Shown here: in pieces, positions 1 through 36,619 of the stretch
How positions within the stretch are numbered: the stretch's first letter is position 1
How the letters are laid out: every line of letters begins with the position of its first letter
Assembly: GCA_020719845.1 (NCBI GenBank)
Contig: DYPP01000021.1
Coordinates: 1-36,619, forward strand
Source: Treponema denticola
GTDB lineage: Bacteria > Spirochaetota > Spirochaetia > Treponematales > Breznakiellaceae
Direction: 5' to 3'
Length of the DNA: 36,619 nt
The notes under the pieces: model-generated
Told to the model about the DNA's origin: nothing
The model's input: only the letters and a program-made list of their open reading frames with translations
Databases searched by the model: none
Position numbers and translations under genes: made by a program

Positions 1-856
1 CGATGCCGCCCACCCACGAAAGTCCCTGGCGGGCGTTGTATTCCGAGACCACGCCGTCGAGCAGCACGGGCGTGGCGGCGCTTGCGGGAGTCAGCCCGTA
101 GTGGGCAATCTGCACGCCGTCCAAGCCGTGATGATGAGTGTGAACATTTTGAATGGTCAGGTTTTGGTTGTCAATTGCCAGAATGCCGTTGGCATCCGTC
201 TGCCAGCCGGTATCGCCCCACTCCCCGCCCAGGTTCAGCCCGTCCAGGTTGCCGTCCAGTACCAGGTCCGAAACCGTGACCGATTGGTTGCCGACGAGAA
301 ACAGCATGTTGTAGGCGTCCGCGCGATATTCGGGTTCTGTAAACGGTAATTCAGACGGGGTGAAGGGTTCGCCCGTGTGGGGGTCGAAGGAACCGAAGCG
401 CAATCCGTCCGCCGCGAGCAGTTTGGCTCCATTTCCCCTGATGGTGACGGGGTTGGCGCAGTCGTGGATGTGGATGATGGGCGCGGGGCTGTAGCCTTCC
501 CCCGAAACGAAGGTTTGTTTGCCGACCACGCAAGTGGCATTCGGCGGCAGCCAGAGAACGCCGCCGCCCTGTTGGTTGATTGCCTCCGCAGCCGCCGCAA
601 AAGCGTCGGTGTCGTTGGCGACGCCGTCACACAGGGCGCCGTAAGTCGTTACGTCCATGGCGCCTGGCGGCATTTCTGTGGATACTGGCGCTTCAATGAG
701 CGCCGTTTCAGTGATTGGCAGGGGGGCTGATGGGGAAAGGCAGGCGGTTATGAACAGGAAAGTCAAGGTGAGCCCCGAGATTCGGGCGAGTTGTGCGGCA
801 AGGGCGCCCCCTGTATTTTCCAGATGTTCTTTGGTAGACTGTATGCGGAAATTCAA
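1..856 (-). CDS. Pectate-lyase-like (right-handed beta-helix) lipoprotein, 3' end cut by window edge
   Basis: The reading frame is open from about 862 to the left edge, so only the N-terminal ~285 residues are visible. I place the start at TTG 856 because GGGAGG lies about 6 nt upstream; GTG 862 is in frame but abuts that Shine-Dalgarno. A long basic/polar leader precedes a hydrophobic stretch ending FLFITAC (Cys ~39), a lipobox, so an exported lipoprotein is predicted. From ~residue 65 the protein reads MDVTTYGALCDGVANDTDAF, the usual opening of Pectate_lyase_3 / glycosyl hydrolase 28-like beta-helix proteins (DVxxYGAxxDGxxxDTxAF). It continues with GGGVLWLPP and then repeated short beta-strand units (VTVSDLVLDGN, LTIQNVHTHHHG). 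The family cleaves or binds polysaccharides at the cell surface. The catalytic part is not visible, so enzymatic function is uncertain. It is transcribed divergently from glyA. Confidence 0.8.
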   Translation of the reverse strand, partial: MNFRIQSTKEHLENTGGALAAQLARISGLTLTFLFITACLSPSAPLPITETALIEAPVSTEMPPGAMDVTTYGALCDGVANDTDAFAAAAEAINQQGGGVLWLPPNATCVVGKQTFVSGEGYSPAPIIHIHDCANPVTIRGNGAKLLAADGLRFGSFDPHTGEPFTPSELPFTEPEYRADAYNMLFLVGNQSVTVSDLVLDGNLDGLNLGGEWGDTGWQTDANGILAIDNQNLTIQNVHTHHHGLDGVQIAHYGLTPASAATPVLLDGVVSEYNARQGLSWVGGI

Positions 857-914
857 GTTCACCCTCCCGGCGCGAATTGTTTTTAGCCCAACTCATTCTA
901 CACCATTACCGTGC

Positions 915-944
915 TTGCATCGATCGCCCCGATCGGGCTACTGT
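915..944 (+). promoter_or_regulatory. Possible glyA promoter
   Basis: TTGCAT (915-920) and TACTGT (939-944) are separated by 18 bp, about 30 bp before the glyA start. The GC-rich palindrome CCCGATCGGG lies within the spacer. The match to consensus is weak. The remainder of the 863-974 divergent gap shows nothing else recognisable. Confidence 0.3.
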
Positions 945-974
945 AGAAGCGCAGAATTCCAAAGGAGCGTTGCC

Positions 975-2486
975 ATGAAAACCAATCCCGTCGCCGCCTA
1001 TCTGACCAAAACCCCGATCGACCGGGTCGATACGGGCCTGTTGGCCTACCTGTGCAATCTGCAGGAAGTAGCCGCAGTCGCCCCGGAGATCGCTTCTTCC
1101 ATCGTCAAGGAACTGGAAAGCCAGCGCAAGCGGGTCAAGCTGATCGCCAGCGAAAACTATTGTTCCCTGGCGGTGCAGCTGGCCATGGGCAACCTGCTGA
1201 CCGACAAGTATGCCGAAGGCATGCCGGCCCACCGCTTCTACGCGGGCAACGAGAACGTGGACGCCGTCGAAGCCCTGGCCGCCGCCGAGGCCTGCAGGAT
1301 CTTCGGCGCCGAATACGCCAACGCCCAGCCCCACTGCGGCGCGGACGCCAACCTGCTGGCCTACTGGGCCATCCTGAGCACCCGGATCGAGAACCCCGCC
1401 CTGGCCAGGTACAACGAGACCAACCTCTACAAACTGAGCGACGCCCAGTGGAAGGAACTCAAGGTCGAACTGGGCAGCCAGCGCCTGCTGGGTCTGGACT
1501 ATTATTCCGGCGGGCACCTGACCCACGGCTACCGCTACAACCTGTCTTCCCGCATGTTCGACGTCTACAGCTATTCGGTTTCCCGGGAAACCGGGCTGAT
1601 CGACTACGACAGCATCGAAAAACAAGCCATGGAGGTCAAACCCCTGATCCTGTTGGCCGGATATTCCGCGTATCCCCGAAAGATCGACTTCCGCCGCATG
1701 CGGGAGATCGCCGACAAGGTCGGCGCCGTATTCATGGTCGACATGGCCCACTTTGCCGGCCTGGTGGCGGGCGGCGTCTTTTCAGGCGACTACAACCCCA
1801 TTCCCTTCGCCCATGTCGTCACCACCACCACCCACAAGACCCTGCGCGGTCCCCGGGCCGGCCTGGTGCTGTCCACCATGGAGTTTGCCGAAGCCCTGGA
1901 CAAGGGCTGCCCCCTGACCATGGGCGGGCCGCTCCCCCACGTCATCGCCGCCAAGGCGGTGGCCTTCCGTGAAGCGGGGACTCCGGAATTCAAGGTGTAC
2001 GCCCACAAGATCGTGGAAAACTGCCAGGCTTTGGCGGCGGCCTGCGTCCAGGGCGGCCTGGAAGTGCTGACCGGCGGCACGGACAACCACCTGCTGCTGG
2101 TCAACGTCCGCGGCCAGGGCCTTACCGGCCGTCAGGCGGAAAGCGCCCTGCACGAATGCGGCATCACGCTGAACCGCAACAGCCTGCCCTACGATCCCAA
2201 CGGACCCTGGTATACCTCGGGTCTGCGCATCGGCACCGCCGCCGTGACCAGCCTGGGCATGGGCGTGGCCGACATGGCCGAACTGGGGGCCATCATTTCC
2301 CTGGTGCTCAAGGGCACCAAACCGAACCCCGACCCCAAGGACCCCGCCAAACCGAGCAAGGCCAAATTCACCGTGGATACGGCGGCCAAGGCAGAAGCCC
2401 TGTCCCGGGTGGCGGCGCTGCTGGGCCGCTATCCGGTCTATCCCGAACTGGACCTGGGCGTGCTCAAAGAAGCCTTTGTGGAATAG
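975..2486 (+). CDS. glyA: Serine hydroxymethyltransferase, long spirochaete form
   Basis: This PLP enzyme interconverts serine plus tetrahydrofolate with glycine plus 5,10-methylene-THF, the main one-carbon source, in the cytoplasm. The start is ATG 975, preceded by AAAGGAG (961-967); the longer open frame reaching back to 657 lacks family similarity and is not used. The product is 503 aa, against about 415-430 for most bacterial SHMTs. Visible landmarks are the folate/serine-site region KLIASENYCS, the glycine-rich TDKYAEGMPAHRFYAG, DMAHFAGLVAGG, and the PLP-lysine motif TTTTHKTLRGPRAG with the Schiff-base Lys at ~288. Extra length is an N-terminal arm of about 50 residues, an insertion around residues 175-230 and a Lys/Pro-rich C-terminal tail. 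Long forms of this kind are, to my knowledge, found in treponemes. The DUF218 gene follows after 14 nt and may be co-transcribed. Confidence 0.95.
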   Translation: MKTNPVAAYLTKTPIDRVDTGLLAYLCNLQEVAAVAPEIASSIVKELESQRKRVKLIASENYCSLAVQLAMGNLLTDKYAEGMPAHRFYAGNENVDAVEALAAAEACRIFGAEYANAQPHCGADANLLAYWAILSTRIENPALARYNETNLYKLSDAQWKELKVELGSQRLLGLDYYSGGHLTHGYRYNLSSRMFDVYSYSVSRETGLIDYDSIEKQAMEVKPLILLAGYSAYPRKIDFRRMREIADKVGAVFMVDMAHFAGLVAGGVFSGDYNPIPFAHVVTTTTHKTLRGPRAGLVLSTMEFAEALDKGCPLTMGGPLPHVIAAKAVAFREAGTPEFKVYAHKIVENCQALAAACVQGGLEVLTGGTDNHLLLVNVRGQGLTGRQAESALHECGITLNRNSLPYDPNGPWYTSGLRIGTAAVTSLGMGVADMAELGAIISLVLKGTKPNPDPKDPAKPSKAKFTVDTAAKAEALSRVAALLGRYPVYPELDLGVLKEAFVE

Positions 2487-2500
2487 CCGGAAGAACCGGC

Positions 2501-3301
2501 GTGGGTATCGTTTCGACCGTGGTATTTTATGTCTCCAAGATACTGCGGCCGATTCTCACCTCCCCGCTGTTCCTGGTCATCCTGATCGTCGTCGCGGCGC
2601 TGGCCGGCCTGAAAGCCGGCAGCCGCCGGCAGCGCCTGCTCAAGGGGCTTGCCCTGGGAGCGGTTCTGCTGTTGGGCGTCGTCTCCCTGCCGGTCGTCGT
2701 CAACACTCTGGCCCGGCAGTGGGAGGGTCCCTTGCCGAGCCTGGAACAGGTCATTTCAAAGGGGCCCTTCGACGCCATCGTCGTGCTGGGCGGCGCTGTG
2801 GATCCCGCTTCGTCCGCGCCCCGGAACATCGCGGTCAACGACGCCTTTGAGCGCTTGAGCGCCGCAGCGGAACTGTACCGCTCCGGCGCGGCGCCGCTGG
2901 TCGTCGTTTCCGGCGGATCAGGCTCCATCTCCCGGCCGGACCGCAAGGAGGCGCCCTTTATGGCCGAACTAGTCTCCCTGATGGGCGTGCCCGAAGGCGC
3001 CATCCTCCAGGAAGCCGCATCCCGCAACACCTACGAAAACGCGGTGTACACCAAATCGCTATTGTCCCGCCGCGCCGCCCGGCGCGTGGTGCTGGTTACT
3101 TCGGCCTGGCACCTGCCCCGATCGGCGGCCATCTTCCGCAAAGCGGGCTTCGATTTTGAGCGCTGCCCCGTCGACAGCTTGGCGGAAGCGCCCCTGTACC
3201 CCGCCGACCTGTTCCCCGACGCTTGGGCGCTGACCCGCTTTACCCGGATGCTGCGGGAATGGATCGGCATCGCGGCGTACCGGATAATGGGCAGGCTGTA
3301 G
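2501..3301 (+). CDS. DUF218 / YdcF-ElyC-like membrane protein
   Basis: The product is 266 aa from GTG 2501; GTG 2519 is an alternative, and neither has a strong Shine-Dalgarno. Two hydrophobic helices lie at about residues 18-38 and 50-70, followed by a soluble DUF218 domain. That domain shows FDAIVVLGGAVDP, NDAFERLSAAAELYRSG, LVVVSGGSG, the conserved acidic/Asn motif EAASRNTYENA and the basic VLVTSAWHLPRSAAIFRKAG. These are the hallmark segments of the YdcF/SanA/ElyC superfamily. ElyC in E. coli affects envelope polysaccharide and peptidoglycan metabolism, and other members are poorly characterised. The likely topology is membrane-anchored with the DUF218 domain periplasmic. Its substrate cannot be read from the sequence. 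It follows glyA closely, and an 81-nt gap separates it from the next gene. Confidence 0.8.
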   Translation: MGIVSTVVFYVSKILRPILTSPLFLVILIVVAALAGLKAGSRRQRLLKGLALGAVLLLGVVSLPVVVNTLARQWEGPLPSLEQVISKGPFDAIVVLGGAVDPASSAPRNIAVNDAFERLSAAAELYRSGAAPLVVVSGGSGSISRPDRKEAPFMAELVSLMGVPEGAILQEAASRNTYENAVYTKSLLSRRAARRVVLVTSAWHLPRSAAIFRKAGFDFERCPVDSLAEAPLYPADLFPDAWALTRFTRMLREWIGIAAYRIMGRL

Positions 3302-3382
3302 CCGCGGCGCTTCACGGTTTCCCTTGAATGGCGGACGCGCATGACCGATACTTTGTACTAGATTCCGAATTGGAGCGTTGCA

Positions 3383-4516
3383 GTGAACCTGATGACCCAC
3401 CCGCTTTTGCGTACCCGTCCCGGCATTCTGGCGATCAGCGCGCTGGCGCTGTCATTGTGCGTTGCCTGCGCCCCCCGCGCCCCGGTCGTCATCGGGTTTG
3501 CCGCCAGCTTGTCGGGCAAGGACTATATGCTGGGGGTTGAAGGCCGGAACGCGGCGGAACTCTTTGTCAGGACTGCCAACGCCGCCCGGGGTCCCCGGGA
3601 CCGCGAGCTGGCGCTGGAGATCCGGGATCTGCGCAGCGACGACGCCACCGCCGCAGCGGTTACCCGGGAACTGACCCAGGCCGGCGCCTGCGCCATCGTC
3701 GGCTACTACACCAGCTCATCCGCCGTCGCCGCCTTGACCGTCCCGCCGGACAAGCGGGCGCCCCTGGTCAGTCCTTCAGCCACTTCCGCCGTCCTGTCCG
3801 GCAAAAAAGACGGATTCTACCGCACCATCATGAGTTCCGAGCAGGACGTACCCATGCTGGTGGCGGACATGCGTCAACGGGGCATCCAACGGGTACTCTT
3901 TCTGGCTACCACCGGCAACTCGGCTTACGTCGACACCTACGCCATTCCTCTAAAAACCCAGACTGCGGTTCAGGCGGATATCCGTTTTACCGCTCCCGGG
4001 GATATCGATTTTGAGTACCTCCGCCGGCTGGCCCGCCAGGACCCGACTACGGCGTACCAGGCGGTGGTGATCGTCGCCAGTTCCATCGATACCGGCACCA
4101 TCGCCCAGGAACTGGCCGTCCGCGGCCTTTCGGCGCCGCTGTACGTCAGCGGTTGGGCGGGAAACGACGACTTGCTCACGTATGGCGGCAGCGTCGTGGA
4201 CGGCGCCGTCTTTGCCCACCAGACCGATCCGGACCATCCGGGCTGGGCGGACTTAACCGAACGGTACCGTTCCACCTTCCACACCAAGCCCGGTTTCAGC
4301 GCCCTGCAGACCTGGGATGCGCTGCTTTTTGTCCAAACCGCCCTGCAGGCGGCGGGGAACCAACCCAAAAAGGTGGCGGGGGCGCTGCAATCCATCCGAA
4401 GCTTTTCTACGCCCACCGGATCGGTATCCATGGATGAATACGGCGACGCCCGGCGCAACGTGTACCTCAAGCGCGTGTCCGGGGGAAAAATAACCATTAA
4501 AAAGCAGGAAGACTAA
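3383..4516 (+). CDS. Periplasmic binding lipoprotein, Leu/Ile/Val-type (Peripla_BP_6)
   Basis: The product is 377 aa from GTG 3383, with GGAG at 3372-3375; ATG 3392 in frame is possible. A hydrophobic signal ends LSLCVACAP, giving a relaxed lipobox with Cys ~29. The mature protein opens PVVIGFAASLSGKDYMLGVE, the classical start of LivJ-type type I binding proteins. It continues with ALEIRDLRSDDATAAAV, CAIVGYYTSSSA and LVSPSATSAVLSG, which line the ligand cleft in this family. It ends GSVSMDEYGDARRNVYLKRV, matching the usual amino-acid-binding C-terminus. No permease or ATPase gene is adjacent. The next gene, 2 nt downstream, is a Cache-type histidine kinase, so I infer a sensory rather than a transport role. 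The ligand is unknown and may be an amino acid or similar small molecule. Confidence 0.85.
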   Translation: MNLMTHPLLRTRPGILAISALALSLCVACAPRAPVVIGFAASLSGKDYMLGVEGRNAAELFVRTANAARGPRDRELALEIRDLRSDDATAAAVTRELTQAGACAIVGYYTSSSAVAALTVPPDKRAPLVSPSATSAVLSGKKDGFYRTIMSSEQDVPMLVADMRQRGIQRVLFLATTGNSAYVDTYAIPLKTQTAVQADIRFTAPGDIDFEYLRRLARQDPTTAYQAVVIVASSIDTGTIAQELAVRGLSAPLYVSGWAGNDDLLTYGGSVVDGAVFAHQTDPDHPGWADLTERYRSTFHTKPGFSALQTWDALLFVQTALQAAGNQPKKVAGALQSIRSFSTPTGSVSMDEYGDARRNVYLKRVSGGKITIKKQED

Positions 4517-4518
4517 CC

Positions 4519-6576
4519 GTGCCCCGGACGCTCCGCTCCCGCATCCGGGCCTCGTCGGCGCTGGCTTTCAGTTTTGGTCTGGTGGTGGTGATCACCATCA
4601 TCACCGCTTTCATCGCCAGCGACCACGTGGCGGTGCGCATCCGGGAACAGACTACCGCCCGGAACCGGCTGTTGGCGCTGACCCTGGCCGACGATATCGA
4701 CACCCTGCTGGAAGGGTGCTTTCTCGGCCTTCGCGCCATGGAGGACGATCGATACGTCGGCCAGGACATCCTGGATAGGCTGGAAAGAATCTATCCCGCC
4801 TTCAGTTCGGTCCTGGTGATCGACTCCCAGGGCAGGGTGATCCGGACGTCCGGCCATTCCTCCCTGCTGGGATACGACGTTTCCGCCCGGGATTTCTACC
4901 TCGAGCCCATCCGCACGGGGCAAGCCTACGTATCTCCAGTCTTCATCGCCGAAGACACCTACGCCCCGACCACGGTCCTGTCGATTCCCGGCCGGAACGG
5001 GATCATCGCCGCGGCCCTGGATCTCAGTTCCCTGGGCAATTTCATCTCCGCCCTGCCGGTACGCGGGATAGCCGCCGTCGCGGTGGCGGACCGGAACGGG
5101 AATCTGATCGCCGACCAGGACAAAGGACGGGTTAACCGGCAAGAATCCATCGTCATGGAGGCCTGGTATCAGGAAAGCCGGGGCGTCGCTCCGGGCTGCG
5201 CGGTGGTGGGCGTCGACACCCCGACCAGCGAACTGGTCTGCTGGGCCCCGGTGGGCACCCGGTCCGGCTGGACCGCCGTTGTCCGGGAATCCTCGGACCA
5301 GGTGTTCGCCAGCGCCACCTACATCAAAAAAACCTCCTTTGTGGGGATTCTGGTCCTCAGCGGCATCAGCATGATCCTTATCCTGACCATCCTCCACTTC
5401 TTTGACCGCGACATCGCCGCGCTGCGGGGACATACCAAAAAACTGGCCGCCGGGGACTATGACCTGGAATTTACGTACGACGGCTTCCAGGATCTGATGC
5501 CCCTGGCCAGGGACTACCACCACGCCGTCAGCGCCGTGACGGACCGGGAATTCCAGCTGCAGCAGAACGAGCGCCGGCTGGAGCTCTTGCTGGATTTTCT
5601 GCCTATTCCGGCGATCGTGGAGGACAAGAACAGCCACCGGCTGCAGTACAACCGGGCGAGCGTACAAGCCTTCGGCTGGTCGGAAGCGGATTGCCCTACC
5701 CCCCATGAATGGTGGCCCCGGTATTGTCCGGATGATGAATACCGGAAAATCGTCAAGAGTCGCTGGAAGCGGTATATACAGGAGCTTTTTGTCGGCAAGC
5801 AGACGGCGGATCCCTTTGAATGGACCCTGACCTGCAAGGACGGTTCCCGCAGAATCGCCTATTCCTACGCCGCCAACATCGGCGACAGCGTCGTCACGGT
5901 GATCGTGGACAACACTACCAACCGGGAAGCGGAAAAACGGATCTCCGCCAACCTGCGGGAAAAAGAGATTCTGTTGAAGGAAATCCATCACCGGGTAAAG
6001 AACAACCTGCAGATCATCATCAGCCTGCTGACCCTCAAAGCCGGGGGCGATGACTCCGCGGGCAACCCCTTCAAGGAGTCCATCGACCGCATCAACGTCA
6101 TGGCGGTCATCCATGAACTGCTGTACGAGTCCAAAGATTTTGCCCATATCGACTTGAGCGAATACATCCGGACCATCGTCGAATGGATCGCCTCATCCTA
6201 CATCCACGGCCCGGTGCGTCCGGCGATCCGGCTTGAACTGCAACCCATCGACCTCGATATCGACGCGGCCATCCCCTGCGGCCTGATCGTCAATGAGTTG
6301 TTCACCAACGCCGTAAAGTACGCTTTTGACGCCGACGCCGTCGATCCCGCCATCTCCATCCGTACTAGCCTGGACGCCCCGGACCGGGTGGAACTCCAGC
6401 TGGCGGACAACGGCAAGGGACTGCCCGACGACGTCGACCCGGCCAAGGCGGATTCCCTGGGCCTGCAGCTGATCGTCTCGCTGGTATCCCAGCTGAAGGG
6501 CAGTTGGACCGTGGAGCGCACCCACGGAACGGATTGGAAGATCCGTTTTACCCGCAAAAAAACTATGCTGGAATAG
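4519..6576 (+). CDS. Cache-PAS sensor histidine kinase of the HisKA_2 class
   Basis: The product is 685 aa from GTG 4519, 2 nt after the previous stop, with AGGA at 4506-4509. Order of parts: a transmembrane helix (~14-34); an extracytoplasmic dCache-like sensor (~40-265, with VLVIDSQGRVIRTSG and RGIAAVAVADRNGNLIAD); a second helix (~274-295); a HAMP-like linker (~297-345); a PAS domain (~355-480); a HisKA_2 dimerisation domain; and an HATPase. The phosphoacceptor is His490 in LLKEIHHRVKNNLQ, the HisKA_2 signature, rather than the common HxxxxP H-box. N-box NELFTNAVKYAF and G-box DNGKGLPDD complete the kinase. No receiver domain or response regulator gene lies adjacent, so the partner is elsewhere. 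Translation is probably coupled to the binding-protein gene, suggesting one signalling module. Confidence 0.9.
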   Translation: MPRTLRSRIRASSALAFSFGLVVVITIITAFIASDHVAVRIREQTTARNRLLALTLADDIDTLLEGCFLGLRAMEDDRYVGQDILDRLERIYPAFSSVLVIDSQGRVIRTSGHSSLLGYDVSARDFYLEPIRTGQAYVSPVFIAEDTYAPTTVLSIPGRNGIIAAALDLSSLGNFISALPVRGIAAVAVADRNGNLIADQDKGRVNRQESIVMEAWYQESRGVAPGCAVVGVDTPTSELVCWAPVGTRSGWTAVVRESSDQVFASATYIKKTSFVGILVLSGISMILILTILHFFDRDIAALRGHTKKLAAGDYDLEFTYDGFQDLMPLARDYHHAVSAVTDREFQLQQNERRLELLLDFLPIPAIVEDKNSHRLQYNRASVQAFGWSEADCPTPHEWWPRYCPDDEYRKIVKSRWKRYIQELFVGKQTADPFEWTLTCKDGSRRIAYSYAANIGDSVVTVIVDNTTNREAEKRISANLREKEILLKEIHHRVKNNLQIIISLLTLKAGGDDSAGNPFKESIDRINVMAVIHELLYESKDFAHIDLSEYIRTIVEWIASSYIHGPVRPAIRLELQPIDLDIDAAIPCGLIVNELFTNAVKYAFDADAVDPAISIRTSLDAPDRVELQLADNGKGLPDDVDPAKADSLGLQLIVSLVSQLKGSWTVERTHGTDWKIRFTRKKTMLE

Positions 6577-6581
6577 ACGCC

Positions 6582-9398
6582 ATGCACGCATCCCCCTCCC
6601 TGCTGGACCATATCGAAGCCGACCTGGCGGACCGTTCGGTCCGTTTTGTCTTCCCCTCCGCCGTGGCGTCCCAGTTTTGGGCCCGCCGCTGCGCCGAACA
6701 CACCCTGCGCCCCGTCGACCAGGATCGTTTTATCGCCTGGGACGTTTTCAAGGCCGCAGTCCTTTCGACGTCCCGTCCGGATGCCGTTCCGGCCAACGAA
6801 GCTTCCCGCATCCTGTTCTCCGCCGCCTTGCTGGCGGAGAACGCCCAAGCCGCCGCGGCGGGCAAGCCGCTGCTCACCGAAATCGTGGCCGCCGATTTTG
6901 CCGCTTCCCATTCGCCCTTCATCGGAGCCCTGGCCAAGACGCTGCCCGCCATCGACGGCATCGTCAAGCGGCTCTGCCTGTCGGACCTGACCAAGGACGC
7001 CTATTTTGCCGATCTGGCGGTCATCCATGAGCGCTATCGCCGCTTTCTGGACGCCTACGCCCTGTACGAAGGCGCCTGGAACCGGGCGCCCTTCAAATTC
7101 ACCGATACGCGCTGGGTGCTGTTTTTTCCGGAACTGGCGGAAGACTGGACCGACTATGAAGAGGAGCTCCGCCGGCAGGCCTCGGTCCGCATCGTCGACG
7201 GCGCCTCCCTGTCGCCCGCCGCCGCGGACTTGCCCCGGGTGCAAGCCCTGTTGTCCGATCTGACCGACCGCCTGATCCGGTTTGACACCTATCAGGAAGA
7301 GTCGCGCTGGATCGCCCTGACGGTCCGGCGGCTGCTGGATGAAGGCGGCCTGCAGCCTTCGGACATCGCCCTGTCCATACCCGGACTGGACGATTACGCC
7401 GAACGGCTGGCGCTGGAATTCCAGCTGCGGGATCTGCCCCTGGACCTCCGTTTGGGGCAGGCGCTGTCCGACCACAGCGGCGGCCGGCTGTTTGCCGCCC
7501 TGGCCGCCTGTCCGGGCACCCGTTGGTCCTATCGGGCGCTGAAGGACTTGCTGCTGGACAACAGTCTGCCCTGGAAGAACCGGGAGACCATCGACGCCTT
7601 GATGGATTTCGGCCTGCGCTACCGCTGCGTCGCCGGCTTCCGGGAGGGAAACCGGGAAGTCGACGTCTGGGAGCGCACGTTCGACCGGCTGCGCGCCGGA
7701 CCCTCCGGCGGTGCCCCGCTATCGATCCGGAAGTTCTACGGCGACCTCAAACGCGATATTTCCGCCATCGTCGGCGCCAAAAACTTCTCCGATCTGCGCA
7801 CCAAATTGCTGCACTTCAAAACCAACCACCTGGACCAGGGTTCCTTTGCCCCCGAGACGGACAAGATCATAGCCCGGGCGCTGGAAGAACTATCCTTCCT
7901 GGCCCAGACCGAAGCCCGCTTGACGGGCGTGGCCGTGCCCGATCCCTACGGCATCTTCCAGACCCACCTGCGGGGCATCACCTACGTGTACCAGTCGGAA
8001 ACCGTCGGCGTTTCGGTCTACAAATACCGCGTGGCCGCGGGGATTCATCCGGTGGTGCATATTCTGGCCAACATGAGCCAGGACGCGGCCACCGTCCGCG
8101 CCGCCGCGGCGCCCTTTTTACGGGAAGACCGCAAGCAGCGGCTGGCCCTGGTGGACACGGACCTGTCCAAACCATTTCTACGGACCTACGCCCATTCCGG
8201 AAGCTTCGTGCTGTTCACCGCCGCGCAGCGCAGCCCCGGCGCCTTCACCGTACCGCACCGCTTGTTTTCCGAACCGCCCTTTCTGCCCGCCCTGGACGCG
8301 CACCGCCTGGAATTTCCGGCGGATCCTCTGGAAGAAGAACTTGGCCTGGCCTCGGGCCGGAAATTGACGTCCGCCTCGGCGCCGACCTTGATCCAGCGCG
8401 CGGGACGGGAAGCGGCGCTGATCGTGCGCGGCCCGGGGCTGCGGGTGGATTTTCGGGCGGAGCCGGTGGCGGACGCCCGGCTGGCTGCGGAATTGCGCCG
8501 GCGGCTGACGGAGAGCGGGGCCCGACGCAGCCTGAGCCCCACGGACCTGAACGAATATCGGGCTTGTCCCTTTGCCTGGTTGCTGAGCCGCGGTCTGGGC
8601 ATCCGGGACAAGCAGACCGAAATCGAAACCATCGATCAGCGGGATCTGGGCATCCTGTACCACCGCATCCTGGAACGGTTCTTCAAGCGTCTGCAGAGCG
8701 AAGAAACCCGGTTCCACGCCGACCAGCTGCCCCGGTACCAGATGATTTTAAGGGAAGAGGTGGAAGCCGCCCTTCTGGAGCAGCGCGACCGGGAAGGCGC
8801 TTTTCAGGAATCCGTCTACGCCATGCTGGCGGCGCGCATCCGGGCCGCCCTGTCGGATTATCTGGAAACCGACCAGGAACACCTGGACGGCTGCGCTTTT
8901 GTGGGGGCGGAATATCCCCTGCAGCGGAACTACGCCGCCCTGGGCATCAGCCTGGCCGGCACGGCGGACCTGGTGCTGCAATCCGGCGCCGGCAGCCTGG
9001 TGCTGACGGACTTCAAGACGGCCAACATACCCGGCGCGGCGGATCTGACCCCCGGCGAGGACGGCTTGATCGGCAATCTGCAGATTGCCGCCTACATCCG
9101 GATGATCGAGGACGAAGGCGCCGAGCCGGTGGCCGAAGCCCGGTTCTATTCCCTGGACAACCGGACGTACCAGAAGGTGGTGTCCCTGGCTCCCCCGGCC
9201 AGATCGAACCTGCTGCTGCCGGTGCCCCGGGAAAAGTACCAAAATGCGATCGACGCCGTGGACCAGACCGTCGCCGCCATCGCGGACAATCTGGCTCTCG
9301 GCAATTTCCCCGTGCCCGATCCGGACCGCCGCGACGTCTGCGCCTCATGCCGGGTCGCTTCGGTCTGCCGCATCGGGTTTTCCGGAGGTGAGCTGTGA
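6582..9398 (+). CDS. addB: AddB-like subunit of helicase-nuclease (PD-(D/E)XK with Fe-S cysteines)
   Basis: The product is 938 aa from ATG 6582, 5 nt after the kinase stop. The frame extends upstream to 6504 inside the kinase gene and is not needed. The N-terminal two thirds resemble an inactivated helicase, and I see no Walker A. The C-terminal nuclease begins SPTDLNEYRACPFAWLLSRG and continues GTADLVLQ, then LVLTDFKTANIPG, the D-x-K catalytic core. It closes with DVCASCRVASVCRIG, a CxxC-x5-C set that, with the upstream Cys in RACPFAW, matches the four-Cys iron-sulphur nuclease fold of AddB. With AddA it would process double-strand breaks for RecA loading. It is shorter than Bacillus AddB (~1160 aa). 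The gene overlaps addA by 4 nt. Confidence 0.88.
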   Translation: MHASPSLLDHIEADLADRSVRFVFPSAVASQFWARRCAEHTLRPVDQDRFIAWDVFKAAVLSTSRPDAVPANEASRILFSAALLAENAQAAAAGKPLLTEIVAADFAASHSPFIGALAKTLPAIDGIVKRLCLSDLTKDAYFADLAVIHERYRRFLDAYALYEGAWNRAPFKFTDTRWVLFFPELAEDWTDYEEELRRQASVRIVDGASLSPAAADLPRVQALLSDLTDRLIRFDTYQEESRWIALTVRRLLDEGGLQPSDIALSIPGLDDYAERLALEFQLRDLPLDLRLGQALSDHSGGRLFAALAACPGTRWSYRALKDLLLDNSLPWKNRETIDALMDFGLRYRCVAGFREGNREVDVWERTFDRLRAGPSGGAPLSIRKFYGDLKRDISAIVGAKNFSDLRTKLLHFKTNHLDQGSFAPETDKIIARALEELSFLAQTEARLTGVAVPDPYGIFQTHLRGITYVYQSETVGVSVYKYRVAAGIHPVVHILANMSQDAATVRAAAAPFLREDRKQRLALVDTDLSKPFLRTYAHSGSFVLFTAAQRSPGAFTVPHRLFSEPPFLPALDAHRLEFPADPLEEELGLASGRKLTSASAPTLIQRAGREAALIVRGPGLRVDFRAEPVADARLAAELRRRLTESGARRSLSPTDLNEYRACPFAWLLSRGLGIRDKQTEIETIDQRDLGILYHRILERFFKRLQSEETRFHADQLPRYQMILREEVEAALLEQRDREGAFQESVYAMLAARIRAALSDYLETDQEHLDGCAFVGAEYPLQRNYAALGISLAGTADLVLQSGAGSLVLTDFKTANIPGAADLTPGEDGLIGNLQIAAYIRMIEDEGAEPVAEARFYSLDNRTYQKVVSLAPPARSNLLLPVPREKYQNAIDAVDQTVAAIADNLALGNFPVPDPDRRDVCASCRVASVCRIGFSGGEL

Positions 9399-12300
9399 CC
9401 GACAAGGATCAAAAAGCCGCCATCGACAGCGACCGCAATACCGTCGTCGCCGCCGGCGCCGGTTCGGGCAAAACCAGGGTGCTGGCCGAACGCTACGTGC
9501 GCCTGGTAACCCAGCGGGGGCTGGACCTGGATTCGATCCTGACCCTGACCTTTACCCGCAAAGCCCAGGCCGAAATGTACGCCCGCATCTACCGCCGTCT
9601 GTCCGAGACCGATCATCCCCGGGCCCGGGAACAGCTTGAATTCTTCGATACCGCCCGCATCTCCACCCTCGACTCGTTCTGCACCGCCCTGGTCCGGGGC
9701 GCCTGCCACCGCTACGGCGTCTCCCCGGATTTTTCGGTGGACGAAGTCCGGCTGCAGCGGGCGGCGGAAGAAGAGGCCGTCCAGATCTTGATGACCTACC
9801 GCAACGACCCGACGGTGAGCCGTCTGGTGGCCACGCGCAATTTCGACGCCATCGTTACCGACTTTCTGGCGGATTTTGCGGTGCATCACCTTTCCCTGGT
9901 CGTCGAACCGGATTACACAGATCTGGCCCGGCAGCAAATTACCTTTGTCACCGCAGAGATCGATCAGGTCTGCACCGCCTTGAACGAACGGGGATACGCC
10001 ATCCTGGCCATAGACGCCGACACAGCCGGCAGCGAATCGGTCGCCAAAGCCCAAGCCGCGCTGCGTACAAAGCTTCCTCTGGACCCCGCTGCGGTTGCCG
10101 CAGATCCGGAACAAGCCGTCCGGACGGCGGCGCATTTGGCCTCTTCCGAGTCCTTCCGGATGCCCGGCTCCAACGTCGTCAACCCGGCTTTGGTGGAATT
10201 GCGGGACCACGCCGGCCCGCTCAAGGCCGCCGCGTCCGCTTTGAAGCGCCTGGCCGCAACCCTGGGCTTCCGGGCCGACATTCTGGCCACCGGCGGAATT
10301 CTGGACGACTTCGGCCGCCGGTTTCTGCGCCGCAAACGGCAAGAAGGCCTGCTTTCCTTCCACGACGCCACCGAATTGGCGGTGGATATCCTTACCCGGG
10401 ACCGCGCCCTCCGGGACCACTACAAGCGCCGCATCCGGGCCATCATGATCGACGAGTTCCAGGACAACAACGACCTCCAAAAAAACTTGCTCTACCTGCT
10501 GGCGGAAAAGGACGCCGTTTCCAGCCGGGGCGTACCCGACCCGCAGGACCTTTCCCCGGAAAAGCTGTTCTTTGTGGGCGACGAAAAACAGTCCATCTAT
10601 CGCTTCCGGGGGGCGGATGTGGCCGTCTTCCGGCGGCTGGCCGCGGATCTGGGCCACGAGCCGCTGCCCCTGAGCACCAACTATCGGTCCGATCCGGCAT
10701 TGGTCGCCTTCTTCAACGCCCTGTTTCCCGGCGTATTCGGCCGGCCGGAAGCGGATTATGAAGCCGACTTTGCCGCCATCGGCACCCGGCCCGCTTCCGC
10801 GGAGGGCGTTCCGGAACCGGCGGTACCCGGAGCAAGCGCTGCGGCTGCTTTAGCGCCGGTGGAGTTCCATCTGTACGACGCCGACGGCCAGGATGAAGCC
10901 GGGGACGACGAAGAAGCCGCCCTGGTTTCCGCCGCCGACGCGGAAGCCCTGGCCGCGGCTCGGCGGCTGGCGGACGGCGTGGCCGCCGGTGATTTCGCCT
11001 ACGCCGACGTGGCCGTCCTCTTCCGGTCCACCACCCACCAGGGCGCGTACGAACGGCAATTCCGCCGCCTGGGTATACCCTTTGTGGCCGCCGACCCCCG
11101 GGGCATCTTTCTGGAAGGCCCGGCCAACGACTATTACGCCCTGCTCCGGCTATGCCTTTTTCCGACGGACCGCAACGCCTACGGAACGGTGCTCCGTTCC
11201 CCGTTTACCGGGCTCGGGGACGATGCCTTTGCCCGGATCATGCTGGACGGTCAGCGTCCGCCTTTTCCGGAGGACGCCCCGGCGGACTGGTTTGCGGACC
11301 AGGCCGACCTGCGCCGCTTTGAACGGGGCAGAGCCCTGTACCGGGATCTTCGCCGCCGGGTCGACACCGAAGGCATCGCGCCCATCCTTGCCTTCCTTTG
11401 GTACCAGACCGGGTACCGGGCGATGATCATCGCCGACCCCGCCGCCCGGTCCTGCGGGGAACATTTTGAATACCTGTACGCCCTGGCCCTGGACGCGGAC
11501 CGGCGGCGGCTCTGTCTGAGCGCCTTTCTGGACGAACTGGCGCCCCTCATGGGCACCTCGGTCAAGGTGGACGGCGGCGAAGCCTCCTCCAGGCCGGGGA
11601 CCGTCAGCTTCATGACCATCCACAAGAGCAAGGGGCTGGAATTCCCCGTGGTCCTGGTCGCCGACTGCGGTTCTACCGGCGCGGCCAACCGCAATCCCAA
11701 ACCCTACTACCAGCACCCGCGTTTCGGTCCGGTGCTCAACCTCAAGTCCGAATACGGTCCGCGGAAGGAACCCTCGCTCAACTATTTTTACGAACAGGGC
11801 AAGCAGGAAGAAGCGCTGCAATCCCTGGCCGAACTGAAGCGGCTGCTCTACGTGGCCGCCACCCGGGCGGAAAAACGGCTATTCTTCTTCGGCACCCGCA
11901 AAATCAGCAAATCCGACGCCAAAAAACTCACCGGACTGAGCGGAAAAGAGCGCCTGCGCGCCCTGCTTCGCCTGGAGCGCTCCAACTCCAACGGCGATCG
12001 GACGCAGCTTGCCCTGTTCGATCTGATCGCCCAGGGCCTGTCCGCCCCGGAGGGCGGCGCGGCCGGGTACGAGGTTTTTTCCATCCCCGCAATCACCCTG
12101 GGCGCGCCGGCAAGAACGCCGGATGCGCCCCCGCCGGATCCGCTGTCCGCCTTTTTCCGGCGTCCGGCCCTACCGACGGTAATGGAAAATCCCCGCTCCA
12201 CCACCCCGAGCCGGATGAAGCTCACCCACGCGCACCAAACCGGTCCGCACCGGGCGGCAGGCCGGGAACCGGAGCCGCTGCGGGCGCTCCCCATCGACGG

Positions 12301-12856
12301 GCTGCTCAAGGCGACCGCCCTGGAAAACGCCTTCGGCACGCTCTGCCACCACAGCATCGCCTGCCTGCTGGACCATCGCAAAGCGGACCTTCCCGCCAGC
12401 CTGGCGGAACCGTTCCGCGGCGCCGAGCTCGATGATGCCGCCCAGGCGGCGCTGCAAAACCAGGCGCTCGCCCTGGCCGAGGACTTTCTGCGCAGCACCC
12501 TCGGAGAGCAGGCCCGGACCGCCCTGCGGCGGCGCTCGGAATTTCCCTTTATCCTGCCCTTGAGCGTGCCCGGAAAAAAGCCGATACTGGTACAGGGTTC
12601 CATCGACCTGCTGTATGAATTCGAGGGGCGCTGCCTGATCGTCGACTTCAAGACGGACCGGAACCTGGACCCCGAAGAACATCGCGTACAACTTGAGTGC
12701 TACCGCGCCGCGGCGTCGGCCTTTTCCGATTTGCCGGTAGAAACCTGGCTGGTGTACCTGCGTGATGCGCGCAGCGTGCGACTGGACGGCGCAATATCCC
12801 TTTCGGAACTGACGTCCTGGGCGGAAACAACCCTGAGCCGGGAGGCCGCGGAATGA
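9395..12856 (+). CDS. addA: AddA-like UvrD-family helicase-nuclease
   Basis: The product is 1153 aa from GTG 9395. GGAGGT sits at 9384-9389, and GTGA overlaps the addB stop by 4 nt. The superfamily 1 helicase motifs are complete: Walker [14 protein letters not shown] (Lys26), motif Ia [13 protein letters not shown], Walker [11 protein letters not shown] (Asp353-Glu354), [32 protein letters not shown], and motif [19 protein letters not shown]. The C-terminal RecB-type nuclease shows [22 protein letters not shown] and QLECYRAA, which is the GxxD / DxK / QxxxY pattern. It is the motor and one of two nucleases of the AddAB complex, which resects DNA ends and, in other bacteria, responds to Chi sites. 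No recD-like gene is nearby, consistent with AddAB rather than RecBCD. The HD-GYP gene overlaps its stop by 4 nt. Confidence 0.92.
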
Positions 12857-14454
12857 GCGAACCCCTTTCTTATGAAGAACTCCTGGATTCTTACCATGAC
12901 CAGGAACTTTTAATTGAAATTGGCCGGGATCTGATGCGCGAACGGGATACGGAACGCCTGCTGCGGCGCATCCTGGACGTCAGCCGTCAGATTACCGGCG
13001 CCGACGCGGGCAGCATCTTTCTGGCCGAAGGGATCGACGCCACGCCCATGTTGCGCTTCAAATATTCCTACACCGCTTCCCTCGATCTGCCCTATGAAGA
13101 ATTCGTCATGCCCCGGACGACCAAGTCCATCGCCGGCTACGTATCGCTCACCGGAAAGACCCTCAATATTCCCGACGTCTATCATCTGGATCCGGAGCTG
13201 CCGTTTACGTTCAACAATTCCTTCGATCTGGCCAACGGCTACCGCACCAAGTCCATGCTTACCGTGCCCATGACCGACCATACCGGCGCCATCATCGGCG
13301 TCATCCAGATCATCAATTCCAAAGAGCTCGAATTGGGTTCCCGGATTCAGGCCGACACCATCCTGCTGCGCACCCCCCAGGAATTCGAGACCCTGGTGAT
13401 TCCCTTCCGGGAACGGTATGAATCGCTGATGGAATCCGTAGCCGCCCAGGCGGCGGTAGCCCTGGAAAACGCGGCCATGATCAAACGCATCGAGTCCCAG
13501 TTTGAACAGTTCGTCAAAGCCGCGGTGGACGCGGTGGAAGAACGGGACCCCGCCACCAGCGGTCATTCCTATCGGGTTGCCCAGCAGGCGGTCAAACTGG
13601 CGCTCCGTCTGAACCAGGACGACGAAGCGGCGGGCAATCCGCCCCATTTTTCCGGAGCCGCCCTGAAGGAGCTGGAATACGCCGGCCTGCTGCACGATTT
13701 CGGCAAGGTGTATATCGATCCTTCGGTTTTCCTCAAAGCCAAAAAGCTCTATCCCGGGGATTACGAAAAACTGCAGCTGCGCTTGAAGTACCTGCGCCGC
13801 TCCCTGGAGCTGGACTTTGCCCAACGCCGCCCGACGCTCACTGCGGATGAAGTAAAAATACTGGACGCCGAACGGGATCGGACCATCCGCGAACTGGTCG
13901 ACATCACCCGGCGCATCGCCGAACTCAACGAGCCATCCTTGACCAACGCTGATCCGGAAGAGGCCATCGACCGGATTTTAAAAACCCAATTTGCCCGTTC
14001 GACGGGCATCGACGATGAACCGATACCCTTGCTGACCGAAGCGGAGGCCGAAAACCTGGCCATCAAGCGGGGGAGCCTGAACCGGGCGGAACGGGCGGAG
14101 ATCGAGCGCCACGTCACCCGTTCCTACGAGTTCGTCAAGCGCATCCCCTGGCCCCGGGAGCTGGAGGGCATTCCGCTCTACGTCAAGACCCACCACGAAA
14201 TGCTGAACGGCACCGGCTATCCCGACGGCCTCGAGGCCGACGACATCCCCCTGCAGGGCCGGATACTGGCGGTTACGGACGTCTACGACGCGCTGACCGC
14301 TTCGGACCGCCCGTATAAGAAGGCGGTTCCCCCGGAAAAAGCCCTGGCTATTTTGACCGAAGAAGCCGACCGGGGGCGCCTGGACGGTGATTTGGTCCGA
14401 TTGTTGCGCGATATCGTCCAAAGTGATAGTATAATCATCGCGCTTCCGGAATAA
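12853..14454 (+). CDS. GAF and HD-GYP domain protein, probable cyclic-di-GMP phosphodiesterase
   Basis: The product is 533 aa from ATG 12853, which overlaps the addA stop (ATGA). Residues ~20-205 form a GAF domain ([34 protein letters not shown]). Residues ~215-533 form an HD-GYP domain: [11 protein letters not shown], the HD dyad in AGLLHDFGK (His281-Asp282), [16 protein letters not shown] (Gly455-Tyr456-Pro457), and [20 protein letters not shown] charged insert of about 120 residues between the HD and GYP parts includes a long helical segment. HD-GYP proteins hydrolyse c-di-GMP to pGpG or GMP in the cytoplasm. There is no transmembrane segment, so the GAF domain probably senses an internal ligand or a partner. 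The 4-nt overlap with addA implies translational coupling, an odd pairing of DNA repair and second-messenger genes. Confidence 0.9.
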
Positions 14455-14476
14455 GAAACCCGGCAAGGAGACAAAC

Positions 14477-16690
14477 ATGGGTCGAAGCAGTGTTACCCTG
14501 CGCCTCAAACTGGTAGTCGCCATCGGAATCTTGGTCTTGATTATTTTCGGCATTACCGGAACGCTGATCCGCACCAAAATCAAGGCCAGTACCGAAGAAC
14601 AAGCCATCGTCTACATGGAGGCGCTTTCCCATGAGTTCGGGAACAAGGCCGAAGGGATGATCGACGTCCCGCTGGACGCGACGCGGACGCTGGCGCAGAT
14701 GGTCCCCATTGCCCTGGAGCTGTCCGCCGGGGAACGGCGTCCCTTCCTGCTCAAGACCATGGAAACCGTGTTGAAGCGGAACCCGGGTTTTTTCGGCATC
14801 CGGATGGTCTTTGAGCCCGAAGCCCTGCAGGACGGCGACTTTGCCTACGCCGGCAAGACCGCGTTGGGCAGCGACTCCCAGGGAGTCTTCAATCCCTATT
14901 TCTACCGCGACGGCTCCGGCATCGCTTCCCAGGTCAATGAAGCTTCCGAGGACTATCTGGAATCCTACTATCTGATTCCCAAGGTTTCGGGTACGGACTA
15001 CGTGGCGGAGCCCTATTTTGAGGAAGAAGTTGGTCAAACCAAGGAATGGATGTTCCGCGTCGGCGCGCCGGTCAAAATCGGCGACCGGGTGCTCGGCATC
15101 GTGGTCATCGATATCCGGGCAGCCTCGATCAATGAAGAACTGAACAAGCTTACGCTCTACAAGACCGGCTTCGGCCGGCTGATGTCCAGCAAGGGGGTGG
15201 TCGTATCCCACAAGGCTCCCGGCCGGATCGGCAAGCCGGCGCCGGAATGGACGGACGCCAAGAACGCGCCGCTGATTCAGGAAGTGTACGCCGGCGCGGT
15301 AAAAACCGTTGAAGCCTATTCCATCGCCAACGATGAAATCGACATGAAGACCTTTGTCCCGGTTTATTTCGGCAATTCCAGGGAACCCTGGATCGTCGGA
15401 ACGGTAGTCCCGATCCACGAGATCTATGAATCCAGCAACCGTCTCGTCGCGTCGATCGTGGTCATGATGCTGTTCGGCCTGTTCTTGATCCTGGCGGGCA
15501 TCTACTTCGCCGCCCTGCTCATGACCAGGACGTTGACCAAGGTTTCCGGAGCCTTGAAAAACATCTCCCAGGGCGACGCTGATTTGACCCAACGGTTGCC
15601 GGTAAAAACCACCGACGAGGTGGGGCAGATCGCGGGCAACTTCAACAACTTCGTCGCCATGCTGGACGGCATCATCCGGTCCATCCGCGCTTCCATCGAA
15701 AAACTGGACGCCGTAGCCCAGGGGCTTTCGGCCAGCATGGAACAAACCTCATCGGCGGTGTACGAAATCAACTCCAACATCGAAAGCAGCAAGGCCCGCA
15801 TCGAAGGGCAAGCCGCGTCGGTCAGCGAAGTCAGCACCGCCATGGATCAAATCAACCGCACCATCGACGGTTTCGGCGGACGCATCGACGAGCTCAACCG
15901 CAACATCGGCGACAGTTCGTCGGCCATCGAGGAAATGATCGCCAACATCGCGTCCGTAACCGGCACGGTGGACCGCAGCCTCACAGAAATCGAGAACCTC
16001 CGTTCCCTTTCGGAAACGGGGTATGAAAAACTCACCGCCGTCGCAACCACCATCACGGACATCAAGAATCAGTCCGAAGGCTTGCTGGAAGCCAACGCGG
16101 TCATCCAGAGCATTTCCGCCCAGACCAATCTGCTGGCCATGAACGCCGCCATCGAAGCCGCCCACGCCGGCGAATCGGGACGCGGCTTTGCCGTCGTCGC
16201 CGACGAAATCCGGAAACTGGCGGAAAACTCCGCCGCCCAGTCCAAGACCATTACCCGGGTGCTCGCTTCTTTCAAGACCCTGATGACCTCCGTCGTCGCC
16301 GCCGCCGCGGACGCGGGCCAATCCTTTGAATCCGTCAGGGCGTCGGTCGGTCAGGTGGTGATGGTTCAGAAGAACATCGGCGCCGCCATGGAAGAGCAGA
16401 ACGCGGGCAGCAAAACCATCCTGGATTCGCTGGGCAATCTCCGTTCGGTCAGCCGGGACGTGGAGATGGGGGCGGAAGAAATGCGCGGCGCCGGACAGGC
16501 GATTCAGGCCGAAACCCAGACTCTGGTGTCGGTGACCGCGGAGATCCAGAACGGCATGGTCGAAATGGCGACGGGCACCAAAGAAATCAACACCGCCATC
16601 AGCGACGTCGTCGAGCTGAGCCTGAGCAACAAGCGCAATATCCAGACCGTCCGGGACCAGGTGGCGCGCTTTGTCACGAGCCGGGAATAA
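14477..16690 (+). CDS. Methyl-accepting chemotaxis protein with Cache sensor
   Basis: The product is 737 aa from ATG 14477 with AAGGAG at 14465-14470. The N-terminal helix (~11-31) is followed by an extracytoplasmic dCache domain (~40-320, with [30 protein letters not shown] and ILGIVVIDI-like strands). A second helix lies at ~327-352 and a HAMP domain at ~353-405. A long signalling coiled coil ends near residue 730. The conserved hairpin tip, [20 protein letters not shown] then [20 protein letters not shown], lies around residues 545-585 and binds CheA/CheW. There is no C-terminal CheR-tethering pentapeptide. It would tune flagellar rotation to an external small ligand. Its 3' end overlaps the convergent hybrid kinase by 17 bp. 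Confidence 0.93.
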
Positions 16691-18605
16691 GGGAAAGGAT
16701 CAGCTCGAACAGTTCCCGCTCCCGGATGGGTTTTCCGGCAAAGCCGTTCATACCCACCTCGGCGCAGAGCCGGCGGTCCGCGTCCAGGTCATGCGCGCTG
16801 ACCGCCAGGATGGGGGTTTGGGCGTTGATCGACGCCCCTTGGCGGATCGTCTTGGTCACCTCGATGCCGTCGATGTCGGGCAGTCCGATATCCATCAGGA
16901 TCAGGTCGTACCGGTTTTTTCCCGTCAGCGACAACGCCGATCCCCCGTCGGGGGCTTCATCCACCGCGTAGCCGCGCTTCCGCAGCAGGTTGCGTCCGTA
17001 CAGCCGATTGATGGCCTCGTCTTCAACCAGCAGGATGCGGGCGGCCGATTCTTGCGCGCTGTTCACAGCCGCAGTTGAGCTGTCCGGCGTGGTTGTAGTC
17101 GTCGAGTAAGCGGCGCGCGCTTCACCCTGGGGAATCTTTATCTTCAGCACAAAGCAGGCGCCCCCTGCATCTTGGTCACGGATTTCCACGCTCCCGCCGT
17201 ACGCCTTGGCGATCCGGTCGACCACCGCCAAACCGAGCCCTGCTCCGCCCTTGGACCGCCGTTTGGGATCTTCCAGGCGCACGTAGGGCTGCATGACCTC
17301 CGGCCGACGGTCGGCGGGAATCCCCGGACCGGAATCACGGACTTCGACCCGCAGCACGCCCTCGGACCAGGACAGATCGAGTACGACCGGGCCGCGCTCC
17401 CCGTATTTGGCGGCGTTGGAGAGCAGCTGCCTGACGGCCTGATTCACCTTGTTCAGGTCTCCGACCAGAATGGCCGGCAATTCCCCCCGGCGGACGCTGA
17501 TTTCCCGACCCGTACCGGAAAGAAATTCTTGCCCCGCCCGCAGCGCCTCCTGAACCAGTTCCTCCGTCGGAAAAGGCACGTTCGTCAGCACCGGCGCCAC
17601 GCCGTCGGCCTGGGCGGCTTCGATCATGCCGTCCACGATGGCGGTGAACGCCCGGGTGCGCTCTTCCAGCAAGGACAACGACTCGGCTGACGCCCGGCCC
17701 TCGTCCCGCAGCATGGACAGAATACCGGCCATGCCGTTCAGGGGCGTCCGCAGTTCGTGGCTGACGTTCTCCAGCAGCGCCGTTTTGGCGGTGGCCGCTT
17801 TTTCGGCAGTTTCCTTGGCTGCCAGTTCCCGGTCCCGGGCGGCTTCCAGCTCCACCCGGCGGGCGCGCAGCTTGAGGTCCATATCGGTCAGCGATTCTTC
17901 CAGCGTCCTTAATTCCCGGACGGAGGTATGCGAGAATCCGGCACTCTGCCCGCCGGCGGCGATGCGCCGGGCGTTCTCGGCCATCCCTTCCACCGGAACG
18001 GACACCGACCGCGCAAAGTAATAGCCGATAACCACCGAAACCAACCCTGATGCCAGACCGGTAAACACGCCGATGGCCATCAGCAGAACCAAGCGTTCCC
18101 AAGTCGAGGATAGCGAAACGACGATGGCCGCCGAACCCAGCCAGGCGCCTTGATAGCTGACTTCCGTACGGTAGCCGATGGACCCATCCTTGAACGCGGC
18201 CCACCAGCGGGAAAAACCCTGCCAGGGCCGACCATGCTGCGGCACATCTTCCAGACTGGCCGCGCTGAGCACGTCGATCTTTTTTCCCCGATAGGCGGGT
18301 TGGGATGCCACGACGATCTTGCCGTCCGCATCGGAAACAAACGCTCCCACCACGTTCATACGCTGCGCAAAGCTGGCTACCGTACCCTCGAGCGAAACAT
18401 AACCCTCCACCAGCAGGGGCTCGATAGCCCCGAGAGCCAGGGAATCGGCCAGGGAAGCGGCGTACTCTTCGGCGTTGCGTACCGAGACGCCCAGATAAAT
18501 CAGCGCCGTCGCGCCCACGAACAGCGCCGTAGAAATCAGACTGGTAATCAGCGTGCTGAAGAAGAGCGTTCTTCTGATGGATTTTATCTTGGCGGGTCTT
18601 TTCAT
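16674..18605 (-). CDS. Hybrid sensor histidine kinase with receiver domain
   Basis: The product is 643 aa from ATG 18605, 4 nt downstream of the binding-protein stop. A longer in-frame ATG at 18662 would overlap that gene by 53 bp and is less likely. Parts: transmembrane helix (~14-36); short periplasmic domain with [20 protein letters not shown]; second helix (~155-180); HAMP (~182-235); coiled coil; HisKA with [13 protein letters not shown] (His283); HATPase with [24 protein letters not shown] and [10 protein letters not shown]; and a C-terminal receiver opening [17 protein letters not shown] with phosphoacceptor Asp572 in [13 protein letters not shown]. Phosphate would pass from His283 to Asp572 and then to an unseen phosphotransfer protein. 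Co-transcription with the PhnD-like gene suggests that protein presents the ligand to this kinase. Confidence 0.92.
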
Positions 18606-18609
18606 CGGT

Positions 18610-19443
18610 TCAAGGCACCAATTTTTGATAGTAGTCGCGGAATTCCGCGTAGTCGCCGTCATCCGCGGCCACCAGCCGGTCCAGCTTTAGTTCCCGCAAA
18701 AAATTGTTTTCAAATTCGCTTGATCCGTCGATGGCCGCCAGGGCTGATTGGATACGTTCCCGCTGCGTCTTGTCCATGGTAGTCCGCACCGCAAAGGGGA
18801 ACTGGGGAATATCCACCGACCGGGCCAACACCCGCAACTGATCCTTGGTCGCTTCATACACCGAAGAACGGGCATAGGTATCCTCGGCGAACAAGCCCAC
18901 GTCCGCCTTGCCGTTGATGACCATGAAGGGAATGGCTTCGACCCGGTTGGTAAAGCTGACCGCCGCATCCCGGTAGATGTCCATGCCGGCTTCCTCGAAC
19001 AGGACGCGCATGAAAACGAACCCCGCCAATGAAGCTTTTGAAACTGCGGCGATCCGGGCGCCCTTCAAGTCGGAGATGGATCGATATGGCGAATCCGCCC
19101 GTACGATAGCAATCCCGTGGAAAGGCGGCTCCCCCCGGGCTACTATGGATATTTTACCGGCTGCGGACAGGGTAAGATACCCGGAAATATGCACGTACAG
19201 CACATCATACTGGTCGTCAGCGGCCCGATCGATAAACATTTCCATGCTGGGCGCGGAAACCAGTTTTACCGGCCGGGCCAGGGTCTGCTGCAAGTAGACC
19301 GCCAAAGGCTGAAAAATCCGGATCGTGGTCTTGGCGTCGTAAATGGGCACAATCCCTAAACGCAGCGGCTCCTGCGCCTGTCCATGTACGGATGAAACCA
19401 GCCCCGCGATCAGCACTAGGGTAGGAATCCTTGATGATTTCAT
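18610..19443 (-). CDS. PhnD-type periplasmic binding protein (phosphate/phosphonate family)
   Basis: The product is 277 aa from ATG 19443. The longer frame to 19479 adds 12 residues ahead of the signal peptide and is not preferred. A type I-like signal peptide (LVLIAGLVSSVHGQAQ) has no lipobox Cys. The mature protein begins LRLGIVPIYDAKTTIRIFQP, typical of PhnD / type II binding proteins, and continues with LAVYLQQTL, YDVLYVHISGYL, VRADSPYRSISDLKGARIA and FVFMRVLFEEAG. The family carries phosphonate, phosphite or related oxyanions to ABC importers, but no permease or ATPase gene is next to it. A hybrid kinase follows 4 nt downstream. I infer a sensory co-receptor, as described for other PhnD-like proteins linked to kinases. 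No Shine-Dalgarno is evident. Confidence 0.85.
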   Translation of the reverse strand: MKSSRIPTLVLIAGLVSSVHGQAQEPLRLGIVPIYDAKTTIRIFQPLAVYLQQTLARPVKLVSAPSMEMFIDRAADDQYDVLYVHISGYLTLSAAGKISIVARGEPPFHGIAIVRADSPYRSISDLKGARIAAVSKASLAGFVFMRVLFEEAGMDIYRDAAVSFTNRVEAIPFMVINGKADVGLFAEDTYARSSVYEATKDQLRVLARSVDIPQFPFAVRTTMDKTQRERIQSALAAIDGSSEFENNFLRELKLDRLVAADDGDYAEFRDYYQKLVP

Positions 19444-19457
19444 TATCAAAAGTATAG

Positions 19458-19524
19458 GACCCGGAAAACCGGGCGTCAAATAATTTTAAAATTCTCGGAA
19501 AACGGCTCCCGGGATGTTCGGGAG
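19458..19524 (-). promoter_or_regulatory. Leader with two hairpins ahead of the PhnD-like gene
   Basis: Two inverted repeats lie between the proposed promoter and the start codon: CTCCCG/CGGGAG at 19506-19511 and 19519-19524 (7-nt loop), and CCCGG-AAAA-CCGGG at 19460-19473, 17 nt from the ATG. Neither is followed by a clear U-run, so they are not obvious terminators. They could limit translation or stabilise the mRNA. Function is speculative. Confidence 0.3.
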
Positions 19525-19546
19525 GCAAAGCCCTTAGCAAGCTACA

Positions 19547-19570
19547 TATTATACCATATCAGGTATAATA
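19547..19570. promoter_or_regulatory. hip operator 1
   Basis: Perfect inverted repeat TATTATACC-ATATCA-GGTATAATA with 9-bp arms and a 6-bp spacer, centred at 19558.5. It resembles HipB operators, which are short AT-rich palindromic arms around a spacer. It shares the core TATACC-N6-GGTATA with operator 3. Confidence 0.7.
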
Positions 19571-19576
19571 AATTAA
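19548..19576 (-). promoter_or_regulatory. Possible promoter of the PhnD-like/kinase operon
   Basis: On the minus strand a perfect TATAAT (19553-19548) lies 17 bp from a weak TTAATT (19576-19571). The -10 box falls inside operator 1 of the divergent hip operon, so the hip repressor could also affect this promoter. Confidence 0.4.
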
Positions 19577-19589
19577 AAATTGTATAAAA

Positions 19590-19607
19590 TATACCCTATC
19601 GGGATTT
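19590..19607. promoter_or_regulatory. hip operator 2 (degenerate)
   Basis: TATACC-CTATCG-GGATTT has the left arm of the TATACC-N6-GGTATA core intact and the right arm decayed. It is centred at 19598.5, exactly 40 bp from both operators 1 and 3. Confidence 0.5.
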
Positions 19608-19622
19608 ATTATTTCAATTTGA

Positions 19623-19651
19623 TTGAAATTATACCTGTAAAGGTATATCAT
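19623..19651 (+). promoter_or_regulatory. hipBST promoter
   Basis: TTGAAA (19623-19628), a 17-bp spacer, then TATCAT (19646-19651); both hexamers match 5 of 6 consensus bases. Transcription would begin at about 19658, the A of the hipB ATG, which would make the message leaderless and explain the missing Shine-Dalgarno. Confidence 0.55.
19630..19647. promoter_or_regulatory. hip operator 3
   Basis: Perfect TATACC-TGTAAA-GGTATA centred at 19638.5. It lies between and over the proposed -35 and -10 boxes of hipB, where a bound repressor would exclude RNA polymerase. It ends 10 nt before the hipB ATG. Confidence 0.7.
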
Positions 19652-19657
19652 ATCCTT

Positions 19658-19879
19658 ATGAAGGAACCCTCCAGCCTTATGTCGGCCCTGGTTAAACAAG
19701 AACGCAAACGGACGGGGATGACCCAGATCGATCTGGCCATGACTGCCGGAGTCGGCCTCCGCTTTGTCCGCGACCTGGAACAGGGCAAGACGACGCTCCG
19801 GCTGGACAAGGTCGATCAAGTCCTCAGGCTCTTCGGATACCGGACCGGCCCGGTCCGGCAGAAAACCATAGATGCGTAG
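19658..19879 (+). CDS. hipB: HipB-like helix-turn-helix repressor/antitoxin
   Basis: The product is 73 aa from ATG 19658; the open frame back to 19580 runs through the operators and is not used. ATG 19679 is an alternative. It is a compact Xre-type HTH: LVKQERKRTGMTQIDLAMTA, then GVGLRFVRDLEQGKTTLRLD, then KVDQVLRLFGYR. That is the exact style of HipB proteins paired with HipA-like kinases (FIRDLEQGK, RLDKL-type motifs). It should bind the three upstream TATACC-type operators as a dimer and autorepress. The gene overlaps hipS by 8 bp. No Shine-Dalgarno is seen, and the promoter predicts a leaderless transcript. Confidence 0.85.
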   Translation: MKEPSSLMSALVKQERKRTGMTQIDLAMTAGVGLRFVRDLEQGKTTLRLDKVDQVLRLFGYRTGPVRQKTIDA

Positions 19880-20186
19880 CCTGCTGGTGTATTACCAAGA
19901 CCAGGAAGCGGGAATTCTGGAAGAAACGGAAGAGGGCTACCGTTTTACGTATTATGAGACCTGGGTAGCCGCGGACAGGAATGCGGTCAGCCTGACCCTT
20001 CCCCTTCGTCGGGAGCCGTACGATTCGCGCACTTTGTTCGCCTTTTTTGACGGCCTCATTCCGGAAGGCTGGCTGCTGGAACTGGGAACCCGCAACTGGA
20101 AACTGGATCCCCAGGATCGGTTCGGACTGCTGGCCGCGTTTTGCCGGGATACGGTCGGCGCGGCGGGAGTAGGACCGCATGAATAA
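19872..20186 (+). CDS. hipS: HipS-like protein (HipA N-terminal subdomain as a separate gene)
   Basis: The product is 104 aa from ATG 19872, overlapping hipB by 8 bp. It corresponds to the first subdomain of HipA: RSLLVYYQDQEAGILEE, a beta-rich segment with SLTLPLRREPYDSRTLFAFF, then DGLIPEGWLLELGTRNWKLD and FGLLAAFCRDTVGAAGV. In full-length HipA this domain is fused to the kinase; here it is a separate protein, as in the HipBST system of enteropathogenic E. coli, where HipS is the antitoxin that neutralises the HipT kinase. That role is inferred by analogy. Expression is probably coupled to both neighbours through the overlaps. Confidence 0.85.
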   Translation: MRSLLVYYQDQEAGILEETEEGYRFTYYETWVAADRNAVSLTLPLRREPYDSRTLFAFFDGLIPEGWLLELGTRNWKLDPQDRFGLLAAFCRDTVGAAGVGPHE

Positions 20187-21117
20187 ATGCCTGGTCTGCG
20201 CTCTGCCGATCACTACCGACCCGGGGGCCGAATACCACACCCGCTGCGCTAAAGCCCTTTTTGAAACCCCTGCGGTTCCAATTATAGATATCGATTTGAA
20301 CAACCTGACGGAAGCCGGCTTGAATCTTTTACGAGCATCCGGATCCGTGGCGGGGGTCCAGAAAAAAATATCCGTAGACCGTCTCCCGGATCAACCCCGG
20401 CGCCTGAACCTGAGCGCCCTGGGCGGCCGCTTTATCCTGAAGCCGCCGGTGGACGAGTACCCCCATTTGCCCGAGAACGAAGCCTTCTGCATGGAGCTTT
20501 CCCAACGCCTTGGATATCCTACCGCTGCCCACGGACTGGGCCGCATAGCCGACGGCACGCTCGTTTACCTGACCCGCCGCTTTGACCGTCCGGCCAACGC
20601 CGCCAAAGTACCGCAAGAAGATTTTTGCCAAATCAGCCAACGTCCTGCCGCGGATAAATACAAGGGCAGCCTTGAAGCCGCGTCCAGGGCGCTCTCCTAT
20701 TCCCGTCAAACCGGTCTGGACGCAGTGCGTTTTCTGCAGCTCAACCTGATGGCCTGGCTGATGGGCAACGCCGACCTCCATCTAAAAAATTTTTCCCTTT
20801 ACTGTCCCGAGCCGAACCGATGGCAGTTGACTCCCGCTTACGACCTTGTTTCGACGGCGCTGGTGTTGCCCGACGATCGGGAAGAAACGGCCTTGACCCT
20901 CAACGGCAAGAAATCCAATCTGCGCCGGGGCGACTGGCTAGCCTTTTCAGGGCGCCTGGGAGTGGGCGAAAAAGTATTCGGCAACCTGGTCAAGCGCTTC
21001 TTGCAGGCCTGGCCGGTGGTCGAATCCCTGTGCCGGGCGTCTTTTTTGCCCGGGGAACAACAAAGCTCTTTCCTTCAACGCTGGCAGGAACGCGCCGGAC
21101 GGCTGGGGGACGGCTGA
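20179..21117 (+). CDS. hipT: HipT-like Ser/Thr kinase toxin
   Basis: The product is 312 aa from ATG 20179, overlapping hipS by 8 bp. It begins with a small CxxC...HxxC module (NKCLVCALPI, EYHTRCAKALF). The kinase core follows: glycine-rich loop SGSVAGVQKKISV (Ser54, Ser56), ATP lysine in GGRFILKPP, LPENEAFCMELSQRLG, TRRFDR, the catalytic loop MGNADLHLKNFSLY (Asp199, Asn204) and the metal-binding TPAYDLVST (Asp222). All active-site residues of the HipA family are present, so an active kinase is expected. In E. coli, HipA targets GltX and HipT targets TrpS, stalling translation; the target here is unknown. It lacks the HipA N-terminal subdomain, which is supplied by hipS. Confidence 0.88.
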   Translation: MNKCLVCALPITTDPGAEYHTRCAKALFETPAVPIIDIDLNNLTEAGLNLLRASGSVAGVQKKISVDRLPDQPRRLNLSALGGRFILKPPVDEYPHLPENEAFCMELSQRLGYPTAAHGLGRIADGTLVYLTRRFDRPANAAKVPQEDFCQISQRPAADKYKGSLEAASRALSYSRQTGLDAVRFLQLNLMAWLMGNADLHLKNFSLYCPEPNRWQLTPAYDLVSTALVLPDDREETALTLNGKKSNLRRGDWLAFSGRLGVGEKVFGNLVKRFLQAWPVVESLCRASFLPGEQQSSFLQRWQERAGRLGDG

Positions 21118-21163
21118 CGATCCATTACCGGACAATCGGCTGGGCAGCGGGTTGTAGTCGAAG

Positions 21164-22123
21164 CTAATGAATTTTTATTCGAGTATTCTGGAACAGGCAT
21201 AACTTCCAGCCCTTATCCAAAATGCTGCGCTTGTTGTCCGGACTGGTAATGGTGCCAATTTCAAGGAATTCGAGGGCCTTCTTTATTTCTAATATATTGT
21301 TGTACGTATTGCGGTATTTCGGGCAGAGGGTTGCCTTGGCATTGCTGTTGACGCATTGTTCGCACTTGTCCCGATCCGTCCGGGATACCACCGCTTCCGA
21401 CAACACCTGCAGGTCGGTGCAACGGAGCGTCAGGTTGGGCGCCCGGGCAAAAAAAGCGATCGCCGCCGCCTTCTGGTCGCCCACCAGAAGCGCCAGATCC
21501 TTGCCGTCCGCATACACCCGTTGTTGCGCGATCACCATTGTTCGGTATGCTTTAGTACCGACGACGCGGGACAATAAAAACAACAACAGTACGAGGGCAA
21601 TATTATAGAGGTTGTAAACCATGGATTGCAGGGGGCGAGGCTCCAACCGGACGACGACGGCGTAGCCCATGAATATGATCCATTGGGCGTACAGTACGGA
21701 CAGGACCATCCCCGCTCGGCTCAGGGCTATCAGGGTCCCTCGGGAAAGTTGTTCCTTGTCGCGGTTGCCGACGACAATATAAGCCAGCAGAACAACCGGG
21801 GCGGAGAGCAGGTACTGGAAAGCCGCGGAATAAAAATCCCGGTGTAGCCCGGTGCCCGACAGGACGGAGCCCCCCGTCAGGATAATAATTGTCGGAACCG
21901 CAGTCCAGAAAAACATTCTAATCGAGCCGGCTCCTATAGCCGCGCGATAGAAGATCGAACCGATCCCTATGATGAGGAGCAGAACGGCGCCATAGTTGAA
22001 CCGGTACAGAGATTCAGGCACTGGTTGCCCATCGGACATAAGGATAAAAACGGTAAAATAGACCAGCGCGAGGGGAGCCGCAAGGAACAAGGCGATGCTG
22101 CTTTTGGGAATCCCGTTTTTCAT
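21164..22123 (-). CDS. Polytopic membrane protein with Cys-containing cytoplasmic tail, function unknown
   Basis: The product is 319 aa from ATG 22123; the frame continues to 22162 but the extra 13 residues (MTMSGGCVIYKSG) have no clear start signal. Six or seven hydrophobic helices fill residues ~8-210 (for example SSIALFLAAPLALVYFTVFI, YGAVLLLIIGIGSIFY and MVYNLYNIALVLLLFLLSRV). A soluble tail of about 110 residues follows. It carries Cys in LTLRCTDLQ and then DKCEQCVNSNAKATLCPKYR (CxxC-x9-C), and ends NNILEIKKALEFLEIGTIT plus a charged segment that could be a winged helix. I do not recognise the family. The tail could bind a metal or Fe-S cluster. It is convergent with hipT and divergent from the lipoprotein island. 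Confidence 0.7.
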   Translation of the reverse strand: MKNGIPKSSIALFLAAPLALVYFTVFILMSDGQPVPESLYRFNYGAVLLLIIGIGSIFYRAAIGAGSIRMFFWTAVPTIIILTGGSVLSGTGLHRDFYSAAFQYLLSAPVVLLAYIVVGNRDKEQLSRGTLIALSRAGMVLSVLYAQWIIFMGYAVVVRLEPRPLQSMVYNLYNIALVLLLFLLSRVVGTKAYRTMVIAQQRVYADGKDLALLVGDQKAAAIAFFARAPNLTLRCTDLQVLSEAVVSRTDRDKCEQCVNSNAKATLCPKYRNTYNNILEIKKALEFLEIGTITSPDNKRSILDKGWKLCLFQNTRIKIH

Positions 22124-22190
22124 ACCACTTTTATAGATGACACAACCACCACTCATTGTCAATCATTTTTTTCATTTTCAAGAATAAGTA

Positions 22191-22293
22191 CACCTGTACA
22201 TATTCTTGGCATTATTACCCCAAAAACCCGTTCTACCGGTGTAGAATTTATTCATCCCAAGCTAACGGAGGATCAAGAATGGATCGATTTGAA
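22191..22293 (+). repeat. Duplicated promoter-leader block, copy 1
   Basis: Bases 22191-22250 align without gaps to 25437-25496 at about 45 of 60 positions. The alignment continues through CATCC, CGGAGGAT and the first 15 coding bases (ATGGATCGATTTGAA). The best-conserved part is CCCCAAAAAC-N3-TTCT-N-CCGGTGTAG-N-ATTTA at 22218-22250. TGTAGAAT there is a plausible extended -10, but I see no standard -35. Confidence 0.7.
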
Positions 22294-22734
22294 AGTCCTT
22301 CGAAGAAGGACAGGTTCACCTCTCTGCTGACGCGCATCGTCTTCTCGCTAGCCATCGTAGCCATGACCTGGGTTTTTGCCGGATGTCCCACGCCGGCGGG
22401 AGGAGGCGATGTGGCAGGAGGCGATGAGGATACGATCATGCCAACAACGGGGGCCGGAACGATAACCATTTCTGATCCGGTCACCCCCGAGGTTTCTTTA
22501 TCAGGGTACGTATCTCCGTTAACCTATGGAACATCAATGACCGTTACAGCATCTCTGACTCCGTCGAGCGATCTTCCTTTCACATGGTACTTAGATGGCA
22601 ACCTTGTTCCTTCCAGCACAACCTCTACCTGGACAAGCGAGACTACTTTGTTTAAAGGAGCACATAGTCTTATGGCAGAGGTTTCCGTTGATGGTCGCTT
22701 ATGCTGTGCGACTAATTATTTCACGGTTCAGTGA
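22279..22734 (+). CDS. Small lipoprotein with Ig-like domain
   Basis: The product is 151 aa from ATG 22279 with GGAGG at 22267-22271; the longer frame to 22156 is upstream noise. A signal helix ends VFAGCPTP, a strong lipobox (Cys ~35), followed by a Gly/Asp-rich linker. The mature ~100 residues read as one beta-sandwich: VSLSGYVSPLTYGTSMTVTA, LPFTWYLDGNLV, and GAHSLMAEVSVDG ending CCATNYFTVQ. This resembles the Ig-like carbohydrate- or protein-facing domains common in spirochaete surface lipoproteins, but no specific family is recognised. A larger lipoprotein gene starts 9 nt downstream, so they are probably one operon. Upstream DNA and the first residues are duplicated at the 25524 gene. 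Confidence 0.8.
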   Translation: MDRFESPSKKDRFTSLLTRIVFSLAIVAMTWVFAGCPTPAGGGDVAGGDEDTIMPTTGAGTITISDPVTPEVSLSGYVSPLTYGTSMTVTASLTPSSDLPFTWYLDGNLVPSSTTSTWTSETTLFKGAHSLMAEVSVDGRLCCATNYFTVQ

Positions 22735-22743
22735 GGGGAACCC

Positions 22744-24993
22744 ATGAAAACCCATATGAAATACCGGATTATCTGGATCTTAATGGCAACACTTTCATTT
22801 TTCTCTTGTCAAAATTCGATTATCCCATCATTGAATACCGGATCGTTATCGATAAGTGTCGGAGCCGGATCAACCCGAACCATCATGCCGGATGACATCG
22901 CAATTGTCGGCTATCGTCTCAGCGGTACCGGTCCAGCGGGTGCTTCGATTCCTATGTCCGCTTCACCATCAGGGGATTTCACGTTTCAGGAACTCGCCAT
23001 CGGTGATTGGACAATCACGGTCGACGGTTTAGACAACGCTAGTAGCGTAATCGCCACCGGATCGACAACACTAACAATAATTGGGGGCAGAACACAGAAC
23101 GCCGCCATTTCCCTCGTGCCTATCAGTTCCGGCAATGGAACCTTGACGGTGGCCATCTCCTGGCCGGCAACAACTGACATAACTAACATATATGGGTCTT
23201 TAGAGAGCCAAACGGTTGGACAAAACCCTCTAAGCATGTTTTTTACCGTAACGGATTCATCTGCGTATTATGGAGGCTCGATTCCAGCCGGCACCTATCG
23301 ACTGAAGCTATATTTCGGCAATCAACAAGGCTCTGGACACCTCGCAAGCCCACGGATGGAAACCATTGTTATCTACCCCAATAAAACCACAAATTGGGCG
23401 ATCGAACTCACTGATAACGATCTTTTTTCTTCAAGTAAGGATATTACATCCTTTAGACTTGCATCCCCAGCGGTCAGCGGAACGATTGACGAGACCGCAA
23501 CATGGCCGGAGATCACCGTTGTTGTACCTATCGGTACCGATCTGACCAACCTTGTTCCGATATTCACGACAACCGGGGCCACAGTTCAAGTTGAAACGAC
23601 ACCGCAAATCAGCGGACAAAGTACCAATGACTTTACAAGTCCCGTCTATTACAAAGTCAAAGCAACGGATAATTCTATAAAGACATATACAGTCGCCCTC
23701 AACTATTGGAATTGCTACACTACCGCCAATGGCCTCGGTCACGACCTAGTCAGGGGAATCGCAAAAACCGGCTCAGGGGCAGACGCCACTTTTTACGCGG
23801 CGACCTATAACGGCGTATCAATCTCGACCAACGGCGGCTCCGCCTGGACAAATTACACAACCGTCGACGGGTTAGCGAGCAACTATATCAAGGACATCGC
23901 CGTCACCGACTCGGGAGGGATCACCACGATCTACGCTGCTACCAACAGCGGCTTATCGATATCTACGAACGGGGGCGTCAGTTGGACCACTGCTCTCGCG
24001 GGTAACAGTATTAAATTCGTGAAGGTAGATGGCTCAACGATTTACGCGGTGATGGATCTTTTTATCTACACATCCACCGATGGTGGTGCATCTTGGACGG
24101 CGCAAAACTCCCATCTACCCGAGGGCGGCTCAATTGCCATACACGGCTTCGATGCTTCCGGCGGTGTAATTAGCGTGGGCGGGCACGGTATTTCCCTTTC
24201 AATCGACAGCGGCGTTACCTGGAAGACCTATACAACCGCGGAGGGATTGGTCAGCAATAATGTATCTGGCGTTGCGGTAAGCGGTTCCGGTGCTTCGAGC
24301 GCCATTTATGTAGCCACCTCCAGCGGGCTGTCCGTATCCATGAATGCAGGCGCAACTTGGACGACGTATACGACAGCAAACGGTCTGCTCGATGATTTTT
24401 TGTCCGCCATCACGGTCATCGACTCTACCATCATCATAAACGCATACGGCAAAGTTTCCATCTCCACCGACAATGGAGCTACCTGGATGGCGTTCAACGC
24501 TGGTGACGTAACAGAACAACGGGGGCTAGGGGGAGGCATCCTTGATGCTGTATACAACGGCACAAAACTTTACGCAGCCGGCGGCGGCGTGTCGGTGGCA
24601 ACCATCGGCTCAGTGACGACACCGGAAGCACACAGTTTCATCGATGCCGGCGGAGAATTGGCCGCATTCGCAAACGGGGTGGCTGCCGCCGCCGGAACCA
24701 CTAACAGCTCTTCTACCGCCTACTACAGCGGAAGCGGAACTGCGTTGACCTACCATTTCGTAGAGTACTCCAATTCGCCGTATACCCTGAACGGCTCGAT
24801 TACGGTGAATATCGATGGGACATCTTTCACGTACAACGGAACGGTAAACTTTACAGGCGGCAGCGTGAAAAGCATTACCTACGATGATGTGACTGTGGAT
24901 GGAGCGAGTTATTCCGGTGCTTTGGTCATTATTTTTATGGACGACACAAGCTGGACGTACGACTATGAGACAATGAGTTTCAGCGAAAATTGA
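22744..24993 (+). CDS. Large lipoprotein with DUF5018-like domain and beta-propeller repeats
   Basis: The product is 749 aa from ATG 22744 (GAGGGG just upstream). The signal ends LSFFSC (Cys22). Residues ~35-125 and 125-230 look like beta-sandwich domains (SLSISVGAGSTRTIMP; GNGTLTVAISWP). Residues ~235-320 match the DUF5018-like pattern (DITSFRLASPAVSGTIDE ... YYKVKATDNSIKTYTVALN). From ~325 to ~625 come six or so repeats around VSISTNGGSAWTNYTTVDGL / IYAATNSGLSISTNGGVSW, the BNR/two-component-regulator-type propeller blade, each with an Asn/Asp-Gly-Gly-x-x-Trp turn. A C-terminal ~110-residue beta domain ends SWTYDYETMSFSEN. It is probably outer-surface and may bind glycans or proteins. No enzyme residues are recognised. 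Confidence 0.82.
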   Translation: MKTHMKYRIIWILMATLSFFSCQNSIIPSLNTGSLSISVGAGSTRTIMPDDIAIVGYRLSGTGPAGASIPMSASPSGDFTFQELAIGDWTITVDGLDNASSVIATGSTTLTIIGGRTQNAAISLVPISSGNGTLTVAISWPATTDITNIYGSLESQTVGQNPLSMFFTVTDSSAYYGGSIPAGTYRLKLYFGNQQGSGHLASPRMETIVIYPNKTTNWAIELTDNDLFSSSKDITSFRLASPAVSGTIDETATWPEITVVVPIGTDLTNLVPIFTTTGATVQVETTPQISGQSTNDFTSPVYYKVKATDNSIKTYTVALNYWNCYTTANGLGHDLVRGIAKTGSGADATFYAATYNGVSISTNGGSAWTNYTTVDGLASNYIKDIAVTDSGGITTIYAATNSGLSISTNGGVSWTTALAGNSIKFVKVDGSTIYAVMDLFIYTSTDGGASWTAQNSHLPEGGSIAIHGFDASGGVISVGGHGISLSIDSGVTWKTYTTAEGLVSNNVSGVAVSGSGASSAIYVATSSGLSVSMNAGATWTTYTTANGLLDDFLSAITVIDSTIIINAYGKVSISTDNGATWMAFNAGDVTEQRGLGGGILDAVYNGTKLYAAGGGVSVATIGSVTTPEAHSFIDAGGELAAFANGVAAAAGTTNSSSTAYYSGSGTALTYHFVEYSNSPYTLNGSITVNIDGTSFTYNGTVNFTGGSVKSITYDDVTVDGASYSGALVIIFMDDTSWTYDYETMSFSEN

Positions 24994-25062
24994 GCATTTG
25001 AATGGTTGGGGTTATCGGGATCTACGATTATTCAACGCTTGAGTTGAGCCGACAACGTCGAA

Positions 25063-25329
25063 TTATGAGTGCGGAACACAAGAGGATCCGTGTACACCGG
25101 CGAACGCAGCGGCGATATTCGCGTCGTCTTCGGAGAAATCATCACCAATCGCGAATAGCCCTTTGGCGACGCCGATCCTCTTTTTTGCGTCCGTTCCGGT
25201 CCACGGAAGCAAACGCGCCACCGGCTTTCCGTTCCGGGCGATGATTATCTCATCCTCCTCGGAATTCTCCAGTGAGGCGATCAGACGGGAAAAGTCGGTT
25301 TTGGCCTTAAAAACATTGACCTGGCACAT
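25063..25329 (-). CDS. Solitary Phd/YefM-family antitoxin
   Basis: The product is 88 aa from ATG 25329 with AAGGAG a few nt upstream. It opens CQVNVFKAKTDFSRLIASLE, then SEEDEIIIARNGKPVARLLP, the conserved DNA-binding half of the Phd/YefM (prevent-host-death) family. The C-terminal toxin-binding tail follows (IGVAKGLFAIGDDFSEDDAN, then IAAAFAG), the type usually paired with VapC/PIN toxins. Such antitoxins repress their own promoter as dimers. No toxin gene is present: only 69 nt separate its stop from the lipoprotein on the other strand, and its upstream side is a promoter. It sits antisense between two lipoprotein genes and is therefore either orphaned or acts against a toxin encoded elsewhere. 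Confidence 0.88.
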   Translation of the reverse strand: MCQVNVFKAKTDFSRLIASLENSEEDEIIIARNGKPVARLLPWTGTDAKKRIGVAKGLFAIGDDFSEDDANIAAAFAGVHGSSCVPHS

Positions 25330-25343
25330 TCCACACTCCTTAG

Positions 25344-25358
25344 CTAGACTTAGTCAAG
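25344..25358. promoter_or_regulatory. Palindromic operator of the Phd-like gene
   Basis: CTAGACT-T-AGTCAAG is a 15-bp palindrome with one mismatch, placed over the expected transcription start of the antitoxin gene. Phd proteins bind such short palindromes to autorepress. Confidence 0.5.
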
Positions 25359-25385
25359 TATAGATAGATTTTTAGCCTCGGTCAG
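25357..25385 (-). promoter_or_regulatory. Promoter of the Phd-like gene
   Basis: On the minus strand CTGACC (25385-25380) and TATACT (25362-25357) are 17 bp apart, with the start codon about 28 nt downstream of the -10. The -10 overlaps the palindromic operator. Confidence 0.5.
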
Positions 25386-25436
25386 GTTCGAGCACCCTGG
25401 GTATTAAAACGACGCATCCCAACCAATAAATCAGTC

Positions 25437-25538
25437 CACGTGTACTTGTTTTTGTCTGTGCGGCCCCAAAAACACATTCTGCCGGTGTAGGATTTAACCA
25501 TCCAATCACACGGAGGATAAAAAATGGATCGATTTGAA
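25437..25538 (+). repeat. Duplicated promoter-leader block, copy 2
   Basis: Second copy of the 22191-22293 block, about 3.2 kb away in the same orientation. It includes CCCCAAAAAC (25464-25473), CCGGTGTAGGATTTA (25482-25496), CGGAGGAT and the first 15 coding bases. One base is missing between CATCC and CGGAGG relative to copy 1. Confidence 0.7.
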
Positions 25539-26882
25539 CGGACATCGAAAATTGACGGTTACTCGTTCCTAAAAGGAGTCGGACTCTCTGCGGCACTTAT
25601 AGCGATCTGCTGCTCCTTGACTGCCTGTCCGGCTCTTAACGGGAGCGGCGACGACGGACCGGGAATAGATCCAACTGTCGCGCCGTCGTACCTTTCGTAT
25701 CCAAAAATCATCGGTAGCTACATCGTCGGAACGGCTATTATGAACAACATCCCGACGGTGACCGGCTCCGTGACCGGCTACACGATCAGTCCGGACCTTC
25801 CCGTGGGGCTGATCCTGAATCCGACGACCGGTGTCATCTCGGGGACTCCGACAACCGTGAGCCCCATCACACCCTATACGGTGACCGCGACCAATGCCTA
25901 TGGCACGACGACCGCTCAGATCGGCATGGTGGTATACGCGACGGCCGGCGCAACAGTGACCGGAACGGTCATGCTCCCGGCTTCGGTAACCAACAAGCTC
26001 TACACCGTTACGTTCGACACGGATCACGATGGCGGGAACGGCGGACAGGTGGCCCTGGCAGTCGGCTACGTGACCGGTGATTTCTTTACCTATTTGGTAG
26101 AAAACGTCCCTGCGGGAGCGTATAACATCTACGCCGTTGTCTATTCCGCGACGACGGGTACTCCCGGAGCGCCGATCGACGGCGACTTTAACAGCGGCGA
26201 TGCAACCCTGGTTACGATAAGCGGGACAGGGAACTACACGGTAAACAGGGTGTGCAGCATGCGCGGAACGACGCCATTGCCTACGGATCCACGGTATTAC
26301 TGGTATCCTGCCTATTACAAGAGTTACTTGGTTGGAACCATGATAACCGATCATTCTCCGACCTGGCCCTATCCATGGAGCGTGATTTCATATTCGATCG
26401 ATCCGTCGCTTACTACGGGCCTGTCATTTAACGCCGCGACCGGTACGATCTCCGGAACGCCGGAAGAAGCCTTGGCTTCACCCACCGGGTATACGGTCAC
26501 CGCCAATTATCTGAACGGATCGGTGTCGACCAAAATCGGCATGGCGGTTTACGCGACGGCGGGAGCCACCATCAGCGGAACGGTGACGCTGCCCGCCGCA
26601 GTCACGGATAAAGTTTATTTGGTCCAGGTCGATACGGATCACGACGGAGGAAACGGGGGGCAGGTGGCGTACGCGATCGGAACCGTTACGGGCAGCTCAT
26701 TCAACTACACAATCGAGAACGTCCCCGCCGGAAACTTTATGGTTTATGCCACAGTTGGCGTTGTCAATGACTGGGATGACCAACCCCAAAGCGGGGATTA
26801 TGGCAGTAGTGACTTAACTATTCTTTCTATCAGCGGTACTTCCGCTTATGCTGCGGATAGAACGCTCTTGGTCATACCGTAA
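25524..26882 (+). CDS. Lipoprotein with two tandem putative-Ig/carboxypeptidase-regulatory-like units
   Basis: The product is 452 aa from ATG 25524 with GGAGG at 25512-25516. The signal ends SLTACPAL (lipobox). Two long homologous units follow, about residues 50-240 and 250-450. Each has a He_PIG-type Ig segment (SPDLPVGLILNPTTGVISGT; DPSLTTGLSFNAATGTISGT), then a strictly repeated block: VYATAGATVTGTVMLPASVT versus VYATAGATISGTVTLPAAVT, the shared DTDHDGGNGGQVA, and VENVPAGAYNIYAVV versus IENVPAGNFMVYATV. The DxDxDG string looks like a calcium-binding loop. This implies an internal duplication. He_PIG and similar folds mediate adhesion or act as spacers on surface proteins. The N-terminal MDRFE and upstream region duplicate those of the 22279 gene. 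Confidence 0.82.
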   Translation: MDRFERTSKIDGYSFLKGVGLSAALIAICCSLTACPALNGSGDDGPGIDPTVAPSYLSYPKIIGSYIVGTAIMNNIPTVTGSVTGYTISPDLPVGLILNPTTGVISGTPTTVSPITPYTVTATNAYGTTTAQIGMVVYATAGATVTGTVMLPASVTNKLYTVTFDTDHDGGNGGQVALAVGYVTGDFFTYLVENVPAGAYNIYAVVYSATTGTPGAPIDGDFNSGDATLVTISGTGNYTVNRVCSMRGTTPLPTDPRYYWYPAYYKSYLVGTMITDHSPTWPYPWSVISYSIDPSLTTGLSFNAATGTISGTPEEALASPTGYTVTANYLNGSVSTKIGMAVYATAGATISGTVTLPAAVTDKVYLVQVDTDHDGGNGGQVAYAIGTVTGSSFNYTIENVPAGNFMVYATVGVVNDWDDQPQSGDYGSSDLTILSISGTSAYAADRTLLVIP

Positions 26883-27025
26883 ATATCACTGCCCTGTCCC
26901 GGAAACGTGTTGTTGCCTGAAAGCATGTCGATGACAGCAACCGGTGAATGGCGTGCGTATCGATGGCCTTGACACTTGCGGTTAAGCAAGACGACGTGAG
27001 GATAGTTGCAACTGGGGAGATGAAA

Positions 27026-27820
27026 ATGAAACACAGATTTCTGCGGTGCATGTTCTTGTTGGGGGCCTTTTTCTTTATAGGTTGCACAAACCCGGCCTCG
27101 TATTCCGACGATGGTGTTGAAGAGCCGAAGGTCGCGACGATTCCGGTTGCCGCCGACCTGATCGGCACTTGGAAATTCTCGTACGGATCGGTCTTGGTCA
27201 ATGATGACACCTGGATTTTCAACAGTGACCTGACTTTTTATTATACCAATTTCTCGCATAATGAAAATCAATATTCATATAAAAAAGGGACCTGGAGTCT
27301 ATCTGCCGACGGTGTTTTTAGTGTGGTTCAAACCCATAAATCTCCGACCACTACCGCCGCCGATATAACTTCTCTCGGCGACTGGATGGAGGAATCCAAC
27401 AGCTTTAGCGCCAGTTCCTTGCTCTATGATCATAACCTTTTTCTGGGCACCTATTTCAGCAATGCCATGGGGATCATGACCAGGGTCGGAACGGGTAGTG
27501 GAATCGTCGGCGATTGGTCTTATGTCAGCGTAGACGGTCTGGTAAAAATTGAAGAAACGTTCGATGCCCAGAATTTTACCGTTACTCGTTTTACCAGAAC
27601 CGCAACCTCGGGTGATGGTAGCACATGGATCATGGATAAGACCAATGGTATTCCCGGACCTGTCAGCGGCGGCACCTATACCGTGTCCGGTTCGACTGTT
27701 TCACTGGTAGTGCCCTCCGGTTATCAAGGGCCTGCAGGTACACATACACAGTATATGGCGATAAGCGAACCTTTTTTACTTTCTTCCAGCGTACTAAGTA
27801 CGGGCATGATCAAACAGTAA
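27026..27820 (+). CDS. Lipocalin-like lipoprotein
   Basis: The product is 264 aa from ATG 27026, with GGGGAG at 27014-27019; ATG 27020 would abut the Shine-Dalgarno, and the frame to 26948 is not needed. The signal ends FFFIGCTNP (lipobox Cys ~20). Two related beta-barrel-like halves each begin with a lipocalin-like G-x-W: LIGTWKFSYGSVLVNDDTW and GIVGDWSYVSVDGLVKIEE. Each continues with FNSDLTFYYTNF or FDAQNFTVTRF strands and a KGTWSLSADGVFSVV-type hairpin. This is the pattern of DUF5004/lipocalin-like lipoproteins, but I cannot name a family confidently. The 142-nt gap upstream (26883-27025) contains TTGACA at 26969-26974 without a convincing -10. Confidence 0.75.
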   Translation: MKHRFLRCMFLLGAFFFIGCTNPASYSDDGVEEPKVATIPVAADLIGTWKFSYGSVLVNDDTWIFNSDLTFYYTNFSHNENQYSYKKGTWSLSADGVFSVVQTHKSPTTTAADITSLGDWMEESNSFSASSLLYDHNLFLGTYFSNAMGIMTRVGTGSGIVGDWSYVSVDGLVKIEETFDAQNFTVTRFTRTATSGDGSTWIMDKTNGIPGPVSGGTYTVSGSTVSLVVPSGYQGPAGTHTQYMAISEPFLLSSSVLSTGMIKQ

Positions 27821-27872
27821 AACAAACGCAAAGTGATTTTCTATCAACCCCAATATGTTTCAAGGAAGTAAG

Positions 27873-28571
27873 ATGAAGAATAAATGCGTGTTTGCACTTC
27901 TGGTAATTCTTGCATTGATGACCGGCTGCGACAACCCGACAGGAAGTTCGGATGATGACGTAGCCGATCCGCTGGTCGGCACCTGGCGCAACGCGGCGGA
28001 AACAAATTTTTTGATGCTTAATGAAGATGGTACGACGGAAACACCGGATCTTCGGGGAACCTGGACGGTCTATGAAGAACGATTGGTTATCGACATAGAT
28101 TATAGTAAAATCGACGGTGTTTTTCAGGAAGATTCGGGAACACTTGAATTTAATTATTTGCTGGCAGACGGAAAGTTATACCGGGATACGGATATTTATA
28201 TCTATGCACGAACCTCTGCCGACACCGGCATAACGGGTACTTTTGAACGGATTAAGCAGGCCGATGACGATTCCTGGGTCAAGGAAGTTTTCAATCTCGA
28301 TGATACGCCGGAATATACTGTGTATGCAAACACTCCCGCCGATTACAACCCAGTTTCCGGAACCGGTACTTGGACGGTTTCAGTTGCCTTGACCGGAACC
28401 ATTTCTACGCTCCCGCTCGACGATCCGGTTGGCGGAAAAGTACTTGAGATCGATATTACAGGCGTTAGTCCTGTCATGGAGGCATTTCCCGCCAAGGTGT
28501 ATTCGCTTATTTTCTATACAAACGATCGTCTGAGCATCGACTGCGAAGGATACGTAAAATCCGCTCTTTGA
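27873..28571 (+). CDS. Lipocalin-like lipoprotein
   Basis: The product is 232 aa from ATG 27873, with AAGGAAG at 27862-27868; ATG 27855 lacks a ribosome site. The signal ends LALMTGCDNP (lipobox). The mature domain opens DPLVGTWRNAAETNFLMLNE and DGTTETPDLRGTWTVYEERL, the same G-x-W opening and beta-strand rhythm as the preceding gene. A second half has TGITGTFERIKQADDDSWV and VSGTGTWTVSVAL. The two neighbouring genes probably descend from a common ancestor. The ligand is unknown; a surface or periplasmic location is expected. Confidence 0.75.
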   Translation: MKNKCVFALLVILALMTGCDNPTGSSDDDVADPLVGTWRNAAETNFLMLNEDGTTETPDLRGTWTVYEERLVIDIDYSKIDGVFQEDSGTLEFNYLLADGKLYRDTDIYIYARTSADTGITGTFERIKQADDDSWVKEVFNLDDTPEYTVYANTPADYNPVSGTGTWTVSVALTGTISTLPLDDPVGGKVLEIDITGVSPVMEAFPAKVYSLIFYTNDRLSIDCEGYVKSAL

Positions 28572-28638
28572 AAGGGCGCCTGCGGGGTATGGACGTATTT
28601 GGGATTCTAGGTTGGTAGAAAATGGAGGATTTGCATTA

Positions 28639-28934
28639 ATGAAAATGGTTTTATGCGGCAGCCTGCTGTTCCTGAGTTTTTTGCTGTTGTCCGGGTACTC
28701 TCCCGCCGTCGGGGGGATGATTCCGGCGACGGCTTGGGCACCGAGCGCTTTCTGACCGAAAGCGTGCGCGACTACGTGACCGGCGAGCCGATAGCCGGGG
28801 CGACGGTCGATCTTGACGATGTCTCGATCGTTACCGGAGCTGACGGCGGATTCTCCCTTTCGTTGGGGACTGCCAATGATACCCGGACCAGGTCTTTCAG
28901 TTTCGACAATTTTCGTATAGAGGAATATCGCTAG
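28639..28934 (+). pseudogene. Frameshifted, truncated lipoprotein remnant
   Basis: ATG 28639 (GGAGG at 28624-28628) encodes MKMVLCGSLLFLSFLLLSGY, then SPAVGG, a lipoprotein signal in which the expected lipobox Cys is Tyr (TAC instead of TGC). The frame then ends at a stop after 38 residues. A run of six G at 28711-28716 is the likely break: with seven G the frame continues directly into DDSGDGLGTERFLTESVRDY, then VTGEPIAGATVDLDDVSIVT, then GADGGFSLSLG. That is a carboxypeptidase-regulatory-like (CarboxypepD_reg) domain which closes at 28934. The rest of the domain appears short, ending FDNFRIEEYR. Two independent defects suggest decay, though the G-run could also slip reversibly. Confidence 0.72.
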
Positions 28935-28978
28935 CGGTTTCGATCGTTTTAACTTCCGTAAAAAAAGGTAGGGATTCC

Positions 28979-30070
28979 ATGAACAAGAAATATATTGGAA
29001 TAGGCACGTTGCTCCTTTTGGTTTGTTTTCTGACTTCCTGCCCGACTCCGGATACTACTCCGGAATTGGAAAACGAGTCTGAATCCGTGCTTTATGCCGC
29101 AGGCGGATCGACTGACAGCGCGGGTTTGCTGATACCCGGGTATTGGCGCAATGGCGTGTGGAACGCATTGCCTGCCTTAGTTGCCACGAAGGAAGCGATT
29201 GCCGTCTCTATTGTAGTGAACGAATCGGATGTGTATCTGGCTGGAGTGTGTAAAAACACTAGCAATGTAGTGGTACCCGGTTACTGGAAAAACGGTGCCT
29301 GGGTAAGCCTGCCTTCGTTGGACACGACAAGGGAATCAAGAGCTTTTTCTTTGGCATTAAAAGGAACAGATATATATGTCGTCGGATTCAGAACCGATTC
29401 CTCCGGTAAAGTAATCCCCGGTTACTGGAAAAACGGTAACTGGGCTACACTTCCACCTGTTGATTCAACCCGTAGTGCGGGAGCCATTTCGATTCATTTT
29501 GACGGCGATGACATGTATGTCTCCGGTGTCTGTCTCGATGCCTCGGGCCAGCGAATTCCCGGCTATTGGAAAAATGGCACATGGAGCGGACTTCCCGTCC
29601 TTGATGCGACGAAGGAGTCTTCCGTGTCCGGGCTGTTAGTTGATGCCGGAACGGTTTATATTTGCGGTTTTTCTGAAAATACTGCCTCGGTTGATATTCC
29701 CGGTTTTTGGAAAAATGGAACTTGGACGGCCTTGGCCGCTCTGAGTTCTGCCAACAACAGCGATGTTCGCGCCTTGGCAAAGAATGGGCCGGACGTGTAC
29801 CTGGCAGGGTACTCGATAAATACGAGCAATGTTTTATGCGCGCAAGTCTGGAAGAACGGTATCGCCGAAACGCTGAATCCGATTGACACCGCTCAAACGT
29901 CGTGTGTCGACGCATTGATCCTGAACGGGATCGATGTGTACGCAGGCGGCTACTCTACTACCGCGAGCGGAGTCGCTGTCGCCGGATACTGGAAAAATGG
30001 CACATGGACGGCCTTGCCCGCGCTTGATTCGGGGCAGGATTCCTTTGTGGCGATGTTGTCTGTTCCTTGA
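28979..30070 (+). CDS. Lipoprotein made of seven 47-residue WKNG repeats, likely beta-propeller
   Basis: The product is 363 aa from ATG 28979 (GGTAGGG upstream). The signal ends LTSCPTPD (lipobox). After a short acidic linker the entire protein is seven repeats of almost exactly 47 residues. The consensus is DVYLAGxxxxTSxxxIPGYW, then KNGTWTALPxLDxTxxS, then a variable strand. The WKNG turn is in six copies and WRNG in the first. Repeat 6 is the most divergent (AQVWKNGIAETL). Seven regular beta-rich repeats fit a seven-bladed propeller. There are no recognised catalytic residues, so a binding or adhesion role is plausible. Repeat identity at DNA level is high enough for copy-number change by recombination. 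Confidence 0.85.
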   Translation: MNKKYIGIGTLLLLVCFLTSCPTPDTTPELENESESVLYAAGGSTDSAGLLIPGYWRNGVWNALPALVATKEAIAVSIVVNESDVYLAGVCKNTSNVVVPGYWKNGAWVSLPSLDTTRESRAFSLALKGTDIYVVGFRTDSSGKVIPGYWKNGNWATLPPVDSTRSAGAISIHFDGDDMYVSGVCLDASGQRIPGYWKNGTWSGLPVLDATKESSVSGLLVDAGTVYICGFSENTASVDIPGFWKNGTWTALAALSSANNSDVRALAKNGPDVYLAGYSINTSNVLCAQVWKNGIAETLNPIDTAQTSCVDALILNGIDVYAGGYSTTASGVAVAGYWKNGTWTALPALDSGQDSFVAMLSVP

Positions 30071-30097
30071 GAAATACTTACAATGAAGGAGAATTAC

Positions 30098-31084
30098 ATG
30101 TACCTAAAAACACTGGTTCTGTCGATTGTGGCTTGTATATTTCTGATCACCGCGTGCGATGAAGCGATAGATGATCCTGGGCAAGAAAAGATAACATTCG
30201 GGTATGTCGGGTTGTTCGAGGATGGGTTTCAGCTTGCATTGAAGGATTCGATGGCTGCCGAGGCCGCAACTCGCGGCCATACTTTTATCTATTATAATGG
30301 GGCAAACAATCAGGCGACACAGATCGGCGCCATTCGGTCTTTAATCGCGCAACAAGTTGATGTGATCGGTTTCTTTTCCGATCTAACCTCCGGGTGGACG
30401 GATGTGCTTCGCGAAGCAAAGGCAGCCGGAATTCCGGTGCTTTTTTTTGACAGAATTGCCGATTCTGACGAATCCCTGTGGGCATCGCGGATTACTTTCG
30501 ATTTCGACTTGCAGGGTCAAAAAGCGGGGATATGGGTCCGAGACAGCAGCGGTATCGCTTCGGTATCCCTGAAAATTGTCGAACTTACGGGGCCTGCCGG
30601 TAGCAACCCTGCAGTGAAAAGAGCCGAAGGCTTCAGGAAAATCATCACTACCCCGGCATCATTCATAGGTAGTCTTAATGGTTCGTTTACGCAAAGTACT
30701 GCCTATGACGTACTTACAACCTGGTTGAATACCGGAACAAACGCAACCGATGTAAATGTAGTATTTGCCCAGAACGATGCAATGGCACTCGGGGCAATAT
30801 CGGCGATTCAAGACCACTCTTGGGAGGAGAATTCGGTAAGGTATCCTGGAACGGATATAAAAATAGTTTCGGTGGATGCATTCGGAGCCGCCTTGCAAAA
30901 GATTGTCGATGGGACTTTGAATTGTTCCATTCAGACGTCACCGCATTTGGGTCCCCTGTTTCTCGATGCCGCGGAATCATTAGCCAGGGGAGATACGGTC
31001 GAAAGAGTTATCGCTTCAACACAATGTCCGCCATATACAGCCGAAAATGTCACTCAGGCTATGGTGGATGTGTGGCCGTATTGA
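30098..31084 (+). CDS. Sugar-type periplasmic binding lipoprotein (RbsB/Peripla_BP_4 family)
   Basis: The product is 328 aa. AAGGAG at 30086-30091 favours ATG 30098 over ATG 30083. The signal ends IFLITACDEA (lipobox). The mature protein starts ITFGYVGLFEDGFQLALKDS and shows AAEAATRGHTFIYYNGANNQ, ATQIGAIRSLIAQQVDVIG, AGIPVLFFDR, VFAQNDAMALGAISAIQD and KIVSVDAFGAALQKIVDGTL, the canonical landmarks of ribose/galactose-type binding proteins. It ends AENVTQAMVDVW. These normally feed ABC importers or chemoreceptors, but no permease, ATPase or kinase gene is adjacent; it stands alone among lipoproteins. The substrate is likely a sugar or polyol and cannot be specified. Confidence 0.88.
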   Translation: MYLKTLVLSIVACIFLITACDEAIDDPGQEKITFGYVGLFEDGFQLALKDSMAAEAATRGHTFIYYNGANNQATQIGAIRSLIAQQVDVIGFFSDLTSGWTDVLREAKAAGIPVLFFDRIADSDESLWASRITFDFDLQGQKAGIWVRDSSGIASVSLKIVELTGPAGSNPAVKRAEGFRKIITTPASFIGSLNGSFTQSTAYDVLTTWLNTGTNATDVNVVFAQNDAMALGAISAIQDHSWEENSVRYPGTDIKIVSVDAFGAALQKIVDGTLNCSIQTSPHLGPLFLDAAESLARGDTVERVIASTQCPPYTAENVTQAMVDVWPY

Positions 31085-31134
31085 GGGAGTGGGCTACCTA
31101 TTTAGAGCGATGCTATTGTTTTTAATAGAATACC

Positions 31135-31860
31135 ATGGCTAACGGCAACGGCGTGGATTATTCGGCGGAGGAGGTCTATGCGGAGGATGCACCATTGACC
31201 CTTTATGCCAAATGGCAAATTATTCCGGTCGGGGGCAGCGGCGATTTTGACTTGAAGGGGCCATGGAATATCGGTATCAACTCCAATATTATAACCGATC
31301 TGGCCTTTACCAACGCAGGCGCGACGGTTCAGGCTGATTTTCCCGATGTAGTCTATTCCTATGATAACACCGCTGATACGGCCATTCTTTTCTGGCGACT
31401 GACGAACAGATTCGCAAAGATCCGCTGGACGACTACGGCATGCGGCGGTTTCGACGTTCACCATTCACAAGAAGCGGCCAACTTAAGCGACTTAGCCGCC
31501 GCGTCGGATTCGCTGGACTATTATCTGGTGCCCGAGTATTCAACTGCTCCGTCGATATCCGAATCGGACCCAGCGGAGGGCGCGGCAATTCCGAAGTCGA
31601 CCACAAGCATGACCTTTACCTTCTCCCACCTGATGGGTAGCCACGTCAGCTGTACTCCGTCCGGTGCGGTGGTGGCTTCTCCGCCGACAACCGCATGGAC
31701 ACACGATTTTGCGACGGGTCAAAGTACGCTGACTCTCGGAAACGTCGTTTTCTCGGGCACCATCGGGTCGGTCAGCATAGAATTCTTTCCAACGATGAAG
31801 GACTGCAACGGAAACGATCTGGCAGGAAACAGGATCATCACTTTTACGACGACCGATTGA
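31135..31860 (+). pseudogene. 5'-truncated surface protein: InlB-type repeat end plus Big_5-like domain
   Basis: The open frame from ATG 31135 (241 aa) has no signal peptide and no ribosome site, and two in-frame stops lie just upstream (TAA TAG at 31121-31126). It begins GNGVDYSAEEVYAEDAPLTL, then YAKW, which is the last third of an InlB B-repeat / Listeria-Bacteroides repeat, so the signal, the start of that repeat and possibly more have been lost. A middle beta domain follows (NIGINSNIITDLAFTNAGAT). The C-terminal Big_5/SbsA-like Ig domain reads PSISESDPAEGAAIPKSTTS, then MTFTFSHLMGS. The intact parent would be a lipoprotein like its neighbours. Expression as an exported protein is not expected. 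Confidence 0.65.
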
Positions 31861-31892
31861 GAGCCTCGGAAGAAAGATGGGAGAACGTATCG

Positions 31893-32723
31893 ATGAAAAA
31901 GTACCGGGATATTTGTTCAATGCTGGTTCTGCTTTTACTATTTACCGCCTGTCCGACGCCCAACAGCGATCCCGCTCCCCCGGACGCAGGCGCCGAACTT
32001 CCCGATGTCACCAATTTAACCGCCTACTACGGCAATTCCCGCGTCAAACTAAGTTGGACGGAGCCTGACGATCCTGCATATGCCGGCGTGGAAATTAGCG
32101 TTACCGGGTTGCCGGTGATCTCCATCGATAGAGGCACAGACAGAAAAGCGATAATCGGCCTGGAGAACGACCATGAATATACCTTCACCGTAGCGGCTGT
32201 CTACACGGATGGTAAATCAAATGGTCAAAGCATCAATGCCACGCCGAACGGAAGCGCCGCCCCGAACCTGGTGGAAAACGGCTCATTCTCCGACGACTTG
32301 CGCTGCTGGAGGCTCGACAAGGGAGAATCGGGCATCGGGACTATAGCCGTCGAGAGCGGGGTACTTCACGTGGTTACCGATCCCGGTTCTTTTTTGGAAA
32401 CCTGGCGTCTGCAAGCCGTGCAGAAATACCCGGGCTTCTACCTGCACAACGGAAAAACCTACACCGTGAGTTTTAAAGCATGGTCAACGGCAAATCGAAA
32501 TGTCGATGTTTCTGTTTGGGAGAACGGGCGGGATCTGGATGGCGATGGGTCTCTCTGGCACCCCTATGGCAGTGTGCAGGAATTTTCTCTTACAACGGAC
32601 GAGCAGACATTCAGCTTCGACATCACCATGACGATCAACAACGACGACGCGGGAATGAGCTTCTTTTGCGGCGAATACGTGGGGGATGTCTTTATCGACG
32701 ACGTATCGATTGTTGAACAATGA
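31893..32723 (+). CDS. Lipoprotein with fibronectin III and carbohydrate-binding-like domains
   Basis: The product is 276 aa from ATG 31893 with GGGAG at 31879-31883; the frame to 31695 is upstream overlap. The signal ends LLLFTACPTP (lipobox, Cys ~20). Residues ~37-108 are a fibronectin type III domain: PDVTNLTAYYGNSRVKLSWT, then NDHEYTFTVAAVYTDGKSNG. Residues ~112-276 resemble a CBM_4_9-type (CenC-like) jelly roll: NLVENGSFSDDLRCWRLDKG, VLHVVTDPGSFLETWRLQAV, GKTYTVSFKAWSTANRNVDV, ending YVGDVFIDDVSIVEQ. The N-[LV]V-x-NGSF opening and FIDDVSI end are diagnostic of that fold. It probably binds polysaccharide on the cell surface. It is convergent with the res gene, 33 nt apart. Confidence 0.82.
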   Translation: MKKYRDICSMLVLLLLFTACPTPNSDPAPPDAGAELPDVTNLTAYYGNSRVKLSWTEPDDPAYAGVEISVTGLPVISIDRGTDRKAIIGLENDHEYTFTVAAVYTDGKSNGQSINATPNGSAAPNLVENGSFSDDLRCWRLDKGESGIGTIAVESGVLHVVTDPGSFLETWRLQAVQKYPGFYLHNGKTYTVSFKAWSTANRNVDVSVWENGRDLDGDGSLWHPYGSVQEFSLTTDEQTFSFDITMTINNDDAGMSFFCGEYVGDVFIDDVSIVEQ

Positions 32724-32756
32724 GTCCTACTATTTCAAGACCGCTGCCGCGAACGA

Positions 32757-35339
32757 TCACAGCTCCCGCACGATCCCCAGGAATTCCTCCCGCTTGAACG
32801 CGCCGTCGAGCGGGTTCTGGTCGAAGACCATGAAGTACTTGAACGTCCGACCCGCCGCGGATTCCCAGAACTTGCCGAGCTTGAGCTTGCGCTCGGAGTC
32901 GGAGTTGTCCCGGTCGTCGCCCTTGGTCTCCAACAGGATGATGTTGCCGCGGACCGTGACGATGATGAAGTCCGGGTAGTGGTTGATCCAGCCGTTGAGG
33001 GCAAAGCCCCGGCGTTCGATGTTCCGGTGCCAGAAGAGGACGTTTTCAAGGTTGGCGACTTCGTTGATGACGCCGAGTTCAAAGCCGTTGGGCTTCTCTT
33101 CTTCCAGGTAGAGGCTCTTCGGCAAGCCTGCCCGGGTTTCCAGGGGGCCGATCTCTTTTGGAAAAGCCCAATGCGCCTTGGTGAAGATGCGGTTGGCGGC
33201 CAGGGCTTTGTCGAAGACTATTGCTGCAAAGTCGTCGGAAAGTTGACTGATCTTGGCCTTTACCTTGACGGCAAAGGCAAAGGGATTCTGTTTGACCCCT
33301 TCAAGCTGCTCCGGAGTAAGGGATGAAAAGATGCGGAGCGCGTAGTCCTTGAGGTCGCCCTCGGCAATGTGGTCGAAGCGGCTGAACTGGGGCCAGATCT
33401 TGGCCAACATCTCCCGCTTCTGGTCCTCGGGAGCAAGGCTGTTGAGGTAGCGGACAAAGGCTTCCAGTTCCTTTGGGTCCAGCTTCATGTATTCAGGGGC
33501 GGACTCGCCGGTTTCGTAGGAGACGACGTCGACCTTGTAGGCGTCGGGGGAAGAGCCCGACAGCGACACGTCCGACGCCTGCTGGGAAAGCTTGAAGCTT
33601 TTCAGCAGCCCCGCCTTGGAGATCAGCTTGAGGCTCGCGTCGCCGTCGTTGAAAAGGCCGGCGTCGACGTCCTCAAAGAATTGCGGCAGCTTGAGCTTAA
33701 GCGCCTGCTCGCGGTACTGCGGTCTCATCGGAAACATATCCTGCGCTCCTTGCAGCTCCAAAGGTCGGATCAAGCCGGGCTCATCGGCCGATCGAGCGAT
33801 GACCTCCTGGAGCTCCGCGTCGGTTCCCAACGCCAGGCTCCGGATCTCGGCGACCGCCGGGGTAACGGCGGAGGCTGCGGCGGCGGCAAGGCGCGGGACG
33901 ATGGCATCGATCAGGTCGGCCGCTTCCGGCACCCCGGCTGAAGGCGGCGCGGCGGGAGCGGCGGCCTGCGCAGCCTTCACGCGGTAGTCGTGCTTGGAAA
34001 AGCCCGCGCGGTTGAGGCCCGCGACGATCCGGTCCAGCGCGTCCAGGAACGCGGCCTGGGAGGTCAGCACGTAGGACATGTTCAGCAGGGCCTTTCCATG
34101 CGCCCGGACGTAGGGCTGGCGCAGGATGCGGCCCAGGATCTGCTCCACGTCGACCGGGCTGGAACGGTTGGCAAGCGTCGCCAGCACGTAGGCGAAGGGA
34201 CAGTCCCAGCCTTCCTTGAGGGCGTTGACGGTGATGATGCAGCGGATCGGACAGGCGCGGTCTTCCAGGCTGACGCCCTTGAGTTCGTTGACCTCGGCGG
34301 TCTTGATCGCGATCTGTTCCCTGGGGATGCCGAATTCGACGAGCTTCTCCTTGAGCCGCGTAAAGGTGACCGTCTCGGTTCCGCTCTTGGGTTCAGCCTG
34401 AAAGAGCACGATGGGGCGAATGTAGGCGCCGCCCGCGGCTTCTTCCTCTACCGCCAGCGCCTCCAGGTTGCCCCGTAGGGACAGGGCGTTGGCGATGACT
34501 TCGTTCAGGTCGTGGTTGTTGTAGACCACCACCGGAAGCTTCACCATCTGCTCTTTCTTGAGCGCCAGCGCATCGACATAGCTGACGATGTTGCTGGTAT
34601 CGCGCGGGGTGGCGGTCAGTTCCAGGATGAAGCTCGGGTTGAGGTTCTTGAGCATGTCCAGGCTCAGTTCGGAACCGGCGTTGTGGCTCTCGTCGACCAC
34701 GACCAGGGGGTTGAGCGTATTGAGCACCTGGGCGAGCGAAGTGGGATCGGCGTTCGCTATCGCCTTCCCGATAGTGTAGGAAGCAGCGAACCCGGTAAGG
34801 CTGCCGTTTTCCTGGTAGACCTTGCGGCCTTCCTTGTTCTGCGTACGGAAGGAATCGAAGCTGAGCACCACCACGTTGAGCATGGTGCGGACCGATTCAG
34901 GGCTGAAGCCCGTGCCGGCAAGGGCTTCGTCCTTGGTGAGGATCTGCACGCGGCCTTGAAAAAGAGCGTCCCATTTTTGACGATACGGGTGTCCGCCGTC
35001 GCGGAAATTCTTGAGCGTCTGTTCCAGGATAGTAAGCGAAGGAACCATCCAGACGACGACCTTGGCCGGACTCAGGGGGCGGCTCTGAAAGAAACGGTGC
35101 ACGGCGTGCAGGCCAAGGAAAGTCTTGCCGCCGGCGGTGGGAACTTTGAGGCAGGCGGAGGGAACGCCGCCGATTGCTTCCCGGTACGGGCGCAGCGATT
35201 TGGCCCCCGATCCGACGCGGACCTGGCGGTCCGCCCAATAGTCCCTGAAGGCCGCGGCGGGACCGTCCGCCGCATTGAGGTGGCCAAGAAAGTCGTCCAG
35301 GTCGGCTAAAACTGTTTTCTGATATTCTTTGAGTTCCAT
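32757..35339 (-). CDS. res: Type III restriction enzyme Res subunit (helicase-endonuclease)
   Basis: The product is 860 aa from ATG 35339, which shares one base with the upstream stop (TGATG). The superfamily 2 helicase motifs are present: Q-like LKEYQKTVLADL, Walker A VPTAGGKT (Lys72), DESH Walker B VVVDESHN (Asp216-His219), TATPR motif III, NALKEGWDCPFAYVLATL and the arginine-finger motif VEQILGRILRQP. The C-terminal endonuclease has Asp790 in HYPDFIIV and Glu804/Lys806 in ILLETKGDD, a PD-(D/E)xK core. With Mod it forms the type III complex that cleaves DNA after meeting between two unmethylated head-to-head sites. It appears intact. The unusual feature is the gene order, with three small genes between mod and res. 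Confidence 0.92.
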   Translation of the reverse strand: MELKEYQKTVLADLDDFLGHLNAADGPAAAFRDYWADRQVRVGSGAKSLRPYREAIGGVPSACLKVPTAGGKTFLGLHAVHRFFQSRPLSPAKVVVWMVPSLTILEQTLKNFRDGGHPYRQKWDALFQGRVQILTKDEALAGTGFSPESVRTMLNVVVLSFDSFRTQNKEGRKVYQENGSLTGFAASYTIGKAIANADPTSLAQVLNTLNPLVVVDESHNAGSELSLDMLKNLNPSFILELTATPRDTSNIVSYVDALALKKEQMVKLPVVVYNNHDLNEVIANALSLRGNLEALAVEEEAAGGAYIRPIVLFQAEPKSGTETVTFTRLKEKLVEFGIPREQIAIKTAEVNELKGVSLEDRACPIRCIITVNALKEGWDCPFAYVLATLANRSSPVDVEQILGRILRQPYVRAHGKALLNMSYVLTSQAAFLDALDRIVAGLNRAGFSKHDYRVKAAQAAAPAAPPSAGVPEAADLIDAIVPRLAAAAASAVTPAVAEIRSLALGTDAELQEVIARSADEPGLIRPLELQGAQDMFPMRPQYREQALKLKLPQFFEDVDAGLFNDGDASLKLISKAGLLKSFKLSQQASDVSLSGSSPDAYKVDVVSYETGESAPEYMKLDPKELEAFVRYLNSLAPEDQKREMLAKIWPQFSRFDHIAEGDLKDYALRIFSSLTPEQLEGVKQNPFAFAVKVKAKISQLSDDFAAIVFDKALAANRIFTKAHWAFPKEIGPLETRAGLPKSLYLEEEKPNGFELGVINEVANLENVLFWHRNIERRGFALNGWINHYPDFIIVTVRGNIILLETKGDDRDNSDSERKLKLGKFWESAAGRTFKYFMVFDQNPLDGAFKREEFLGIVREL

Positions 35340-35593
35340 CAGGACAGCACCCAGACGCCCGATTCCTTCACGGCGTCATACATGGCGTCGGGCGCCAGAT
35401 CAAGGTCATCCGGCCATTCGACAAAACCGTTCGCGCAACTGACGCGGAAAAAGAATTCCCGATCCTTGAGCGCCGCAAATACGCCGGTAAGGTGGGATTC
35501 CTCGAAACGCACTTTTCCGGCTGTTCCATCGCTGAATTCGACTTTTAGTAAAAGATGGTCCATCGGCTCTACATTGACGACATCGAACAGCAT
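35339..35593 (-). CDS. DUF2442 protein, copy 1
   Basis: The product is 84 aa from ATG 35593, with GGAG about 8 nt upstream. It begins FDVVNVEPMDHLLLKVEFSD, then GTAGKVRFEESHLTGVFAAL, then FVEWPDDLDLAPDAMYDAVK, the DUF2442 layout (V-x-x-L-x-V-x-F-x-D-G, then W-P-x-x-x-D-L-x-P-D-x-L/M). The function of DUF2442 is not established; it is often found beside DUF4160 genes. Its stop shares one base with the res start, so translation is coupled to the restriction gene. Confidence 0.85.
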   Translation of the reverse strand: MLFDVVNVEPMDHLLLKVEFSDGTAGKVRFEESHLTGVFAALKDREFFFRVSCANGFVEWPDDLDLAPDAMYDAVKESGVWVLS

Positions 35594-35596
35594 GGT

Positions 35597-35734
35597 TTAC
35601 TCCAGAGGCGGAATTTTACTCGGTTTCCGCTTTTTGCGACAGAGGTTCCAATCAGCCATCAGTTTGCTACGATGCAGGGAAGCCCATTCAAGAACCAAAG
35701 AGAGCGCCCTGCGGGGCAAATCTCCTTCGGCCAT
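35597..35734 (-). pseudogene. DUF4160 C-terminal fragment
   Basis: A 45-aa frame from ATG 35734, whose first base is the last base of the preceding DUF2442 stop (TGATG), with GGGG 6 nt upstream. The sequence MAEGDLPRRALSLVLEWASL, then HRSKLMADWNLCRKKRKP, then IPPLE, matches the C-terminal half of DUF4160 (the x-G-x-L-P...LLxWxxLHxxELMADW...I-x-P-L pattern). The N-terminal half, with its HxHxx motif, is absent: reading further upstream in this frame gives no family match. It may be a decayed gene, yet it keeps start and Shine-Dalgarno, so a short product could still be made. Confidence 0.75.
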
Positions 35735-36003
35735 CAAAAATCCCCTTTGGCCGATACACGACCTGCGGCTCGCGCAAGCTTATACAAAAACTCGGGAGCC
35801 AGATCAAAGCCGTTCGGCCACACCAAGGTATCGTTTTCCACTAAGACTTGCGCAAACAGAACGGGATCCAAAAGCTCACGGACGATGGTACGTCCATCGC
35901 TCTCAAACAGTGATTTCAGATCCAATACTGATTCGCTTCCATCGTTAAACACCACATCGATAGTGAAATATTTCCGATATTCGGCGCTCGTCACATAAAT
36001 CAT
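35734..36003 (-). CDS. DUF2442 protein, copy 2
   Basis: The product is 89 aa from ATG 36003 with AGGAGG at optimal spacing, the best ribosome site of this locus. It reads YRKYFTIDVVFNDGSESVLD, LDPVLFAQVLVENDTLVWPN, then GFDLAPEFLYKLARAA. It shares the DUF2442 F-x-D-G and W-P-[ND]-G-F-D-L-x-P signature with copy 1 but is otherwise quite different, so the two are old paralogues or separate acquisitions. It begins 8 nt after mod ends, giving the order mod - DUF2442 - DUF4160 fragment - DUF2442 - res on one transcript. Confidence 0.85.
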   Translation of the reverse strand: MIYVTSAEYRKYFTIDVVFNDGSESVLDLKSLFESDGRTIVRELLDPVLFAQVLVENDTLVWPNGFDLAPEFLYKLARAAGRVSAKGDF

Positions 36004-36011
36004 GTGCCCTC

Positions 36012-36619
36012 CTAATACCTCGGTACGTCCCGGGGAATTTTCTTGAACTGGATGCTCCGCCCCTTGAGGTAGTCGGCGTCCAGCGCGCAGGCGTCGGCGT
36101 AGATCACGTACTGATCGTCCCGTTCGGTGATGGTCTTGAGGAAGGCGTAATCCAGGGTCGTTTCTTCCCCTTTCACGTAGTAGAAGTAATACGAAATGCC
36201 CCGACAGGAACCCAAAAGATAGGCATGGCCTTTTTTCTCCTTTGGTAGAGCCGTCTTGGTTTCGGCGTACCAGAGGTACTGGCGGAGGGCGTCGTCCGCC
36301 ACATCCGGGTTGAGCTTGCCGTCGGCGGCAAAGACCGTCGGCCCCAGGGTCAGATACGAAAAGCCGCCGCCGGTACCGGGCGTTGGCTTGTCCTCCGGCC
36401 CGTACCCGGAAATGACCCGCCGCATGCGTTCGGCGGTAATGGTCTCCGCGTAGTCTTCCATCTCGATCATGATAAAGCGCCGATTACCGCCGTCCGCCTG
36501 GTTGAGCTTGAGGACCGCGTGGGCCGTAGTGCCGGACCCGGCAAAGGAGTCGAGGATGATGTCTGGTTCGGAGGAATTGGTTGTCTGTGATATTAATTTC
36601 TGGTTTAATTGGGGAGGTT
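36012..36619 (-). CDS. mod: Type III modification methyltransferase (Mod), C-terminal part, 5' end cut by window edge
   Basis: The frame is open to the right edge, giving about 201 residues. It begins PPQLNQKLISQ and reaches PDIILDSFAGSGTTAHAVLK, the SAM-binding motif I (FAGSGTTAHAV) found near the C-terminus of beta-class adenine methyltransferases. It continues with NRRFIMIEMEDYAETI, the motif II acidic residue, and ERMRRVISGY. A Mod-type tail follows (QYLWYAETKTALP, VIYADACALDADYL) ending KKIPRDVPRY. It methylates adenine within the recognition sequence and specifies the site for Res. The target-recognition and DPPY parts lie outside the window. Confidence 0.9.
   Translation of the reverse strand, partial: PPQLNQKLISQTTNSSEPDIILDSFAGSGTTAHAVLKLNQADGGNRRFIMIEMEDYAETITAERMRRVISGYGPEDKPTPGTGGGFSYLTLGPTVFAADGKLNPDVADDALRQYLWYAETKTALPKEKKGHAYLLGSCRGISYYFYYVKGEETTLDYAFLKTITERDDQYVIYADACALDADYLKGRSIQFKKIPRDVPRY

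Follow-up and report, generated by a model that had tools for sequence, protein, structure and literature searches.

The window, by which we mean the whole stretch of 36,619 nucleotides analysed here, carries an operon of three overlapping genes preceded by a regular array of palindromes (Table 1). The best solved relatives of the three products are the Legionella chains HipB(Lp) (PDB 8ezt, E = 2.4e-6), HipS(Lp) (7vkb, E = 4.9e-17) and HipT(Lp) (8ezr/7vkb, E = 1.3e-45). The genes stand in the order hipB-hipS-hipT, as in HipBST systems, and hipS as well as hipT overlaps the end of the preceding gene by 8 nt. HipS corresponds to the N-subdomain 1 of HipA and HipT to the HipA core kinase without that subdomain, which is the division expected of a HipBST module. 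The kinase motifs SVAGVQKK (residues 56-63) and GNADLHLKN (residues 196-204) are conserved in the HipT alignment; the P-loop reads MSVQGVQKK in the Legionella protein versus SVAGVQKK here, and the P-loop serine is present. Since its best solved relatives are the three Legionella proteins, the operon is, as judged by homology, a tripartite HipBST module closest to the Legionella type and not a plain hipBA operon. The tripartite nature had been missed in the preliminary description of this DNA.

Table 1. Genes and regulatory features at the hipBST locus (positions in the window)
Feature	Positions	Strand	Evidence or remark
PhnD-like periplasmic binding protein gene (neighbour)	18610..19443	-	PF12974, E = 2.9e-48
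Promoter of the PhnD-like gene, TTGACG-N17-TATACT	19451..19479	-	7 bp before the ATG
Operator 1 (distal), perfect TATACC-N6-GGTATA	19550..19567, centre 19558.5	.	40/40 position matched in relatives
Operator 2, left arm intact (TATACCCTATCGGG), right arm decayed (GGATTT)	19590..19607, centre 19598.5	.	
hipB -35 box TTGAAA	19623..19628	+	TTGACA/TTGAAA-like hexamers at equal position in relatives
Operator 3 (proximal), perfect, fills the -35/-10 spacer	19630..19647, centre 19638.5	.	
hipB -10 box TATCAT (TAnnnT)	19646..19651	+	6 bp before the ATG; relatives alike
hipB, 73 aa, Y4mF/HipB-type HTH repressor	19658..19879	+	NCBIfam TIGR03070 (couple_hipB/Y4mF antitoxin), E = 3.7e-22, above cut-off
hipS, 104 aa, HipA N-subdomain-1-like, probable antitoxin	19872..20186	+	PF13657, E = 2.6e-25
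hipT, 312 aa, HipA_C Ser/Thr kinase, probable toxin	20179..21117	+	PF07804, E = 2.7e-44

Upstream of hipB the palindrome TATACC-N6-GGTATA occurs twice without any mismatch, and no other perfect copy is present in the genome of 3,306,793 bp, throughout which the reversed control pattern gave zero perfect matches. Operator 2 deviates from the palindrome at three positions; its equivalents in the relatives L004 and L183 are intact or nearly so and are equally spaced. From centre to centre the operators are 40 and 40 bp apart, leaving gaps of 22 bp, and the last TA of operator 3 forms the first bases of the hipB -10 box. The preliminary description had reported just such an array, two perfect hip operators and a half-decayed one at 40 bp twice. 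Its coordinates proved right and the array recurs in relatives, with which the family motif becomes TATACC(C)-N6(4)-(G)GGTATA. The intergenic region is A+T-rich and could in principle produce palindromes by chance. We find such an origin hardly conceivable, as the perfect sites are unique in the genome and their equal spacing recurs from the class level to other phyla; genome uniqueness and the comparison across relatives together refute it. A search of the genome for a wider HipB regulon, with one mismatch allowed, gave one further site and equally many in the reversed control, and the leader gave no Rfam match to a structured RNA or riboswitch.

Relatives were collected via HipT alone, from the family and class to which the genome of the window belongs and from one genome per GTDB species. 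The species-level set comprises 80 loci from Bacteroidota, Chlorobiota, Ignavibacteriota, Fibrobacterota, Cloacimonadota and Spirochaetota as well as a few metagenome bins labelled otherwise. A hipS gene is present in 110 of 110 relative loci and an upstream hipB in 108 of them. We scored the palindrome in 106 upstream regions without making use of distance and found 2.68 sites per region versus 0.15 in shuffled sequence, drawn for each region from a first-order Markov model and not by exact dinucleotide shuffling. The alignment of upstream regions that the preliminary description had proposed as a check came out in its favour: successive operators are 40-43 bp apart in 180 of 184 cases (40 bp, n = 62; 41 bp, n = 110; 42 bp, n = 7; 43 bp, n = 1), where about 0.1 would be expected (calculated at 39-42 bp). 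Two of the four remaining spacings, 79 and 82 bp, are about two periods with the middle site missing; those of 87 and 93 bp are unexplained. With HipT clustered at 60% identity, 34 clusters have at least two sites and 32 of them keep the spacing, and six HipBST loci on contigs of a viral collection display 40-42 bp as well. One more contig of that collection (L174, IMGVR_UViG_3300014613_003088) starts inside a hipT 67% identical to that of the window. In a reverse test we used no protein at all but only the DNA pattern of two operators 40 bp apart. This pattern was found in 8 of 298 related genomes and 0 times in the reversed control, and all eight matches adjoin hipBST genes, one of them decayed and with no hipB found.

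The DNA between the operators behaves differently. Identity between loci is 84% for the operator arms and only 35% and 39% for the two linkers, with 33-34% predicted from base composition. Because the spacing recurs in about 100 distant relatives of several phyla and the linker DNA does not, it is the distance itself that appears to be selected. Thus, as far as upstream sequences can tell, the 40-41-bp distance is a property of the HipBST operon family and under selection. We also considered that three independent HipB operators are present of which only operator 3 represses, the even spacing being a relic of an ancestral array that was spread by horizontal transfer. HipBST operons do seem to move between lineages according to our HipT tree, operator 2 is decayed in the window, and the Legionella authors contrast the shift pattern of their HipB with cooperative binding (PMC10653801). 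A relic would however drift in length, and 40-41 bp are kept among clusters whose HipT proteins are less than 60% identical, at a divergence where the similarity of the linkers is lost. We therefore regard the relic as unlikely and favour a selected distance. Some loci depart from the common layout. L073, L077, L080, L089 and L126 look as though they had lost the proximal operator: in each the start comes only 40-43 bp after the last operator, which thus sits a whole period higher. The HipBST relatives L062, L078, L091, L109, L110, L122 and L129 have an altered palindrome or none, and L109, L110 and L129 among them seemingly have another repeat at similar spacing.

How does the array compare with known systems? 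The loci of Legionella, whose HipT is an injected effector, and of enteropathogenic E. coli were compared through their published descriptions. According to the Legionella paper (PMC10653801), three evenly spaced operators of 18 bp are each bound by HipB alone, HipT or HipS-HipT joins the HipB-DNA complex, the authors set the binding by HipB against the cooperative mode of its E. coli counterpart, and operators are described for Legionella species only. The L. pneumophila operon is, like ours, tripartite, belongs to the same clade and has three operators of 18 bp, each with arms of 6 nt, of which the proximal one covers the promoter; an array of this type is what we find in the window. The gaps in Legionella are however 53 bp (about 71 bp centre to centre) as opposed to 22-23 bp in the window and its relatives, and the proximal operator lies 24 nt from the start codon instead of 10 nt; the likeness noted here is one of layout. 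Three evenly spaced HipBST operators are thus known from Legionella, and the 40-41-bp array is a new, widely conserved version of them.

The hipBA operon of E. coli K-12 shares with the window the autoregulation by HipB, the palindromes over the promoter (four in K-12) and one interval of 39 bp. It differs in having two genes, spacings of 28/39/28 bp, a last operator 21 bp before hipB and the motif TATCC-N8-GGATA, which the operators of the window do not follow. Closer to home, two-gene hipBA operons with one-chain HipA from the taxonomic family of the window also have three evenly spaced palindromes before hipB. Their palindrome is TTACCGATCGGTAA, and the spacing is 48-50 bp in 16 of 16 steps and 49 bp in 11 of these (eight loci: L005, L006, L008, L009, L012, L014, L016 and L017); a further hipBA locus, L028, has 38/39 bp. 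The recognition region of HipB reads ANTG.RFI in these hipBA operons versus AGVGLRFVR in HipBST; theirs is a second ruler, with motif and recognition region both different.

The preliminary description had explained the spacing by the helical repeat, with the repressor dimers sitting on one face of the DNA. The regular array stands, but the common face is doubtful. At 10.5 bp per turn 40 and 41 bp correspond by arithmetic to 3.81 and 3.90 turns, which are not whole turns, and the 49 bp of the related hipBA arrays to about 4.7 turns; the 28/39/28 bp of E. coli K-12 give no better case for it. A shared helix face is therefore at best approximate and doubtful as a general rule. The length is constant within each architecture but differs between them, and this is more simply read as a ruler that adjoining protein complexes would set by touching than as matching of faces. 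Distance conserved without conservation of the linker is evolutionary evidence for an interaction of neighbouring HipB complexes, a question left open by the Legionella binding experiments. With an own spacing for each Hip group (40-41 bp in HipBST, 49 bp in same-family hipBA, 28/39/28 bp in E. coli) it becomes possible to test how operator spacing is linked to toxin architecture.

We now turn to the start of hipB. The promoter reads TTGAAA-17 bp-TATCAT-ATCCTT-ATG (19658), and hipB has the features expected of a leaderless gene, namely a -10 box whose end is 4-9 bp from the start codon and no Shine-Dalgarno sequence. That operator 3 lies within this promoter, between boxes 17 bp apart, and that hipB is possibly leaderless had already been proposed; both proposals gain from the comparison. 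In the closest relative L183 (HipT 71% identical) the operators are spaced 40/40 and followed by TTGCGC-N17-TATTAT-N6-ATG. There and in most of the class, 10 bp separate operator 3 from the start of hipB and 6 bp separate a TAnnnT box from it. In 25 loci the start follows operator 3 at 9-11 bp; of these, 23 have TAnnnT 4-9 bp upstream of the start, 16 at exactly 6 bp, and a single locus has a Shine-Dalgarno-like motif. L052-L054 and L056 differ, as they have a distance of 33 bp and a Shine-Dalgarno-like AGAGG before the ATG.

Alternatively, transcription from near 19658 could serve an inner start, for which an in-frame ATG at 19679 and a GAAGGA at 19660-19665 are available. This GAAGGA is 13 nt away from the ATG and thus too far for a usual Shine-Dalgarno sequence. 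Moreover, L183 has a phenylalanine at this position and an N-terminus which begins at the 10-bp distance, the mode in the class, and aligns without gaps and at equal length with that of the window (MKAMPNPFSALVKQ versus MKEPSSLMSALVKQ). A start at ATG 19679 was rejected on this N-terminus, and a hipB with a leader appears quite improbable to us. Because L183 shares both the layout and the length of the N-terminus, we favour ATG 19658, at which a leaderless start is likely. The hipB genes with the start layout of the window probably lack an untranslated leader altogether.

Leaderless genes have been predicted before in 6 of 18 spirochaete genomes (PMC3160421), and they seem to be common in the genome of the window. 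The pattern TTGAC..TAnnnT..ATG gave 147 matches counted on both strands. Among the matches listed 93 were tallied, with overlapping longer readings of one promoter left out, and of these listed matches 23 have a distance of 6 bp between -10 box and ATG, with every other distance represented 0-7 times. With up to 3 mismatches TTGACA-N17-TATAAT-N6-ATG matched 100 times in the genome versus 8 times in the reversed control. As the same 6-bp signature is seen genome-wide, a leaderless hipB would be a habit of the genome and not a speciality of the operon. The leaderless genes of lambda cI, of PaaR2 from E. coli O157:H7 and of restriction-modification C proteins resemble hipB in coding for HTH autorepressors behind operator-laden promoters; these belong to other repressor families and their starts were mapped experimentally, whereas that of hipB is deduced from sequence.

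The promoter around the array is not the same everywhere and has been rebuilt about a constant spacing. By eye, most Bacteroidota loci have the start 2-5 bp past operator 3, whose left arm adjoins a TAnnTTTG box, the promoter type of that phylum. In the loci of Cloacimonadota and KSB1 it is operator 2 that is covered by a promoter, of the form TTGAC..TATAAA (again by eye). L083, L115, L117 and L133 have this promoter over operator 2 and operator 3 over the Shine-Dalgarno/start region, a shift by one period. Placed on the HipT tree, the distance classes require 17 changes, 10 of which concern the 10-bp class, and at least 7 of the latter are forced by well-supported branches; the tree is a quick one with long branches and was used only to conclude that the 10-bp distance was gained or lost on several occasions. 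L134, from the Spirochaetales, falls inside the class clade of this tree, and the host of the window is probably a spirochaete of the order Treponematales.

We suggest, with good confidence, that the array would be the autoregulatory region of a Legionella-like HipBST operon, with HipB on three sites 40 bp apart as a selected ruler and a leaderless hipB mRNA. HipB binding, contact between neighbours, leaderless transcription and translational coupling are what we infer, and they could work together as follows. HipB dimers would bind the three 18-bp palindromes, 40 bp from centre to centre. Occupation of operator 3 between the -35 and -10 boxes would block RNA polymerase, and additional HipB or HipB-HipT(-HipS) complexes, loaded on operators 1 and 2 at a set distance, would make the repression stronger. 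Selection would keep the spacing as a fixed ruler, most simply since neighbouring complexes touch. When free HipB falls, transcription could start at or beside the A of the hipB ATG and yield a leaderless mRNA. Both hipS and hipT begin within the gene before them, and their translation is probably coupled to that of the latter; if hipB does start without a leader, the whole operon would depend for its translation on a single unusual initiation. More tentatively, and as a possibility that we would not yet call probable, the ruler might be read by a bridged HipB-HipT(-HipS) assembly whose kinase subunits touch only at 40-41 bp, so that toxin and repressor are sensed jointly on the DNA, with the ruler kept across several phyla while the start register and the promoter type, be it sigma-70-like around operator 3, TAnnTTTG against operator 3 or a promoter over operator 2, were repeatedly rebuilt.

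The gene on the other side of the array codes for a PhnD-like periplasmic binding protein and is probably not part of the HipBST system. The preliminary description had seen in operator 1 a TATAAT serving this gene and had concluded on dual control by the array. The hexamer exists (19553-19548, minus strand) and has only a weak -35 box; it arises automatically because the TATACC arm is flanked by AT. The same strand also holds TTGAAA-N18-TATATT over operator 2, and through this element or the TATAAT the PhnD-like gene might come under the array. The gene has, however, a better promoter of its own right before its ATG (Table 1), and the upstream neighbour in relatives is on the same strand in 48 loci and on the opposite strand in 39, with no common divergent partner. 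Dual control is thus unsupported and we hold it to be very unlikely. The promoter of the PhnD-like gene had been missed before. It makes this gene leaderless-looking as well (19441-19479, minus strand), and a GC-rich hairpin, CCCGGTTTTCCGGG, fills its spacer. The end of the PhnD-like gene is overlapped by a gene for a hybrid histidine kinase (16674-18662, minus strand), possibly a two-component sensor fed by the periplasmic binding protein.

Follow-up and report, generated by a model that had tools for sequence, protein, structure and literature searches.

We analyzed a stretch of 36,619 nucleotides (the window) from a genome assigned to Treponema denticola. It carries a type III restriction-modification locus in which five genes lie on the minus strand in the order mod, A, F, B, res. 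As type III restriction-modification requires, mod and res share a strand and mod comes first. The features are as follows.

36617..36012, minus strand: C-terminal part of mod, the type III DNA methyltransferase, 201 aa (PF01555, E 7e-10; PADLOC MTase_III, E 5.5e-63)
36004..36014, minus strand: stop codon TAG of mod fused with a strong ribosome site, TAGGAGGG, just 5' of the start of A (read from the sequence)
36003..35734, minus strand: A, an intact DUF2442 gene (DhiA-like antitoxin domain), 89 aa (PF10387, 39.0 bits, E 9.7e-10)
35734..35597, minus strand: F, the C-terminal half of a DUF4160 (DhiT toxin) gene, 45 aa (PF13711, 30.3 bits, E 4.9e-7)
35593..35339, minus strand: B, an intact DUF2442 gene (DhiA-like antitoxin domain), 84 aa (PF10387, 41.8 bits, E 1.3e-10)
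35339..32757, minus strand: res, the type III restriction helicase/nuclease subunit, 860 aa (PF04851; PADLOC REase_III, E 1.5e-85)

Coordinates and Pfam matches agree with an earlier, sequence-only reading of this DNA, in which two DUF2442 genes flank a 45-aa C-terminal piece of DUF4160 between mod and res. The two TGATG junctions that it described are also present, one at A/F (35736-35732) and the other where the stop of B overlaps the start of res. The gap between F and B is 3 nt and that between the mod stop and the start of A is 8 nt, with the ribosome site directly before A. The same reading placed all of these genes on the mod-res message. A single message is plausible rather than established: we found no promoter-like site in positions 35250-36619, and terminator-like sites there are near chance expectation (3 found versus 1.9 expected), so mod, A, F, B and res may plausibly be transcribed together. 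The contig ends within mod; its N-terminal ~130 aa lie at the end of another contig (C171), and its middle is absent from the assembly.

The Pfam scores of A, B and F exceed the gathering cut-offs (23.9 bits in the case of PF10387), and these are therefore not chance matches. A and B are 29% identical over 79 residues; A, the extra DUF2442 copy 5' of the toxin piece, carries an insert that is common to related spirochaete copies in our alignment. Against the NCBIfam profile NF048016 (antoxin_DhiA), A aligns to positions 1-72 of 160 and B to positions 3-69, and both score under the equivalog cut-off and lack the C-terminal part of DhiA. The structure model of B (pLDDT 91) resembles the first domain of NE0471 (2auw; Z 9.7, rmsd 2.2, 78 aligned, 28% identity); NE0471 and long DhiA presumably have in common a C-terminal helix-turn-helix. 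With B as query, PDB sequences yielded only weak AlphaRep matches that we judged to be due to chance, and the viral scan yielded no match.

F is not a full-length DUF4160 toxin, as it covers only positions 36-65 of 65 in PF13711 and 45-84 of 84 in NF048015 (toxin_DhiT). Alignments and a model of the full-length toxin (pLDDT 95) indicate that F is missing the beta-sheet half, i.e., beta strands 1-4, and with it the H..PPHxH..Y motif, whose columns H19, H23, H25 and Y28 are conserved in at least 90% of toxins. Given these losses, F should not be toxic. The two predicted helices are still present in it, as is the KIxPL tail at its C-terminus. The toxin model had no significant match among PDB structures (best Foldseek E 0.35; the best VIA match was a polo-box domain, with Z 4.8 and rmsd 4.6 over 78), nor did the toxin have a relative among PDB sequences. 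Small trees (72 and 85 columns) gave no supported grouping that would pair F with A or with B; in these trees, F is nearest to toxins of A-type partners and B is on a very long branch.

Pairs of DUF4160 and DUF2442, which had been described as uncharacterised, correspond to the recently named family DhiTA. In Dickeya, DhiTA was demonstrated to act as toxin and antitoxin, by toxicity and neutralisation and with the toxin gene preceding the antitoxin gene (PMC8198452), and the same role is supported in Thermus (PMC12724237). The unit in the window resembles Dickeya dadantii DhiTA and the Thermus 'PEM' module in its two domain families and in having the toxin gene before the antitoxin gene, nearly touching it (F and B here). 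However, its toxin is the C-terminal half alone, a second DUF2442 gene precedes the toxin, the unit sits in a restriction operon, and both of its antitoxins lack the C-terminal part of DhiA. The suggestion that a toxin-antitoxin-like unit is embedded here, with half of one partner gone, is supported: the family is DhiTA, related loci have intact copies in this slot (3 of 76, see below), and the half missing from F bears the conserved motif.

Elsewhere, the usual arrangement is a toxin gene (T) followed by a DUF2442 gene (D). Of 30 strong DUF4160 loci in the phylum, 29 have an antitoxin adjoining the toxin in this order, and 51 of the 59 loci from toxin-query scans are T-D; none of these 59 has Res beside it among the matches listed. 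The pair is widespread away from restriction genes and is also present on plasmids and viral contigs. Within the host's family, the toxin is broken, partial or missing at 14 of 29 DUF2442 loci (one of an initial 30, L153, was removed because the profile saw no DUF2442 there), so toxin decay is common. The breaks vary, with retained parts such as 52-85, 1-30 or 1-17, and with frameshifts. Two other layouts are relevant: one genome (G477, locus L157) has D-T-D with a full-length T and a C-terminal toxin remnant 5' of the first D, and L097 has a tandem T-D-T-D. A second instance of D-half T-D, as in A-F-B, was not found among the loci examined.

Res has 80 full-length relatives at 42-46% identity, and 76 of their loci were used to inspect the slot between mod and res, four having been removed for want of a Mod match. 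Three of the 76 (L029, L037 and L054) have an intact dhiT-dhiA pair in the slot, and in each the antitoxin end overlaps the start of res. A survey of type III loci and a search for full-length DUF4160 at this site had both been proposed earlier; these loci supply the full-length gene, and the insertion is not found only here. Across all 80 loci, T and D matches occur in the slot at these three loci and nowhere in ~539 kb of flanks. L029 and L037 have one insertion in common (their slots are 79.7% identical), and L007, with ~82% DNA identity to L037 in mod and res, has an empty slot. Judging from these sequences, the pairs at the three loci appear to represent about two independent insertions.

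In a tree of Res, built by a quick method and containing several long branches, the window pairs with G431 (SH-aLRT 100), apart from L029, L037 and L054. G431, the nearest Res relative, has no cassette, nor does G304, which is the other host-family member with closest Res. This tree does not support one common origin for the slot insertions, as its supported branches force at least three changes. A further survey with Res (E <= 1e-150) in the class of L037 matched 1 of 369 genomes, namely the query genome itself, and therefore added no slots.

The slot also houses other genes. A gap of more than 60 nt is present in 30 of the 76 loci, two of which (L079 and L075) have no cargo gene, leaving 28 with cargo. 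The kinds include Gabija, PARIS-like AriAB, PtuA-like, HEC-01, RhuM/PDC-S05 and MNT/HEPN; the RhuM and DUF1016 labels were tested on representatives (L012; L033 and L040), and the remainder were grouped by eye. This cargo lies in the same slot and direction as A-F-B, but belongs to unrelated protein families and is mostly in Bacteroidota loci. In the open-licence PMC literature, we found no paper that deals with cargo at the mod-res junction or with DhiTA at restriction loci. The closest known cases (PMC12707154, PMC2610378) are PrrC of the type IC EcoprrI locus and the rlo genes of type I loci in Campylobacter, where a toxic or defence gene is likewise nested in a restriction operon. However, those loci are type I rather than type III, and PrrC is an anticodon nuclease silenced by the restriction-modification system, as opposed to a two-protein toxin-antitoxin pair whose toxin is probably inactive by truncation. 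An intact nested toxic gene, as with PrrC, is absent from the window and occurs as the intact pairs of L029, L037 and L054.

We consider it probable that A-F-B is a decayed DhiTA cassette that was inserted precisely between mod and res, derives from a tandem ancestor, no longer has a toxin and now bridges the frames to res. Three sequence observations support this reading: a toxin gene reduced to its C-terminal half has an intact antitoxin-type gene on each side, unrelated bacteria have intact toxin-antitoxin pairs in this slot, and in many relatives antitoxins persist while toxins break. A tandem T-D-T-D, as in L097, may have become D-T-D, the layout of L157, through loss of its leading toxin. 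A deletion, of ~190 nt if the single comparison with L157 is a guide, would then have removed the N-terminal half of the toxin that was left, together with the adjoining end of the first intergenic region. At present, the toxin would not be produced, A, F and B would be translated as a chain of coupled frames, and ribosomes finishing B would re-start on res. Such coupling alone would tend to preserve B and the frame chain. On our best reading, the two antitoxin genes now mainly bridge translation to res, although A and B may still neutralise incoming DhiT. Some points count against decay: the tidy overlap of the F start codon with the stop of A seems unlike a relic, and the frames of A and B are open throughout and score above the family cut-offs, so that both genes could have been retained for a function.

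One such function would be a shield: A and B might be selected as anti-addiction proteins against DhiT from incoming plasmids or phages, their own toxin having been lost. The intactness of A and B but not F, the frequency of antitoxins without an intact toxin in the host's family and the occurrence of DhiTA pairs on plasmids and viral contigs all fit. However, that family sample was picked by DUF2442, which makes intact antitoxins the expectation; decay that begins with the toxin would by itself yield an identical pattern; and A and B are without the C-terminal part of DhiA. We regard the shield as improbable. It is very unlikely that the three genes form a working system, with F, as the helical half, binding to A or B and either regulating DhiT or inhibiting it dominantly. 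F has its own start codon, and the helices and tail that it retains are of interest given that, in an AlphaFold 3 prediction of the Thermus pair, the toxin C-terminus is reported to change upon binding (PMC12724237). However, other host-family members break at different points and keep different parts, and the layout has no second example.

The sequence-only reading favored a role for the DUF2442 proteins in controlling Res production or activity. Their place within the operon, with overlapping frames, is compatible with dedicated regulation of Res or Mod, and, according to PMC12707154, translation of EcoP15I res is delayed until protective modification is present, such that a regulator at the junction would make sense. 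However, the pair is absent from 73 of the 76 loci and from the nearest Res relative, the slot houses many unrelated genes, and the pair is common without restriction genes. A dedicated regulator is thus unlikely, to the point that we give it little credence, and we rejected DUF2442 as a conserved Res partner on the same 3 of 76 count and its absence from G431 and G304. An incidental effect on res translation via the overlapping stop and start codons is possible. That two loci were joined by an assembly or binning artefact is hardly credible: the contig does stop within mod, the middle of which is missing, but all five frames are open and fit at single-base overlaps, the genome has no DUF2442 or DUF4160 match besides A, F and B, and D-T-D occurs elsewhere.

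The type III mod-res junction might serve in general to dock secondary modules for defence or suicide, with DhiTA as a guard that is disarmed in the window; we put this forward tentatively and consider it rather doubtful. An intact DhiTA would release DhiT upon a block of Res or Mod, much as PrrC guards a type IC system, and in the window the two antitoxin genes left behind would have come to carry translation over to res, and possibly to restrain it. The nested intact copies in distant bacteria link DhiTA to phage defence, and the copy in the window is a degraded example of modest interest. The 28 cargo-bearing slots suggest a hunting ground for new defence genes. Relatives of Res are also present on 18 plasmid records.

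The A-F-B genes between mod and res form a decayed toxin-antitoxin cassette, located in a slot of type III restriction-modification loci that repeatedly receives cargo. The sequence-only reading described this insert correctly as to domain families, layout and overlaps, and the insert is real; the proposal that it is a new regulator of Res was not borne out. The genes at the end of contig C55 lie in the following order on the minus strand.

mod, minus: type III subunit (PADLOC), 201 C-terminal aa visible
35734-36003, minus: A, DUF2442, 89 aa, Pfam match above the curated cut-off
35597-35734, minus: F, 45 aa, spans just 36-65 of the 65 positions in the DUF4160 model, Pfam match above the curated cut-off
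35339-35593, minus: B, DUF2442, 84 aa, Pfam match above the curated cut-off
res, minus: type III subunit (PADLOC), 860 aa

F matches positions 45-84 of 84 in the NCBIfam toxin model DhiT, while B and, more weakly, A match positions 3-69 and 1-72 of 160 in the antitoxin model DhiA, all below the equivalog cut-offs. No other DUF2442 or DUF4160 match was found genome-wide. The DUF4160/DUF2442 pair had been called uncharacterised, a label that is out of date (the toxin's target aside) given published work on such pairs in both Dickeya and Thermus. The Dickeya dadantii DhiTA pair, annotated DUF4160/DUF2442 with the toxin gene first, is reported to stop growth of Dickeya and E. coli when DhiT is in excess, to cause no inhibition when DhiA is co-expressed, and to repress its promoter as a complex (PMC8198452). 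Thermus plasmids with such a pair reportedly showed no loss after 168 generations; transformation was not obtained without the second gene (DUF2442), and was possible without the first (PMC12724237).

We compared F with intact toxins using two alignments, A3 (34 toxins) and A1 (13 toxins). In both, the best conserved residues of the toxin's N-terminal half are H19, P21-P22, H23, H25 and Y28. A high-confidence model of the toxin from locus L054 (pLDDT 95), for which no convincing match among known folds was found, has predicted strands at 3-7, 10-13, 23-28, 31-36 and 42-45 and helices at 48-60 and 62-73. What F retains is equivalent to residues 41-85, i.e., the last strand, two helices and the tail. 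Because the sheet and conserved motif are absent, F is predicted to be non-toxic, and the window locus would now have no toxin activity.

The generalisation to the slot is more interesting than the window cassette itself. Our sample, which is small, comprised the 80 best matches to the window's Res in named genomes; in 76 of them a mod could be recognised upstream. Of these 76 loci, 46 have a mod-res gap of 60 nt or less and 30 a larger one; genes occupy the gap in 28. The insertion is not confined to the window, so one refuting condition named by the sequence-only reading, an insertion found only here, fails. In three of the 76 other loci, the gap contains DUF2442 downstream of a full-length DUF4160 gene:

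L029, Comamonadaceae MAG: toxin scores 95.9 bits with the DhiT model, whose cut-off is 100
L037, Burkholderiales MAG: toxin 97.5 bits (cut-off 100)
L054, Alphaproteobacteria MAG: toxin 70.5 bits (cut-off 100)

When the full set of 80 loci was searched with profiles, no further match to either protein appeared, including in ~539 kb of flank. The antitoxin stop lies on the res start in L054 and the window alike; in L029 and L037 the antitoxin reads a few codons into res. The slots of L029 and L037 are 79.7% identical and thus derive from one insertion, which gives about two independent insertions (L029 with L037; L054) besides the window's. Locus L007 (Azonexus) is ~82% identical to L037 in mod and res DNA and has a gap of 30 nt; therefore, both empty and occupied forms of one locus exist. 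Intact DhiTA copies in the slot might serve as guards.

Other cargo in the mod-res slot (representative loci)
L012:5009-5998: RhuM (PADLOC PDC-S05)
L033, L040: YhcG/DUF1016 nucleases
L043: Fic and PDDEXK_3
L064:4231-5996: AAA_21 and DUF4276 (PADLOC HEC-01)
L022:4366-5985: PARIS-like AriAB, fused
L027:2525-3844: PtuA-like ATPase
L052:2114-5994: GajA and GajB (Gabija)
L004:522-1248: nucleotidyltransferase and HEPN pair (MNT+HEPN)
L082: BRO-N protein
L080: 23S-IVP-like protein

Whole defence systems or single defence genes are thus placed between type III mod and res. Precedents exist for toxins nested in restriction loci: PrrC in EcoprrI (PMC12707154) and the rlo genes reported in Campylobacter type I loci, where RloC is counted at a type I or III locus for 8 of 72 genes (PMC2610378).

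The Res tree (INDEPENDENCE) was made by a quick method and has long branches; its supported branches require at least three changes. The three dhiTA-bearing loci fall in a proteobacterial group, and the window pairs with G431, a genome of the same family (53% identity). The G431 locus (L125), the closest Res relative, is decaying: mod is only a remnant, the gap is ~105 nt of non-coding DNA, and Res lacks ~75 residues near its N-terminus, the remainder being open. A search of the genome of the other family relative, G304, found no DUF2442 match.

Toxin decay is also seen elsewhere in the family. Of 29 usable DUF2442 loci (30 fetched, L127-L156), 15 have a complete, single-frame toxin upstream; in the other 14 it is broken, partial or absent, with retained pieces 52-85, 53-85, 60-85, 1-30 plus 69-85, 1-17 and 1-13, or with a frameshift or stop. 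In the phylum, 29 of the 30 best DUF4160 loci have the antitoxin directly behind. Greater loss of toxin than of antitoxin is expected of a toxin-antitoxin pair, with the caveat that these samples differ, one being drawn from the family by antitoxin and the other from the phylum by toxin.

L097:1477-2655 holds two toxin-antitoxin units in tandem, identical in profile coordinates and E-values and apparently a recent duplication. Genome G477 (L157:6491-7353) has a full-length toxin between two antitoxins, the first of which is still preceded by the final codons (KIEPLV) of a toxin now lost. Given this spacing, the window layout could have arisen by loss of ~190 nt. The antitoxins of G477 and L200 have an insert (D.R.I-type) that is present in A and absent from B; trees of these short proteins resolved neither F's partner nor B's origin. 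L157 also holds another toxin-antitoxin unit 5 kb away (878-1421) and an ORF (5993-6406) resembling, by eye, a PIN-type toxin.

At the window locus, A starts 8 nt beyond the mod stop and is preceded by TAGGAGGG. TGATG overlaps occur at the A/F and B/res junctions, and 3 nt separate F from B. In 35250-36619, no promoter-like site was found, and the number of terminator-like sites is close to that expected by chance. The three frames would form a coupled chain leading to res, and B may be partly held in place because its stop overlaps the res start. Translation of EcoP15I res is reported to be delayed after entry (PMC12707154); by analogy, a change at the mod-res junction could alter Res timing.

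Two contig ends, window 36012-36619 and C171:1-384 (L227) of the same genome, stop inside mod. C171 holds the N-terminal ~130 aa, 77% identical to L005, and the window the C-terminal part; the middle, about 200 codons, is missing from the assembly. A second, distant Mod-like C-terminal fragment (32% identity) lies at another contig end, C203:1-507 (L167). Elsewhere in the window, 28979-30070 encodes a putative lipoprotein in which a PGYWKNGxW-type motif is repeated.
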